Positions 1 through 64,000 of a stretch of 64,000 nucleotides of DNA are shown one piece after another. The stretch comes from Halomonas campaniensis (lineage in GTDB: Bacteria; Pseudomonadota; Gammaproteobacteria; Pseudomonadales; Halomonadaceae): contig NZ_JACHZF010000007.1 in the NCBI RefSeq assembly GCF_014193375.1, positions 62,001 to 126,000 on the forward strand, read 5' to 3'. The first letter of the stretch is position 1. The number at the start of each line of letters is the position of its first letter. The notes beneath the pieces are model-generated. The model was given only the letters and a program-made list of their open reading frames with translations. It made no database searches and was not told the DNA's origin. The position numbers and the translations under genes were made by a program.

Positions 1-133
1 CGATGGCCTCGCGAGCGTTGGCGATGGCTTCGTCGAAGGAGTCGCCAGCGGAGAAGCAGCCGGGCAAGTCGGGCACGACCACGCTACAGGCGTGCTGCTC
101 GTCGCCGATCTCGATGGCAATGGGGTAGTGCAT
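1..133 (-). CDS. hicB: HicB-family antitoxin, 3' end outside the window
   Basis: Only the first 44 codons are present, starting at the ATG at 133 and running off the left edge. The translation begins MHYPIAIEIGDEQHACSVVV and continues with a PDLPGCFSAGDSFDEA segment, the conserved first half of HicB antitoxins, which form a partially degraded RNase H-like fold. HicB binds and neutralises the HicA RNase and often represses its own promoter through a C-terminal DNA-binding domain; that part cannot be seen here. It lies 38 bp downstream of hicA in the same direction, the usual toxin-first order. Confident as to family; completeness unknown. Confidence 0.88.
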   Translation of the reverse strand, partial: MHYPIAIEIGDEQHACSVVVPDLPGCFSAGDSFDEAIANAREAI

Positions 134-171
134 GTGGTGTCGCTCCCGTGTAGTGCCCGATGCAGTAGCCG

Positions 172-354
172 TCACTTCAGTCCGGCCTGCTTTCTGACTG
201 CCTGGATCAACCCCGTCTTCAGGTCCTTCTTAGGGTGAGGCACGGTGATGGTGCCGGGCTTGTGGGGGTGCCGAAAGTGATGGTGGCTGCCCTTGATTCG
301 GTCCAGCCGCCAGCCATCCGCTTCCAGTTCCTTGATCAGGTCCGCGCTCTTCAC
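172..354 (-). CDS. hicA: HicA-family mRNA interferase toxin
   Basis: A 60-residue protein, the normal size for HicA, a small dsRBD-like ribonuclease that cleaves mRNA when its antitoxin is lost. The sequence shows the family's KELEADGW start, the catalytic-His motif GSHHHF at about residues 22-27, and the TVPHPKKDLKTGLI segment typical of the C-terminal half. The start is GTG at 354, chosen because AAGGAG lies 5 nt upstream. It is transcribed leftward ahead of hicB. A promoter with a 17-bp palindrome over its -10 lies just upstream (376-410), consistent with autoregulation by HicB. No truncation or frameshift is visible. Confidence 0.92.
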   Translation of the reverse strand: MKSADLIKELEADGWRLDRIKGSHHHFRHPHKPGTITVPHPKKDLKTGLIQAVRKQAGLK

Positions 355-375
355 CCCGGCTCCTTGTGGCCGTTT

Positions 376-410
376 AGGGTTATAGTAACCCTGGGATGTT
401 CGAGAGGCAA
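376..410 (-). promoter_or_regulatory. hicAB promoter with palindromic operator
   Basis: On the minus strand a -35-like TTGCCT (405-410) is 17 bp from a -10-like TACTAT (382-387). The -10 sits inside a perfect inverted repeat, AGGGTTA-TAG-TAACCCT (376-392). A symmetric site over the -10, just upstream of a toxin-antitoxin operon, is the expected position for binding by the HicB dimer. Inferred from sequence alone. Confidence 0.55.
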
Positions 411-554
411 TTGATCAGAACCCTGAAAACTCCGAGCAATGCGATATCTGTCGCATCGCCTCAGGTGGTGGCGGTTGTGCATTCGGCGCGTGCGGCGTCT
501 CAGGCAGTCCTGCTCGCCGCCGGCGGCCATGGCCAACATACCGAGAGATCACAC

Positions 555-770
555 CTAGCCGGCCCGGGAGAAGGCGATCGGGTCCAGCTCGTGGAGGCCG
601 ATGGTGACGGCGGCCTGGCAGTTAAGGCAGCGCAGGGTGCCGGTGTCGCGGGAGAGCCCCTCGACCCTGAAGCGGCCGAGGCGGAGGTCGGTCGGTTCTT
701 CGCGGTTGCCGCACTGCCGGCAGATGAGGGTCAGGCCATGTACCTTGTGGGTGAGGGTGATGGTGTCCAC
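555..770 (-). CDS. Small zinc-ribbon-like hypothetical protein
   Basis: A 71-residue protein with two CxxC knuckles, CRQCGN near residue 18 and CLNC near residue 48. The pair could bind one zinc ion. The segment between them (LRLGRFRVEGLSRDTG) is basic, as in nucleic-acid-binding zinc ribbons. The start is GTG at 770, supported by a strong AGGAGG about 5 nt upstream, which is the main reason to accept it as a real gene. It stands alone between hicA and a rightward gene. No family is recognised and the function is unknown. Confidence 0.6.
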   Translation of the reverse strand: MDTITLTHKVHGLTLICRQCGNREEPTDLRLGRFRVEGLSRDTGTLRCLNCQAAVTIGLHELDPIAFSRAG

Positions 771-940
771 GCCTACCTCCTGCTTCGTGATGGGGAGTCT
801 TGCCGGGATGCGGGAAGGCAGGTCCGGGCGTCCCGGCGTCCCACTCAGGAACCCTATGCCATCCCCGTCGCGAGCGCCCGTGAAAATGCTTCAAGCGCAA
901 CCGGCGATAACCTTGGAACCCTTTCTGCGAGATGACGGCC

Positions 941-1180
941 ATGTCCCACGAACTGACGGACCACCAGAGGGAGCTGCTGGCGCGCGTGCTGCAGCATGGC
1001 GGGGTGCTCTCCTCGCCCTTCGGCCATTCCGATGAGGATGCCCTGCTGCCGGCGCTGCGCGAGGCTATCGCGGCGCTCGAGGCGCAGGGGCTGATCACGG
1101 TGACGGCACATGATGCCCCCGGGCAGGGCGAGACCCTGACGCTGACCGAGCAGGGCTATGCGGCCCTCGGCATTCGCTGA
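941..1180 (+). CDS. Small hypothetical protein, possible winged-helix fold
   Basis: A 79-residue soluble protein beginning MSHELTDHQRELL. The pattern of a helical N-terminal half, then ALEAQGLITVTAH, then ETLTLTEQGYAALG resembles the recognition-helix and wing layout of small MarR- or PadR-like winged helices; this is an impression, not a match. An in-frame ATG nine bases upstream (932) is possible, but the purine-rich GAG touches it directly and is better placed for the start at 941. It is convergent with the TSUP exporter gene and unrelated to its other neighbours. Function unknown. Confidence 0.55.
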   Translation: MSHELTDHQRELLARVLQHGGVLSSPFGHSDEDALLPALREAIAALEAQGLITVTAHDAPGQGETLTLTEQGYAALGIR

Positions 1181-1215
1181 ACGCCACGCGTCCGCTGTCG
1201 GCGCGAGCCTGGCGC

Positions 1216-2031
1216 TCAGGCGGTGAACACCGTGTAGAGCATCTGCAGCGCCAGGGCCATCAGCATGACGGCGAACACCCGCCTGAGGATGCCCACCGGC
1301 AGCCGGTGGGCGAGCCGCGCGCCGAGAGGGGCGGTGAGGATGCTGAACGGCGCCATGAGCAGCAGCGCGGGCAGGTAGACATAGCCCCAGGCGGCATCCG
1401 GCAGGCCCGCGGTGCCCCAGCCGTTGATGACGTAGCCCAGTGCCCCGGCCAGGGCGATCGGCAGCCCCACCGCGGCCGAGGTGCCGATGGCGTGGGGCAG
1501 CCGCACGTTGCACCAGGTGAGGAAGGGCACGGTGAGCGAGCCGCCGCCGATGGCCACCAGCGCCGAGATGCCGCCGATGCCGAGCCCGGCGCCGGACAGG
1601 CCCACCGCCCCCGGCAGGGTGCGGGTCGGCTTGGGCTTCAGGTTGGCGAGCATCTGCAGCGACATCAGCACCATGAAGCCGGCGAAGAAGATCGCCAGGC
1701 CGCGGGTCGGCATCAGGGCGGCGACGAAGGTGGCCAGGAAGGTCCCGGCGAGGATGGCCGGGGTGATGTGGCGCACGATGGGCCAGCGCACCGCGCCATG
1801 CCGATGGTGCGACCAGAGGCTGGCCGAGGCCGACGGCACGATGGCCGCCATGGCGGTACCCAGCGCCAGGTGGGCGATGTGCTCGTGGGGGACCCCCTGG
1901 ATCACGAACAGCGATGTCAGGATCGGCACCATGATGCCGCCGCCGCCGATGCCGAGCAGGCCGGCCATCAGGCCGACGAAGCTTCCCAGGGCCAGGTAGG
2001 CCAACCACCAGATGGGATCCAATGCCCTCAC
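1216..2031 (-). CDS. TSUP/TauE-SafE family membrane exporter
   Basis: A 271-residue polytopic membrane protein of the sulfite exporter TauE/SafE (TSUP) type. These carriers move sulfite, sulfoacetate or other small organosulfur anions across the inner membrane. It has about eight hydrophobic segments in two related halves, each opening with a glycine-rich signature: GLLGIGGGGIMVP near residue 24 and GIGGISALVAIGGGSLTVP near residue 151. The internal repeat of this signature is diagnostic. Length matches the family (250-280). It is monocistronic and convergent with the small gene to its left. The substrate cannot be told from sequence. Confidence 0.85.
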   Translation of the reverse strand: MRALDPIWWLAYLALGSFVGLMAGLLGIGGGGIMVPILTSLFVIQGVPHEHIAHLALGTAMAAIVPSASASLWSHHRHGAVRWPIVRHITPAILAGTFLATFVAALMPTRGLAIFFAGFMVLMSLQMLANLKPKPTRTLPGAVGLSGAGLGIGGISALVAIGGGSLTVPFLTWCNVRLPHAIGTSAAVGLPIALAGALGYVINGWGTAGLPDAAWGYVYLPALLLMAPFSILTAPLGARLAHRLPVGILRRVFAVMLMALALQMLYTVFTA

Positions 2032-2252
2032 TCCTTCCGCGGGTTCGTTCGGTGCCTGGTCTCAGGCGATGAAGGCAGCAGTGTAGAGGAAAACGCGCGG
2101 CGAAGGGGCCCGGGGCCCCGACCAGCCACTGTCGAGGCGCCGCGGCTTGACCCCCGTCGGGGTCGGCGGCGGCGGCAATGTGCTATGAAGAAGGGGCAGG
2201 GCAGTGCCGTCAGGGCGCTGCCGGCCATGTCACGACCACAGGAGAGGGCATC

Positions 2253-2576
2253 ATGGCGGACCGCAAGGCGAGACTGGAGGGGCTGCGCGACGAGCTGATC
2301 GAGCGGATCGAGCGCTACCGGGCCCACAAGGAGCAGAGGAACGGCCCGCTGGACAAGGACATGGAGGAGCAGGCCGTCGAACTGCAGAACGATGAGGTGG
2401 TCGATTCCCTGGAGAACGAGGCCGAGGAGGAGCTGCATCAGGTGATGCACGCCCTGGGGCGCCTCGAGTCGGGGGAAGGGGAGCGCTGCGAGGCCTGTGG
2501 TGAGCCGATCCTGCCGGCCCGGCTGGAGGCGCTGCCCTATACCACCCTGTGCCGGGAGTGTGCCGAGTCGCGTTGA
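2253..2576 (+). CDS. TraR/DksA-family zinc-finger protein
   Basis: A 107-residue protein with a charged coiled-coil N-terminal part (residues 1-65, rich in Glu, Arg and Lys) and a C-terminal zinc finger, CEACGEPI followed about 16 residues later by CRECA. This is the layout of DksA/TraR proteins, which enter the RNA polymerase secondary channel and tune transcription with ppGpp. It is shorter than DksA proper (about 150) and closer to the YbiI-like and short DksA-like group. The start at 2253 is chosen because AGGAGAGG lies just upstream. The coiled-coil tip reads LDKDMEEQAVELQND rather than DksA's DxxA motif, so DksA-like activity is uncertain. Confidence 0.8.
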   Translation: MADRKARLEGLRDELIERIERYRAHKEQRNGPLDKDMEEQAVELQNDEVVDSLENEAEEELHQVMHALGRLESGEGERCEACGEPILPARLEALPYTTLCRECAESR

Positions 2577-2647
2577 CCCGCCATGCAGGACGCGCGCCCC
2601 GTGCCGGTGGTAGCCTGAGGCCAGGATCATCGGCTGGGAGGTCGCGA

Positions 2648-3235
2648 ATGAATGCGTGGTGTCGGTGGTGTGGTGCGGGCCTGTTGGCCCTGCTGCTGGC
2701 GGGCTGTGGCGGTGACGGGGGCGATCCGGCGCCGGACGAGGGCCTGGACGAGGCCGGGCGGACCGAAGAGGCCCAGGCCCAGCCGGCGCCCGAGCCCGAG
2801 GTGGAGCCGTTCGCCGAGCCCGTCGCGATCGATTTCACGGCCAGCCTGCGCAGCGATCGGCGCCTGATGGTGGAGGGCGAGAGCAACCTGCCCGATGATA
2901 CCCGGCTGCGGGTCGTGGTCGAGCGCGAGCTCAGCGGCGTCCGCTGGCAGTCGAGGATCACCCTGAATGACGGGCGCTTCGCCGCGGGGCCCTTCGGACC
3001 GGGCAGCGGTCTCCCCGACGGTGGCTACACCATCACGGTTCACCTGCCCGAGGCGAGCGTCCAGCCGCTGGAGGTGCGTCGGCGCCTGGGCGACCAGGGC
3101 GAGCATCTGACGGGGCCGCTGGTCAGCATGTCGCGCCATGGCCTGGGCCAGGTGGCCAGCACCTCCCGCCGCTTCCTGGTGGGCAACGAGCCGCGACGCA
3201 CCACCGACCGGGTCGAGGTGCTGGGCATCGAGTGA
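2648..3235 (+). CDS. Predicted lipoprotein of unknown function
   Basis: A 195-residue protein with a lipoprotein signal: a short N-region, a hydrophobic core, then LLLAGC, giving a predicted lipidated Cys at about residue 20. A low-complexity acidic and Pro-rich linker follows (residues 21-58), then a beta-rich globular domain with ITLNDGRFAAGPFGP and GGYTITVHLPEA, which reads like an immunoglobulin- or Big-like fold. The start at 2648 has GGGAGG upstream. It sits 72 bp after the DksA-like gene in the same direction, perhaps co-transcribed. A cell-envelope location is likely; no family is recognised. Confidence 0.65.
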   Translation: MNAWCRWCGAGLLALLLAGCGGDGGDPAPDEGLDEAGRTEEAQAQPAPEPEVEPFAEPVAIDFTASLRSDRRLMVEGESNLPDDTRLRVVVERELSGVRWQSRITLNDGRFAAGPFGPGSGLPDGGYTITVHLPEASVQPLEVRRRLGDQGEHLTGPLVSMSRHGLGQVASTSRRFLVGNEPRRTTDRVEVLGIE

Positions 3236-3269
3236 TGGGGGGTCCGAGAGTGGGGCGGACGAGGAGGGC

Positions 3270-3860
3270 TCAGAGCGCCTCTGCCCGCCAGCGTGCCACC
3301 AGCTTGCCGAGCAGGCGGGTGTCGGGGGTATAGCCGACCACCTCGTCGCTCTCCTCGGCCTGGAACTGCAGTTCGCCGGTGGGGCCCTGGCTCACCCGAC
3401 GGATGCAGTGGCGCCCCTCGCGCTCGACCAGGTAGAGCCCGGTCTGGCGGAAGATCTCGGTGGGCGCCACCGCGACCAGGTCGCCTGCCGCGATGAAGTC
3501 GAAGGTTTCGCCCGGTACCGGGGTGAGCAGGAAGCAGTCGCCCTCCCACTCCTGGGCGGGGACCAGTTCGAAGGGCATCTCGATGCGGCCGGCCCCCGGA
3601 TCCTGCCAGGGGGCCGGAGGGTCGCTGCGCAGGTAGAGCGGCTTCGCCCGTCCGCTGGACTCCCCCTCGATCAGCCGCGAGAGGGGGCAGCCCAGGGCCT
3701 CCGCCAGCGCGACCAGCCGCTCGTGGCCGATCTGCTTGATGGCGCCGGACTCCCAGTACGAGATGGTCACATCGGAGACGCCGACCCGGCGCGCCAGGGC
3801 GGCCTTGTTGAGGTTTGCCTCCAGCCGAAGCTCCTTGATACGCGGGCCTAGTGAGTCCAT
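3270..3860 (-). CDS. XRE-family regulator with degenerate S24/LexA-like domain
   Basis: A 196-residue two-domain regulator. Residues 3-60 form an XRE helix-turn-helix (RIKELRLEANLNKAALA, then VSDVTISYWESG). Residues 90-190 look like the S24 peptidase fold of LexA and phage CI repressors. Where active members have a GDSM catalytic-Ser motif this protein has PGETF, and the later catalytic Lys segment reads CIRRV, so the self-cleavage dyad appears lost. The start at 3860 has AGGAAA upstream. It is convergent with the lipoprotein gene. No phage genes are nearby, so it is probably a chromosomal regulator whose C-terminal domain serves dimerisation or ligand binding. Confidence 0.78.
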   Translation of the reverse strand: MDSLGPRIKELRLEANLNKAALARRVGVSDVTISYWESGAIKQIGHERLVALAEALGCPLSRLIEGESSGRAKPLYLRSDPPAPWQDPGAGRIEMPFELVPAQEWEGDCFLLTPVPGETFDFIAAGDLVAVAPTEIFRQTGLYLVEREGRHCIRRVSQGPTGELQFQAEESDEVVGYTPDTRLLGKLVARWRAEAL

Positions 3861-3998
3861 GGGCGTTTCCTGTCGAGACATAATCGGGGGGGTAATGGCC
3901 CCGGGGATGATCTGCGATCGGCCGGGGTTGTGCAACAGCGCGCCTCAACGCTTGGATGCGACGCTGCGTTGAATCATCGGCTTTGGCGACAGGCCGGG

Positions 3999-4739
3999 CT
4001 ACCAGGCGACGGGGTCGCCGGCCCAGTCGTAGAAGCTTCCGCTCTCCTCGGGGGTGCGTTCGCCCAGCACCGCGAGCAGCCGCTCGGCCACGAAGGCGGG
4101 GTCGAACAGCTTGCCCTCGGGCACCCGGGCCTGGAAGGGCTTCGACAGCGGGGTATCGGTGGTGCCGGGGTGCAGGCAGACCACCGTGCTTTCGGGGTTG
4201 AGGCGGCGCAGCTCCACCGCGGCGGTCTTCATCAGCATGTTGTGGGCGGCCTTGCTGGCGCGGTAGGCATACCAGCCCCCCAGGCGGTTGTCCCCGATCG
4301 ACCCCACCCGGGCGGAGAGGCTGCCGATGAGAACCGGGTGGCGCCCCTGCAGGCCGGCCTGCAGGGCCTTGAGCAGCAGGGCGGGCGTGGCGGCGTTGAC
4401 GTGCATCAGCCGGGCCAGGGCCTCGGCCTCCAGGGCGTCCAGGCGCTTCTCGGGGGCAATGCCGCGCGAGGTGTCGTGGAGCAGGCCGATGGCATTGAAG
4501 AGCAGGTGGACGGGGGCATCCTGCAGGTGTCGCGACACCGCGGCCAGGCCCTCGGGGGTCGTCACATCGGCGCAGAGTGATGCGTAGCGCGGGTCCCCTC
4601 GGGAGGTCTCGCGCCGGCTGACGCCGATCACCCGGCCGGGGCGGTCGCTGGCCAGCAGGGTATCGATCACGGCACTGCCGATCCCTCCCGAGGCGCCGGT
4701 GACCAGGGCGGTGAATCCATGGGGCAGTCGGGGCAGCAT
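3999..4739 (-). CDS. Short-chain dehydrogenase/reductase (SDR)
   Basis: A 246-residue classical-type SDR. The N-terminal dinucleotide-binding motif TGASGGIG is at residues 14-21, a catalytic-Ser region IGSLSARVG is near 132, and the catalytic pair sits in YRASKAA at about 155-161. The NNAG motif appears as NAIG. The pattern resembles C-factor-like SDRs, small NAD(P)-dependent oxidoreductases of broad or unknown substrate. The start at 4739 is preceded by GAGGAG. It is divergent from gltX, sharing a 138-bp intergenic region. The substrate is not inferable. Confidence 0.82.
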   Translation of the reverse strand: MLPRLPHGFTALVTGASGGIGSAVIDTLLASDRPGRVIGVSRRETSRGDPRYASLCADVTTPEGLAAVSRHLQDAPVHLLFNAIGLLHDTSRGIAPEKRLDALEAEALARLMHVNAATPALLLKALQAGLQGRHPVLIGSLSARVGSIGDNRLGGWYAYRASKAAHNMLMKTAAVELRRLNPESTVVCLHPGTTDTPLSKPFQARVPEGKLFDPAFVAERLLAVLGERTPEESGSFYDWAGDPVAW

Positions 4740-4828
4740 CCGGTGGTCTCCTCGTGACGGTGTCCGACATGGACCGCAGGCGTGGGCGATGATTCCCCGC
4801 GGCGGCTGCCCACGCCAGGCGAGGTGCG

Positions 4829-4834
4829 TATAAT
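4829..4834 (+). promoter_or_regulatory. Putative -10 element for gltX
   Basis: A perfect TATAAT lies 44 bp upstream of the gltX start in the gltX-SDR divergent region. No convincing -35 is seen 16-18 bp upstream, so this is only a likely -10 box. Confidence 0.4.
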
Positions 4835-4877
4835 GCCGCCAGTCAATTCCATTCATGGTTCCGGGATAACGCACGAC

Positions 4878-6359
4878 ATGACCGTACGCACTCGTATCGC
4901 GCCGTCACCGACCGGTGATCCCCATGTGGGCACCGCCTATATCGCCCTGTTCAACCTCTGCTTCGCGCGCCAGCACGGTGGCCAGTTCATCCTGCGCATC
5001 GAGGATACCGACCGGGTGCGCTCCACCGCCGAATCCGAGCAGATGATCCTCGACTCGCTGCGCTGGCTCGGCCTGGAGTGGGACGAGGGGCCCGACGTGG
5101 GCGGCCCCCACGGCCCCTACCGGCAGAGCGAGCGCGGCGACATCTACGGCGAGTACGCGCGCCAGCTGATCGAGGCCGGGCACGCCTTCAGGTGCTACCG
5201 CACCAGCGAGGAGCTCGACGAGCTGCGCGAGGCGCGCAAGGCGGCCGGCATGCAGCTGGCCCTCAAGCCCGCCGACCTGGCCCTGCCGGCCGAGGAGCAG
5301 GCACGCCGCGAGAAGGAGGGCTGGCCCCACGTGGTGCGCATGGCGGTGCCCAGCCACGGCACCTGCGTGATCCAGGACATGCTGCGCGGCACCATCGAGG
5401 TGGACTGGGCTCAGGTGGATGCCCAGATCCTGCTCAAGTCCGACGGCATGCCCACCTATCACCTGGCCAACGTGGTGGATGACCACCTGATGGGCATCAC
5501 CCACGTGCTGCGCGGCGAGGAGTGGATCAACTCGGCGCCCAAGCACCAGCTGCTCTACGAGTACTTCGGCTGGGAGATGCCCCGGCTCTGCCACATGCCG
5601 CTGCTGCGCAACCCCGACAAGTCCAAGCTCTCCAAGCGCAAGAACCCGACGTCCATCAACTACTACCGGCGCATGGGATTCCTGCCCCAGGCGGTGATCA
5701 ACTACCTGGGCCGCATGGGCTGGTCGATGCCGGACGAGCGCGAGAAGTTCAGCCTCGACGAGATGATGGCCCACTTCGACATCCAGCGGGTCTCGCTGGG
5801 CGGCCCGGTGTTCGACCTGGAGAAGCTCACCTGGCTCAACGGCCTCTACATCCGCGAGGAGCTCGACGACGAGGCGTTTCTCAAGGCACTGATGGAGTGG
5901 GCCTTCAATGAGCGCTACGTCAAGGAGATCCTGCCCCAGGTGCGCCCGCGGGTGGAGACCCTCTCCGAAGTGGTGCCCCTGGCCGGCCACTTCTTCTCCG
6001 GGCTGCCGGCGATCGGCGAGGAGAGCTTCGACAACGTCAAGCTGGGCCGCGAGGACCTGGTCAGGCTGCTGCAGTTCCTGGTGTGGCGCTTCGAGGCCGT
6101 GCCGGCCTGGCACAAGGAGGTCCTGCTCGGCGAGGTGAAGGCGCTGGCCGGCCACTTCGACCTGAAGATGAAGGAGTTCCTGGCGCCGGTGTTCATCGCC
6201 ATCACCGGCTCCAGCGCCAGCACCTCGGTCATGGACGCCATGGCGATCCTCGGCTCCGACATGACCCGGGCGCGCCTGCGCCATGCCATCGAGGTGCTGG
6301 GCGGCGTCTCCAAGAAGCAGGCCAAGCGCTTCGAGAAGGAATTCCGCGAGCTCCCGTGA
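4878..6359 (+). CDS. gltX: Glutamate--tRNA ligase
   Basis: A 493-residue class I aminoacyl-tRNA synthetase that charges tRNA-Glu. It opens [17 protein letters not shown], whose PHVG is the HIGH-type signature. The KMSKS equivalent is KSKLSKRKN at about residue 250, and the C-terminal third is the alpha-helical anticodon-binding domain. Length is normal. The start at 4878 is set by homology: the family always begins a few residues before RIAPSPTG, and the in-frame upstream extension is not conserved. It is followed 58 bp later by tRNA-Ala and then tRNA-Glu, so the enzyme gene sits beside its own substrate gene. Confidence 0.97.
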
Positions 6360-6417
6360 TTTCCTGTTGACGAAGTCGGGGCGGATCAGTAACATACGCC
6401 TCGTCTTCACGACACGT

Positions 6418-6493
6418 GGGGCCTTAGCTCAGCTGGGAGAGCGCGACACTGGCAGTGTCGAGGTCAGCGGTTCGATCCCGCTAGGCTCCACCA
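6418..6493 (+). tRNA. tRNA-Ala (GGC)
   Basis: A 76-nt cloverleaf including the encoded CCA end. The acceptor stem GGGGCCT pairs with AGGCTCC and contains the G3:U70 wobble that is the universal alanine identity element. The anticodon stem CGACA/TGTCG encloses the loop CTGGCAG, giving anticodon GGC. The T arm GGTTCGATC is standard. Confidence 0.97.
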
Positions 6494-6518
6494 CTTCACC
6501 TCGTGCAACGACATCTGC

Positions 6519-6594
6519 GTCCCATTCGTCTAGTGGCCTAGGACACCGCCCTTTCACGGCGGGAACAGGGGTTCGAACCCCCTATGGGACGCCA
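6519..6594 (+). tRNA. tRNA-Glu (TTC)
   Basis: A 76-nt tRNA with encoded CCA. The acceptor stem GTCCCAT pairs with ATGGGAC. The anticodon stem CCGCC/GGCGG surrounds CTTTCAC, giving anticodon TTC. It closely resembles E. coli tRNA-Glu. It lies 25 nt after tRNA-Ala, probably in one transcript, and a UUCG-loop terminator follows. Confidence 0.97.
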
Positions 6595-6634
6595 CTCTTC
6601 TTCCCCCTTGCCGCGTGGCGAGGGGTCGACACAG

Positions 6635-6656
6635 GGACGCCTTCGGGCGTCCTTTG
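6635..6656 (+). terminator. Rho-independent terminator after the tRNA pair
   Basis: A 7-bp stem, GGACGCC with GGCGTCC, is closed by a stable TTCG tetraloop and followed by TTT. It is 40 nt after tRNA-Glu and ends the gltX-tRNA unit. Confidence 0.75.
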
Positions 6657-7060
6657 CGTCTCTGGGCCGACCGTTGGTCCTTTCGTTGACTCCGGCGTCC
6701 CGGACCGCGTGATCCTCCCCCCATTTTCGGCTTGACAAGCCCTTGACTTGTCCACGTTGCCGGTCCCTTCGCGGCTGCCTGTGCACAGGGCGCGCGCAAA
6801 TCCCCATGGCTGTGGGGTTTTTGATTATTCCTTTCTAAATCAATGGCTTATCAAAGATCAAAATTTGACCAATCTGAGTCGAGCCCCCAGTTCATGGCGA
6901 TTCGAGGGCCTTTTCGCGTGGTTGTGAACAGGGTTATCCACAGAATGTGTGGAAAACGGTACGGGGTTGCGGTACGACGGCTTTCAGGCACGAGTAGGGG
7001 GGAGCGTCAACCCTGAAAGATGAGATTTCTGATGCTCCTGGAGGGAGGGGGGGAGAAGAG
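6657..7060. other. Gene-free stretch with AT-rich island and DnaA-box-like sites
   Basis: No credible gene is seen between the tRNA terminator and the dehydrogenase terminator. The stretch about 6820-6880 is markedly AT-rich against a GC-rich background and contains a GATC. A perfect DnaA-type box TTATCCACA lies at 6934-6942, and six bases later TGTGGAAAA (6948-6956) is the inverted variant TTTTCCACA. The arrangement resembles a small origin-like or DnaA-titration site, but no dnaA, dnaN, gyrB or mnmG is near. Function not established. Confidence 0.4.
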
Positions 7061-7086
7061 GCCGGCAGGCGATGTCGCCTGCCGGC
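7061..7086 (-). terminator. Hairpin terminator after the dehydrogenase
   Basis: A near-perfect inverted repeat (GCCGGCAGGCGA with TCGCCTGCCGGC) begins 6 bp beyond the stop codon of the leftward gene. The exit side in that direction reads CTCTTCT, a weak pyrimidine tract. Confidence 0.6.
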
Positions 7087-7092
7087 GGGGGC

Positions 7093-7983
7093 TCACGCCT
7101 TGCCGAAGGCGCGCAGGCGGCGCAGCAGCGAGGAGGTGTCCCAGCGGCTGCCACCCATCACCTGGACGTCGGCATAGAACTGGTCGACCAGCGCGGTGAC
7201 CGGCAGGCGAGCCTGGAGGCGACGGGCCTGCTCCAGGCAGATCCCCAGGTCCTTGCGCATCCAGTCCACCGCGAAGCCATGCTCGTACTCGTCGCGGATC
7301 ATGGTCTGGTGGCGGTTCTCCATCTGCCAGGAGCCGGCGGCCCCCTGGGAGATCACCTCGACCACGCGCTGCTGGTCGAGGCCCGCCTGCTCGGCGAAGT
7401 GAAGCCCCTCGGCGAGCCCCTGGACCAGGCCGGCGATGCAGATCTGGTTGACCATCTTGGTCAGCTGGCCGCTGCCGGCGGGGCCCATCAGGGTCACCGC
7501 ACGGGAGTAGTGGGCAAGCACCGGCTCGGCGCGGGCGAAGTTGGCCTCGCTGCCGCCGCACATCACGGTCAGCGCGCCGTTCTCGGCCCCCTGCTGGCCG
7601 CCTGAAACGGGGGCGTCGACAAAGCCGATGCCGCGCTCGCGGCAGGCGGCGTCCAGCTCCTCGGCGAGGTCCGCCGACGCCGTGGTGTGATCCACCAGCA
7701 GGCTGCCCTCGGTCATGCCGGAGAGGGCGCCATCCTCGCCGGTGGTGACCTGCCGGACGTCGTCGTCATTGCCCACGCAGACCAGTACCAGGTCGGCGCC
7801 CTCGGCGGCCTCGCGGGGGGTGGGGTGGTGGCTGCCACCGTGCTCGGCGGCCCAGGCCTCGCCCTTGGCGGCGGTGCGGTTGTAGACGCGAACCGTGAGG
7901 CCGGCGCGGGCCAGGTGGCCGGCCATGGGGTAGCCCATCACGCCCAGGCCGATGAAGGCGACGGTGGAGATCGGTTGGCTCAT
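7093..7983 (-). CDS. NAD(P)-dependent beta-hydroxyacid dehydrogenase
   Basis: A 296-residue member of the 3-hydroxyisobutyrate / 2-hydroxy-3-oxopropionate (tartronate semialdehyde) reductase family. The N-terminal Rossmann motif is FIGLGVMGYPMAGHL (residues 10-24). The substrate-binding signature is DAPVSGG near 122. The catalytic Lys is in GSGQLTKMVNQ at about 170-180. Length and order are standard for the family. Members reduce or oxidise 3-carbon and 4-carbon beta-hydroxyacids in glyoxylate, valine or taurine breakdown; the exact substrate is not determinable. It is monocistronic with hairpins on both sides, and shares its upstream terminator region with gltA. Confidence 0.88.
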   Translation of the reverse strand: MSQPISTVAFIGLGVMGYPMAGHLARAGLTVRVYNRTAAKGEAWAAEHGGSHHPTPREAAEGADLVLVCVGNDDDVRQVTTGEDGALSGMTEGSLLVDHTTASADLAEELDAACRERGIGFVDAPVSGGQQGAENGALTVMCGGSEANFARAEPVLAHYSRAVTLMGPAGSGQLTKMVNQICIAGLVQGLAEGLHFAEQAGLDQQRVVEVISQGAAGSWQMENRHQTMIRDEYEHGFAVDWMRKDLGICLEQARRLQARLPVTALVDQFYADVQVMGGSRWDTSSLLRRLRAFGKA

Positions 7984-8017
7984 TGCTGATTCCTTGCTCT
8001 TCAGGGTGGGAGAACGC

Positions 8018-8043
8018 AGAAAGCCGCCCGAGGGCGGCTTTCT
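8018..8043 (-). terminator. Terminator after gltA
   Basis: A 12-bp inverted repeat, AGAAAGCCGCCC with GGGCGGCTTTCT, lies 35 bp beyond the gltA stop. The A and T ends make it work in either direction. Confidence 0.8.
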
Positions 8044-8077
8044 GGTGACGCTGGCGGCAGTGCCGCGACCTGCCGAC

Positions 8078-9361
<1,284 letters not shown>

Positions 9362-9450
9362 GGAGGCCTCCTCTCGAGTTCGTGATAAGGGCGATAAGTT
9401 GTTATTTCGCGGTGCGTGTTCACCTGGAACGCCGGCGAAAAGGTTCGCCT

Positions 9451-9478
9451 ACTATAGAAGCGTTCCAGCGATTGTCAA
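9451..9478 (-). promoter_or_regulatory. gltA promoter
   Basis: Reading leftward, a perfect -35 TTGACA (9473-9478) and a -10 TATAGT (9451-9456) are separated by 16 bp. The -10 is about 90 bp before the gltA start, leaving a leader of roughly 80 nt. Confidence 0.75.
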
Positions 9479-9650
9479 TTAGCCCATGGCGACCCGCATG
9501 CTATACGAAATGTTCTATGATGAATAAGTGTCGTACAATAAATGGTGCTATGCACCATCGTGCCGCGCGCGGGCGGCGGGTGGCCGTGCCGACGGGCGGG
9601 AGACCGCCTCCGACGGCTTTGCACCATGGTCTAGTCCGGGCTCCGGTCAT

Positions 9651-9679
9651 TTGTCATGGGGCGGCCATGTCCCTATAAT
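9651..9679 (+). promoter_or_regulatory. sdhCDAB promoter
   Basis: A TTGTCA -35 (9651-9656) and a perfect TATAAT -10 (9674-9679) are separated by 17 bp. It is the only strong sigma70-like pair upstream of sdhC and could drive the whole sdh-suc cluster. Confidence 0.75.
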
Positions 9680-9812
9680 CCACCCCGCGCGACTGGCAGG
9701 AAAAGGCGGTCTTGCTGTCAAACGGCAAGTGCCGATCCTTCCCGAAACCACCGCCCGCTCGGGCCATGCCCGACCTGTCGTAGAGCGGGCCATAGAGAGT
9801 GTGTAGAGAGCC

Positions 9813-10190
9813 GTGAATAGCAAACGACCCGTAAACCTGGATCTGTCCACGATACAGTTTCCACTCCCCGCCCTGACCTCCATCACCCACCGCATCACCG
9901 GCGTGATCCTGTTCGTCGGCCTGATCTTCGCCTTCTGGGCGCTCAGCAAGTCGCTGTCGTCGCCGGCCGGCTTCGCCGCGGTCAGTGATGCGCTGGCCAA
10001 CAACTTCCTGGCCAAGCTGATCGCCTGGGGCCTGCTGTCGGCGCTGGCCTTCCACTTTGTGGCCGGCATCAAGCACCTGCTGATGGATGCAGACATCGGT
10101 GTCACCCTCGAGGGCGGCGTCAAGAAGGCACAGATCACCGTGGTGGTGAGTGCGGTCCTGATCATTCTGGCGGGAGTCTGGGTATGGTAA
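9813..10190 (+). CDS. sdhC: Succinate dehydrogenase cytochrome b556 subunit
   Basis: A 125-residue membrane anchor with three hydrophobic helices. It has the conserved SITHRITGV segment near residue 25, which forms part of the ubiquinone site, and HFVAGIKHLLMD near 77-90, which holds the haem-b His. It anchors SdhAB to the inner membrane and passes electrons to ubiquinone. The start is GTG at 9813; no nearby in-frame ATG exists and the first residues align with family N-termini. It overlaps sdhD by 7 bp, indicating translational coupling. Confidence 0.93.
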   Translation: MNSKRPVNLDLSTIQFPLPALTSITHRITGVILFVGLIFAFWALSKSLSSPAGFAAVSDALANNFLAKLIAWGLLSALAFHFVAGIKHLLMDADIGVTLEGGVKKAQITVVVSAVLIILAGVWVW

Positions 10191-10531
10191 CCAACATCAC
10201 GAACCTCGGCCGCAGCGGCCTCTCCGACTGGCTGATCCAGCGCGTCTCGGCGGTCATCCTGGCGGTCTACACGCTCTTTATCGTTCTCTACCTGCTGTTC
10301 AATCCGGGTCTCGACTATGCCACCTGGAGCGGCCTGTTCGCCCAGACCTGGATGCGCATCTTCTCGCTGCTGGCCTTCGTGTCGCTGGCCGCCCACGCCT
10401 GGGTCGGGCTGTGGACCGTGACCACCGACTACCTCAAGCCGACCGGCATCCGCGTCGGCGCCCAGACCGTCATCATCCTGGCCATCTTCGTGTTCCTGGT
10501 CTGGGGCATTCAGATTCTGTGGGGAGCCTGA
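10184..10531 (+). CDS. sdhD: Succinate dehydrogenase membrane anchor subunit
   Basis: A 115-residue partner of SdhC with three membrane helices (about residues 20-40, 60-78 and 92-113). The SAVILAVYTLF segment and AHAWVGLWTVTTDYLKP near residues 67-85 carry the quinone-site and haem-contact residues typical of SdhD. It starts inside the end of sdhC and ends 3 bp before sdhA, in the standard C-D-A-B order. Confidence 0.93.
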   Translation: MVTNITNLGRSGLSDWLIQRVSAVILAVYTLFIVLYLLFNPGLDYATWSGLFAQTWMRIFSLLAFVSLAAHAWVGLWTVTTDYLKPTGIRVGAQTVIILAIFVFLVWGIQILWGA

Positions 10532-10534
10532 TAC

Positions 10535-12307
10535 ATGTCCAACCTGCGTAGCCTTTCCTTCGACGCCATCATCATCGGCGGTGGCGGTGCCGGCCTGCGG
10601 GCCGCCCTGGAGCTGGCCAAGTCCGGCAAGAAGACCGCCGTGCTCTCCAAGGTCTTCCCGACCCGCTCCCATACCGTTTCCGCCCAGGGCGGCATCACCT
10701 GTGCCATCGCCTCGGCCGACCCCAACGACGACTGGCGCTGGCACATGTACGACACCGTCAAGGGCGGCGACTATATCGCCGACCAGGACGCGGCCGAGTA
10801 CATGTGCTCCGAGGGCCCCAAGGCGGTGTTCGAGCTCGAGCACATGGGCCTGCCGTTCTCCCGCTTCGACAACGGCCGCATCTACCAGCGCCCGTTCGGC
10901 GGCCAGTCCAAGGACTTCGGTGCCGGCGGCCAGGCGGCCCGCACCTGCGCGGCGGCCGACCGCACCGGTCATGCCCTGCTGCACACCCTCTATCAGAACA
11001 ATCTGAAGAACAACACCACCTTCCTCAACGAGTGGTATGCGGTTGACCTGGTCAAGAACGCCAACGGCGACGTGGTGGGCTGCATCGCCATGGACATCGA
11101 GACCGGCGAAGTGGTGCACGTCAAGTCCAAGGCCACCGTGCTGGCCACCGGCGGCGCCGGTCGCATCTACGCCTCCACCACCAACGCCCTGATCAATACC
11201 GGCGATGGCATCGGCATGGCGCTGCGCGCCGGCTTCCCGATGCAGGACATGGAGATGTGGCAGTTCCACCCGACCGGCATCTACGGCGCGGGCACCCTGG
11301 TGACCGAGGGCTGCCGTGGCGAGGGTGGCTACCTGATCAACAAGGATGGCGAGCGCTTCATGGAGCGCTATGCGCCCAACGCCAAGGACCTGGCCGGCCG
11401 CGACGTGGTCGCGCGCTCCATGGTCATGGAGATCCTCGAGGGCCGCGGCTGCGGCGAGAACGGTGACCACGTGTTCCTCAAGCTGGACCACCTGGGCGAG
11501 GAAGTGCTCGGCAAGCGCCTGCCCGGCATCGTCGAGCTCTCCAAGACCTTCGCCCACGTGGACCCGGCCAAGGAGCCGATCCCGGTGGTGCCGACCTGCC
11601 ACTACATGATGGGCGGGATCCCCACCAACGTGCATGGCCAGGCGATCATGCAGGACGCCGACGGCAACGACCAGATCATCAACGGCCTGTTCGCCTGCGG
11701 CGAGGCGGCCTGCGTGTCGGTGCACGGCGCCAACCGCCTGGGCGGCAACTCGCTGCTCGACCTGGTGGTCTTCGGCCGCGCGGCCGGCATGTTCATCGAG
11801 GGTGCGCTCAACGAGGGCATCGAATACCTCGACGCCTCCGAGTCCGACGTCGAGTCGGCCATGAAGCGCATGACCCGCTGGAACGAGTCCGAGGGCGGCG
11901 AGACCGTGCCGGAGCTCAAGCGCGAGCTGCAGGGCATCATGCAGAACTCCTTCGGCGTGTTCCGCGAGGAGGAGAACATGCAGAAGGGCGTCAAGCAGCT
12001 GGCCGAGCTGCGCGAGCGCATCGCCAAGGCTCACCTGCCGGACAAGTCCAACGCCTTCAACACCGCCCGTGTCGAGGCGCTGGAGCTCGACAACCTGATG
12101 GAAGTGGCCGAGGCAACCGCTATCGCCGCCCTGGAGCGCAAGGAGAGCCGTGGCGCCCATTCCCGCTACGACTATCCGGACCGTGACGACGTCAACTGGC
12201 TGAAGCACTCGCTCTACTTCCCGGCCGAGAAGAAGCTCGGCAAGCGCGATGTCAACTTCGCGCCCAAGACCGTCGACACCTTCGAGCCGAAAGTCCGCAC
12301 CTACTAA
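10535..12307 (+). CDS. sdhA: Succinate dehydrogenase flavoprotein subunit
   Basis: A 590-residue flavoprotein that oxidises succinate to fumarate. It has the FAD-binding [11 protein letters not shown] near residue 15, the covalent FAD-His in [10 protein letters not shown] near 43, and the catalytic Arg region [13 protein letters not shown] near 395. Length matches the E. coli protein (588). It lies between sdhD and sdhB with short gaps, and joins SdhB on the cytoplasmic face of the membrane. Confidence 0.97.
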
Positions 12308-12333
12308 TTCAGCCAATACGAGGGTGAGCCACG

Positions 12334-13038
12334 ATGCTTCAGGTATCCATCTACCGCTACAACCCGGAGACCGACTCCGCGCCCTACATGCAGGAGTTCC
12401 AGGTCGACACCCAGGGCCGTGACATCATGGTCCTCGACGTCCTGCACATGATGAAGGAGCAGGACAACGGCCTGGCCTACCGCCGCAGCTGCCGCGAGGG
12501 CGTGTGTGGCTCCGACGGCATGAACATGAACGGCAAGAACGGCCTGGCCTGCATCACCCCGCTCTCCGAGGTGGTGAAGAACGGCAAGCTGGTGCTGCGC
12601 CCGCTGCCGGGCCTGCCGGTCATCCGCGACCTGGTGGTCGACATGGGGCTGTTCTACAAGCAGTACGAGCGCATCCAGCCGTACCTGCAGAACGACACCC
12701 CGGCGCCGGCCATCGAGCGCCTGCAGTCGCCGGAAGATCGCGACAAGCTCGACGGCCTCTACGAGTGCATCCTGTGCGCCTGCTGCTCCACCTCCTGCCC
12801 GTCGTTCTGGTGGAATCCGGACAAGTTCGTCGGCCCGGCCGGCCTGCTGCAGTCCTACCGCTTCCTGGCCGACTCCCGCGACGAGGCCACCCGCGAGCGC
12901 CTGGCCGAGCTGGAGGACCCGTTCTCCGTGTTCCGCTGCCGCGGCATCATGAACTGCGTCGCGGTCTGTCCCAAGGGGCTCAACCCGACCCGCGCGATCG
13001 GCAAGATCCGCGAAATGCTGCTGGCCAATGCCACTTAA
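12334..13038 (+). CDS. sdhB: Succinate dehydrogenase iron-sulfur subunit
   Basis: A 234-residue electron-transfer subunit. Three cluster-binding motifs appear in order: CREGVCGSDG for 2Fe-2S near residue 54, CILCACCSTSCPS for 4Fe-4S near 148, and CRGIMNCVAVCPKG for 3Fe-4S near 203. It carries electrons from the flavin of SdhA to quinone in SdhCD. It is the last sdh gene; a 252-bp gap with two hairpins separates it from sucA. Confidence 0.97.
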   Translation: MLQVSIYRYNPETDSAPYMQEFQVDTQGRDIMVLDVLHMMKEQDNGLAYRRSCREGVCGSDGMNMNGKNGLACITPLSEVVKNGKLVLRPLPGLPVIRDLVVDMGLFYKQYERIQPYLQNDTPAPAIERLQSPEDRDKLDGLYECILCACCSTSCPSFWWNPDKFVGPAGLLQSYRFLADSRDEATRERLAELEDPFSVFRCRGIMNCVAVCPKGLNPTRAIGKIREMLLANAT

Positions 13039-13075
13039 ATCGTGGCCCGTGGCTTGTTATCATGGGCCGCGGATT

Positions 13076-13151
13076 CCGGCTGCGACGCCTTGTCGCGGCC
13101 GGAGGATGGCACAGTAGTGTCAGGAGCCGGTGCCTTGGGCACCGGCTCCTG
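13076..13151 (+). repeat. Twin hairpins between sdhB and sucA
   Basis: Two stem-loops stand in tandem. The first pairs CCGGCTGCGAC (13076-13086) with GTCGCGGCCGG (13092-13102) and has one G:T pair. The second pairs CAGGAGCCGGTGCC (13121-13134) with GGCACCGGCTCCTG (13138-13151). Neither is followed by a T-run, so they fit mRNA end-protection or processing better than a full terminator. Confidence 0.65.
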
Positions 13152-13290
13152 AGCATCGAATTCAAGGCTTTCGGCCGCGTGCCGTGAGCGCCGGAAAGCG
13201 AGATGCCCCGCCGGCAGGGCACCACCGATGTCGCCGCGCCCGCGTCGCGGTGACGCCGATACCACCCCATCAGTGCAGGGTGACCGAGAG

Positions 13291-16125
13291 ATGCAACAAG
13301 GCATAATGGAGTTGATGTGGCGCTCCTCCCACGTCAGTGGCGGCAATGCCCACTATGTGGAAGCGCTCTACGAGCAGTACCTCGATGATCCCGATGCTGT
13401 CCCCGGCGAGTGGCGCACGTATTTCGACCAGTTGCCGCGCCCCGAAGGCAGCGCCTCCCATGACGTTCCGCTTGCCCCGATCCGTGACCAGTTCTATCAG
13501 CTGGGCCGCGCCCGTCGCACCAGCGTGGCAGCCGCCGCCTCGGACAGCGACGAGAGCCGCAAGCAGGTCAAGGTCCTCCAGCTGATCAACGCCTACCGCT
13601 TCCGCGGCCACCAGAAGGCGAACATCGACCCCCTGGGCCTGCGCAGCCCGACGCCCGTCCCCGACCTCGACCTCTCCTTCCACCAGCTGTCGAAGAGCGA
13701 CCTCGACACCGAGTTCCAGACCGGCTCCTTCTTCCTGGGCCTGGACCGCGCGCCGCTGAAGGATATCGTCTCGGCGCTGGATCAGACCTACTGCCGCTCC
13801 ATCGGCTGCGAGATCATGCACATCGTCGACACCGAGGAGAAGCGCTGGCTGCAGCAGCGCTTCGAGTCGGTGCGCAGTGCGCCGACGTTCAGCCCCGAGG
13901 TGCGCAGGCACGTGCTCGAGCGGCTGACCGCCGCCGAGGGCCTCGAGAACTACCTGGCCTCCAAGTACCCGGGCACCAAGCGCTTCGGCCTGGAGGGCGG
14001 CGAGGCCTTCATCCCGATGATGGACGAGCTGATCCAGCGTGCCGGCGGCTACGGCACCAAGGAAGTGGTGATCGGCATGGCCCACCGCGGCCGCCTCAAC
14101 CTGCTGGTCAACATCCTCGGCAAGAACCCCGGCGAGCTGATCGACGAGTTCGACGGCAAGAAGGTCATCGAGCGCGGCTCCGGCGACGTGAAGTACCACC
14201 AGGGCTTCAGCTCCAACGTCATGTCGCCGGGCGGCGAGGTGCACCTGGCGCTGTCGTTCAACCCCTCCCACCTGGAGATCGTCGCTCCCGTGGTCGAGGG
14301 CTCGGTGCGCGCCCGCCAGGATCGCCGTGACGACCCGGTCGGTGACAAGGTACTGCCGATCAACGTCCACGGCGATGCGGCCTTCGCCGGCCAGGGCGTG
14401 GTCATGGAGACCTTCCAGATGTCCCAGACCCGCGCCTACAAGACCGGCGGCACGGTGCACATCGTCATCAACAACCAGGTGGGCTTCACTACCTCCCACC
14501 CGCAGGATGCGCGCTCCACCGAGTACTGCACGGACATCGCCAAGATGGTCCAGGCGCCGATCTTCCACGTCAACGGCGACGACGCCGACGCGGTGCTGCA
14601 CGCCACCCAGGTGGCGCTGGACTACCGCCAGCAGTTCAAGAAGGACGTGGTGATCGACCTGGTCTGCTACCGCCGTCGCGGCCACAACGAGGCCGACGAG
14701 CCGTCCGGCACCCAGCCGCTGATGTACCAGAAGATCCGCGAGCAGAAGACCGCCCGCGAGCTCTACGCGGCGCGCCTGGTCGGCGAGGGCGTGATCAGCG
14801 AAGAGGACGCCAAGGCGCTGATCGAGACCTATCGCGAGGACCTGATCGCCGGCAACCACGTGGCCAACGCCCTGGTGCAGGAGCCCAACACCTCGCTGTT
14901 CGTCGACTGGAAGCCCTACCTGGGCCACGAGTGGGTCGGCTACACCGACACCAGCTTCGACATGAAGCGCCTGCAGCAGCTGGCCGCCAGGATGTGCGAG
15001 ATCCCCGACGGTATCACCGTGCAGCGCCAGGTGGCCAAGATCTACGAGGATCGCCGCAAGATGCAGGCCGGCGGCATGGCGCTGAACTGGGGCTTCGCCG
15101 AGACCCTGGCCTACGCCACCCTGCTCGACGAGGGCCACCCGGTGCGCATCACCGGCCAGGACGTCGGCCGCGGCACCTTCTCCCACCGCCATGCGGTGAT
15201 CCACAACCAGAAGGATGGCTCCAGCTACGTGCCGCTGCAGCACATGGCCGACGGCCAGCCGTGCTTCACCATCCACGACTCCTACCTCTCCGAGGAGGCG
15301 GTGCTGGCGTTCGAGTATGGCTATGCCACCACGGCGCCCAACGACCTGGTGATCTGGGAGGCCCAGTTCGGCGACTTCTTCAACGGCGCCCAGGTGGTGG
15401 TGGACCAGTTCATCTCCTCCGGCGAGACCAAGTGGGGACGGCTGTGCGGCCTGACCATGCTGCTGCCCCACGGCTACGAGGGGCAGGGGCCCGAGCACTC
15501 CTCGGCCCGCCTGGAACGCTTCCTGCAGCTGTGCGCCGAGCACAACATGCAGGTCTGCGTGCCGACCACCCCGGCTCAGATCTTCCACCTGCTGCGCCGC
15601 CAGGTGATCCGCAAGCTGAGAAAGCCGCTGGTGGTGATGTCGCCCAAGAGCCTGCTGCGCCACAAGGAGGCGACCTCGACCCTCGACGAGCTGGCCAACG
15701 GCCACTTCCAGATGGTGCTGTCCGACCAGGGCAACCTCGAGGCCGAGAAGGTCGAGCGCATCATCCTGTGTGCCGGCAAGGTCTACTACGACCTGGCCGC
15801 CTGGCGGGCCGAGAACGGGCGTGACGACGTGGCCATCCTGCGCCTGGAGCAGCTCTACCCCTTCCCCAAGGAGGAGCTCTTCGAGGCGATCCAGGCCTAC
15901 ACCAACGTCACCGACGTGGTGTGGTGCCAGGAGGAGCCGCTCAACCAGGGGGCCTGGTACCCGAGCCAGCATCACATGCGTGCGGTAGCCGACATGCTGC
16001 GCGACGGCATGGGGGGCAAGCTCAAGTTCGCCGGTCGCCCGGCATCGGCAGCACCCGCGGCGGGCTACATGTCCGTGCACACCGAACAGCAGCGCCAGCT
16101 GGTGGAAGACGCCTTCAATCTCTGA
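13291..16125 (+). CDS. sucA: 2-oxoglutarate dehydrogenase E1 component
   Basis: A 944-residue thiamine-diphosphate enzyme that decarboxylates 2-oxoglutarate and passes the succinyl group to the lipoyl arm of SucB. The N-terminal E2-binding segment (ELMWRSSHVSGGNAHYVEAL) is present. The cofactor region shows MAHRGRLNLL near 265 and HGDAAFAGQGVV near 365. The C-terminal transketolase-like half has the acetyl-CoA/AMP site region. Length fits E. coli (933). The start at 13291 gives the conserved family N-terminus; the in-frame upstream extension is basic and not conserved. It is 39 bp from sucB. Confidence 0.96.
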   Translation: MQQGIMELMWRSSHVSGGNAHYVEALYEQYLDDPDAVPGEWRTYFDQLPRPEGSASHDVPLAPIRDQFYQLGRARRTSVAAAASDSDESRKQVKVLQLINAYRFRGHQKANIDPLGLRSPTPVPDLDLSFHQLSKSDLDTEFQTGSFFLGLDRAPLKDIVSALDQTYCRSIGCEIMHIVDTEEKRWLQQRFESVRSAPTFSPEVRRHVLERLTAAEGLENYLASKYPGTKRFGLEGGEAFIPMMDELIQRAGGYGTKEVVIGMAHRGRLNLLVNILGKNPGELIDEFDGKKVIERGSGDVKYHQGFSSNVMSPGGEVHLALSFNPSHLEIVAPVVEGSVRARQDRRDDPVGDKVLPINVHGDAAFAGQGVVMETFQMSQTRAYKTGGTVHIVINNQVGFTTSHPQDARSTEYCTDIAKMVQAPIFHVNGDDADAVLHATQVALDYRQQFKKDVVIDLVCYRRRGHNEADEPSGTQPLMYQKIREQKTARELYAARLVGEGVISEEDAKALIETYREDLIAGNHVANALVQEPNTSLFVDWKPYLGHEWVGYTDTSFDMKRLQQLAARMCEIPDGITVQRQVAKIYEDRRKMQAGGMALNWGFAETLAYATLLDEGHPVRITGQDVGRGTFSHRHAVIHNQKDGSSYVPLQHMADGQPCFTIHDSYLSEEAVLAFEYGYATTAPNDLVIWEAQFGDFFNGAQVVVDQFISSGETKWGRLCGLTMLLPHGYEGQGPEHSSARLERFLQLCAEHNMQVCVPTTPAQIFHLLRRQVIRKLRKPLVVMSPKSLLRHKEATSTLDELANGHFQMVLSDQGNLEAEKVERIILCAGKVYYDLAAWRAENGRDDVAILRLEQLYPFPKEELFEAIQAYTNVTDVVWCQEEPLNQGAWYPSQHHMRAVADMLRDGMGGKLKFAGRPASAAPAAGYMSVHTEQQRQLVEDAFNL

Positions 16126-16164
16126 GGCGCCCACCGGGACGAGAGAACAGACAAGGGAAACGAC

Positions 16165-17745
16165 ATGGCTACCGAGATCAAGGCACCCACCTTTCCGGAA
16201 TCCGTTGCCGAGGGCAGCGTCGCCGCCTGGCACAAGAAGCCGGGTGACAGCGTCGAGCGCGACGAGCTGATCGTCGAGATCGAGACCGACAAGGTGGTCC
16301 TCGAGGTGCTGGCGCCGGAAGCCGGCACCCTCTCCGAGGTGCTCGCCGAGGAGGGCGACACCGTCGAGTCGGAGCAGGTGCTGGGCCGGATCGGGGAAGG
16401 CAAGGCCCAGGGCGGCGACAAGCCGAAGAGCGAGAAGGCCGACGCCAAGGCCGAGTCGAAGAGCGACGCCAAGGCCGAGTCGAAGGGCGACGCCGAGGCC
16501 GAGAAGAAGGCCTCGGGTGGCGGCAAGCAGCACGAGGTGAAGGCGCCGACCTTCCCCGAGTCCATCCAGGAAGGCACCGTCGCCAGCTGGAACAAGCAGG
16601 TCGGTGAAGCCGTCAAGCGCGACGAGGTGCTGGCCGAGATCGAGACCGACAAGGTGGTGCTCGAGGTCGTGGCACCGGCCGACGGGGCGCTTGCCGAGAT
16701 CAAGGCCGAGGAGGGCAGCCAGGTCGAGTCCGAGGCGGTGCTGGCGATCTTCACCGAGGGCGCCGGCGGCGAGGCCGACACCTCCGCCGACGAGGCCCCG
16801 GCCGCTTCCGCCGACGACGGCGCCAGCGACGAGAAGGTGGGCGACAAGATCCTCGCCCCCGCTGCGCGCAAGCTGGTCGCCGAGCACGACCTCGACGTCA
16901 GCCGCATCGAAGGCACCGGCAAGGGTGGCCGCATCCTCAAGGAGGACGTGCAGAAGGCCGTGAAGGAAGGCACCGCGAAGAAGGCGGCCAAGCCGGCCGG
17001 TGGTGCCGCCAAGGCCGCCGCGGCGGCACCGGCCGTCGAGGGCGAGCGCCCCGAGAAGCGCGTGCCGATGAGCCGCCTGCGCCAGACCATCGCCAAGCGC
17101 CTGGTCCAGGCCCAGCAGACCGCCGCCATGCTGACCACCTACAACGAGGTGGACATGGGCGCGGTGATGGACCTGCGTTCCCAGTACAAGGACGCCTTCC
17201 TCAAGGCCCACGACACCAAGCTCGGCTTCATGGGCTTCTTCGTCAAGGCGGCCTCCGAGGCGCTCAAGCGCTTCCCGGACGTCAACGCCTCCATCGACGG
17301 CACCGACATCGTCTACCACGGCTACCAGGACATCGGCGTGGCGGTCTCCACCGACCGCGGCCTGGTGGTCCCGGTGCTGCGCGACACCGACAGCATGAAG
17401 ATCGCCGATGTGGAGAAGGGCATCGTCGACTTCGGCAAGCGCGCCCGTGACGGCAAGCTCGGCATCGACGAGATGCAGGGTGGCACCTTCACCATCACCA
17501 ACGGCGGCATCTTCGGCTCGCTGATGTCCACGCCGATCCTCAATCCGCCGCAGACCGCCATCCTGGGCATGCACAAGATCCAGGAGCGTCCCATGGCGGT
17601 GAACGGCAAGGTCGAGATCCGCCCGATGATGTACCTGGCGCTCTCCTACGACCACCGCATGATCGACGGCAAGGACGCGGTGCAGTTCCTGGTCACCATC
17701 AAGGAGCTGCTCGAGGATCCGTCACGTCTGCTGCTGGACATCTGA
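16165..17745 (+). CDS. sucB: Dihydrolipoamide succinyltransferase (E2) with two lipoyl domains
   Basis: A 526-residue E2 core of the 2-oxoglutarate dehydrogenase complex. Most SucB proteins are about 400 residues with one lipoyl domain; here two are in tandem, at about residues 2-77 and 127-200, each with [11 protein letters not shown] carrying the lipoylated Lys. A repetitive Lys/Glu/Ala linker (about 80-120) joins them. The E1/E3-binding domain begins [16 protein letters not shown] near 230, and the catalytic domain ends with the active His in [13 protein letters not shown] near 495. Both lipoyl domains open with APTFPES, so an internal duplication is likely. Flanked by sucA and lpd. Confidence 0.95.
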
Positions 17746-17756
17746 ACGGCCCGAGA

Positions 17757-17774
17757 CGCCGGAAGATCCCGGCG
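17757..17774 (+). repeat. Short hairpin between sucB and lpd
   Basis: CGCCGG and CCGGCG surround a 6-nt loop in the 64-bp gap. It is smaller than the hairpins at the other cluster junctions and has no T-run. Confidence 0.4.
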
Positions 17775-17782
17775 AAGCCTGA

Positions 17783-19249
<1,467 letters not shown>

Positions 19250-19257
19250 GACAAGAA

Positions 19258-19306
19258 GCGCCGCCCTGACGGGCGGCGCATCCCTTCCGGCCATGTACCG
19301 GAAGGG
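19258..19306 (+). repeat. Twin hairpins between lpd and sucC
   Basis: Stem one pairs GCGCCGCCC (19258-19266) with GGGCGGCGC (19271-19279). Stem two pairs CCCTTCCGG (19282-19290) with CCGGAAGGG (19298-19306). There is no T-run. The arrangement parallels the pair between sdhB and sucA. Confidence 0.65.
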
Positions 19307-19389
19307 GTCGGTGGTAGCCGTGTACGCCACGCCGCTCGGGCGTCGGCCCGGTTACCGTTCGAGTCACATGCAACCAATGGCATGAATCG

Positions 19390-20555
<1,166 letters not shown>

Positions 20556-20556
<1 letters not shown>

Positions 20557-21428
20557 TGAGTATCCTGATCGACAAGAACACCAAGGTCATCTGCCAGGGC
20601 TTCACCGGCGGCCAGGGGACCTTCCACTCCGAGCAGGCGATCGCCTACGGTACCCAGATGGTCGGCGGCGTGACCCCGGGCAAGGGCGGCCAGGAGCACC
20701 TGGGCCTGCCGGTGTTCAACACTGTCAAGGAAGCCGTCGAGAAGACCGGCGCCGAGGCCAGCGTGATCTACGTGCCGGCCCCGTTCTGCAAGGACTCCAT
20801 CCTCGAGGCCGCCAACGCCGGCATCAAGCTGATCGTCTGCATCACCGAGGGCATCCCCACCCTCGACATGCTCGACGTCAAGGTGAAGTGCGACGAGCTG
20901 GGTGTGCGCCTGATCGGCCCGAACTGCCCGGGCGTGATCACCCCCGGCGAGACCAAGATCGGCATCATGCCGGGCCACATCCACAAGCCGGGCAAGGTCG
21001 GTATCGTGTCGCGCTCCGGCACCCTGACCTATGAGGCGGTCAAGCAGACCACCGACCACGGCTTCGGCCAGTCCACCTGCGTGGGCATCGGCGGCGACCC
21101 GATCCCGGGCTCCAACTTCATCGACATCCTCGAGATGTTCGAGAAGGACCCGGCCACCGAGGCGATCGTGATGATCGGCGAGATCGGCGGCACCGCCGAG
21201 GAAGAGGCAGCGGCCTACATCAAGGCCAACGTCTCCAAGCCGGTGGTCTCCTACATTGCCGGCGTCACCGCCCCTCCGGGCAAGCGCATGGGCCACGCCG
21301 GTGCGATCATCTCCGGCGGCAAGGGCACCGCGGACGAGAAGTTCGCCGCCCTCGAGGACGCCGGCGTGAAGACCGTGCGTTCGCTGGCCGAGATCGGCGA
21401 CGCCCTGAAGGAAGTGACCGGCTGGTAA
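20556..21428 (+). CDS. sucD: Succinate--CoA ligase, alpha subunit
   Basis: A 290-residue CoA-binding subunit. The N-terminal Rossmann region has [16 protein letters not shown] near 14-29, and the phosphohistidine lies in [14 protein letters not shown] near residue 246-258. Length matches E. coli (289). It is the last gene of the sdh-suc cluster and is followed by a strong hairpin. Confidence 0.97.
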
Positions 21429-21458
21429 GCCGCTCCCTGCCGACAGGCGTGGAACCAC

Positions 21459-21488
21459 AGGACGGGCACCCCCAGGGGTGCCCGTCCT
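21459..21488. terminator. Bidirectional terminator between sucD and siaD
   Basis: AGGACGGGCACCCC pairs with GGGGTGCCCGTCCT, a 14-bp stem in the 82-bp gap between two convergent operons. T-tracts are weak on both sides, but its position at the junction supports termination in both directions. Confidence 0.7.
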
Positions 21489-21510
21489 GCATTTCGGGGC
21501 CCTTCAGGCC

Positions 21511-22293
21511 TCAGCGGTCGGCGGTCAGGCAGCGGTCCCGGCCGTTGCGCTTGGCCTCCAGCAGGGCCTGGTCGGCGCGCTGCAGCGTGGTCAGGTGGCG
21601 CTCGCCGATGCGGTGCTCGCTGATCCCGGCACTCAGCGTCACCGATAGCCGCTCCTCGCAGCTGGTGATGGTGACGGCCGACACGCGCTCGCGCAGCCGC
21701 TCGACGATCCGGCGCGCCTCGTCGAGCCGGGTCTCCGCGAGCAGCAGGATGAACTCCTCGCCGCCCCAGCGTCCGCACAGGTCGGACTCGCGCAGGACCT
21801 CGCGCATGGTGGCGGCGATGGCTACCAGCAGCCGGTCGCCGACGTCGTGGCCATGGCGGTCGTTGATGCTCTTGAAACGGTCGATGTCCAGCAGGGCCAG
21901 GGTATAGGGCCGGCCGGCGGCCTCGAGCTGGCGAAGCCGCTCGTCGATCAGTCGACGGTTGGCCAGCTGGGTGAGGGGGTCGTGGGTGGAGGCCTGGTGG
22001 AGCGCCTGGTTGCGCTCGCGCATCATCGCCTGGTAGCCATCGGAGATGCGCGACAGCTTCTGCTGGCGGCGCAGGCTGCGCTCGTAGCGCTTCTGGGTGA
22101 CCTGGCGCGCCTCCAGGGCCAGCTGCTGGTAGCGGTCGGAGATGCTGATCAGGCGCTCCAGCTGATGCTGCTGGCTGCGGTATTGGGCGGCGAGGGCCTC
22201 CAGCACCTCGTGGAGGGGGTGGCCGGCATGGTCTGGCTCCGCCAGCAGCGCCTCGACCCGCTCGAGCAGCGCCTGCTCGTCCCGGCGTGTCAT
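21511..22293 (-). CDS. siaD: SiaD-type diguanylate cyclase
   Basis: A 260-residue protein with a helical N-terminal part (residues 1-100) and a GGDEF domain with the active motif GGEEF near residue 190. An inhibitory RxxD site (RESD) lies five residues before it. It makes c-di-GMP from GTP. The start at 22293 is chosen because its ATG overlaps the stop of the upstream gene (ATGA). In Pseudomonas aeruginosa SiaD is switched on by binding unphosphorylated SiaC and promotes aggregation and biofilm; the matching gene order here supports the same role. The last gene of the operon. Confidence 0.9.
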   Translation of the reverse strand: MTRRDEQALLERVEALLAEPDHAGHPLHEVLEALAAQYRSQQHQLERLISISDRYQQLALEARQVTQKRYERSLRRQQKLSRISDGYQAMMRERNQALHQASTHDPLTQLANRRLIDERLRQLEAAGRPYTLALLDIDRFKSINDRHGHDVGDRLLVAIAATMREVLRESDLCGRWGGEEFILLLAETRLDEARRIVERLRERVSAVTITSCEERLSVTLSAGISEHRIGERHLTTLQRADQALLEAKRNGRDRCLTADR

Positions 22294-22688
22294 GCCGGCG
22301 CCGCCGTCGGGGTGATGGCGAAGGGGTAGCTGCAGTCCTCCCGGAACTCGTCGGCCAGCTCGGCGATGCGCTCGTTGCGGGGGTCGTAGCGCCACTCGAC
22401 GGAGACCTCGCGGCCCTCGCCGTGGGCCTCCTCGAGCAGGTCGAAGATATCCATCATCGCCTTCACCGAGCTGGTGTTGAGGTAGACCAGCGCCAGGGAG
22501 AGGTGCAGCGGCCGTGCCTCCTCCTCGAGGTAGCGGCGCACCCAGTCGATCACCTGGTCGAAGAGTTCATAGGAGTTCTCGGGGTAGGAGTCGCCCTGCA
22601 TCGCCAGCCGGCCTGCCTGCCAGCTGCTCTGGATGGCCGGTGTCGACTGGCTGCCGGGAATGTCGAGGTCTTGCGTCATGGTGATCAT
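22290..22688 (-). CDS. siaC: SiaC-type phospho-switch protein (DUF1987)
   Basis: A 132-residue protein of the SiaC/DUF1987 family. The segment VYLNTSSVKAMMDIFDLLE near residues 68-86 carries the Thr (about residue 72) equivalent to the phosphorylated Thr of P. aeruginosa SiaC. In that system SiaB phosphorylates it, SiaA removes the phosphate, and the unphosphorylated form activates SiaD. The start is the first of two close ATGs, with GAGGGG 4 nt upstream; the second, three codons later, is an alternative. It overlaps siaD by 4 bp and follows siaB by 8 bp. Confidence 0.9.
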   Translation of the reverse strand: MITMTQDLDIPGSQSTPAIQSSWQAGRLAMQGDSYPENSYELFDQVIDWVRRYLEEEARPLHLSLALVYLNTSSVKAMMDIFDLLEEAHGEGREVSVEWRYDPRNERIAELADEFREDCSYPFAITPTAAPA

Positions 22689-22696
22689 GGTACCCC

Positions 22697-23230
22697 TCAG
22701 ATGGTAGCGGTCAGGCTAAAGAAACCCTGCCCGTCGGGCAATGCCTGCAGCGAGGCCTGCAGGGGGCGAGAGGTCTTGCGGGCCATGTCCAGCAGCCCCA
22801 GGCCGGCGCCGCTGCCGCCCTCGGGCTCGCGGGGGCGACGCAGCTGCTGCTTGTAGGCGGCCTTGAGCTCGGCGCGGTCCAGCGGCCCCAGCGCCTCGAC
22901 CGTGCGCACCAGGCGCTCGCCGTCGGCCAGCTCGACCAGGTTGCCCGCCGAGATCAGGTAGCGCCCCTCGGCGTCCCTGGCCACCGCCACCGTGGCCGAG
23001 GCCTGGGCCTCGTCGTAGCCCCGCTGACGGGCATAGTGGCGAATGTTCTGGGTCATCTCGATGTACACGGCGAACACGTCCATGGCGGCCGACGGGGTCG
23101 CCTGCTGGGTGTCCAGGTAGTTGCGCAGCGCCTTGCCGATCTCCTCGATCAGGCTGCGCGAGATGGGGCCGTTGAAGCACAGCATGATGCGGTCGCGCTG
23201 GTAGCTCTCGCGCATGCTCAGCAGGTCCAT
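22697..23230 (-). CDS. siaB: SiaB-type protein kinase (DUF6272)
   Basis: A 177-residue protein matching SiaB, a HATPase-like kinase that phosphorylates SiaC. YIEMTQNIRHYARQRG near residue 57-72 looks like the N-box of an anti-sigma-type ATPase, and GSGAGLGLLDMARKT near 145 the glycine-rich nucleotide lid. The start at 23230 has GAGGAG upstream. It sits 9 bp after the SiaA stop codon. Assigned from these motifs and the operon order A-B-C-D. Confidence 0.87.
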   Translation of the reverse strand: MDLLSMRESYQRDRIMLCFNGPISRSLIEEIGKALRNYLDTQQATPSAAMDVFAVYIEMTQNIRHYARQRGYDEAQASATVAVARDAEGRYLISAGNLVELADGERLVRTVEALGPLDRAELKAAYKQQLRRPREPEGGSGAGLGLLDMARKTSRPLQASLQALPDGQGFFSLTATI

Positions 23231-23239
23231 GGGCTCTCC

Positions 23240-25291
23240 TCAGCGGGTGTCTCCCGTCTCCTCGGGTGGCAGGGGGGAAGCGGCAGCAGGGGCCTCCGGC
23301 TCGAGGCGGAAGGCCAGCAGCGTGATGTCGTCGCGCTGGGGAAGCTCCCCCTGGTGGGCACGCAGGGCCGCCTCGTAGGCCGCCATCTGCTGCTCGAGGG
23401 GCCTGGCGGCCTGGTCCAGCAGCAGCGCCCGGAAGCGGCGGTTGCCGAAGCCGAAGCCGTCGCTGCCGCCGGCCTGGTCGAGGAAACCGTCGCTGCACAG
23501 GGTATAGGTCCAGCCGGGGCGCAGCGGCGCCACCCGGTTCTCGTAGCGGGCCGGCCGGCGATGGCCGAGGGCGCGGCGGTGGCCGGCCAGAATCTCCAGG
23601 CGCTCGCCGTCGCTGGCATGCAGGTCGATCTTGGCCCCGGCGTAGGTCAGCGTGCCGGCGGCGGGATCGACCCACGCCAGGCCGATGTCCATGCTGGTGG
23701 CGATGGAGGCGGGCAGCTGCTCCCGGGGCAGCAGCGTCCGGCCCTGGCGGTCGATCTCGCCGAGCAGGGCGGCCGGGTCCTGGGCGCCCTCCTGGGCGAG
23801 GGCGTGGTCGATGATGGCGCGGGCGAGCATGGTCATCATGGCCCCCGGCACGCCGTGCCCGGCGCAGTCCACGATGCCCAGCAGGTACCCGCGCTCGGTG
23901 GCGCGGAAGACATAGAAGTCGCCGCCCACCACATCGCGGGGCTTCCAGAGCACCGCGTAGCGATGCCGCAGGTGCTGCTCGAGGGCGTCGTCGGGCAGGA
24001 TCGCCTGCTGGATGATGCTGGCGTACTGGATGGAGGCCTCGAGCTGGCGGTGGGCCGACAGCATCTGCGCATGAGCCTCCTCCAGGGCCTGGGTGCGCTG
24101 GCGGACCTGCCCCTCGAGGTCGCGGGTGTAGTGCTCCACCCGGCGCGCCATATGGGAGAAGGAGCGCGAGAGCTCGCCGATCTCGTCATGCCGTTCGGTG
24201 GGCAGCCGCGAGCGGTAGTGCCCCTCGGCGATGGCCTGGGCGGAGCGCTTCAGGTGGTGCAGCGGGGCGAGGATCAGGCGATGGGTGCTGTAGGCGAAGC
24301 TGGCCATCAGCAGCGCCAGCAGCAGGCCGAAGGCCAGCACCAGGGGCCAGAGCCAGCGCCCCTCGAGGAGCGGGGCGGCCTGGAGGTCCAGGGCCGTGAC
24401 CAGCAGCCACTGGAGTTCCGGCAGGTAACCCACGCTCATCAGCCGGGGGGCTCCCTCCAGCTCGGCCTCCAGGGAGACCACGGTGCCGGGACGGCGCATG
24501 GCGTCGTGCATGGCCCGGCGCAGCGGCTCCCGGTCGCTCTCGCCGACCATGGCCTGGATCCGCTGTCCGGCGCCCGCCTCCTGGGGGTTGCGGCCCGAAT
24601 CGAGGGCGATGCGGGCGCTGTCGGGATGCACCTTGAGGGTGCCGCGGGCGTCGACCAGCATCGGGGTCATGCCGGGCGGCGGGCTGCCGAGGAAGCGCCG
24701 GATGAACTGCTGCAGGTCGATGCCGCCGCCGGCCAGGCCCAGCAGGGCGCCGTTGTCCATCACCTTGACGTTGATCCAGACCATGGCCCGCTCGAGGGCC
24801 CGGTCGGTGCCGACGTTGATGTCGTAGGTGGAGGTGCTGCCCATGGTAGCGAAGTACCAGGCATCGTCGGGGGCCTCCGGCGAGAGGCGGTAGCGCGGAT
24901 CCGCCCCGTTGTCCCGGGAGCCGTCGCCGAGGTAGTAGTCCCCGGAGGCATGGTCGACGACGAAGTAGGCGCGGCTGGCGAAGTGCTGGCGGAAGCCCTC
25001 GGCCTCGGCGAGGAATCGTGCCTGGCGCGCCGGGTCGTCCGGTGCGCGCAGCCATTCCCGGGTCACCACCGAGTCGGCGAAGCGCCGGGAGAGGGCGAGC
25101 TCCCGCGTCACGGGCGCGGTCACCCGCTGCATCTGCAGCAGGGTGTACTGCTCGGCGTAGGCACCGGCGAAGTGGTCGCGTACCTCGGCGACCGCCTTCC
25201 AGCCGATCAGCCCGGCCGGAATCAGTGCCAGCAGGCAGGCCAGCAGCAGGAAGCTGACCGATTTTCCGCGCAGGCCGAGTCGTGCTGCCAT
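23240..25291 (-). CDS. siaA: SiaA-type membrane PP2C phosphatase
   Basis: A 683-residue membrane sensor phosphatase. Order: TM helix (about residues 13-31), a periplasmic Cache-like sensor (about 38-290, with HASGDYYLGDGS), second TM helix (about 300-322), HAMP (about 320-375), a coiled coil (EGQVRQRTQALEEAHAQM), and a SpoIIE/PP2C phosphatase domain with VVGGDFYVF and DCAGHGVPGAMMTM carrying metal-binding Asp residues. In Pseudomonas it dephosphorylates SiaC and so turns on c-di-GMP synthesis. The start at 25291 gives a short cytoplasmic N-terminus before TM1. It heads the siaABCD operon. Confidence 0.9.
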   Translation of the reverse strand: MAARLGLRGKSVSFLLLACLLALIPAGLIGWKAVAEVRDHFAGAYAEQYTLLQMQRVTAPVTRELALSRRFADSVVTREWLRAPDDPARQARFLAEAEGFRQHFASRAYFVVDHASGDYYLGDGSRDNGADPRYRLSPEAPDDAWYFATMGSTSTYDINVGTDRALERAMVWINVKVMDNGALLGLAGGGIDLQQFIRRFLGSPPPGMTPMLVDARGTLKVHPDSARIALDSGRNPQEAGAGQRIQAMVGESDREPLRRAMHDAMRRPGTVVSLEAELEGAPRLMSVGYLPELQWLLVTALDLQAAPLLEGRWLWPLVLAFGLLLALLMASFAYSTHRLILAPLHHLKRSAQAIAEGHYRSRLPTERHDEIGELSRSFSHMARRVEHYTRDLEGQVRQRTQALEEAHAQMLSAHRQLEASIQYASIIQQAILPDDALEQHLRHRYAVLWKPRDVVGGDFYVFRATERGYLLGIVDCAGHGVPGAMMTMLARAIIDHALAQEGAQDPAALLGEIDRQGRTLLPREQLPASIATSMDIGLAWVDPAAGTLTYAGAKIDLHASDGERLEILAGHRRALGHRRPARYENRVAPLRPGWTYTLCSDGFLDQAGGSDGFGFGNRRFRALLLDQAARPLEQQMAAYEAALRAHQGELPQRDDITLLAFRLEPEAPAAASPLPPEETGDTR

Positions 25292-25336
25292 GGCATCCGG
25301 GTCCCGTGGAGGCTGGGTTGCATGATCCCCAACCTT

Positions 25337-25353
25337 GTCACAATGCGTCACAA
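25337..25353. repeat. Tandem GTCACAA heptamers upstream of siaA
   Basis: GTCACAA occurs at 25337-25343 and 25347-25353, exactly one helical turn apart, about 46 bp before the siaA start. A third copy is at 25501-25507 in the same gap. Direct repeats on one helix face suggest a binding site; the factor is unknown. Confidence 0.35.
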
Positions 25354-25511
25354 AGGGCGATGGCCTGGCCGCCGGACGCCTCAACGCAGCCGACATTGCC
25401 GACTTCGCCCCCCATGCCGGGTAAGCCGATCTCCTACACGGGATGGCGGCGAGAGCGACTTGATGCCCGAGTCGATGGGCGGCTGGCTCGGATTGACCGG
25501 GTCACAACGAG

Positions 25512-25542
25512 CCGGCCCCGGTGGGGTCTCCACCGGGGCCGG
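25512..25542 (-). terminator. Hairpin terminator after rnb
   Basis: CCGGCCCCGGTGG and CCACCGGGGCCGG form a 13-bp stem with a 5-nt loop, 37 bp beyond the rnb stop. The exit side in that direction contains TCGTTGT, a weak T-tract. Confidence 0.6.
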
Positions 25543-25579
25543 ATCGCTGTTGCGTGGTCCTGGGGCGGCGCCCCCGCCG

Positions 25580-27520
25580 TCACTCGGTGGGGCGTCCCAC
25601 CAGCGAGCGGGTCTCCTCGCGGGCCTCGGTCAGCGCCACGCGGATATGGTCGCCGAGCTTGAAGCGCTCCTCGCCCTCCACCTGGATGCGGCCCTCCTTG
25701 TCGTCGATCACCACCTTGTCGCGGTCGCTGTGCATCAGCGGGGCGGGGATGAAGGCGGTGGCGCCGTTGGCGGTCAGGCGCACCCGCATGCCGCCCCGGT
25801 TGATGGCGATGATCTCGGCGTCGAAGGCCTCCTGGGCCTCGGCGGCCGGGCTCAGGTAGCGCACGTAGAGCCAGTCCTTGACGTCGCGCTCGGCCATGCG
25901 GTTGAGCCGGCGGCGTTCGGTGAGCTGCTCGGTGAGCTCGAGGCTGGCCTCGGCCGGCGCCTGCTCGCCCTTGAGCACCCGCTTGATCAGGCGGTGGTTG
26001 ACCATGTCGCCGTACTTGCGGATCGGCGAGGTCCAGGTGGCGTAGGCCGGCAGGCCGAGGCCGAAGTGGGGGCCGGGCCGGGCCGACATGCTGGTGAAGC
26101 CCTGGAAGCGGCGCAGGCGCACATCGAGCCAGGGGTCGTCGCGACCCTCCAGCTCGCGCTTCAGCTCGGTGTAGCGGGACAGCTCGGTGAGCTGCTCGCG
26201 CTCCACCTGGATGTCCTGGCTGGCGAGGAACTCCTGGGCCGCCTCGGCCTTCTCGGGCTCGAAGGCGCGATGCACGTTGAAGATGCCGTGGCCCACGTGC
26301 CTGGCGAGCAGGTCGGCGCAGCAGGCGTTGGCCGCGATCATCGACTCCTCGATCATGCGGTTGGCGATGCGCCGCTCCTCGGTGCGGATGTCCAGCACGT
26401 TGCCGGCCTCGTCCAGGTCGAAGACGTAGTCGGGACGGTCCTTGAACACCAGCGCATGCTCGGCGCGCCAGGCGCTGCGGGCCTCGGTGAGGTCGCGCAG
26501 GGCCTTGAGCTGCCCGGCGATCGCCTCGTCCGGGGCCCAGTCGCCCTGGCCCTCCAGCCAGTCGGAGACGCGGTCATAGGCCAGCTTGGCGTGGGACTGC
26601 GCGGTGGCCGCGAAGAAGCGATAGTCGCCCAGGCTGCCGTCGGCGTGCACGGTGAGGGTGCAGGCCAGCACCGGGCGCTCCTTGCCCTCCCACAGCGAGC
26701 AGAGGTCGTCGGCCAGCTGCTCGGGCAGCATGGTGACGTTCTGGCCCGGCAGGTAGACGGTGAAGGCCCGGGTGCGCGCCTCCAGGTCCGCCGCGTGGCC
26801 CTCCTCGACGTAGGCGGTGGGGTCGGCGATGGCCACGCTCAGGTTCCAGCCGCCATCCTCGCGGGAAACGATGCGCAGGGCATCGTCCATGTCGCGGGTC
26901 TTCTCGCTATCGATGGTGAAGAAGGGCTCGGCGGTGAGGTCCTCGCGCTCGAGGCCCTCGTCGAGCAGCGGCCAGTCGTCGCCGGCATCCGGGCACTCCT
27001 GCTCCAGAGCGTGGCGGGCCAGGGTGACCCGCCATGGCACGGCGGGGTCGTCGGCCTTGGCCACCAGCTCGTCGATCTGGGTGAAGAAGGCGCGGTCATC
27101 GGGCTTGAGGGGATGACGCACCAGGCGGGCCACCACCCAGTCGCCGTCGGCGATGCTCGCCTCGTCCAGGCTGCGCTTGATGCGCGCCTTCAGGACATTC
27201 TTGATCGAGGGGTGGTCGGGCACCACGGCGAGACGCCCCTCGCGGAGCTGGACGCGAGCGATGAAGCGCGACAGCCCGGCTTCGATCAGGGTGTCGGGCT
27301 CGGCGCTCTTCTTGTCGCCCTCCTCGTGGACGACCGCCTGGACACGATCGCCGTGCAGCACCTGCTTCATCGCGGGGGGCGGCACGAAATAGGAGTCGCC
27401 CTCGTCGGTCTCGAGGAAGCCGAAGGCCTTCTGGGTGGCCTTGATCACCCCCTCGACGCGGGGCGTGGTCTCGCGGATCTGTTGCTTGAGCTGGGCAAGC
27501 AGGGCGTTGTTCTGCAGCAT
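25580..27520 (-). CDS. rnb: Exoribonuclease II
   Basis: A 646-residue RNase II-type 3'-5' exoribonuclease that degrades single-stranded RNA. It has N-terminal cold-shock domains (about residues 15-160), the RNB catalytic domain with metal-binding Asp residues in SEKTRDMDDAL near 205-215, TSPIRKYGDMVNHRLI near 480, and a C-terminal S1 domain. Length is typical (E. coli 644). The start at 27520 gives the normal MLQNN-type N-terminus; the in-frame region upstream is not family-like. Monocistronic. Confidence 0.93.
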   Translation of the reverse strand: MLQNNALLAQLKQQIRETTPRVEGVIKATQKAFGFLETDEGDSYFVPPPAMKQVLHGDRVQAVVHEEGDKKSAEPDTLIEAGLSRFIARVQLREGRLAVVPDHPSIKNVLKARIKRSLDEASIADGDWVVARLVRHPLKPDDRAFFTQIDELVAKADDPAVPWRVTLARHALEQECPDAGDDWPLLDEGLEREDLTAEPFFTIDSEKTRDMDDALRIVSREDGGWNLSVAIADPTAYVEEGHAADLEARTRAFTVYLPGQNVTMLPEQLADDLCSLWEGKERPVLACTLTVHADGSLGDYRFFAATAQSHAKLAYDRVSDWLEGQGDWAPDEAIAGQLKALRDLTEARSAWRAEHALVFKDRPDYVFDLDEAGNVLDIRTEERRIANRMIEESMIAANACCADLLARHVGHGIFNVHRAFEPEKAEAAQEFLASQDIQVEREQLTELSRYTELKRELEGRDDPWLDVRLRRFQGFTSMSARPGPHFGLGLPAYATWTSPIRKYGDMVNHRLIKRVLKGEQAPAEASLELTEQLTERRRLNRMAERDVKDWLYVRYLSPAAEAQEAFDAEIIAINRGGMRVRLTANGATAFIPAPLMHSDRDKVVIDDKEGRIQVEGEERFKLGDHIRVALTEAREETRSLVGRPTE

Positions 27521-27676
27521 GGTCACGATCGGGTGGCGGGAGTAGGGGGCCACTATACGGATTCCCTGGCCCGGGGCCAAACGCCGGGCGTGCGCCCCAT
27601 GGGGAATCAGCGGCTTGCGTCGGGATGGTTCGCCGACGCTGGTGCCGGGGCCGGGTCATCCGGCCGTGCCGGAACG

Positions 27677-27704
27677 CCGACGGCGCCCCGCGGGGCGCCG
27701 TCGG
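27677..27704 (-). terminator. Hairpin terminator after the universal stress protein
   Basis: CCGACGGCGCCCC pairs with GGGGCGCCGTCGG, a 13-bp stem that starts 18 bp beyond the stop codon of the leftward usp gene. No clear T-run follows. Confidence 0.6.
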
Positions 27705-27722
27705 TGGGTGGGGGGACGGGGG

Positions 27723-28166
27723 TCAGCGCACGGTGATGACGGTGCACTCGGCGGTGTGAGCCACCTTGTGGGAGACGCTGCCGACCACGAAGCCCTGCAG
27801 GTCGCTGAGGCCGCGGCTGCCCATGACGATGGCGTCCACGCCACGGCGGCGTGACTCGCTGAGAATGGTGCGGGCCGGATCGCCCTGGCCGATCACCGTC
27901 TCGATGTTGGTGGCCCCCTGCTCGCGGGCGGCCTCGGCGGCACGGCTCATCACCAGCTTGCCGGCTTCCTCGCGCTCCTCGCGGGAGGCCTCGATGGCGA
28001 TGGCGCCGATGCCCCAGACCAGGGTGGTCTCGTGGGCGAGCTCCTCGGGGATGTGCACCAGGTGCAGCGTGCAGCCCTCCTCCTGGCGGGCCAGCTGGCA
28101 GGCCACGGAGAGGGCCTTCTGGGCATGCTCGGAGCCGTCGACGGGGACCAGGATGGACTTGAACAT
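27723..28166 (-). CDS. Universal stress protein, UspA family
   Basis: A 147-residue single Usp domain. The start MFKSILVPVDGSEHAQKAL holds the conserved Asp that contacts ATP, and the C-terminal GSRGLSDLQGFVVGSVSHKV fits the G-2x-G-9x-G(S/T) nucleotide-binding pattern, so it is of the ATP-binding class. Such proteins help cells survive starvation, salt or oxidative stress. It is monocistronic between rnb and ycjXF. The specific paralogue cannot be named. Confidence 0.9.
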   Translation of the reverse strand: MFKSILVPVDGSEHAQKALSVACQLARQEEGCTLHLVHIPEELAHETTLVWGIGAIAIEASREEREEAGKLVMSRAAEAAREQGATNIETVIGQGDPARTILSESRRRGVDAIVMGSRGLSDLQGFVVGSVSHKVAHTAECTVITVR

Positions 28167-28258
28167 GGCGGACTTCCTTGATGGGTTGGATGGACGATGC
28201 CTTGATCCTAGCGCTTCGGGGACGGGCTGTCATGACCCCGGTCAAGTCGCCGCGGGGC

Positions 28259-29311
28259 TCAGCGCCGCGCATCCGGCGAGTCGCGGCTCTCCAGCCGACG
28301 CAGCTGCTGCCAGAGTTCGCTGCGCAGGTCGCTCATGCGCGGGGCCTCCTGGGTCGTGAAGGGCAGCGGGCGGGTCAGGCGCTGGGTGCGCAATCCCAGG
28401 CGAGCGCTGAGCAGGCCGATGCCCAGCCCCTGGCCGGCCCGCGCCGAGATCCGGCCGGCCAGGTTCAGGGAGAGCATGTCCATGCCCGCCTCGCCGGCCA
28501 TCTCGGTGGCCCCGGCGAAGGCCATCTGGTGGAGCACGCTGCGCAGCAGCCGGATCCGCCCCGCATAGCCCAGCTCCAGTCCGTAGAGCCGACAGAGGCG
28601 GTCGATCATCGCCAGGCTGCGCCAGGCCACCAGGGCCATGTCCACCAGGGTCAGGGGGCTGACCGCCACCATCACCGCCGTCTCGCCGGACATCCGCGAG
28701 ATCAGCCGGCGCGCCTCCCGGTCGCGGGGGGCGAGCAGGTGGTGGTCCAGTAGCAGCTGGATGTCGCGCCCGTCGTGGTGGGCCTGGCGGGCGGCGAAAA
28801 AGCCCTGCCAGTGGGGGTGATCCTCGTCCAGCCCCAGCCCCTCTCTCAGGGCCTCGGCGGCTGCCATGGCCGCCCGGGTCTCGGCGCCGGGCAGCGCCGC
28901 CAGCCGCTCGCGCAGCCGCTCATGGCGGCGCAGCCGCCGCAGCCGCCACAGCTCGCGCAGCAGGGCGCCACCTCCCAGGCCGAGGGCCAGCAGCAGCAGC
29001 AGGCTCCAGGCGCCCGCCAGCCAGTCGCCGCCCAGGGTTGCCGCCTGCAGGGTCAGCCCGGCCTCCAGGGCACCCAGCCCCAGGGTGCCGCCCAGCAGCA
29101 CCAGCAGCCCCCAGCGCCGTCGCCGGGGAGGGGCCAGGCAGGCGTCCAGGGCATCCGCCGCGGCCTGGTCGTCCGGGCTCGGCAGCGCCTGGCTGGGCAG
29201 GCCGGCGTCGTACGGCTCGGCGGGGCGCGGGTCAGGCGCCTCGGGCCGGTCGTGAGGGGGCTCCTCCAGGGTGAAACGCCGCCCGGGGCGCGGATCGCGG
29301 GGCTCGGTCAT
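28259..29311 (-). CDS. ycjF: YcjF-like inner membrane protein (DUF697/TIGR01620)
   Basis: A 350-residue protein. The N-terminal 90 residues are Pro- and Asp-rich and probably cytoplasmic. Two hydrophobic helices follow at about 95-145 (RRWGLLVLLGGTLGLGALEAG onward), and the C-terminal part contains the DUF697 region (SPLTLVDMALVAWRSLAMID). The start at 29311 overlaps the stop of the upstream ycjX (ATGA). In E. coli ycjX and ycjF are adjacent stress-regulated genes of the phage-shock regulon; the biochemical role is unknown. No psp genes are nearby here. Confidence 0.83.
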   Translation of the reverse strand: MTEPRDPRPGRRFTLEEPPHDRPEAPDPRPAEPYDAGLPSQALPSPDDQAAADALDACLAPPRRRRWGLLVLLGGTLGLGALEAGLTLQAATLGGDWLAGAWSLLLLLALGLGGGALLRELWRLRRLRRHERLRERLAALPGAETRAAMAAAEALREGLGLDEDHPHWQGFFAARQAHHDGRDIQLLLDHHLLAPRDREARRLISRMSGETAVMVAVSPLTLVDMALVAWRSLAMIDRLCRLYGLELGYAGRIRLLRSVLHQMAFAGATEMAGEAGMDMLSLNLAGRISARAGQGLGIGLLSARLGLRTQRLTRPLPFTTQEAPRMSDLRSELWQQLRRLESRDSPDARR

Positions 29312-30699
29312 GTCAGCTTGTCTCCGATCAGCCAGTCCAGGGCGGCATCCAGGCGGATATGGGGCAGGGCCCCTCCCTCCAGGGGCAGCGGGCGGAAGGC
29401 CGGGAAGTGGAACCCCTGGCGGGCCCAGAAGTCGGCATCGGGCAGCCGGTCGGGTACCTCGCCGGGAAACAGCAGCAGGGGCTCCCCGTCCAGGGAGGTG
29501 CCGCGCAGCGCCGGGGACCTCTGCCCGCGGTGCTCCACCTCCCGCGCCTCGCTGGCCCGGATCGATGCCAGCGACAGGGCGCGTACCGGGACACTGGCGA
29601 AGCGCAGGTCCTTGAGGGGCTCGGCGAGCAGCGCCTCGAGCAGCCCGACCAGCCGCCCATGCTGTTCCGGGGTGACGTGGTCGGCCTTGGTGGCGGCGAT
29701 GGCCAGGCGGTCGATGCGCGGCGCGAACAGCCGCGACAGCAGGCTGCGCTGGCCATAGTCGAAGCTCTGCATCAGCGTGGCCAGGGCCCGGGAGAGGTCC
29801 TGGAAGCGCTCCGGCCCGGCATTCAGGGCGCCGAGCAGGTCCACCAGCACGATCTGGCGGTCGAAGCGGCGGAAGTGCTCCCGGTAGAACGGCCTGACGA
29901 TATGCTGCTGGTAGTACTGGAAGCGCCGGGCCAGGGTCGCGTAGTTGCTCTCCGGCGGCAGGCGCTCGCGTTCGGCCGGGTCGAGCCGCGCCAGGCCGGG
30001 CAACGGAAAGAACTGCAGGACCGGGGCGCCGGCCAGCTCGCCGGGCAGCAGGAAGCGTCCCGGCTGCAGGTCGGCGAAGCCCGCCTCCCGCGCGGCGCGC
30101 AGCCCCTCGGCATACCGCTCGGCGATGGCGGCCAGCTGGGCCTCGTCGGCCTCGGCGGTGGGGTCCAGGGCCGCTACCGCGGCATGCCAGTCGGCAAACA
30201 GCGAGCGCCGCTCGGTGCCGGTCAGTGCCTGCTGGGCCTGGCACCAGCCGGGGTAGTCGTGGGCCAGCAGCGGCAGGTCGAGCAGCCACTCGCCGGGGTA
30301 GTCGAAGAGGTCGAGGGTCAGCTGGCGGGTGTCGCTGCCCAGCAGGCCACGCCGGGGCGGGCGGTAGCGGATCGCCAGGCGCAGCTCGCTGATGCCGCGG
30401 GTCGGCTCCGGCCAGCGCGGGGGCGTCTCCTCCAGGGCGGCCATGGCCTGGTCATAGGGGAAGCGCGGCACGCCCAGGTCCTGCTGATTGACGCGGCGGG
30501 CGCCGAGCAGGCGCCCCTCCCGCGCCGCCGGCAGCAGGTCGAGCCTGGCCTCCAGGCCGGCATGGCGCATCTGGTTGACCAGCGAGGTGAGGAAGGCGGT
30601 CTTGCCCGAGCGCGACAGGCCGGTGACCGCCAGCCGCAGCTGGCGGTCGCGGCCACGCTCGAGCAGGTCATGGAGTTCGCGGGCCAGGGGCTGGCGCAT
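29308..30699 (-). CDS. ycjX: YcjX-like GTP/ATP-binding protein (DUF463)
   Basis: A 463-residue P-loop protein. The Walker A motif GLSRSGKTAF is at about residues 26-35, and FDYPGEWLLDLP near 130 is the likely Walker B/switch region. QIVLVDLLGALNAG near 290 is another conserved YcjX segment. It is thought to act as a GTPase with YcjF at the membrane under envelope stress. The start at 30699 (MRQPLARELHDLL) was chosen by family length; in-frame ATG codons further upstream lie in poorly conserved sequence. Translationally coupled to ycjF. Confidence 0.85.
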   Translation of the reverse strand: MRQPLARELHDLLERGRDRQLRLAVTGLSRSGKTAFLTSLVNQMRHAGLEARLDLLPAAREGRLLGARRVNQQDLGVPRFPYDQAMAALEETPPRWPEPTRGISELRLAIRYRPPRRGLLGSDTRQLTLDLFDYPGEWLLDLPLLAHDYPGWCQAQQALTGTERRSLFADWHAAVAALDPTAEADEAQLAAIAERYAEGLRAAREAGFADLQPGRFLLPGELAGAPVLQFFPLPGLARLDPAERERLPPESNYATLARRFQYYQQHIVRPFYREHFRRFDRQIVLVDLLGALNAGPERFQDLSRALATLMQSFDYGQRSLLSRLFAPRIDRLAIAATKADHVTPEQHGRLVGLLEALLAEPLKDLRFASVPVRALSLASIRASEAREVEHRGQRSPALRGTSLDGEPLLLFPGEVPDRLPDADFWARQGFHFPAFRPLPLEGGALPHIRLDAALDWLIGDKLT

Positions 30700-30719
30700 G
30701 GTCTGGGTTCCGTGGCGGG

Positions 30720-30911
30720 TCAGGGAGCGGGCGTGGCGATCAGCGGGTAGAGCACCGGCGAGGCGGCAATCAGGAAGCCCAGGCCGGCGAGCAGGTAGCC
30801 GGGCACGCGGTGGCGGGTGCGGTGGGCCAGGGTGAGGCCGCCGATGCAGACCACCAGGCCGACCAGGTTGAAGGTGAAGGTGGCCATCTCCAGGAAGTGC
30901 TGGGGAGACAT
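30720..30911 (-). CDS. Small two-helix membrane protein
   Basis: A 63-residue protein with two hydrophobic segments (about residues 8-28 and 38-58) joined by a basic loop, HRTRHRVPG. The start at 30911 has a strong GAGGAG upstream. It ends 20 bp before ycjX in the same direction, so it is probably the first gene of the ycjXF transcript. No family is recognised; an inner-membrane location is predicted. Confidence 0.65.
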   Translation of the reverse strand: MSPQHFLEMATFTFNLVGLVVCIGGLTLAHRTRHRVPGYLLAGLGFLIAASPVLYPLIATPAP

Positions 30912-30997
30912 GCAGGCTCCTCGGGTTGCCGTGTGGTGCCGGGAATGGTATCAGGAGTCGTGATGCCACCGAAGCGTCCCGAGTGAGGAGGAACGAC

Positions 30998-31549
30998 ATG
31001 GCGAGACTGCCTGCGGTGGACGAGGTGATCGGGTTCTGGTTCGGCGAACTCGAGCCGGCCCAGTGGTTCCGCAAGGACCCGGCCCTCGATGCCGAGATCG
31101 CGACACGCTTCGCTGCGCTGCTGGAGGCCGCCGGGCGCGGCGAGCTGTGGTCGTGGCGGCTCTCGGCCCGGGGACGCCTGGCCGAGGTGATCGTGCTCGA
31201 CCAGTTCTCGCGCAATATCCACCGCGACACGCCCCTGGCCTTCGCCCGGGATCCGGTGGCGCTGGTGCTGGCCCAGGAGGCAGTGGCCCACCGCATCGAC
31301 CGCCACCTGGACGTCGCCTGGCGTGCCTTCCTCTACATGCCCTGGATGCACAGCGAGTCGCTGGCCATCCACGACGAGGCGCTCGGCCTGTTCGACCAGC
31401 CGGGGCTGGAGGAGAACCTGCGCTTCGAGCATCGCCACCGCGACATCATCGCCCGCTTCGGGCGCTACCCGCATCGCAACGCCATCCTGGGGCGATCCTC
31501 GACCCCGGAGGAGCTGGCCTTTCTCGAGCAGCCGGGCTCCTCCTTCTAG
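30998..31549 (+). CDS. DUF924 family protein
   Basis: A 183-residue soluble helical protein. The family signatures VIGFWFGE near residue 10, WFRKDPALDAEI near 23, VIVLDQFSRNIHRD near 65 and MPWMHSES near 112 are all present. DUF924 proteins have a TPR-like helical fold and unknown function. The start at 30998 has GAGGAGGAAC just upstream. It is followed 26 bp later by the YeaQ-like gene, with a common terminator after both. Confidence 0.88.
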   Translation: MARLPAVDEVIGFWFGELEPAQWFRKDPALDAEIATRFAALLEAAGRGELWSWRLSARGRLAEVIVLDQFSRNIHRDTPLAFARDPVALVLAQEAVAHRIDRHLDVAWRAFLYMPWMHSESLAIHDEALGLFDQPGLEENLRFEHRHRDIIARFGRYPHRNAILGRSSTPEELAFLEQPGSSF

Positions 31550-31575
31550 GAAACCCATCTCACAAGGAGCGACAC

Positions 31576-31818
31576 ATGGGACTGATTGCCTGGTTGATCA
31601 TCGGCGGCCTGGCGGGCTGGATCGCCGGCCATATCATGCGCGGGGGCGGCTTCGGCATCCTCGGCAACATCGGCGTAGGGGTCGTGGGCGCGGTGATCGG
31701 CGGCTTCCTGTTCAGCCTGCTGGGGCTGCAGGCCGGCGGCTTCATCGGCTCCTTGGTCACCGCCATCGTCGGTGCCGTGGTGCTGCTCTGGGTGATCGCC
31801 AAGGTCAGGAAGGCCTGA
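31576..31818 (+). CDS. GlsB/YeaQ/YmgE family stress membrane protein
   Basis: An 80-residue, Gly-rich membrane protein with three hydrophobic helices (MGLIAWLIIGGLAGWIAGHI, then the segments near 28-50 and 55-75). These small transglycosylase-associated proteins are commonly induced by general stress. The start at 31576 has AAGGAGCGAC upstream. It is second in a two-gene unit with the DUF924 gene. Confidence 0.9.
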   Translation: MGLIAWLIIGGLAGWIAGHIMRGGGFGILGNIGVGVVGAVIGGFLFSLLGLQAGGFIGSLVTAIVGAVVLLWVIAKVRKA

Positions 31819-31838
31819 CGCCCATCCCCGTCCTGCCT

Positions 31839-31874
31839 CGACGGCGCCCGGCCTCGGCCGGGCGCCGTCGTTTT
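31839..31874 (+). terminator. Strong rho-independent terminator
   Basis: A 15-bp stem, CGACGGCGCCCGGCC with GGCCGGGCGCCGTCG, is followed directly by TTTT. It ends the DUF924-YeaQ unit and also separates it from the convergent gene at 31877. Confidence 0.88.
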
Positions 31875-31876
31875 CG

Positions 31877-32482
31877 TCAGGGGGCGGCGGAGCGCGGCAG
31901 GATGCGCCGGTAGCGATCCAGCATCCGGTCGAGCCAGGCGCCGGAAGGGGCACCCTCCACGGGAGGCGAGGGCACCCGAACCTCGAGCAGGAAGCACCCG
32001 TGGTGGCCTGCGGTCTCGGTGCCGAGCAGGCGGTGGGCCAGCGCCTCGGGCAGCCCGCCGGGGCGCCGCCAGGTCAGCCGCAGGGCCTGCTGGTCCAGCA
32101 GGTACTGGAAGCGCGCCGTATCGGTGAGCACCGCGGCGGCCCCGTGCACCAGCCCCTGGGAGAGGCTCTCCAGGGTGCGGTAGCGCGGGGCCCCGGCGGC
32201 CCGGCAGGCATGGGTGCCCACGACGAAGCAACGCTCTCGCTCCGCCGGGTCTTCAGGCCACTTGCCGCCGGCGAGGCGTGCCGGGGTGGCGACGAAGGAC
32301 AGGGTGACGACCACCGCCGGGGTGCCGTCGGCCAGGGCGGCATCGGTGCGGGTGATCACGCCGCCGCGCAGCGCCTCGCGCAGCCAGCGATAGTCGCAGG
32401 CCTGCTGCACGGTGGCCTGGGCATCCTTGAGGGAGTGGTGGGCGCCCTGCAGGGAGCGCAGCAGCGTCAGGGTGCGAAACAT
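31877..32482 (-). CDS. Hypothetical protein
   Basis: A 201-residue protein starting MFRTLTLLRSLQGAHH at the ATG at 32482. An upstream in-frame TTG (32542) would add 20 residues but looks unlikely. It has mixed alpha/beta character with no signal peptide or membrane segment. Segments such as LADGTPAVVVTLSFVATP and GHHGCFLLEVRVPSPP look like beta strands. It shows the codon bias of real genes in the region, is convergent with the YeaQ-like gene, and is divergent from the TAXI operon. No family is recognised. Confidence 0.55.
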   Translation of the reverse strand: MFRTLTLLRSLQGAHHSLKDAQATVQQACDYRWLREALRGGVITRTDAALADGTPAVVVTLSFVATPARLAGGKWPEDPAERERCFVVGTHACRAAGAPRYRTLESLSQGLVHGAAAVLTDTARFQYLLDQQALRLTWRRPGGLPEALAHRLLGTETAGHHGCFLLEVRVPSPPVEGAPSGAWLDRMLDRYRRILPRSAAP

Positions 32483-32740
32483 CGAGCGTCCGGAGCCGAG
32501 TGTTGGAGTGGGGGGCGTGCCCTGGCCGGAATAGTGGGGCAACCCGTGGCCATTGGCAAACCCCGCGCCGGCGGAGAGAGACGGGGCAGGGTGCCATGTG
32601 ACGCCTGACGGCGACAGCCACCCGGTTAGGCACTAAGCTGGACATTGACCTCGTACAGGTGTGATGCGCCGCTCGGCAACCCGCCGGCGCGCGCTCGATC
32701 TGCGCTGAGGCCGTGGCGGCATCCTTCGCCGAGGTGGACC

Positions 32741-33685
32741 ATGACAACAACAACAAGACGGCTGCTTGGCCTGCTCTTCGGTACCCTGCTGTCAATGCAG
32801 GCCATGGCGGACCACTATGCGATCCTTACCGGCGGTACCTCCGGGGTCTACTATCCCGTCGGGTTGGCCCTCAAGAGCGTGCTCGACCGGGAATTGCCCG
32901 AGCACACCTTCAGCGTCGTCTCGACCCAGGCCTCGGTCGAGAACCTCAACCTGCTGCAGAAGGGCGAGGGCATCATCGCCCTGGCCCAGGGCGACATCCT
33001 CTCCGATGCCTGGGAGGGCAACCCCGAGGCCGGCTTTCCCAGTTCGCGAACCCGGATCCGCCTGATCGGGGCCGCCTACCCCAACTTCATCCACCTGCTG
33101 GCCAGGTCAGACGCCGGCATCACCTCCCTGGAGGACCTGGCGGGCAAGCGCGTCTCGGTGGGCGCCGCACGCAGCGGCAACGAGCTCAACGCTCGGGCAC
33201 TGCTCGGCGCCGCAGGCCTCAGCTACGCGGATCTGACCCTGGTCGAGTACCTGCACTACGGCGAGAGCGTCGAACTGCTGGTGAGAGGAGAGCTCGACGT
33301 GGTGATCGTCTCGGCCGGGCTCGGCGTGGCGGCCGTCACCGAGGCGAGTCGGCGGGCCCGGGTGGACCTGGTGCCCATCGCTCCCGAGTTCATCGAGCGC
33401 CGGGCGAGCATGTTCATGCCCGGCGTCATTCCGGCGGGGAGCTATCCCGGCCAGGCCGAGGCGGTGCCCACCGCGGCGCTCAACAACTTCCTGGTCACGA
33501 CGTCCGAGGCCCCCGACGCCCTGGTCTACCGGATCACCCGGGCAATCTTCGACAACCTGGAGTCGATCTACGCCGCTCATCCGGCGGCCGAGGTGATCTC
33601 CCGCGAGGGCGCCGTGGCAACGCTCCCGATCGACCTTCACCCGGGAGCCGCCCGCTACTTCCGACAGGCGGGGGTGATGCCATGA
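32741..33685 (+). CDS. TAXI-family periplasmic solute-binding protein (copy 1)
   Basis: A 314-residue secreted protein with a signal peptide cleaved near MQAMA-DHY. The mature part begins YAILTGGTSGVYYPVG, the TAXI hallmark, followed by VVSTQASVENLNLLQ and ALAQGDILSDAW. TAXI proteins usually capture a carboxylate or amino-acid-like ligand for a TRAP membrane permease. No permease gene lies in this operon. The start at 32741 has GAGGTGG 4-5 nt upstream. Its last codons overlap the next gene by 4 bp. First of six tightly packed genes that go on to a histidine kinase; a sensing role is inferred. Confidence 0.88.
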   Translation: MTTTTRRLLGLLFGTLLSMQAMADHYAILTGGTSGVYYPVGLALKSVLDRELPEHTFSVVSTQASVENLNLLQKGEGIIALAQGDILSDAWEGNPEAGFPSSRTRIRLIGAAYPNFIHLLARSDAGITSLEDLAGKRVSVGAARSGNELNARALLGAAGLSYADLTLVEYLHYGESVELLVRGELDVVIVSAGLGVAAVTEASRRARVDLVPIAPEFIERRASMFMPGVIPAGSYPGQAEAVPTAALNNFLVTTSEAPDALVYRITRAIFDNLESIYAAHPAAEVISREGAVATLPIDLHPGAARYFRQAGVMP

Positions 33686-34641
33686 GAGGGGGAGCGCTAC
33701 GCCGCCGCGCCAGGGCCCTGCTGGCGGGCGTGATGCTGTGCCTGGCGCCCGTCGCCGTGGCGAGTGAGCTGGCGATCCTCACCGGCGGTACCTCGGGTGT
33801 CTACTACCCGGTCGGCCAGGCGCTGAAGGTGCTGCTCGAGGAGTCCATTCCCGAGCATCGTTTCCGCGTGATCTCCACCCAGGCCAGCGTGGAGAACCTC
33901 AACCTGCTGCAGCGCGGGGCCGGCGTGCTGGCCCTGGCCCAGGGCGATATCCTGGCGGACGCCTGGGCAGGCCGGCCCGAGGCGGGCTTCGCGGCCGCGC
34001 GGGACAAGATCCGGCTGCTGGGGGCGGCCTACCCGGACTTCATCCACCTGCTGGCAAGGACGGATGCGGGGGTCGTGGTGCTGGAGGACCTGGCGGGCAA
34101 GCGCGTCTCGGTCGGCGCCGCGCGCAGCGGCACCGAGATATCGGCCCGTGCCCTGCTGGGTGCCGCCGGCCTGAGCTATGCGGACCTGCTGCAGGTCGAG
34201 TACCTGCACTACGGTGAGGGCGTCGAGCGGCTGGTGAGCGGGGACCTCGATGCGGTGATCATCTCGGCGGGTCTCGGCGTGGCCGCCGTCGGCGAGGCGG
34301 CAAGGCGCACCGCGGTAAGCTTCGTGCCCATCGCTCCGCACCTCATGACGGCAAGTTCACGGTTCCAGCCCATTGCCATCCCGCCGGACAGCTATCCCGG
34401 CCAGGCGGAACCGGTGCCCACCGCGGCGCTCAGCAATTTCTTCGTCACCAGTGCCGACGTGCCCGAGGCGCTGGTCTATCGCATCACCCGGGCGATCTAC
34501 GACAACCTGGACAGGATCCATGCCGCCCATCCGGCGGCCCGTGCGATCCGCCTGGAGCATGCCCTGGCCACTCGCCCCGTCGCGGCCCACCCTGGCGCCC
34601 TGCGCTACTTCCGCGAGCTTGGCCTTGCGGAGTCACCCTGA
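33682..34641 (+). CDS. TAXI-family periplasmic solute-binding protein (copy 2)
   Basis: A 319-residue tandem paralogue of the preceding gene. The two share LTGGTSGVYYPVG, STQASVENLNLLQ, ALAQGDIL, LAGKRVSVGAARSG, RALLGAAGLSYADL and VEYLHYG. It has its own signal peptide (hydrophobic core LLAGVMLCLAPVAVA). Divergence is greatest in FVPIAPHLMTASSRFQPIA, a region that in other binding proteins lines the ligand cleft, so ligand choice may differ. It overlaps the previous gene (ATGA) and its stop overlaps the next start (TGATG). No TRAP permease is present. Confidence 0.88.
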   Translation: MRGGALRRRARALLAGVMLCLAPVAVASELAILTGGTSGVYYPVGQALKVLLEESIPEHRFRVISTQASVENLNLLQRGAGVLALAQGDILADAWAGRPEAGFAAARDKIRLLGAAYPDFIHLLARTDAGVVVLEDLAGKRVSVGAARSGTEISARALLGAAGLSYADLLQVEYLHYGEGVERLVSGDLDAVIISAGLGVAAVGEAARRTAVSFVPIAPHLMTASSRFQPIAIPPDSYPGQAEPVPTAALSNFFVTSADVPEALVYRITRAIYDNLDRIHAAHPAARAIRLEHALATRPVAAHPGALRYFRELGLAESP

Positions 34642-35042
34642 TGGAGGCTCACATGGCGCCGTTCTGCCTGGGGCTCGTCACCGCTGCCGCGGCCGTGGTG
34701 CTGCCGACGGCCACCCTGACCCTGGGCTGGCGCCACAGCGTCGAGGGGAGTCGCTGGGAGGAGGACTACCAGGCACTGGCCGGCGGGGTACTGATCACCG
34801 AAGCGAGGATCGAGGCGTTCGGTGCCGGCATGGAGCCGCCCGCCACGGCCGTTCGCCTTGGCCGCTGGTGGCACTACGTCCCCGCCCTGGGACCGCTTTC
34901 CGCCGTGCACCTGGCCAACTCCGACCGGGTGGGAGGCTACACCCTGTGCTGGGCGGAGGGCTGCCGTCCGCTGGACGGGATAGTGCCCAGAGGCCAGCCG
35001 GTCTCCCTGGTGTCGGCGAGCTGTGCGGCCGACGGTCAATGA
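34641..35042 (+). CDS. DUF1850 domain protein
   Basis: A 133-residue protein with a short hydrophobic N-terminus (about residues 6-25), suggesting export or a membrane anchor. The DUF1850 pattern is clear: LGWRHSVEGSRWEEDY near 28, FGAGMEPP near 60, and LCWAEGCRPLDG near 102 with two Cys. DUF1850 genes typically sit beside TAXI binding proteins and TRAP permeases. Here the gene keeps the TAXI neighbours but the permease is replaced by a histidine kinase. A second ATG four codons later is possible. It is coupled to both neighbours by overlapping codons. Confidence 0.8.
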   Translation: MEAHMAPFCLGLVTAAAAVVLPTATLTLGWRHSVEGSRWEEDYQALAGGVLITEARIEAFGAGMEPPATAVRLGRWWHYVPALGPLSAVHLANSDRVGGYTLCWAEGCRPLDGIVPRGQPVSLVSASCAADGQ

Positions 35043-35065
35043 GCGCGAACCGGGAGGCGCCTGCC

Positions 35066-36673
35066 ATGACGCTATCGGGAAACTGGTCGATCAAGGCCCA
35101 GGTCTTCGTCGCTCCCGGCATCATCATCCTGCTGATGCTGACGACCATCCTGATATTCGACCAGGTGCTTCGCCGCCAGCAGGCCACCTTCCTCGAGGTG
35201 GTGCATGGCCCCCTGGCCCGGGCGACCAATTCCGCCACCCAGCTGTTGCTCGGTGTCTCCGAGGTGCAGGCCGACGTGCTGCGCTATGCCCAGCGTCGCG
35301 AGCGCCTCCCGGAGGATGACCTGGTGCTGGTCGAACTCCGGCGCTCGATCCTGCATCGCTACGCGCGTATCGAGGCGACCTTCGAGGCGCTCCGGCAAGA
35401 TGCCGAGGGGACCGGCGAGACGGATGTGATCGCCAACATCCAGGATTTCCTGACCATTCACCGCGCGGTCTCGGAGCGGCTGATAGGCGGGCCGTCGATC
35501 GACAGCGTGGCCATGAGCAGCCTCATGGCCCACTACCAGCAGCTGCAGAGCTACATCACCGAACTGACCGAGCGGTCGCTGGCGTCCGCACAGCACACCG
35601 TCGACCAGGCCGAACGGCATGTCGGACGACTGGCCGCCATGCTGATGGCCGGGTCGGCGATCATCATCCTCTTCTCGGTGCTGATCACCCTCTACATCGG
35701 GCGTGCCATCTCGCTGCCGATCGCCCGGCTGATCGGCATCATGACCTCGGTGGCCGAGGGCAGGCCGGTGGTCGAGGTGCCCGGCCAGTGGCGTCGCGAC
35801 GAGATCGGCGAGATGGCGCGTGCCGTCGGCGTGTTCGACCGGGTCACCCGGGAGCTGCGTCGACGCGAGGTGCTGCTCGAGGAGGCGCGCCACACGGCCG
35901 AGCAGGCCAACGTGGCCAAGTCGGTGTTCCTGGCCAACGTCAGCCACGAGCTGCGTACGCCTCTGACCTCGATCCTCGGGTTCACGCGCATCATCCAGCG
36001 CCGCCTGGAGCGCTACGTGTGGCCGCGGGTCGACACCCGAGCGCCGCGGGTGGGGGAGGCCATGGCCCAGGTGTGTGACAACATCGAGATCATCCTCACC
36101 GAGGGCGTGCGGCTCACCACCTTGATCAACAACCTGCTCGACCTGGAGAAGATCGAGGCGGGCAAGATGTGCTGGCGCCTCGAGGCGGTCGAGCCCCGCA
36201 CGCTGATGGCGCTGGCCGCCGATGCCACCGCCGCCCTGCATGCCCGGGAGGGGCTGCATTTCGAGATGGCGCTGCCGGAGACCCTGCCCCGGGTCCGCGC
36301 CGACCGCGATCGGGTGGTTCAGGTGCTGATCAACCTGATCTCGAACGCGGTCAAGTTCACGCCGCACGGGCGGATCCGCTGCAGTGCCGCCGACCTCGGT
36401 GATGGTCGCGTCGAGCTTGCCGTCAGCGACACGGGGCGAGGAATCGCGCCCGAGGACCTGCAGCGGATCTTCGACAAGTTCCAGCAGGTGGGCGACACCC
36501 TGACGGAGAAGCCGACCGGCACCGGCCTGGGGCTGGCGATCTGCCGCGAGATCGTCACGCACCTGGGCGGCGAAATGCGCGTTCAGAGCGAGCCGGGGAA
36601 GGGCAGCCGCTTCGCCTTCACCCTGCCGGTCGCCGAGTCGGGCGCGATCCCCGAGATGAAGGAGAGTCCATGA
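35066..36673 (+). CDS. Membrane histidine kinase with helical periplasmic sensor
   Basis: A 535-residue sensor kinase. TM1 is at about residues 13-31, an all-helical periplasmic domain at about 33-188, TM2 at about 190-212, HAMP at about 212-265, then HisKA with the phospho-accepting His in SHELRTPL (about residue 294), and a HATPase domain with NLISNAVKF, DTGRGI and GTGLGLAI. An extra segment (RYVWPRVDTRAPR) lengthens the dimerisation helices. GGGAGG upstream favours 35066; an ATG at 35039 that overlaps the previous stop is an alternative. A helical sensor beside periplasmic binding proteins recalls TorS with TorT. The ligand is unknown. Confidence 0.9.
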   Translation: MTLSGNWSIKAQVFVAPGIIILLMLTTILIFDQVLRRQQATFLEVVHGPLARATNSATQLLLGVSEVQADVLRYAQRRERLPEDDLVLVELRRSILHRYARIEATFEALRQDAEGTGETDVIANIQDFLTIHRAVSERLIGGPSIDSVAMSSLMAHYQQLQSYITELTERSLASAQHTVDQAERHVGRLAAMLMAGSAIIILFSVLITLYIGRAISLPIARLIGIMTSVAEGRPVVEVPGQWRRDEIGEMARAVGVFDRVTRELRRREVLLEEARHTAEQANVAKSVFLANVSHELRTPLTSILGFTRIIQRRLERYVWPRVDTRAPRVGEAMAQVCDNIEIILTEGVRLTTLINNLLDLEKIEAGKMCWRLEAVEPRTLMALAADATAALHAREGLHFEMALPETLPRVRADRDRVVQVLINLISNAVKFTPHGRIRCSAADLGDGRVELAVSDTGRGIAPEDLQRIFDKFQQVGDTLTEKPTGTGLGLAICREIVTHLGGEMRVQSEPGKGSRFAFTLPVAESGAIPEMKESP

Positions 36674-37056
36674 CCGCGAAGATCCTGATCTGCGACGATG
36701 AGCCCCATATTCGCCGCCTCATCCAGCAGAGCCTGGAGGAACTCGAGGAGGAGGGGGTGACGCTCTTCCCCGTCGGTGACGGCGAGGAGGCCCTGGCCGT
36801 GATCCGCGACCAGCGCCCGGACATGATCATCCTGGATATCATGATGCCGGGTCGTGACGGCTTCGACGTCTGTGCCGAGGTCAAGGCCGATGCGATGCTT
36901 CGCTCGGCCTACGTCATGCTGCTGACCGCCAAGGGCCAGGAGTACGACCGACAGCAGGGTGACCGGGTGGGGGCCGACTGCTACATGACCAAGCCCTTCG
37001 ATCCCGACGAGCTCCTGGCCGTGTCGCGCCGGGTCATCGAGGCGCGGGGGGCATGA
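36670..37056 (+). CDS. Single-domain response regulator receiver
   Basis: A 128-residue CheY-like receiver with no output domain. The acidic pair is Asp9-Asp10 (ICDDE), the phospho-accepting Asp is at about 56 (IILDIMMPG), Thr is at 86 and Lys at 108 (TKPF). It overlaps the kinase gene (ATGA) and the next gene (ATGA), so it is the likely partner of that kinase. With no DNA-binding or enzyme domain, its output must be through protein contact, most simply with the GAF-permease encoded next. Confidence 0.92.
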   Translation: MTAKILICDDEPHIRRLIQQSLEELEEEGVTLFPVGDGEEALAVIRDQRPDMIILDIMMPGRDGFDVCAEVKADAMLRSAYVMLLTAKGQEYDRQQGDRVGADCYMTKPFDPDELLAVSRRVIEARGA

Positions 37057-39524
37057 GGTCGAGGGGGCCGGCCGAGTCGTCGCCGGAGGATGAGCCGTGC
37101 GACGACGGCGGCATCCTGCGCCGCCTGCTGGGCCAGCCCGCGCTGCGTGAACTGACCCAGCGGCCACCCTTCGCTGCGGCGGTGATCAGCGACCCCTTCG
37201 GCCACGCCCTGCTGGGCGACCCTCGCCAGCGCACCGGCTGGCCCGAGCCGGTGCGGGTCGGGGGCACCCGGATCGGTTACGTCGAGGGGAAGCGGGCCGC
37301 CGAGCTGGCCGACTTCCTGTCCGCCTGTGCCGAGCTCAACGAGGAGAACCGCGCCCTGGCCGCGGAGTCGCTGGCCAAGTACCGCGAGCTGTCGATGCTC
37401 TATCAGGTCACCGATCGGCTGCTGGGAGCGCCCGATGACGGCGAGGTGATGGCGCTGGTGGTCGAGGAGGCGAAGCGCTTCCTGCGGTGCGACAGCGCCT
37501 GCGTGCTGCTGCTCAACGAGGAGACGGGCAGCCTGGAGCGATTCCGGTGCTGCGGCATGCCCTTCCACTCGCGCGCGACCCTGGAGGTCGGCAACGATCC
37601 CCTGGGGACGGTGCTGCAAAGCGGCGTCGGCGAGATCGTCAACGATGTGCAGGCCGACCCGCGCCCGGTGCTGGCCGACGGCGGCCTGTGCTCGATCATC
37701 TGTAGCCCCATCAAGTCGCGCAACCGGTTGATCGGGGTGGTGGTGGTCGGCAGCGAGTCACCGCGCCACTTCAATGCCGCCGACCTTCAGCTGCTGAACA
37801 ACCTGGCCGCCCAGGGCGGCATCGCCATCGAGGTGGCACGCCTGTACGTGGCCCTCAGGCGCGACTCGGCCACCCCCGCGGATCTCATCTACGGCCTGGA
37901 GGACCGCCCCCCGGCCGTCACCATGCTGGTGCTGGGGGCCCAGCACGTGTTCATTGCCTTCATGTACCTGGCCGTGCCCGTGCTGATCGGCCTGGAAGGG
38001 GGGCTGGCGCCCCGTGAGATCGCCTCTCTGGTGAGCATGTCGCTGATCGCCATGGGGTTGACTACCCTGCTGCAGTTCCGTCGCCTGGGCCCGGTCGGCT
38101 GCGGCTACCTGGCGCCGGCGATCACCTCGGTGATCTACCTGCCGCCGCTGCTGCTGGCGGTGAATCTCGGCGGCATTTCCCTGGTCTTCGGCATGACCCT
38201 GATGATCGGCCTGTTCGGGCTGGTCTTCTCCCAGGTGCTGGGGCGGCTGCGGCGGCTCTTCCCGCCGGAAGTCTGCGGCGTGGTGGTGCTGATGACCGGC
38301 CTGTCGATCATCGGGGTGGCGCTGCCGCTGTTGCTGGGGCTCGGCGAGACGGGGACGGTCGACCCCGATGCCCTGACGGTGGGGCTCGTCACCCTGGCCG
38401 CCATGGTGGTCTGCACCATCTCGCGAGTCGGCCGGGTTCGCCTCTATGCGACGCTGCTGGGGCTGCTTGCCGGCTACGTCCTGAGCCTGTGGCTGGGCGT
38501 GGTCGATCGTTCGCTGCTCGACCAGCTGGTGGCCCAGCCCTGGGTCGGCCTGCCTGCGGCGCCCGCCCTGGAGCTGTCGTTCAGTCCACTGCTCGTCGTG
38601 CCCTTCGTGATCGCCAGCCTGGCGGCCAACATCAAGGTGCTGGGGCTCATCACCAGTGCCCAGATGACCAACGACGTCCACTGGAAACGGCCCGACATGC
38701 GCTCGATCCGTGGCGGGATCGTTGCCGATTCGGTCGGCAACCTGGCCTCCGGCGTGCTGGGAGGTGTCGGCACCTCCATGAGCGCCGGCAACATCGGACT
38801 CACCGCCGCCACCGGCGCGACCTCCCGCCACATCGGCATCGTCGTCGGTGGCATGTTCATCGCCCTGGCCTTCGTACCCAAGCTGACGGCGGCGATCACC
38901 CTGATGCCGGCCCCGGTGATGGGCGCAGGGCTGCTCTACACGGCCTGCTTCCTGGTCATCTCGGGGTTGGAGATGATCGTCTCGCGGCTGCTCGACTCGC
39001 GGCGCACCTTCGTGGTGGGGCTCGCCGTGCTCGCCGGGCTGGGACTGGAGCTGGTGCCCGGGGCCGCCGCCCAGGCGCCGCCCTGGGCGGCGGCCTTCCT
39101 GGCCAGCCCGCTGGCCTTCTCCACGACCCTGGCCGTCTGCCTGCACCTGCTGATGGGGATCGGCGTGTCACGTCGTGCCGCAGCGTGCTGGAAGGGGCGG
39201 GTCCCCGGGGAGGAGATCTTTCGCTTCATGGAGCGACAGGGGGCGGCCTGGGGCGCGCGGCCGGACGTGGTCCGACGGGCCAGCCCGGCGCTGGTGGAGC
39301 TGTGCGAGGAGGTGTGGTCCCGGGGGGGCGAGACCGAACTGGGGGTGTCCCTCGTCTATGACGAGCTGCACCTGGCGATGGAGGTGCGCTGGCAGCCGGG
39401 GCCGCACGAGGAACCTGCCCGGCTGGAGCGCCTGATCGGCCACCTGCAGCGTCGCCATGACGGCCGGGCCAGGCTTCATGCGGGGAACGACGGCTGGCTG
39501 GTGCGCTTCGACTTCGAGAACTGA
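37053..39524 (+). CDS. GAF-NCS2 (uracil/xanthine permease-like) fusion protein
   Basis: An 823-residue multi-domain membrane protein. Residues 1-108 are cytoplasmic and charged. About 110-265 is a GAF domain (LYQVTDRLL, then IICSPIKSRNRLIGVVVVG). About 285-705 is a nucleobase-cation symporter-2 body with many helices, including the TM1 QH pair (GAQHVF) and the helix-10 core SAGNIGLTAATGATSR. About 715-823 is a soluble tail with SLVYDELHLAMEVRW, faintly like an anti-sigma ATPase fold. In UraA two Glu bind the base; the aligned positions here are Ala525 and Gly579. It may be a sensor rather than a normal uptake carrier. Last gene of the operon. Confidence 0.82.
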   Translation: MRSRGPAESSPEDEPCDDGGILRRLLGQPALRELTQRPPFAAAVISDPFGHALLGDPRQRTGWPEPVRVGGTRIGYVEGKRAAELADFLSACAELNEENRALAAESLAKYRELSMLYQVTDRLLGAPDDGEVMALVVEEAKRFLRCDSACVLLLNEETGSLERFRCCGMPFHSRATLEVGNDPLGTVLQSGVGEIVNDVQADPRPVLADGGLCSIICSPIKSRNRLIGVVVVGSESPRHFNAADLQLLNNLAAQGGIAIEVARLYVALRRDSATPADLIYGLEDRPPAVTMLVLGAQHVFIAFMYLAVPVLIGLEGGLAPREIASLVSMSLIAMGLTTLLQFRRLGPVGCGYLAPAITSVIYLPPLLLAVNLGGISLVFGMTLMIGLFGLVFSQVLGRLRRLFPPEVCGVVVLMTGLSIIGVALPLLLGLGETGTVDPDALTVGLVTLAAMVVCTISRVGRVRLYATLLGLLAGYVLSLWLGVVDRSLLDQLVAQPWVGLPAAPALELSFSPLLVVPFVIASLAANIKVLGLITSAQMTNDVHWKRPDMRSIRGGIVADSVGNLASGVLGGVGTSMSAGNIGLTAATGATSRHIGIVVGGMFIALAFVPKLTAAITLMPAPVMGAGLLYTACFLVISGLEMIVSRLLDSRRTFVVGLAVLAGLGLELVPGAAAQAPPWAAAFLASPLAFSTTLAVCLHLLMGIGVSRRAAACWKGRVPGEEIFRFMERQGAAWGARPDVVRRASPALVELCEEVWSRGGETELGVSLVYDELHLAMEVRWQPGPHEEPARLERLIGHLQRRHDGRARLHAGNDGWLVRFDFEN

Positions 39525-39525
39525 A

Positions 39526-39551
39526 ACGCCCGGCTGTCTCCAGCCGGGCGT
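39526..39551. terminator. Terminator between the TAXI-kinase operon and gabT
   Basis: ACGCCCGGCTG and CAGCCGGGCGT form an 11-bp stem with a TCTC loop. Read leftward it is followed by TTTCAGTT, so it suits gabT best; its position after the stop at 39524 suggests it also ends the rightward operon. Confidence 0.75.
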
Positions 39552-39577
39552 GGTCGCGAGCGAGTCGTGACGGTCGA

Positions 39578-40870
39578 TCAGGCGGTGGCGGTCTGCCCCA
39601 CCAGTTCCTTGAGGGATTCCTCGACGATGGCCAGGCCCTCTTCCAGCACCTCGTCCTCGATGGTGACGGGCATCAGGAAGCGGATGGTGTTGCCGTAGAG
39701 GCCGCAGGAGAGCAGGATCAGGCCCTTCTCGCGGGCCCGCTTGCACAGCGCCGCTGCCAGGTCGGCATTCGGGGTGTGCTTGGCCTTGTCGGAGACGAGG
39801 TCCACCGCGGCCATGGCCCCCATGTTGCGGCCGTTGTCGACGCAGTCGAACTCCTGCTCCCACTGGGCGAAGCGCTTGGCCAGCTTGTCACCCAGCGCCT
39901 GGCTCTTCTCGAGGATGTTCTCCTGCTCGAAGACCTCCAGCACGGCCAGGGTGGCGGCGCAGGAGACCGGGCTGCCGGTGTAGGTGCCGCCCAGGGAGTT
40001 GGGGCCGGAGGCATCCATGTGGACGTCGGTGCCCACCACCGCGGAGATCGGCATGCCGTCGGCCATGCTCTTGGCCATGGTGATGATGTCCGGCTCGACG
40101 CCGCTGTGCTCGATGGCGAACATCTTGCCGGTGCGGCCGAAGCCGGACTGCACCTCGTCGATGATCATCAGCATGCCGTGCTCGTCGCAGATCTCGCGGA
40201 TCGCCTTGAGGAAGCTGGTCGGCGCCGGGTAGAAGCCGCCCTCGCCGAGCACCGGCTCGAGCACGATGGCCGCGGTGTCGCGGGGGTTGGCGTCGGTCTT
40301 GAGCGCCATCTTCAGGCCGCGCAGGGCCTCGTCCTCGCTGACGCCGTGGTAGGGCACCGGGTAGGGGGCGCGGAACACGTTGCCCGGCATGCTGCCGAAG
40401 TCGGCGGCGTAGGGGGCGACCTTGCCGTTCATGGCCATGGTCATGAAGGTACGGCCGTGATAGCCGCCGTCGAAGCAGATCACGTTGTTCTTGCCGGTGG
40501 CGGCGCGGGCGACCTTGACGGCGTTCTCCAGGGCCTCGGCGCCGGAGTTGGCCAGCATCACCTTGGCATGGCCGCGCACCGGGGTGATCTTGCTCAGCTG
40601 CTCGGCCACCTTCACGTAGCCCTCGTAGGGCATCACGGTCTGGCAGGTGTGCATGACGCGGTCGAGCTGCGCCTTGACGGCCTCGACCACCTTCGGGTGG
40701 CGATGGCCGATGTTGAGCACGCCGATGCCGCCGGCGAAGTCGATGATGCGGTTGCCATCGGCATCCCAGACGAGGGCGTTCTCGGCGCGGTCGGCGAACT
40801 GGGTCGCCGGGCTGGCCGCGCCGTTGGCGACATAGCGTTGCTTGAGTTCGTTGAGTTCTGCGTTGTTCAT
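39578..40870 (-). CDS. gabT: 4-aminobutyrate--2-oxoglutarate transaminase
   Basis: A 430-residue class III PLP aminotransferase that converts GABA to succinate semialdehyde. The PLP-binding Lys is in IITMAKSMADGMPIS near residue 268, IIDEVQSGFGRTG near 240 carries the cofactor Asp, and NSGAEALENAVKVARA near 108 is the phosphate-cup region. Length is typical. The start at 40870 has CAGGAGG upstream. It follows gabD by 33 bp in the same direction. A role in related omega-amino acids such as 5-aminovalerate is possible. Confidence 0.94.
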   Translation of the reverse strand: MNNAELNELKQRYVANGAASPATQFADRAENALVWDADGNRIIDFAGGIGVLNIGHRHPKVVEAVKAQLDRVMHTCQTVMPYEGYVKVAEQLSKITPVRGHAKVMLANSGAEALENAVKVARAATGKNNVICFDGGYHGRTFMTMAMNGKVAPYAADFGSMPGNVFRAPYPVPYHGVSEDEALRGLKMALKTDANPRDTAAIVLEPVLGEGGFYPAPTSFLKAIREICDEHGMLMIIDEVQSGFGRTGKMFAIEHSGVEPDIITMAKSMADGMPISAVVGTDVHMDASGPNSLGGTYTGSPVSCAATLAVLEVFEQENILEKSQALGDKLAKRFAQWEQEFDCVDNGRNMGAMAAVDLVSDKAKHTPNADLAAALCKRAREKGLILLSCGLYGNTIRFLMPVTIEDEVLEEGLAIVEESLKELVGQTATA

Positions 40871-40903
40871 GATGCCTCCTGGTGGAAAGTGCGTAGCGGG
40901 CGA

Positions 40904-42349
40904 TCAGAGTCCGCCGACACAGACGTATTTTAGTTCAGTGTACTCATCCAGGCCGTGGCGCGAACCCTCGCGGCCCAGCCCCGACTCCTTGACGCCGCCG
41001 AAGGGGGCCAGCTCGGTGGAGAGGATCCCCTCGTTCACCGCCACCATGCCATACTCCAGCCCCTCCATGACATGCCAGATGCGACGGTAGTCGCGGGCAT
41101 AGAAGTAGGCGGCCAGGCCGAACTCGGTGGCGTTGGCCATGGCGATGGCCTGCTCGTCGGTCTCGAAGCGGAACACCGGGGCCAGGGGGCCGAAGGTCTC
41201 CTCGCGAGCGACCCGCATCTCCTCGGTGACATCGGCAATCACCGTCGGTTCGAAGAAGGTGCCGCCCAGGGCGTGGGGCTTGCCGCCGGTGACCAGGCGC
41301 CCGCCCTTGGCCAGGGCATCGGCGATGTGCGCCTCGACCTTCTCGATCGCGGCGGGGTTGATCAGCGGGCCCTGGACCACGCCCTCCTCGAGGCCGCTGC
41401 CGACCTTGAGCTCGGCGACCCGGGCGGCCAGCTTCTCGACGAAGGCGTCATGGACGCCGGCCTGTACCAGCAGGCGGTTGGTGCAGACGCAGGTCTGGCC
41501 GGAGTTGCGGTACTTGGAGGCGATGGCGCCCTCCACGGCGGCATCCAGGTCGGCGTCGTCGAAGACGATGAAGGGGGCGTTGCCGCCCAGCTCCATGGAG
41601 GCCTTCTTCACGGTGCCGGCGCACTGGGCCAGCAGCCGCTTGCCCACCGGGGTGGAGCCGGTGAAGGAGATCTTGCGCACCCGCGGGTCGGTGGTCAGCA
41701 CCTCGCCGATCTCGGCCGGACGGCTGGCGGTGACCACGTTGATCACCCCGGCGGGGAAGCCGGCCAGCTCGGCCAGGCGCGCCACCGCCAGGGCGGTGAG
41801 CGGGGTGGCCTCGGCGGGCTTGATCACCACCGGGCAGCCGGCGGCCAGCGCCGGGGCGCACTTGCGGGTGATCATCGCCAGCGGGAAGTTCCAGGGGGTG
41901 ATCGCCGCCACCACGCCGATGGGCTCGCGGAACACCAGGATGCGCTTGTCGACGCCGTGGCTCGGCAGGGTCTCGCCGGCCACCCGCTTGGCCTCCTCGG
42001 CGTAGAACTCCACGAAGGAGGCGCCGTAGGCCACCTCGCCGCGGGACTCGGCCAGCGGCTTGCCCTGCTCCAGGGTCATCAGCCGGGCCAGCGCCTCCTG
42101 GTGGGCCATGAGGGCGTCGTACCAGGCGCGCAGCAGGTTGGCGCGCTCCTTGGCGGTGCGGCGCTTCCAGGCCGGCCAGGCGGCCTCGGCGGCGGCCACG
42201 GCCTCCCGGGCGTCAGCGGCGCCGAGGTCCGGCACCTCGGCCAGGGTCTCGCCGCTGGCCGGGTCGGTGACGGCGAAGCGTCGCTCGGCATCGCGCCATT
42301 CGCCGGCGATGAAGGCCTTGGGGATCAGGATGTCGGGCAGCTCGGCCAT
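40904..42349 (-). CDS. gabD: Succinate-semialdehyde dehydrogenase (NADP+)
   Basis: A 481-residue aldehyde dehydrogenase. The catalytic Glu is in MELGGNAP near 256, the catalytic Cys in NSGQTCVCTNR near 289, and the cofactor segment is TPWNFPLAMITRK near 155. It oxidises succinate semialdehyde to succinate, linking GABA breakdown to the TCA cycle. The start at 42349 is fixed by a strong GGAGGACCC upstream; in-frame codons before that are unlikely. The upstream 70 bp are AT-rich, a likely promoter, but no clear -35/-10 pair stands out. Confidence 0.94.
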   Translation of the reverse strand: MAELPDILIPKAFIAGEWRDAERRFAVTDPASGETLAEVPDLGAADAREAVAAAEAAWPAWKRRTAKERANLLRAWYDALMAHQEALARLMTLEQGKPLAESRGEVAYGASFVEFYAEEAKRVAGETLPSHGVDKRILVFREPIGVVAAITPWNFPLAMITRKCAPALAAGCPVVIKPAEATPLTALAVARLAELAGFPAGVINVVTASRPAEIGEVLTTDPRVRKISFTGSTPVGKRLLAQCAGTVKKASMELGGNAPFIVFDDADLDAAVEGAIASKYRNSGQTCVCTNRLLVQAGVHDAFVEKLAARVAELKVGSGLEEGVVQGPLINPAAIEKVEAHIADALAKGGRLVTGGKPHALGGTFFEPTVIADVTEEMRVAREETFGPLAPVFRFETDEQAIAMANATEFGLAAYFYARDYRRIWHVMEGLEYGMVAVNEGILSTELAPFGGVKESGLGREGSRHGLDEYTELKYVCVGGL

Positions 42350-42578
42350 GGGTCCTCCGGGGAGTGTTGTCATCATATTTTACGCAGTGTGCATTATTTA
42401 AAACGTTCCGCCAAGTCCTCCGGGAGCGCCTTGCTGGCACCGGCCGTGCCGGGAATTCCACCCTCGACCCATCGGCGCCGGCCGCGCTTTCCGCTACACT
42501 AGTGCGCCGAATTCTGTCCGGCCTGCGCCTTCTCCCCGTGCGCGGCCGTCCGTCACACCCTGGATGTCGAGGTGAGCC

Positions 42579-45044
42579 TTGGTCGATCCCCTGAACGCCT
42601 GGTGGGCCCAGCAGCTGGTGCTGTGTGACTGGGCCTTTGCGCCCGATCCACTGACCGTCGAGCCGGATGCGGCCGTGGCCCGGCTCGCCGCCCTGGGCGT
42701 CGCCGACCGAGGCGAGCTGGGCTGGCGCCTGGTGGAGTCGCACGGCGTCGGTGGCGCCGCGGCGGACCCCGCCCGCCTGCTCGAGGCCCTGGAACTGGTC
42801 GCCCTGGCCGGTGCCGCCGGCTGGCTCTCCGAGAGCCGCGCCCGGGAGTGGGCCCACGCCCTGGCCGGCGAGATCAGCGCCCACCATGCCGACCTCGATG
42901 CCTGGCTGGAGGCGCTGCGCCGCGCGCGCAGCGCCACCGGCTGGGTGCACGGCGACGACGGCTTCGTCGAGGCCTGCCAGGCGCTCTCGGTGCTGGAACA
43001 CGATGGCGAGGGCATCACCTGGGAGCGGCTGGGCGAGTGGCTGGCGATCCATGACCACCCGCCGGTGCTGTGGCCCGACGCCCCCGAGGCGCGGGTCTGG
43101 CGACTGCGCGCGGGCTTCGCCCCGGTGGTCGAGCTGCCGGCCCGGGAGAACGACTGGGCCGGCCTCGCCGCCTGGCTCGGCGAGGCCTGGCAGGTCCACG
43201 GGCGCGACGACCTGGTGCGCGCGCTGCTGTGGCTGGGGGCCCAGGGCGACCGCCAGGGCTGGGACCTGGATGCCGCGCGGCTGCTGGAGCTGGATGCGAC
43301 CGGGCGGGCCGAGTGGATGGAGCGGCTGGAGGGGCCCGACCGGCCCTTCGGCCGGGTGATGCTGGGCTTCGTCGAGCATGGCGAGCCCCTGGAGTGGGCG
43401 GCCTGGGACTGGCTGCGCCTGGTCGACCTGGCCTGGGCGGGGGCCTGCCTGGGCTGGCTCGAGGCGCACGAGGCCGCCGACTTCGCCCTGCATGCGGCCG
43501 ACCTGGTGGAGCACCGCTACAGCGACTGGGCGGCGCTGGCCCGTGCCTACCAGCGCGGCAGGAGCCTGTTCGAGGGACGAAACCTGCTCTCCACCTTCGA
43601 CGCCGACTGGAAGCTGCTGCTGCAGTCGCCGGTGAGCCCCTGGCGGCCCGCCCTGCAGGGGCTGATCGACCCGACCCTGCTGGAGCGCTCCCGTGTCGCC
43701 ATGCGCCAGTGGCGTCGCGACCCGCGGCACTGGGTGCTGGCGCTGGCGGCGGTGCGTGAGCCCGAGCTGGCCGGCCGCCAGGGCCCTGCCGCCCCCGTGC
43801 CGGCGGCGCGCCGCGAGGATGCCCGCCAGTACCTGGCCGAGACCCTGGACCTGCACCCCGACGAGGGGGTGGAAGCGCTCTCGCGCTACTGGCTGCCGGC
43901 CCAGGCGCACCACCTCAACCAGCTGGCCGCCGATGCCGCCCATGGCGCCTTGCCGCCGGCCGAGACGCCCTTCGGGGCCCCCGAGCCGGCGGCGCTTGAG
44001 GTGCGCGACGGGCTGCGGCGCGGCAGTCGCCATGCGGCCACCGTCCACATGGCCGAGAAGTATGCCTTCTACCTGCAGATGGCCATGGACTGCGAAGGCT
44101 TCGAGGCGGAAGGCCTGGCCGCCCTGGCCGATGCGCTGCGCGCCTCGCTGTGCCGCTTCTACCCCGACGCCCGCCGACTGCTGGAGGCCTGGGCCGGGTG
44201 GGAGGCGCTGCTGCCCGAGGAGGGCCAGCCCTCGCTGACCGCCGAGATCCGCTGGCACCAGGAGGATCCCGGCAGCCTCTTCCACTGGCTGGACTGGCGC
44301 GCCGGCGAGTGGCAGGAGCCCGGGCCCCGGCCGAGCCTCTCGCACTTCACCGCCATGTCGCTGGTCGGCCCCCTCAACAGCCCGGCCTGGAGCCTGCCCC
44401 ACCCGGAAAGCGCGCGGGAGTGCGTGTCGATTCGCGAGTGGGTCGACGGCCACTACGGGCTCCACTCGGCCGAGGAGCTCGCCGACTTCCTCGACTTCCT
44501 GCTCGAGGCCGGGGATCGCCAGGAGTACCAGATCAACTACGCGCCCTACACCCTCAACGAGGGACGGCTGGCCTCGGAGATCGCCACCCTGGAGAGCGGC
44601 GAGTGCAGCGACGAGGAGCACACCCACCTGCTGCGGCTGCAGCGGGTGCGCGACAACGAGGATGGCTGCAACGACACCGACCTGGCCGCCTGGGACATCG
44701 CCCAGGCGGTGGACCTGGCGATCGCCGCCCGCCAGCTGGGCTGGCTGGAGGCCGCGGCCTTCACCGCGACCCTTGAGCGGGCCCACGCCCTGGCGGCCGC
44801 CCACTATGCCGGCTGGGAGGAGTATGCCCGGGCCCTGCATGCCGGCTTCTCGTTCTTCATGGGCGAGACCCCGGAGCGCGAGAGCTTCCTGGCCGGCTTC
44901 CGCCAGGCGCTGGTCGCCTGGCTCAGTGCGGCGCCGCCGCTGGCCGGCCCTTGGGCCAGCCTGGACTTCCCGGGCGCCCGGCCGCGCCACTGGGCCCCCC
45001 TGCACATCGATACCCTGCCGGGGGACTCCCGCCAGCTGCACTGA
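42579..45044 (+). CDS. Large DUF1266-repeat protein
   Basis: An 821-residue soluble protein, very rich in Trp, Ala and acidic residues. A helical unit of about 60 residues occurs three times: near 62-118, near 275-335 (WDWLRLVDLAWAGACLGWLEA) and near 704-765 (WDIAQAVDLAIAARQLGWLEA). This is the pattern of DUF1266, found in E. coli YbeR and YbeU, whose role is unknown. The start is TTG at 42579, supported by GAGGTGA upstream; no ATG or GTG in frame is better placed. There is no signal peptide. Monocistronic, followed by a hairpin. The family call rests on recognising the repeat. Confidence 0.7.
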   Translation: MVDPLNAWWAQQLVLCDWAFAPDPLTVEPDAAVARLAALGVADRGELGWRLVESHGVGGAAADPARLLEALELVALAGAAGWLSESRAREWAHALAGEISAHHADLDAWLEALRRARSATGWVHGDDGFVEACQALSVLEHDGEGITWERLGEWLAIHDHPPVLWPDAPEARVWRLRAGFAPVVELPARENDWAGLAAWLGEAWQVHGRDDLVRALLWLGAQGDRQGWDLDAARLLELDATGRAEWMERLEGPDRPFGRVMLGFVEHGEPLEWAAWDWLRLVDLAWAGACLGWLEAHEAADFALHAADLVEHRYSDWAALARAYQRGRSLFEGRNLLSTFDADWKLLLQSPVSPWRPALQGLIDPTLLERSRVAMRQWRRDPRHWVLALAAVREPELAGRQGPAAPVPAARREDARQYLAETLDLHPDEGVEALSRYWLPAQAHHLNQLAADAAHGALPPAETPFGAPEPAALEVRDGLRRGSRHAATVHMAEKYAFYLQMAMDCEGFEAEGLAALADALRASLCRFYPDARRLLEAWAGWEALLPEEGQPSLTAEIRWHQEDPGSLFHWLDWRAGEWQEPGPRPSLSHFTAMSLVGPLNSPAWSLPHPESARECVSIREWVDGHYGLHSAEELADFLDFLLEAGDRQEYQINYAPYTLNEGRLASEIATLESGECSDEEHTHLLRLQRVRDNEDGCNDTDLAAWDIAQAVDLAIAARQLGWLEAAAFTATLERAHALAAAHYAGWEEYARALHAGFSFFMGETPERESFLAGFRQALVAWLSAAPPLAGPWASLDFPGARPRHWAPLHIDTLPGDSRQLH

Positions 45045-45054
45045 GCCGAAGGAC

Positions 45055-45080
45055 GCCGGGGGGCTCGCCAGCCCCCCGGC
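45055..45080 (+). terminator. Terminator after the DUF1266-repeat gene
   Basis: GCCGGGGGGCT pairs with AGCCCCCCGGC around a CGCC loop, followed by GGCTGGTTTAT. It lies 10 bp after the stop codon. Confidence 0.7.
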
Positions 45081-45164
45081 GGCTGGTTTATAGTCACCGC
45101 GTTGCAGCACACGGCTCCACCTGTCGGGAGCCATCGCCGGAAGCGAGCCGCCGACAGGCCGCTC

Positions 45165-45236
45165 TGGCAGTGATACCGGCATGCCCGGCACCACTGCCAC
45201 AGCGACAATGTTCCAGCGCGGGGTGTCGACACCCCG
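45165..45236 (+). repeat. Nested inverted repeats upstream of the NlpC/P60 gene
   Basis: TGGCAGTG (45165-45172) pairs with CACTGCCA (45192-45199), enclosing a smaller CCGG-CATGC-CCGG palindrome. Then an 18-bp perfect palindrome CGGGGTGTCGACACCCCG lies at 45219-45236. Both are within 115 bp of the start and could be operator or leader structures. Confidence 0.45.
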
Positions 45237-45275
45237 ACCGCAGGGATGCGGCTCACGGATCGAGGTCGCTCAAGG

Positions 45276-45905
45276 ATGGTTGTCGCGCGTAGGTGTCGTG
45301 CCCTGTTGGTCTCCGTCCCGCTGGCCCTGCTGGCCGGCTGTGTCACCGCCCCCCAGGAGAGTGCTTCCCTGGCGTCCGGCGATGACTATTTCTCCCGACA
45401 GCTGCCCGGCCTGCCGGGGGGCTGGGACCCCATGATGTCCCGGGTGGACAACCCCATTCTGGAGGCGCGCAGCCTCGCCAATCCGCCGCCGGCGCTGGTC
45501 CAGCAGGCCCTGCTCGCCCAGCACGAGCGCTGGGTGGGAACGCCCTATCGCCTGGGGGGCACCTCCCGCCAGGGGATCGACTGCTCGGCGCTGGTCCAGC
45601 ATGTCTTCAACGATACCTTCCGGGTGGAGCTGCCACGCTCCACCGGCGAGCAGGTCCACCAGGGCATGCCCGTCGAGCGCGACGCGCTGCAGCCCGGCGA
45701 CCTGGTGTTCTTCCGCCCGCCGGGCCGCTACGACCACGTGGGGATCTACCTCGGCGAAGGGCGCTTCTTCCACGCCTCTACCTCGCGCGGGGTGATGATT
45801 TCCGAACTCGACAATCGCTACTGGCAGCGCCACTTCTGGCAGGCCAGGCGCACCCTGGAGCCCACCACCCTGGCCCAGCGCGTGCTGGCGTCCGGCGAAG
45901 GGTAA
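45276..45905 (+). CDS. NlpC/P60-family lipoprotein peptidase
   Basis: A 209-residue lipoprotein: signal sequence, then LALLAGC giving a lipidated Cys near residue 22, then an NlpC/P60 domain. The catalytic Cys is in QGIDCSALVQ near 102, the His in YDHVGIYLG near 153, and the third polar residue is probably the His of RFFHASTSRG near 168. These enzymes cut peptide cross-links of the cell wall, as E. coli MepS and MepH do. The start at 45276 fits the lipoprotein signal. It is upstream of the MFS gene with an 11-bp gap. Confidence 0.88.
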   Translation: MVVARRCRALLVSVPLALLAGCVTAPQESASLASGDDYFSRQLPGLPGGWDPMMSRVDNPILEARSLANPPPALVQQALLAQHERWVGTPYRLGGTSRQGIDCSALVQHVFNDTFRVELPRSTGEQVHQGMPVERDALQPGDLVFFRPPGRYDHVGIYLGEGRFFHASTSRGVMISELDNRYWQRHFWQARRTLEPTTLAQRVLASGEG

Positions 45906-45916
45906 CCCGGCCGTTG

Positions 45917-47128
45917 ATGGCCGATCCCAAGATCCAGACACGTACGCGTGCCTGGTGGCGCGCCACCCTGGCCCTCAGCCTGGGCTCCCTGCTGGTGTTC
46001 CTGAACCTCTATGCGCCCCAGCCGCTGCTGCCCGACCTGCGCGCTGCCTACGGGGTCTCCACCCTGGTGGCCGGCCTGGTGATGTCGGTCTCGACCCTGG
46101 CGCTGGCGGCCTCGCTGCTGGTCTTCGGGCCGCTCTCGGATGCCATCGGCCGCGACCGTATCATGCGCCTCACGCTGCTGGCGGCCGGCGTCCTCTCGCT
46201 GGCGCTGGCCCTGGCGCCCAACTTCGAGAGCCTGCTGCTGCTGCGCACGCTGCAGGGTTTCGTGCTCGGGGGGCTGCCGGCGGTGGCGATCGCCTGGATG
46301 GGCGACGAGTTCGAACCGGACGCCATGATGGCCGCGGTGGGGCTCTACATCGGCGCCAATACCCTGGGCGGCATCAGCGGCCGCGTGGTGGGCGGGGCGG
46401 TGGGGGAGGTCGCCGGCAGTTCCGCCAGTTTCCTGGCGGTGGGACTGATCACCCTGGTCGGGGTCGTCGTCTTCTGGCGGCTGCTGCCGCCGGCGCGGCG
46501 ATTCCGGCCGCGCCGCTTCGCACTGGGCGGTGCCGTGGCCGACCTCGCCGCCCACCTGCGCAACCCGCTGCTGCTGGCGGCCTACCTGCTGGGAGGCCTC
46601 AACTTCCTGATCTTCATCAACCAGTACAGCTACATCACCTTCCGCCTGGCCGAGGCGCCCTTCGGGCTGGGGGCCAGGCTGCTGGGGCTGATCTTCCTCA
46701 CCTACCTGGGGGGCACCCTGGGCTCATCGCTCTCGGGGCGCCTGGTGCGACACCTGTCGGCACCGGCCTGCATGATGACGGGGATCGCGGTCCTCATGGG
46801 GGGCACCCTGGTGACCCTGATCGACAGCCTGCCGGTGATCCTGCTCGGACTGACCATCAACGCCTTCGGCTTCTTCCTGGCCCACGCCATGGCCTCGAGC
46901 TGGGTAGGGCGCAATGCCCGGCAGGCGCGAGGCAGCGCCTCGGCGCTCTACCTGGTCTTCTACTACGGCGGTGCCAGCCTGGGGGGCCTGTGGCTGGAGC
47001 CCTTCTGGCAGCTGGGCGCCTGGCCCGGCGTGGTCGTGGGCTCCTGGCTGGTGCTGGGCATCACCCTGGGGATCGCGACCTGGCTGTGGCGCCGCGAGGG
47101 CTCAGCGCGCCGCCGCCAGGTCGCCTGA
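45917..47128 (+). CDS. MFS transporter, YnfM-like
   Basis: A 403-residue major facilitator with 12 predicted membrane helices. The loop 2-3 signature FGPLSDAIGRDRIMR near residue 73 and the helix-4 region LLRTLQGFVLGGLPAVAIAWMGDE near 108 are typical of drug/H+ antiporter-type exporters, closest in pattern to E. coli YnfM. The start at 45917 is ATG; the TTG immediately before it is less likely. Its last 27 bp overlap the tail of msrA on the other strand. Substrate unknown. Confidence 0.85.
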   Translation: MADPKIQTRTRAWWRATLALSLGSLLVFLNLYAPQPLLPDLRAAYGVSTLVAGLVMSVSTLALAASLLVFGPLSDAIGRDRIMRLTLLAAGVLSLALALAPNFESLLLLRTLQGFVLGGLPAVAIAWMGDEFEPDAMMAAVGLYIGANTLGGISGRVVGGAVGEVAGSSASFLAVGLITLVGVVVFWRLLPPARRFRPRRFALGGAVADLAAHLRNPLLLAAYLLGGLNFLIFINQYSYITFRLAEAPFGLGARLLGLIFLTYLGGTLGSSLSGRLVRHLSAPACMMTGIAVLMGGTLVTLIDSLPVILLGLTINAFGFFLAHAMASSWVGRNARQARGSASALYLVFYYGGASLGGLWLEPFWQLGAWPGVVVGSWLVLGITLGIATWLWRREGSARRRQVA

Positions 47129-47749
47129 CAGGCCGCCGGCCTCGTCGCCCCATACCTCCTCGAGGCGCTCCACGCGGCGGCAGGCGGACTTGTAGAAGTT
47201 GTAGCGAACCGGGTTCTTGCGATAGTAGTTCTGGTGGTACTCCTCGGCGGGGTAGAAGGCTTCGAAGTCGTTGATCTCGGTGGCAATCTCGCGGCCGAAG
47301 CGCTCGGTGAGGGCCTCGAGACTGGCCTCGGCGAGGCGGCGCTCCTCGTCGTTCATGGGAAAGATCGCGCTGCGATAGGGCTCGCCGGCGTCACAGAACT
47401 GGCGGTCCACGGCGAAGGGGTCGATGTTGCGCCAGAACACGTGCAGCAGGGCCGAGTAGTCGACCACGGTCGGGTCGTACTCCACCTGGACCACCTCGGC
47501 ATGGCCGGTGCCGCCGGCCACCACCTGGTTGTAGCCGGGATTCTCGACGTGGCCGCCGCTGAAGCCTGAGGTGGTCGAGAGCACGCCGTCGACCTGGTCG
47601 AAGGCCTCCTCGACGCACCAGAAGCAGCCGCCGGCGAAGACGGCACTGGCCGGAGGGGCCTCGGCAAGGCTCTGGCCGGCCAGGCCGATCGACAGGGGCA
47701 GGCCGAGCAGGGCGAACCAGCGGGGTGCGGGCAGGGAAGGGAAGGACAT
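47102..47749 (-). CDS. msrA: Peptide methionine sulfoxide reductase MsrA, exported
   Basis: A 215-residue MsrA that repairs Met-S-sulfoxide in proteins. An N-terminal signal peptide (hydrophobic core FALLGLPLSIGLAGQ, cleavage near LAEA) predicts periplasmic location. The active-site Cys is in FAGGCFWCVEEAF near 42, with conserved GHAEVVQVEYDP near 82 and HQNYYRKNP near 175. The start at 47749 includes the signal peptide. It is convergent with the MFS gene, overlapping by 27 bp. The electron donor in the periplasm is not evident here. Confidence 0.93.
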   Translation of the reverse strand: MSFPSLPAPRWFALLGLPLSIGLAGQSLAEAPPASAVFAGGCFWCVEEAFDQVDGVLSTTSGFSGGHVENPGYNQVVAGGTGHAEVVQVEYDPTVVDYSALLHVFWRNIDPFAVDRQFCDAGEPYRSAIFPMNDEERRLAEASLEALTERFGREIATEINDFEAFYPAEEYHQNYYRKNPVRYNFYKSACRRVERLEEVWGDEAGGLSGDLAAAR

Positions 47750-47869
47750 GGGGTGGCTCCGTCGTTCAGGGGTGATAGATTGGAGGCTGTCACTGAGCCA
47801 GGGTTCCGTACAACTCCTGTTGAAGTGTATTCCCTGTAAGGCATCGCGTCGCGGGACGACAGAATCGCC

Positions 47870-50134
47870 ATGCCTTCCGCCAGCCACCCCTGGAGCCTTC
47901 CCTTGACCCGACGTCGCCTGATCCTCGCGGCCCTGATCGCCCTGGCCATCGCGGCCTGGTTCCTCAGCGGGGCCCACGATGCCCTGACCCTCCAGGCCCT
48001 GCAGGCCGAGCAGGCCCGCTTCCGGGCCTGGCTGGCCGCCGAGCCGCTGGTCGTCGCCGGTGGCTTCTTCCTGATCTACGTGCTCATGGCGGCAGTCTCG
48101 CTGCCCGGCGCGACCCTGCTCACCGTGCTGGGGGGCGCCCTGTTCGGCCTCGGCTGGGGGCTGCTGATCATCTCCTTTGCCAGTGCCCTGGGGGCCACCC
48201 TGGCCGCGCTGATCGCCCGCACCCTGGCCCGCGAGCCCCTGGAGCGGCGTTTCGCGCCCCAGCTGGCCCGGATCAATGCCGGTATCGCCCGGGAGGGGGC
48301 CTTCTACCTCTTCACGCTGCGGCTGATCCCGCTCTTCCCCTTCTTCGTGATCAACCTGGTCATGGGCTTGACCCGCATGCGGCTGTGGACCTTCTACTGG
48401 GTCAGCCAGCTCGGCATGCTGCCCGGCACGGCGGTGTTCGTGAACGCGGGGCGTGAGCTGGGCAGCCTCGAGTCGCTCTCGGGCATCCTCTCGCCGGGCC
48501 TGATCGGCTCCTTCGCGCTGATCGGCCTGTTCCCGTGGCTGGCCCGCGGCGGGGTGGCGCTGGCCAAGCGCCGGCGCCTGGCGACGCGGTTCTCGCGTCC
48601 CGCCCGCTTCGATCACGACATCGTGGTGATCGGCGGCGGTTCGGCGGGGCTGGTGGCGAGCTACATCGCCGCGGCGGTCAGGGCCAGGGTGGCGCTGGTG
48701 GAGCGCGACCGGCTGGGGGGCGACTGCCTCAACACCGGCTGCGTACCCTCCAAGGCCCTGATCCGTGCCGCCCGGCTGGCCAGCGAGGTGCGCGGTGCCG
48801 GTCGTTTCGGCGTGCAGGCGGGTGAGCCGGAGATCGATTTTCCGGCGGTGATGGGCCATGTACAGCGTGCCGTCCAGGAGATCGAACCCCACGACAGCCG
48901 CGAGCGCTACGAGGGGCTGGGCGTGGCGGTGATGGCCGGTGAGGCCGTCCTCGAGGACCCCTGGCGGGTGCGGGTGACCGATGGGGCCGGCGCCTCGCGG
49001 GTGGTCACCACCCGCCATGTGATCATCGCCAGCGGGGCGCGGCCGCGGGTGCCGCCGCTGCCCGGGCTCGAGGCCATCGAGGTGCTGACGTCCGACAACC
49101 TCTGGCGGCTGGAGGCACTCCCCGAGAGGCTGCTGGTGCTGGGCGGTGGCCCCATCGGCTGCGAGCTGGGCCAGGCGTTCGCCCGCCTGGGCAGCCGCGT
49201 GGCCCTGGTCGAGATGGGCGGGCAGCTGCTGCCCCGCGAGGATCCCGAGGTCGCCGCCGAGGTCGGCCGGCGCCTCGGCGAGGAGGGCATGGCGCTGCAT
49301 CTCGGCACCCGGGCGCTTGGCGTGGTGGCCGGGAAGGACGGCGGCCATGCCCTGGAGGTCGAGCGCTTCGATGCCGAGGGTAAGCCGTTGCGCGAAACCC
49401 TGCCCTTCTCTCACCTGCTGGTGGCGGTGGGACGGCAGGCCAACGTCTCCGGCATGGGGCTCGAGGCGCTGGGCGTGGAGACCCGCGGCGACGGCACCCT
49501 GGCGGTGGACGAGAGCCTGCAGAGCGTGCTGCCCAACGTCTGGGCCTGCGGGGACGTGACCGGCCCCTACCAGCTCACCCACGCCAGTGCGCATCAGGCC
49601 TGGCACGCCACGGTCAACGCCCTGTTCGGCGAGTTCAAGCGCTTCCGGGTGAGCTATCGGGCCCTGCCGGCGGTGACCTTCACCGCCCCCGAGGTGGCCC
49701 GGGTGGGGCTCAACGAGCGCGAGGCCCGGGAGCGGGGGGTGGCCTTCGAGGTCACGCGCTATGCGCTGGCCGAACTGGACCGCGCCATCGCCGAGGGCGA
49801 GACCGAGGGGTTCATCAAGGTCCTGACGGTACCCGGCCGCGATCGCCTGCTCGGGGCGACCATCGTCGGCGAGGGGGCGGGGGAGATGCTCGCCGAGTTC
49901 ACCCTGGCCATGACCCACGGCATCGGGCTCAACAAGCTGCTGGGCACCATCCATCCCTACCCGACCCGCAGCGAGGCGGTGAAGGCCACGGCGGGGGTCT
50001 GGAAGAACGCCCACAAGCCCGAACGGCTGCTGGGCTGGCTCGAGCGCTACTTCCGCTGGCGGCGCAGCGGGCACGGAGAGCGTGATGTGCGGTCCGCGGC
50101 GGGGGGACGTCGCGCGGAACAGGAGGCGCGTTGA
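47870..50134 (+). CDS. TVP38/TMEM64 - FAD disulfide reductase fusion
   Basis: A 754-residue fusion. Residues about 15-235 form a TVP38/TMEM64 (SNARE-associated, DedA-related) membrane domain with SLPGATLLTVLGGALFG near 78 and FTLRLIPLFPFFVINLVMG near 146. Residues 240-735 are a pyridine-nucleotide disulfide reductase: FAD motif VVIGGGSAGLVAS, redox Cys pair GGDCLNTGCVPSK near 282, NAD motif LGGGPIGCELGQAF near 424, and HPYPTRSEAVK near 695, as in mercuric reductase-like enzymes. No mercury-binding Cys pair is at the C-terminus. Possibly a membrane-bound thiol or quinone redox enzyme. Coupled by TGATG to the next gene. Confidence 0.88.
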   Translation: MPSASHPWSLPLTRRRLILAALIALAIAAWFLSGAHDALTLQALQAEQARFRAWLAAEPLVVAGGFFLIYVLMAAVSLPGATLLTVLGGALFGLGWGLLIISFASALGATLAALIARTLAREPLERRFAPQLARINAGIAREGAFYLFTLRLIPLFPFFVINLVMGLTRMRLWTFYWVSQLGMLPGTAVFVNAGRELGSLESLSGILSPGLIGSFALIGLFPWLARGGVALAKRRRLATRFSRPARFDHDIVVIGGGSAGLVASYIAAAVRARVALVERDRLGGDCLNTGCVPSKALIRAARLASEVRGAGRFGVQAGEPEIDFPAVMGHVQRAVQEIEPHDSRERYEGLGVAVMAGEAVLEDPWRVRVTDGAGASRVVTTRHVIIASGARPRVPPLPGLEAIEVLTSDNLWRLEALPERLLVLGGGPIGCELGQAFARLGSRVALVEMGGQLLPREDPEVAAEVGRRLGEEGMALHLGTRALGVVAGKDGGHALEVERFDAEGKPLRETLPFSHLLVAVGRQANVSGMGLEALGVETRGDGTLAVDESLQSVLPNVWACGDVTGPYQLTHASAHQAWHATVNALFGEFKRFRVSYRALPAVTFTAPEVARVGLNEREARERGVAFEVTRYALAELDRAIAEGETEGFIKVLTVPGRDRLLGATIVGEGAGEMLAEFTLAMTHGIGLNKLLGTIHPYPTRSEAVKATAGVWKNAHKPERLLGWLERYFRWRRSGHGERDVRSAAGGRRAEQEAR

Positions 50135-50751
50135 TGCTGGATCGCTGGACCATGCCGATGAGCCAGCCGCCGCTGGGCTGGCTGGCCCGGCGCCTTCAGG
50201 CAGCCGGGGTGCGCCCCGACCAGGTCACGGTGGTGGCCTTTCTGGTGGGAATGCTGGCGTTGCCGTTGCTGGCTCTGGGCTGGACCCTGGCGGCGCTGGT
50301 GGTCATCCTGCTCAACCGCCTGGGAGACGGGCTCGATGGTGCCCTTGCCCGGCTGACCGGTCGGACGAGCGATGCGGGTGGCTTCCTCGACATCGGCCTG
50401 GACTTCGTCTTCTATGCCGCCGTGGTGCTGGGCTTCGCCCTGGCCGACCCCGCGGCCAATGCGCTGGCCGCCGCCTTCCTGCTGTTCGCGTTCATTGGCA
50501 CCGGGACCTCCTTTCTGGCCTTCGCCATCATGGCGACCCGTCATGGCCTCGAGCGGCCGTCGTTCCAGAGGAAGGCCTTCTACTACCTGCACGGCTTGAC
50601 CGAGGGCACCGAGACGGTGCTGGCCTTGGTGGCCTTCTGCCTGTGGCCCGGGCATTTCGCCCTGATGGCCACGGTCTTCGGCCTGGCCTGCCTGGTCACC
50701 ACGGCGACACGCCTGTGGGGCGGCTACCGGACCCTCCGTGCCATGGGGTAG
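50134..50751 (+). CDS. CDP-alcohol phosphatidyltransferase family protein
   Basis: A 205-residue membrane protein. The segment that starts at DGLDGALARLTGRT (about residue 69) and runs on to GGFLDIGLD fits the CDP-alcohol phosphotransferase rule D-x2-DG-x2-AR-x8-G-x3-D-x3-D exactly, so the active site is intact. About five more hydrophobic helices are present. Such enzymes move a phosphoalcohol from a CDP carrier in phospholipid synthesis. The start at 50134 has AGGAGG 7 nt upstream and overlaps the previous stop by one base. The acceptor is not identifiable; the operon partner is the TVP38-flavoprotein fusion. Confidence 0.88.
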   Translation: MLDRWTMPMSQPPLGWLARRLQAAGVRPDQVTVVAFLVGMLALPLLALGWTLAALVVILLNRLGDGLDGALARLTGRTSDAGGFLDIGLDFVFYAAVVLGFALADPAANALAAAFLLFAFIGTGTSFLAFAIMATRHGLERPSFQRKAFYYLHGLTEGTETVLALVAFCLWPGHFALMATVFGLACLVTTATRLWGGYRTLRAMG

Positions 50752-50763
50752 CGGCCGAAAACG

Positions 50764-50794
50764 CGGAAGGGGCAGCCAGTGGCTGCCCCTTCCG
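50764..50794. terminator. Bidirectional terminator between the CDP-alcohol transferase and slyD-like genes
   Basis: CGGAAGGGGCAGCC and GGCTGCCCCTTCCG form a 14-bp stem with a 3-nt loop. Read leftward it is followed by GTTTTCGG, so it suits the slyD-like gene; it is also 12 bp after the rightward stop. Confidence 0.8.
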
Positions 50795-50840
50795 GATCCG
50801 GGCCCCGGGAAACTCTCGGGGCCATGGCGCTGGGCCCGGC

Positions 50841-51323
50841 TCAGTGCTGGTGGCCGCCCTCGCCGTGCACGTGGCCGTGCTCGATCTCTTCCTGGCTGGC
50901 TTCGCGCACCGAGGCGATCTCGACGTCGAAGTTCAGGGTCTGGCCGGCCAGCGGATGGTTGCCGTCGACGGTGACGGTGTCGCCTTCCACGCTGGTCACG
51001 GTGACCATCAGCGGGCCGCCCTGGGTCTGGGCCTGGAACTGCATGCCCGGCTCCACGCTCTCGACGCCCTGGAAGGCATCGCGCGGCACTTCCTGCACCA
51101 GCTGGTCCTGCTTCTCGCCATAGCCGTCGCTCGGCTCGATGGTGGCGGTGAGCTTGTCGCCGGCGGCGCGACCCTCAAGCTCCTTCTCGAGGCCCGGAAT
51201 GATGTTGCCGGCGCCGTGGAGGTAGGTCAGCGGCTCGCGGCCTTCCGAGCTGTCCAGCACCTCACCTGCGTTGTTGGTCAGGGTGTAGTGGAACGCGACA
51301 ACGGAATTCTGCGCAATCTGCAT
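50841..51323 (-). CDS. slyD: SlyD-like FKBP-type peptidyl-prolyl isomerase
   Basis: A 160-residue SlyD-type protein: FKBP halves surround an inserted chaperone flap. YLHGAGNIIPGLEKELEG near 45-62 is the FKBP core, NHPLAGQTLNFDVEI near 122 is the SlyD signature, and the tail is His-rich (HGHVHGEGGHQH), as in metal-binding SlyD. It helps protein folding and may carry nickel. The start at 51323 (MQIAQNSVVAFHYTL) follows the family. Monocistronic. The tail is shorter than in E. coli SlyD. Confidence 0.92.
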   Translation of the reverse strand: MQIAQNSVVAFHYTLTNNAGEVLDSSEGREPLTYLHGAGNIIPGLEKELEGRAAGDKLTATIEPSDGYGEKQDQLVQEVPRDAFQGVESVEPGMQFQAQTQGGPLMVTVTSVEGDTVTVDGNHPLAGQTLNFDVEIASVREASQEEIEHGHVHGEGGHQH

Positions 51324-51558
51324 TAGGGAGAAACCTTTCGGTGAGTGCATGTCCCGCGCATGGTAACGCGTCGGGCGGGGGGCTGTCAGGGGCATGGCGG
51401 ATTTTCAGGATCAAGGGACCCATCCTGAGACGCGTTCACGCCCCGCCGCGGGGCCTTTCCGCGTGACCTTTGGACGGTTGCGCCACCCTCCGGGCGGGGA
51501 TAACCTAGCGGGCACCCTTTTTCGCACACCCCCTTCCATCCCTCTGTGGAGACTGCCC

Positions 51559-51840
51559 ATGACTCAACTCGTGATCTGGCTGATCGCCTTCGCCGCGATC
51601 CTCGTCCTCTCTCTCAAGCGCTGGGAATCGGTCAGCCCGTCCCTGGACAAGGTGCTGCCCGCGGCGATGAAGAGCCACGGTGACAACGCCATCGTCTGGA
51701 GCCTGGCTCTGGCCATCCTCGGCGCCACCACCCTGGTGCGTCCGGTGGACATCCTGCTGACCGTGATCGTGATCGCCGTGCTGGGCCTGGTCGGCGCCAA
51801 GCTGGCCGGCTGGGCCATGAACAAGGTCGACCTTCACTGA
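51559..51840 (+). CDS. Small two-helix membrane protein
   Basis: A 93-residue protein with hydrophobic segments at residues 3-19 (QLVIWLIAFAAILVLSL) and about 45-82. Between them is KRWESVSPSLDKVLPAAMKSHGD. The start at 51559 has GTGGAGA upstream. It is monocistronic, between slyD and a very long hairpin. Codon use matches its neighbours. No family is recognised; inner membrane predicted. Confidence 0.6.
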   Translation: MTQLVIWLIAFAAILVLSLKRWESVSPSLDKVLPAAMKSHGDNAIVWSLALAILGATTLVRPVDILLTVIVIAVLGLVGAKLAGWAMNKVDLH

Positions 51841-51904
51841 GTGCCCGGGCGGCCGGCCCGATGCCGGCCGCCGGCCTGCAGGACGGCCACGAGGCCCCGC
51901 ACGA

Positions 51905-51954
51905 CCCCACGAGAGAAGGCCCGCGGATCGCTCCGCGGGCCTTCTCTCGTGGGG
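51905..51954. terminator. 23-bp perfect hairpin
   Basis: A perfect inverted repeat has arms at 51905-51927 and 51932-51954 with a 4-nt loop; the arms include GAGAAGGCCCGCGGA and TCCGCGGGCCTTCTC. It is between two convergent genes and has no T-run. Probably a bidirectional terminator, though unusually long. Confidence 0.65.
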
Positions 51955-52004
51955 GGGCTAACCGATGGGGCCAGGCCCCGCCCGATGTGGCGGGCGGCCG
52001 TGGG

Positions 52005-52472
52005 TCAGTAGGGGGCCACGGTGATGTTACGGCCGCTGCCGATCAGCCGGACGCGCTGGCCCACCTGGAAGGCCTGGTCGGCCTTCTGCACGACGACGAC
52101 GTTCATGCCGTCGTCGCGGCGGATCTCCATCTCCCAGGCGCGCACCCGGTTGGTGGACTCCTCGATGCGGCTGCCGGCCACGGCACCGCCGATCACGCCG
52201 GCCGCGGTGGCCAGGTCGCGACCCGAGCCGCCGCCCACCTGGCGCCCCAGCAGGCCGCCGACGACCGCGCCGCCACCGGTGCCGATGATGCCGCCGGCAC
52301 GGCTGTCGGCCTCGACCTGCACCTGGCGCAGGGCCTGGATGGTGCCGAAGCGCACGGTCTGCTCGGCGCCGACCTGGCTGCCGCTGTAGACGTTGCCCCC
52401 CATGGAGGCGGTGTTGGCGCAGCCGGCCAGGCTGAGGGCGCCGAGGGCGATGACGGGAAGAAGACGTTTCAT
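52005..52472 (-). CDS. Glycine-zipper outer membrane lipoprotein (SlyB/PcP-like)
   Basis: A 155-residue lipoprotein. The signal ends LSLAGC, giving a lipidated Cys near residue 18. The middle has the glycine-zipper pattern GGIIGTGGGAVVGGLLGRQVGG near 61-82 and GVIGGAVAGSRIEE near 92, and the C-terminal part is a small beta domain (NVVVVQKADQAFQVGQRVRL). SlyB-like proteins stabilise the outer membrane under stress. The start at 52472 has AGGAGGTC upstream. Monocistronic. Confidence 0.87.
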   Translation of the reverse strand: MKRLLPVIALGALSLAGCANTASMGGNVYSGSQVGAEQTVRFGTIQALRQVQVEADSRAGGIIGTGGGAVVGGLLGRQVGGGSGRDLATAAGVIGGAVAGSRIEESTNRVRAWEMEIRRDDGMNVVVVQKADQAFQVGQRVRLIGSGRNITVAPY

Positions 52473-52677
52473 GCATGACCTCCTGAGGCGTTCTGCGGGG
52501 CAGCCTGTGTAAAGTACGCGGCCCGGTGACATCCTGTCCTGGATTGGCAGGTTCGTGAACACTGTTTGGTAATGGAATTCTACCCAGCTGTCGAAGCTTT
52601 GACCAGTCGACGCCGGAGTCGTGCTGCTCATTCTAGCCGGCAAAGCGACCAAACAATGTGCAAAATCGGCCGGCCAC

Positions 52678-52703
52678 AAAAAAGGGGAGGCGCAAGCCTC
52701 CCC
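52678..52703 (-). terminator. Rho-independent terminator after aceA
   Basis: Read leftward, GGGGAGGC and GCCTCCCC form a stem with a short loop, followed by TTTTTT. It lies 40 bp after the aceA stop. Confidence 0.9.
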
Positions 52704-52742
52704 AAGGGTTCCAGTCATTCTACCGTGTCACCAACCGTCGGC

Positions 52743-54338
52743 TCAGCCGAACTGGTTCATGGTGTTGTCCTTGCCGCCGGCCTTGAGGGCCGCCTCGCCG
52801 TGGAAGAACTCCTTGTGGTCGTCCCCGATGTTGGAGCCGGCCATGTCCTGGTGCCTGACGGTGGCGATGCCCTCGCGGATCTCGCGGCGCTGCACGCCTG
52901 CCACGTAGGCCAGCATGCCCTCGTCACCGAAGTAGCCCTTGGCCAGGTTGTCGGTGGACAGGGCCGCGGTGTGGTAGGTCGGCAGGGTGATCAGGTGGTG
53001 GAAGATGCCGGCCTCGCGGGAGGCGTCGCGCTGGAAGTTGCGGGTCCACTCGTCGGCCAGCTGGCCCAGCTCGGTGTTGTCGTACTCGGCACTCATCAGG
53101 CTGGCGCGGTCGTAGGCCGACACGTCCTTGCCTTCCTTCTCCCAGGCATCGAACACCTGCTGGCGGAAGTTGAGGGTCCAGTTGAAGGAGGGCGAGTTGT
53201 TGTAGACCAGCTTGGCGTCCGGGCAGACCTCGCGGATGCGGTTGACCATGGCGGCGATCTGGCCGACGTGGGGCTTCTCGGTCTCGATCCACAGCAGGTC
53301 GGCGCCGTTCTGCAGGCTGGTGATGCAGTCCAGCACCACGCGGTCCTCGCCGGTGCCGGGCTTGAACTGGTAGAGGCCGGAGGCCAGGCGCTTGACCTTG
53401 ACGAGCTTGCCGTTCTGCTTGATCACCACGTCGCCGTTGTCGATGTCGGAGGCGCTGTCGATCTCGTCGCCATCGAGGAAGCTGTTGTACTGGTCGCCCA
53501 GGTCGCCCGGCTCGTTGGTCACGGCGATCTTCTGGGTCAGGCCGGCACCCAGGGAGTCGGTGCGGGCCACGATGACCCCGTCGTCGACGCCCAGCTCCAG
53601 GAACGCGTAGCGCACGGCGTTGATCTTGGCCAGGAAGTCCTCGTGGGGCACGGTGACCTTGCCGTCCTGGTGGCCGCACTGCTTCTCGTCGGAGACCTGG
53701 TTCTCGAGCTGGATGCAGCAGGCACCCGCCTCGATCATCTTCTTGGCCAGCAGGTAGGTGGCCTCGGCGTTGCCGAAACCGGCGTCGATGTCGGCGATGA
53801 TCGGCACCACGTGGGTCTCGTGGCTGTCGATCTGGTTCTCGATCTCGGCGGCACGGGCGCTGTCACCGGCCTCTTTGGCCTCTTCCAGGGCGCGGAACAG
53901 GTGGTTGAGCTCCCAGGCGTCGGCCTGGCGCAGGAAGGTGTAGAGCTCCTCGATCAGGCTCGGCACGGTGGTCTTCTCGTGCATGGACTGGTCGGGCAGC
54001 GGGCCGAACTCGGAGCGCAGGGCGGCGACCATCCAGCCGGAGAGGTAGAGGTAGCGGCGCTGGGTGGTGCCGAAGTGCTTCTTGATGGAGATCAGCTTCT
54101 GCTGGCCGATGAAGCCGTGCCAGCAGCCCAGCGACTGGGTGTACTGGGCGGTGTCGGCGTCGTAGGCGGCCATGTCCTCGCGCATGATCCTGGCGGTGTA
54201 CTTGGCGATGTCCAGGCCGGTCTTGAAGCGGTTCTGGGCACGCATGCGGGCGACGTTCTCGGGGCTGATGTCGGCCCACTTGCCCTGCATGGCCTCGCGC
54301 AGTTGAGCCACTGCCTTGATGTCGTCTTTGTATGACAT
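52743..54338 (-). CDS. aceA: Isocitrate lyase
   Basis: A 531-residue isocitrate lyase, the first enzyme of the glyoxylate bypass, splitting isocitrate to succinate and glyoxylate. The catalytic-loop Cys is in EKQCGHQDGKV near residue 218, and metal-site residues lie in IIADIDAGFGN near 180. The length places it with the long Pseudomonas-type enzymes (about 531) rather than the 434-residue E. coli type. The start at 54338 matches the family. It is monocistronic with its own terminator and a repeat-containing upstream region; no aceB or aceK is nearby. Confidence 0.95.
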   Translation of the reverse strand: MSYKDDIKAVAQLREAMQGKWADISPENVARMRAQNRFKTGLDIAKYTARIMREDMAAYDADTAQYTQSLGCWHGFIGQQKLISIKKHFGTTQRRYLYLSGWMVAALRSEFGPLPDQSMHEKTTVPSLIEELYTFLRQADAWELNHLFRALEEAKEAGDSARAAEIENQIDSHETHVVPIIADIDAGFGNAEATYLLAKKMIEAGACCIQLENQVSDEKQCGHQDGKVTVPHEDFLAKINAVRYAFLELGVDDGVIVARTDSLGAGLTQKIAVTNEPGDLGDQYNSFLDGDEIDSASDIDNGDVVIKQNGKLVKVKRLASGLYQFKPGTGEDRVVLDCITSLQNGADLLWIETEKPHVGQIAAMVNRIREVCPDAKLVYNNSPSFNWTLNFRQQVFDAWEKEGKDVSAYDRASLMSAEYDNTELGQLADEWTRNFQRDASREAGIFHHLITLPTYHTAALSTDNLAKGYFGDEGMLAYVAGVQRREIREGIATVRHQDMAGSNIGDDHKEFFHGEAALKAGGKDNTMNQFG

Positions 54339-54666
54339 GGAACCATCCTCCCTCGGGTCTGTTCGATTGCTTGCCGGTGACGGCTAATGCTGCACCTGCG
54401 AAGTGAGCTCAGGTTCGACCATCGCGGGACGCTTGTCTCTGCTGCCTTGGTCGAACCCTGGCGAATTTGAAACGAATGTATGAGTGAGCCCGGCGGGCGG
54501 TGCCAAACAGTCGTTTTGTCTTTCGCCTTGGCAAGCACTATGGCCCATGGCTGCGCGCTTCAACAATGGGCTCTTTGGGGGAGGAGGGGTTGTAACCCGA
54601 CTACAGGATGGCGCCTCGAGGCCGCCATCCTGTAGTCGTTTTTCGTTTGAAGGGTGGGTTGCCGGC
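54339..54666. promoter_or_regulatory. aceA upstream region with inverted operator-like repeats
   Basis: These 328 bp hold no protein gene. GGTTCGACCA at 54412-54421 and its inverted copy TGGTCGAACC at 54448-54457 are 26 bp apart, about 75-120 bp before aceA. They could bind a regulator of the glyoxylate bypass or form a leader stem. On the other strand a terminator-like hairpin with a T-run is at 54598-54643. Confidence 0.5.
54598..54643 (+). terminator. Plus-strand terminator without an annotated plus-strand gene
   Basis: The stem CGACTACAGGATGGCG with CGCCATCCTGTAGTCG is 16 bp, the loop 9 nt, and TTTTT follows on the plus strand. Both flanking genes run leftward, so the T-run points away from them. 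It could end a small RNA, or serve the GNAT gene as a T-less hairpin. Confidence 0.6.
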
Positions 54667-55104
54667 TCAGCGGCCGGCCAGGGGGAGGTGCATGTTGCGG
54701 TGCGGGATGCCGGCGTCCAGGAATTCATCGCCGAAGGCGGTGAAGCCGAGCCGCGCATAGAAGGCCAGGGCGTGGGTCTGGGCGGCGAGTTCCACGGCGG
54801 GGTGTCCTTGGCGGTGCGCGGCGTCGATGGCGGCGTGCATCAGCGCCGCGCCGATCCCTGAGCCGCGGGCCTCGGCAAGCACGGCCACCCGGCCGATATG
54901 GGCGTCGGGGAGCAGGCGGGCGGTGCCCACCGGCCGGCCCTCGAGCAGGGCGAGGAAGTGGTGGCAGTCACCGTCCCGGCCGTCCCACTCCTCCTCGAGG
55001 GGCACGCGCTGCTCCTCGATGAAGACCACCCGACGGATCTCGGACGCCTCGGCGCCCAGCACCGCCCAGCTTCCCTCGCGAATCTCCAGCTTGGCATTTT
55101 GCAT
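54667..55104 (-). CDS. GNAT-family N-acetyltransferase
   Basis: A 145-residue acetyltransferase. The acetyl-CoA motif EARGSGIGAALM near residue 87 fits the Q/RxxGxG/A rule, HFLALLEGRPVGTARLLP near 49 forms strands 2-4, and YARLGFTAFGDEF near 123 is motif B. EEQRVPLEEEWDGRD near 30 resembles ElaA-type members. The start at 55104 has AGGGATGAC upstream. It follows roxA with a 43-bp gap, possibly co-transcribed. Substrate unknown. Confidence 0.85.
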   Translation of the reverse strand: MQNAKLEIREGSWAVLGAEASEIRRVVFIEEQRVPLEEEWDGRDGDCHHFLALLEGRPVGTARLLPDAHIGRVAVLAEARGSGIGAALMHAAIDAAHRQGHPAVELAAQTHALAFYARLGFTAFGDEFLDAGIPHRNMHLPLAGR

Positions 55105-55147
55105 GTCATCCCTTCCCATGCTCAGGGCTGGTCCGGCGGCAGGCCGG

Positions 55148-56323
55148 CTACTCTTCGAACTCATCCGCCCAGGCCAGGCTGCCGGCATCCAGCAGGGCGG
55201 CCAGCAGCTCGGCGGCCCCGGGCAGGGCCAGCGCCTCGGCGTCCAGCGGGGCGTCGGAGGCCAGGTGCCGGGCCAGCGCCAGGGCGCAGGTGGCGCCGTC
55301 GCCGTCGGCGAACAGCGTGGCATGCCCGTCGTCCAGGGTCCGCCAGGCGAAGCGCGAGCCGGGGCTTCTGATCAGCTCGGCGCCCTCCTGTAGTGCCACG
55401 ACAAGCGTGCCGGGGTCAGTGGGCGTCTCGCTGGGTACCAGCTGGTCGACGTACTTGGGCTGGGTCATCACCCGGCCGAACCACTGGGCGAGCTGGGCCG
55501 GGTCGTCGAGGGTCTCGAGGATCAGGGAGCGCATGCGCGCGACGGCGGCGTCGTCCAGCTCGGCCGGGTCCGCCGGCGGGGCCATGCCGGCGTCGGCGTA
55601 GCGCCACGAGGCGGGCAGCTGCTCGCCCAGGTAGTCGGCGAAGGAGGTGATCGCCTCGTCGGCGGAGGGGGCGCGGAAGCCCACCGAGAGGGTCAGGCAG
55701 TCGTCGGACTGGCTGACGCCGTGGTGGGCCCAGCCGGGGGGCAGGTAGAGCAGGTCGCCGGGCTCGAGCACCCAGTCGTCGCCATCCTCCACCGTGAAGC
55801 GCTCGAGGATGCGCAGGTCAATGCCGGCAAGGATCGGGGCGTCGTCACCCACCCGGCCGCCCAGCTGCCAGCGGCGCTGCCCGCTGCCCTGCAGCAGGAA
55901 GACGTCGTACTGGTCGACGTGGGGGCCGACGCTGCCGCCCGGCGGGGCGTAGCTGATCATGATGTCGTCGAGCCGCCAGCGGGGCAGGAAGTCGAAGGCC
56001 TCGAGCAGCTCGGCCACCTCGGGCACGTAGTGGTCCACGGCCTGCACCAGCAGGGTCCAGTCCCGCTCGGGCAGCCGGGCGAAGGTGCGCTCGTCGAAGG
56101 GGCCGTGGCGGACCTGCCAGGGGCCCTCGGCACCCTGCTCTTCGACGAGGCGGGCCTCGACGCCCTCCTCGCAGGCGAGCCCCGCCAGCTCGTCGGGGTC
56201 CAGCGGGCATTCGAAGTCGGCCAGGGCGCCGCGGATCAGCAGCGGTTTCTGCTGCCAGTAGTCGCGCAGGAACTCGGCGGCGGTCAGGCCGCCCAGCATG
56301 GGCAGCGGGGTATCGGAGGACAT
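55148..56323 (-). CDS. roxA: Ribosomal protein uL16 3-hydroxylase
   Basis: A 391-residue JmjC-type 2-oxoglutarate/Fe(II) oxygenase of the YcfD/RoxA family, which hydroxylates an Arg of ribosomal protein L16 (uL16). The iron-binding HxD is in GPHVDQYDVFLLQ near 133 and the distal His in GWAHHGVSQ near 199. The N-terminal LRDYWQQKPLLIRGAL is typical. Length is close to E. coli (373). It lies 2 bp after the purB stop... in reading direction just downstream of purB, as part of a block that is syntenic with E. coli but lacks phoPQ between the two. Confidence 0.9.
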   Translation of the reverse strand: MSSDTPLPMLGGLTAAEFLRDYWQQKPLLIRGALADFECPLDPDELAGLACEEGVEARLVEEQGAEGPWQVRHGPFDERTFARLPERDWTLLVQAVDHYVPEVAELLEAFDFLPRWRLDDIMISYAPPGGSVGPHVDQYDVFLLQGSGQRRWQLGGRVGDDAPILAGIDLRILERFTVEDGDDWVLEPGDLLYLPPGWAHHGVSQSDDCLTLSVGFRAPSADEAITSFADYLGEQLPASWRYADAGMAPPADPAELDDAAVARMRSLILETLDDPAQLAQWFGRVMTQPKYVDQLVPSETPTDPGTLVVALQEGAELIRSPGSRFAWRTLDDGHATLFADGDGATCALALARHLASDAPLDAEALALPGAAELLAALLDAGSLAWADEFEE

Positions 56324-56325
56324 GG

Positions 56326-58389
<2,064 letters not shown>

Positions 58390-58393
<4 letters not shown>

Positions 58394-59520
58394 GCGGCAC
58401 GCTCCTCGGCGTTCCAGGTGTCGCGGATCACCCCGCCGCCCAGGCAGATCTCGCCGTCGTAGAGCACCAGCGACTGGCCGGGGGTGACGGCGCGCTGGGG
58501 ATCATCGAAATGGACCTCGACGCCGCCATCGGCGCGGGCCTGCATGTGGCAGGGGACGTCGGCCTGGCGGTAGCGGGTCTTGGCGGTAAGGCGCCCCGCG
58601 GCGACGGGCGCCTCGCCGGCCACCCAGTCCATGGCCTCGGTGGCCAGGCTGTCGGTGTAGAGCAGCGGGTGGTGCTTGCCCTGCACGGCGACCAGCACGT
58701 TGCGCTCGAGGTCCTTGGCGGCCACGTACCAGGGCTCCTCGGGATGGTTGGCGAGCCCGCCGATGCCCAGGCCCTGGCGCTGGCCGAGGGTGTAGTACAT
58801 CAGCCCCATGTGCTCGCCGATCACCTCGCCCTCCGGGGTCTCGATCACGCCGGGCTGGGCCGGCAGGTACTGCTGCAGGAAGTCGCGGAAGCGACGCTCG
58901 CCGATGAAGCAGATGCCGGTCGAGTCCTTCTTGCGCGCGGTCACCAGGTCGTGGCGCTCGGCGATGGCACGCACCTCGGGCTTCTCCAGTTCGCCCACCG
59001 GGAAGAAAGTGCGGGCGATGGCCGCCTCGGGCACGGCGTGCAGGAAGTAGCTCTGGTCCTTGTTGGCATCGAGGCCCTTGAGCAGCCGCGGCCGCACCTG
59101 GCCGTCGATGGCGCCACGCACCTGCCCTTGACGAACATAGTGGCCGGTGGCGATTTTCTCGGCGCCGAGCATCTCGGCGTACTCCAGGAACACCTTGAAC
59201 TTGATCTCGCGGTTGCAGAGGATGTCCGGGTTGGGCGTGCGGCCGGCCTGGTACTCCGCCAGGAAGTGCTCGAAGACGTTGTCCCAGTACTCGGCGGCGA
59301 AGTTGGCGGTGTGCAGCCGGATGCCGAGCTTCTCGCAGACGGCCTCGGCGTCGGCCAGGTCGGCCTTGGCGGTGCAGTACTCGGTGCCGTCGTCCTCGTC
59401 CCAGTTCTTCATGAACAGGCCTTCGACCTGATAACCCTGCTCGAGCAGCAGCAGGGCGGACACGGAGGAGTCGACGCCGCCGGACATGCCGACGATCACC
59501 TTGCCTGGGGTGGCGGTCAT
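58390..59520 (-). CDS. mnmA: tRNA-specific 2-thiouridylase MnmA
   Basis: A 376-residue enzyme that thiolates U34 of tRNA-Lys, -Glu and -Gln. The PP-loop [12 protein letters not shown] is at residues 12-23. The two catalytic Cys lie in [11 protein letters not shown] near 103 and STGICFIGE near 201. Length fits the family (368 in E. coli). Its substrate tRNA-Glu (TTC) is also encoded in this window. The start at 59520 and the gene order mnmA-hflD-purB match E. coli. Confidence 0.96.
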
Positions 59521-59592
59521 GGGCGCCCTCGGAATCGGTGTGACATAAATGGGGCGGTATTATACATGATCACGCTGCCGGCCGCCGAGCAC

Positions 59593-60042
59593 TCAGCGTT
59601 CGTGGATGACGTCCATGGGGAAGAAGCGTCCGGCCAGGGCGTCGCGGATGCGGCGCAGCACCAGCGGGCTTCTCAGCCGCCCCTCGCGATACAGCGCCTC
59701 GATCTCCTCCAGGGTCAGCCAGTGCACGGCGTGGATCGCCGGGTCCAGGTCGTTGCCCATGTGCGCCAGCGCCATGCCGAGGAAGCCGTGGCTGTGGAAG
59801 GTATTGCCGTCCGGTGCCTGGTAGACGTACATGCCGAGATAGTCGCTGATGCCGACCCGCCAGGCGGTCTCCTCCTCCACTTCGCGCAGGGCGGCGTCGC
59901 GGATGCGCTCCCCGGGCTCCAGGTGGCCGGCGGGCTGGTTGAAGAGCGTGTGCGGGCCACCGCGGTTCTCCTCGACCATCAGGAAGGCGCCGGCGCGCTC
60001 CACCACGCAGGCCACGGTGACAAAGGGTTGCCAGCGGTTCAT
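59593..60042 (-). CDS. nudJ: NudJ-like Nudix hydrolase
   Basis: A 149-residue Nudix protein. The Nudix box runs through GHLEPGERIRDAALREVEEE followed by TAW; the catalytic Glu cluster is intact but the Gly normally before the last hydrophobic residue is Ala. E. coli NudJ hydrolyses thiamine pyrophosphates and other phosphates. The start at 60042 overlaps the stop of rluE (ATGA). A 72-bp gap leads to mnmA. Position in the block (rluE-nudJ-mnmA) supports the name. Confidence 0.9.
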   Translation of the reverse strand: MNRWQPFVTVACVVERAGAFLMVEENRGGPHTLFNQPAGHLEPGERIRDAALREVEEETAWRVGISDYLGMYVYQAPDGNTFHSHGFLGMALAHMGNDLDPAIHAVHWLTLEEIEALYREGRLRSPLVLRRIRDALAGRFFPMDVIHER

Positions 60043-60671
60043 CGCTTGCCTCCTCGTGGGGCCGTCTTCGGTCGCCGGGCACTCGCCCGGCCCGGCCCGC
60101 CGCGGCGCGACGGGGCATGCAGGGTCTCGCGGCGCCACTCGCCGGGGGCCAGGCCATCGAGTCGCCAGGGGCCGATGGCCACCCGCACCAGGCGCAGGGT
60201 GGGGTGGCCCACATGGGCGGTCATGCGCCGGACCTGGCGATTACGTCCCTCGCCGATCGTCAGCTCCAGCCAGGTGGTCACCGGGTGGCGCTTCGGGTCC
60301 ACGGGCGGGTCGCGCTCGGGCAGGCCGCTCGCCTCCAGGCGGCGCACTTTCGCCGGTTTCGTCATCCCGTCCTTGAGCACGACGCCGTCGCGCAGCGCCT
60401 GCAGGGCGGCGTCATCGGGGGTGCCCTCCACCTGCACGCGATAGGTCTTGGGCTGCTTGTGGCGCGGATGGCTGATGCGGTGGATCAGCTCGCCATCGTC
60501 ACTGAGCAGCAGCAGGCCCTCGGAATCGTGGTCCAGACGGCCTGCCGGGTAGATTCCGGGCACGTCGATGACGTCGGCCAGGGTGGCGCGCGGCCCCCTG
60601 TCGCCGCCCTCGCGGTCGGTGAACTGGGACAGCATGCGGTAGGGCTTGTGCAGCAGGTAGAGGGTGCTCAT
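60039..60671 (-). CDS. rluE: 23S rRNA pseudouridine synthase RluE-like
   Basis: A 210-residue RsuA/RluB/E/F-type synthase. The catalytic Asp is in AGRLDHDSEGLLLL near residues 43-56. KQPKTYRVQVEGTP near 73 and IGEGRNRQVRRMTAHVGHP near 138 are family signatures. RluE makes pseudouridine 2457 of 23S rRNA in E. coli. The C-terminal 30 residues are basic and low in complexity. The first gene of the leftward rluE-nudJ-mnmA-hflD-purB-roxA run; divergent from the monomeric isocitrate dehydrogenase gene. Confidence 0.91.
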   Translation of the reverse strand: MSTLYLLHKPYRMLSQFTDREGGDRGPRATLADVIDVPGIYPAGRLDHDSEGLLLLSDDGELIHRISHPRHKQPKTYRVQVEGTPDDAALQALRDGVVLKDGMTKPAKVRRLEASGLPERDPPVDPKRHPVTTWLELTIGEGRNRQVRRMTAHVGHPTLRLVRVAIGPWRLDGLAPGEWRRETLHAPSRRGGPGRASARRPKTAPRGGKR

Positions 60672-60761
60672 GGGCCAAGCTTACCGGCAAGCCGGACGGG
60701 ATGGCAGGGGGGAGTCGTCCGGCGCGTCAGCCTTATTGCGCATACGCCGGGTCGGGGTGGC

Positions 60762-60770
60762 TGGTATAAT
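60762..60770 (+). promoter_or_regulatory. Extended -10 promoter for monomeric idh
   Basis: TGG-TATAAT: a perfect -10 (60765-60770) with the upstream TG of an extended -10, which lessens the need for a -35. It is about 190 bp before the coding start, so the leader is long. Confidence 0.6.
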
Positions 60771-60961
60771 GCGCCCGCTCTCCGGGAGCGCTTCGTCCTG
60801 ACGGGGCCTGCCGAGACTCCGCCACCGGTGCGATGCCGCGCGCATCCCTGCCGGATCACAACATGGGGAGAGCACCCCGGGGTCCCCCGTTCCAGTCATC
60901 GTCAGCGCGCGCCAGCGGTTCCTTTCCTGCTGTCGCAGCGACCAGAGAGATCAACGCAACC

Positions 60962-63199
<2,238 letters not shown>

Positions 63200-63241
63200 C
63201 CAGCGACTTAGGCGCATCGTGCCCCCGCTCGGGGCACACCC

Positions 63242-63283
63242 TGAAGCCCCCGTCCGCCGCCCGGCGGACGGGGGCTTCATCTT
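63242..63283 (+). terminator. Terminator after monomeric idh
   Basis: A 17-bp stem, TGAAGCCCCCGTCCGCC with GGCGGACGGGGGCTTCA, is followed by TCTTC. A smaller hairpin (GTGCCCC/GGGGCAC, 63219-63237) precedes it. Confidence 0.8.
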
Positions 63284-63324
63284 CATGTCGAAGGGGTGGG
63301 TGATGGGCCGGGTGGGGGGGACGA

Positions 63325-63333
63325 TGCTATACT
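63325..63333 (+). promoter_or_regulatory. Extended -10 promoter for icd
   Basis: TGC-TATACT is an extended -10 about 40 bp before the icd start. No clear -35 is present. Confidence 0.55.
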
Positions 63334-63372
63334 CCGCGCTCCACTGAACAGACCACTACAGGGGAGTTCTCA

Positions 63373-64000
63373 ATGGGATACCAGAAAATCGTCGTCCCGG
63401 AAGGCGGCCAGAAGATCACCGTCAATGCCGACAACACCCTGAACGTGCCGAACAACCCGATCATCCCGTTCATCGAGGGTGACGGCATCGGCGTCGACGT
63501 GACGCCGGCGATGAAGATCGCCATCGATGCGGCCGTTCAGAAGGCCTACAACGGCGAGCGCAGGATCGAGTGGATGGAGATCTACGCCGGCGAGAAGGCC
63601 ACCCAGGTCTACGACGCCGACACCTGGCTGCCCGACGAGACCCTGGAGGCCGTCAAGGACTTCGTCGTCTCCATCAAGGGCCCGCTGACCACGCCGGTGG
63701 GCGGTGGGATCCGCTCCCTGAACGTGGCCCTGCGCCAGAAGCTCGACCTCTACGTCTGCCAGCGTCCGGTGCGCTGGTTCGAGGGCGTGCCGAGCCCGGT
63801 GAAGAAGCCGGCGGACGTGGACATGGTCATCTTCCGCGAGAACTCCGAGGACATCTACGCCGGCATCGAGTGGAAGGCCGGCACCCCGGAGGCCGACAAG
63901 GTCATCAGGTTCCTGCGCGAGGAGATGGGTGTCCAGAACATCCGCTTCCCCGAGAACTGCGGCATCGGCGTCAAGCCGGTCTCGGTTGAGGGCACCAAGC
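63373..64000 (+). CDS. icd: Isocitrate dehydrogenase (NADP+), dimeric type, 3' end outside the window
   Basis: The first 209 codons of a homodimeric isocitrate dehydrogenase like E. coli Icd. It opens [17 protein letters not shown]. The substrate-binding Ser, which is the phosphorylation site in E. coli, is in [13 protein letters not shown] near 115, with [10 protein letters not shown] and [14 protein letters not shown] following. The start at 63373 has GGGGAG upstream. It completes the conserved rluE...icd neighbourhood, with the monomeric idh inserted before it. The rest of the gene lies beyond the right edge. Confidence 0.95.

Follow-up and report, generated by a model that had tools for sequence, protein, structure and literature searches.

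A six-gene operon linking TAXI binding proteins, a two-component system and a GAF-NCS2 permease in Halomonas campaniensis

The locus consists of six genes in the same direction, located at positions 32741-39524 of the 64,000-nucleotide stretch of Halomonas campaniensis DNA that was analysed (the window). They encode two TAXI-type periplasmic binding proteins (TAXI1 and TAXI2), a DUF1850 protein, a membrane histidine kinase, a lone CheY-like receiver and a GAF-NCS2 membrane protein (Table 1). The genes, their order, their ATGA and TGATG overlaps and their families, as given in a preliminary description of this DNA, are borne out by the coordinates, the junction bases and Pfam. ATGA overlaps join TAXI1 to TAXI2, the kinase to the receiver and the receiver to the permease. 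The DUF1850-kinase junction is of the same type provided that the kinase starts at 35039, and TAXI2 is linked to DUF1850 by TGATG. Between the operon and the convergent downstream gene lies a hairpin that may end transcription; the stretch 39515-39575, which includes a second hairpin, reaches -34.2 kcal/mol (z = -3.84). The terminator scan missed the first hairpin; its single terminator-like match falls within the permease gene, a yield not above that of shuffled sequences. The promoter scan found no promoter.

Table 1. Genes, domains and structures of the operon, with positions in the window or residues in the protein
Feature	Position	Strand	Evidence
TAXI1, periplasmic binding protein, 314 aa	32741..33685	+	NMT1_3 5.3e-81; TRAP_TAXI 306.0 bits
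TAXI2, periplasmic binding protein, 319 aa	33682..34641	+	NMT1_3 1e-73; TRAP_TAXI 301.9 bits
DUF1850 protein, 133 aa	34641..35042	+	Pfam DUF1850 1.5e-17
Membrane histidine kinase	35039..36673 (alternative start 35066)	+	HisKA 1.8e-17, HATPase_c 1.1e-31
Lone CheY-like receiver, 128 aa	36670..37056	+	Response_reg 2.4e-26
GAF-NCS2 membrane protein, 823 aa	37053..39524	+	GAF_2 1.8e-18, Xan_ur_permease 7.7e-48
GAF-NCS2, N-terminal region	ahead of the GAF domain	+	without Pfam match
GAF-NCS2, GAF domain	residues ~131-260	+	GAF_2
GAF-NCS2, NCS2/SLC23 fold	residues ~279-707	+	Xan_ur_permease, fold comparison
GAF-NCS2, C-terminal domain	residues ~707-823 (~105 residues)	+	structure model
GAF-NCS2, C-terminal domain, coding stretch used	39156..39521	+	b-a-a-b-b-a-b-b in model
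Hairpin directly past the operon, possible end-of-transcription structure	39526..39551		folding energy; no T run

Both binding proteins exceed the curated cut-off of the TRAP_TAXI family (TIGR02122, NCBIfam; 84.35 bits), and they are 69-70% identical to each other. The TAXI proteins of the operon (n = 7) form one clade with a support of 100/100, which is nested within a ten-row clade, also at 100/100, together with TRAP-linked TAXI proteins. The closest non-operon TAXI proteins adjoin a TRAP permease in all cases (4/4 non-operon matches at E <= 1e-60). In two TAXI-TRAP loci (L064 and L065), the TAXI proteins are 47-48% identical to TAXI1, and DUF1850 shares 35% and 42% identity, respectively, with that of the operon. 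Since the operon clade joins the TAXI proteins of ordinary TRAP loci, the TRAP permease was probably lost, and the operon is probably derived from a TAXI-TRAP-DUF1850 transporter operon after this loss. Y37 and Q83, the equivalents of the two most important glutamate-binding residues of VcGluP, are kept in all six aligned operon TAXI proteins. Three of the six VcGluP ligand contacts are changed in all six (E125 to N/D, Y200 to V/I and M201 to S), and the ligand may therefore not be glutamate. The ligand would be a small carboxylate, for which glutamate or a near relative is the best guess.

The usual partner of a TAXI protein is a TRAP permease. No such permease (DctM) is present at the locus: there are 32 DctM matches genome-wide and none on the contig of the operon, in an assembly of 77 contigs that is 99.98% complete. 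The TAXI proteins might work with a TRAP permease encoded at another locus, leaving the remaining genes as a separate signalling-transport set. Such an arrangement would keep the usual TAXI-TRAP pairing, and orphan TRAP binding-protein genes do exist, as stated in part of PMC12344293. However, the eight TAXI-type permeases that were detected genome-wide by their match to the L064 permease (E <= 1e-10, from 15 matches of which some are split) already adjoin a TAXI protein of their own, and no unpartnered one was found. Among them, the one most similar to the partner type expected shares 37% identity with it, and the kinase-receiver-NCS2 set is accompanied by TAXI in every genome where it was found. 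A TRAP partner elsewhere is thus very improbable.

The order TAXI-(DUF1850)-kinase-receiver-GAF-NCS2 recurs in only five known genomes, which belong to three families and comprise the window genome and four others; DUF1850 is present in three of the five and missing in Zeimonas and G766. The identities to the window of TAXI1, kinase, receiver and permease are 68/61/60/57% in an Azoarcus MAG, 67/59/53/49% in Zeimonas and 65/59/52/49% in G766. They fall in the same rank, as expected of co-travelling genes. Every full-length GAF-NCS2 protein that was found belonged to this operon. Within the genus the distribution is patchy (2/90 genomes), and the profile of the kinase sensor matched its own genome only, among 369 sampled genomes of the class and 398 of the phylum (E <= 1e-12). 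No spread by plasmids or viruses was detected: at E 1e-60, tblastn of the permease found nothing in 72,556 plasmid records, and the scan of viral contigs confirmed no relative.

The patchiness is what a chance neighbourhood of unrelated genes would offer, yet this explanation, which is scarcely credible, is refuted by the overlapping reading frames and by an order kept across three families in five genomes. The preliminary description expected a chance fusion of two units to leave most TAXI homologues beside TRAP permeases and an independent kinase-receiver-NCS2 set. The first part agrees with the neighbours of the nearest non-operon TAXI proteins; the second does not, as no kinase-receiver-GAF-NCS2 set apart from TAXI was found in any collection searched. 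At L023, a related permease without GAF has a kinase and a receiver nearby, but this kinase belongs to a different class (PAS, HisKA_3) and is encoded on the opposite strand. The operon is not a chance fusion, because the same gene order recurs in four other genomes, and the combination of TRAP-linked TAXI kin with the lack of a free kinase-receiver-NCS2 set marks it as a derived unit rather than an accidental one. The six genes thus stand as the single unit first described.

The phospho-acceptor H305 and the ATP-binding motifs of the kinase are conserved in four homologues. Its HAMP match stays just below the cut-off (22.2 versus 25 bits). A helical stretch lies between two hydrophobic segments, and long helices are predicted in the periplasmic part; the structure model, made from four sequences, is of low confidence (pLDDT 65, pTM 0.38). 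Pfam gives sub-threshold HBM matches to the sensor in 4/4 homologues scanned (E 0.0036-0.078) and one sub-threshold TarH match, which the unrelated E1-E2_ATPase equalled in the same protein. In the fold comparison, the listed matches were all to the kinase core, and none was informative on the sensor. In 5/5 operon genomes, the gene of a binding protein goes together with that of a membrane kinase that has a periplasmic part. This sensor could bind a ligand unaided. No output domain was found in the receiver, whose target could also lie elsewhere than in the permease.

The NCS2 domain of the permease has the UapA/UraA fold by structure comparison and matches Pfam Xan_ur_permease. The protein was initially taken for a GAF-NCS2 fusion. 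Both domains are indeed present, but the name misses the unmatched N-terminal stretch, the C-terminal domain and the changed substrate site. One change concerns E356 of UapA, called irreplaceable in part of PMC3405029. This position is lysine in 16/16 rows of alignment A3, which omits the long N-terminal ORF ends of the L028 and L030 permeases (start choices judged doubtful), and K (19), R (3) or H (1) among 23 distinct aligned relatives. The UapA Q85 equivalent is glutamine in all 16 rows (Q297). In TM10, the Q408 position, Q or E in nucleobase NATs, is S (7), G (5) or A (4), and the N409 position is N in nine rows, including the window, and S in seven. The D388 position is D in eight rows (D559 in the window), E in six, S in one and N in one. 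A nucleobase substrate is doubtful because of the lysine in all rows, and nucleobase uptake as the default reading is weakened. The permease falls in a branch marked by a putatively altered substrate site and an additional C-terminal domain.

A basic residue at this position would suit an anionic substrate, e.g., a carboxylate. In a feeding model, the NCS2-type elevator transporter would have replaced the TRAP permease and would receive the ligand straight from TAXI, with the kinase and the receiver only tuning the process. The UapA/UraA fold, the lack of a TRAP permease and the co-occurrence of TAXI and permease in 5/5 genomes are consistent with such feeding, and a TAXI protein with a non-TRAP elevator partner has been proposed for TAXI-GltS (in part of PMC12344293). 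On the other hand, the operon has the TAXI genes at one end and the permease gene at the other, unlike the adjacent or fused TAXI and GltS. The basic residue also occurs in the L022-L032 relatives, which have no TAXI match in the flanks examined; TAXI feeding is therefore not what it evolved for. The assignment of the E356 position itself depends on the profile alignment to UapA, and the UraA alignment is gapped there. Direct feeding is considered rather unlikely.

The C-terminal domain has a GHKL-like order of strands and helices in the model, and it is possibly GHKL/HATPase_c_2-like. HATPase_c_2 matched one of nine members (E 0.012), hhalign gave E 0.29 against an RsbW-type protein versus 0.48 against an unrelated control, and the PDB search returned one weak match, Mlh1 at E 1. 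The listed fold matches of the permease were all to the NCS2 domain, and none was informative on this part. At four of 11 non-operon loci with the same permease and C-terminal domain, SpoIIE phosphatase and STAS genes are found in the flanks examined, joined by an RsbW-type ATPase at three of the four. These partner-switching neighbours, together with the GHKL-like order of strands and helices, would suit a permease whose main role is membrane signalling (transceptor-like) via its GAF and C-terminal domains, with TAXI, kinase and receiver as the upstream input rather than a control on transport. Against this stand the weak GHKL sequence scores, the absence of STAS and phosphatase genes from the operon and the distance of about 8 kb between the ATPase gene and the permease at L032. 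A role of this kind is distinctly unlikely.

The explanation we tentatively prefer, with somewhat less than even confidence, is that the operon is one functional unit, in which a signalling circuit informed by a binding protein is wired to a membrane transporter. TAXI would bind a small carboxylate in the periplasm and, once loaded, dock on the kinase at its helical periplasmic portion. The kinase would then phosphorylate the lone receiver. The receiver would act on the GAF-NCS2 permease, the product of the overlapping next gene, through the cytoplasmic domains of this protein and set its activity, while the GAF domain may contribute an internal signal to this control. The unit is suggested by the conserved order, the overlapping genes, the conserved kinase motifs, the output-less receiver and the locus without a TRAP permease. 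The TAXI-kinase contact and the control of the permease by the receiver are proposed because of the gene order and the receiver without an output domain. A wider reading, which we find unlikely, adds the SLC23 fold to the transporters that depend on a binding protein (TRAP, TTT and, as proposed, TAXI-GltS); in it, the phospho-relay would switch the transporter protein itself and not its expression.

The discussion of PMC12344293 points to further classes of binding-protein-dependent secondary transporters for testing whether the elevator mechanism permits such proteins. The operon, whose elevator fold is a different one, is a natural candidate for that test. It further represents a self-contained case of a two-component system without a transcription factor, whose one linked target would be a transporter, and with it the phospho-relay control of uptake would become directly testable.

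Such a gene combination is not named in the titles and abstract openings of the mostly open-access literature searched, where DUF1850 is also unmentioned. TorT-TorS is an example of a periplasmic binding protein working with a membrane histidine kinase. The operon differs from it by TAXI in place of TorT, an output-less receiver and another type of transporter. BctC-BctE/BctD likewise combines a periplasmic binding protein with a membrane histidine kinase, a pairing proposed for the operon from its gene order. It is a precedent for the preferred explanation, as BctC cooperates with its transporter and also with the kinase BctE, according to portions of PMC5812351 and PMC9602780. Here, TAXI stands in place of TctC, and the same receiver and transporter differences apply. 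With the TAXI-TRAP loci that contain DUF1850 (L064 and L065), the operon shares TAXI and DUF1850, but compared with TAXI-TRAP, of which VcGluP-VcGluQM is the characterised example, it has a kinase, a receiver and GAF-NCS2, not DctM. In TAXI-GltS of Bordetella pertussis (BP0403-BP0402; PMC12344293, in part), TAXI is also linked to another secondary transporter without TRAP. The transporter of the operon is instead of the NCS2 type with added cytoplasmic domains, and it is separated from TAXI by the kinase and the receiver in 5/5 genomes, not coupled or fused. Finally, compared with UraA, UapA and PbuX (NCS2/NAT, SLC23), the permease adds the GAF and C-terminal domains, and it departs from UapA by the lysine at E356 and the lack of Q or E at Q408 (16/16).

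Six genes on the forward strand follow one another with overlapping stops and starts, as read from the junction bases, within a genome that comprises 3.93 Mb on 77 contigs. Pfam and NCBIfam assign them to two TAXI binding proteins, DUF1850, a histidine kinase, a receiver and a protein uniting GAF with an NCS2 permease. Both the rightward row and the families named in the preliminary description are thus borne out.

Features of the operon and of related loci, with positions in the window or in the named locus
Feature	Position	Content
Operon	32741-39524 (+)	TAXI1, TAXI2, DUF1850, kinase, receiver, GAF-NCS2
GAF-NCS2, N-terminal region	37053-37445	predicted small alpha/beta unit, then long helix
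GAF-NCS2, C-terminal domain	39156-39521	~105 residues, after the permease
Hairpin	39526-39551	stable, without T run; between operon and convergent downstream gene
C19 TAXI (locus L054)	G000:C19:16000-27000	contig without DctM match
L023 two-component pair	L023:7745-9420	kinase and adjoining receiver-like stretch, other strand, just upstream of NCS2 permease
H. daqiaonensis operon		both TAXIs, DUF1850, kinase, receiver, GAF-NCS2
Azoarcus MAG operon		one TAXI, DUF1850, kinase, receiver, GAF-NCS2
Zeimonas arvi operon		one TAXI, kinase, receiver, GAF-NCS2; without DUF1850

The GAF-NCS2 protein was scanned against one genome per species (84,980 species) with short exact peptide patterns, which detect close relatives only, and 14 loci were returned. 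The GAF part is present in three of them, each with the operon; among named relatives of the operon, that of Halomonas daqiaonensis is nearest (permease identity 87%), and this genome is also the genus match G018 and is counted once. The remaining 11 loci align only from about residue 233-276 on, and their flanks give no match to TAXI. Weak receiver matches occur in two of the 11 (L023, L032), and in L023 also a weak kinase-core match, a PAS/HisKA_3 protein on the opposite strand; the L023 pair, beside an NCS2 permease without GAF, is a separate, unrelated two-component neighbour of this permease branch. Among 74 genomes of the Zeimonas family, two matches are full-length and five others align only from about residue 235; a genome of this family, G766, is the fifth with the operon. 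The proposed co-occurrence in the same gene order therefore extends to four further genomes, some lacking DUF1850, and the five belong to Halomonadaceae, Zoogloeaceae and Burkholderiaceae.

Such a unit is rare. It occurs in 2 of 90 genomes of the genus, and the full-length GAF-NCS2 protein in 1/370 of the class sample, the window's own genome, while seven others match within residues 268-792 only (best two candidates scored for most genomes). The kinase query (E 1e-80) finds the Azoarcus MAG itself as the single match among 249 sampled genomes of its family. Since the same neighbour genes, read by eye, flank the operon in both Halomonas genomes, it is inherited within a small Halomonas lineage. 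Compared with the operons of the other families, the window's TAXI1, kinase, receiver and permease show 49-68% identity, ranked in the same order, which suggests a possible transfer of the entire unit.

A profile of six operon TAXIs, run against 369 class genomes (E 1e-60), matches, besides the window's two, G356, G358 and G234 (312-344 bits) and G406 (210 bits). A DctM permease adjoins the TAXI in all four non-operon loci (L063-L066). L064 and L065 have DUF1850 behind the permease, and L066 has it between TAXI and permease; in L063 it seemingly starts where the contig ends (by eye). L066, from a same-family genome, also has an aminotransferase gene ~6 kb away (by eye), resembling one adjoining the window's operon, possibly by coincidence. 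In a 17-row tree, which includes eight of the 12 own-genome TAXIs (both operon copies among them), seven operon TAXIs form one clade (100/100), nested in a ten-row clade (100/100) with L063-L065; the tree is midpoint-rooted with some long branches, and does not resolve how L063-L065 and the operon clade branch from one another. The simplest history, its direction inferred, is that a TAXI-TRAP-DUF1850 operon lost its TRAP permease and joined kinase, receiver and GAF-NCS2. The preliminary description had reserved a chance fusion of two units for the case that most TAXI homologues stand beside TRAP permeases and the other genes occur independently. The first holds for the four nearest non-operon homologues; the second was not seen, the kinase sensor profile (E 1e-12) finding only the window's genome among 369 class and 398 phylum genomes, overlapping samples with at most seven candidates scored per genome.

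Of the 12 TAXI genes in the window's genome, nine have a TRAP permease within ~2 kb; the other three are the operon pair and a gene on contig C19, ~43-44% identical to a TAXI on C2. The search for a spare TRAP permease, as suggested, yielded eight L064-type permeases, each with its own TAXI.

The ligand was approached by aligning six operon TAXIs, that of G766 excepted, to VcGluP (8s4j), the TAXI of a characterised transporter. According to PMC11574862, loss of VcGluP Y45 and Q93 costs 213- and 990-fold, S75 14-fold, and E125, Y200 and M201 1.3-, 3.5- and 2.1-fold. Y45 and Q93 correspond to Y37 and Q83, kept in 6/6; position 65, the S75 counterpart, is S in four Halomonas copies and T in Azoarcus and Zeimonas. 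The counterparts of E125, Y200 and M201 are N or D, V or I, and S, respectively. These residues allow no more than a fair guess that the ligand is a small carboxylate, perhaps glutamate.

The kinase keeps its phospho-acceptor and ATP-binding motifs in four homologues. Its model, of low confidence (pLDDT 65), has four long helices that run up to the HAMP region and may form a bundle; Pfam matches of the sensor are limited to HBM and TarH, both below threshold, and unrelated families score similarly. Pfam finds no output domain on the receiver, which therefore should act via protein contact, and the gene after it encodes the permease in 5/5 genomes. The permease protein bears further regions: the N-terminal one has no Pfam match in 3/3 homologues, and the C-terminal domain, possibly a degenerate GHKL fold, has no Pfam family above cut-off. 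The latter shows a conserved W-G-A-R stretch (9/9 aligned) and also occurs on NCS2 permeases of several phyla. In four such permease loci, L022, L023, L025 and L032 (from Bacteroidales, Tepidiphilus, Euryarchaeota and Bacillota), the flanking genes include those for a SpoIIE phosphatase and a STAS protein, and in the last three also one for an RsbW-type ATPase; this branch looks tied to partner switching.

The favoured reading, held tentatively, is that the kinase would be informed by TAXI and would set the permease through the receiver. A bolder and unlikely alternative is that TAXI feeds the permease directly, its full form being slightly less probable still. A precedent has been proposed, TAXI-GltS (PMC12344293), whose pairing is likewise based on gene linkage and fusions, but the charge swap, a lysine at the position of UapA E356, is common to relatives without TAXI. 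No description of the TAXI-kinase-receiver-GAF-NCS2 combination was found in the literature searched (titles and abstract openings); each half of it has precedent. BctC serves a transporter as well as a kinase, and by this analogy kinase control and direct feeding can both hold at once.
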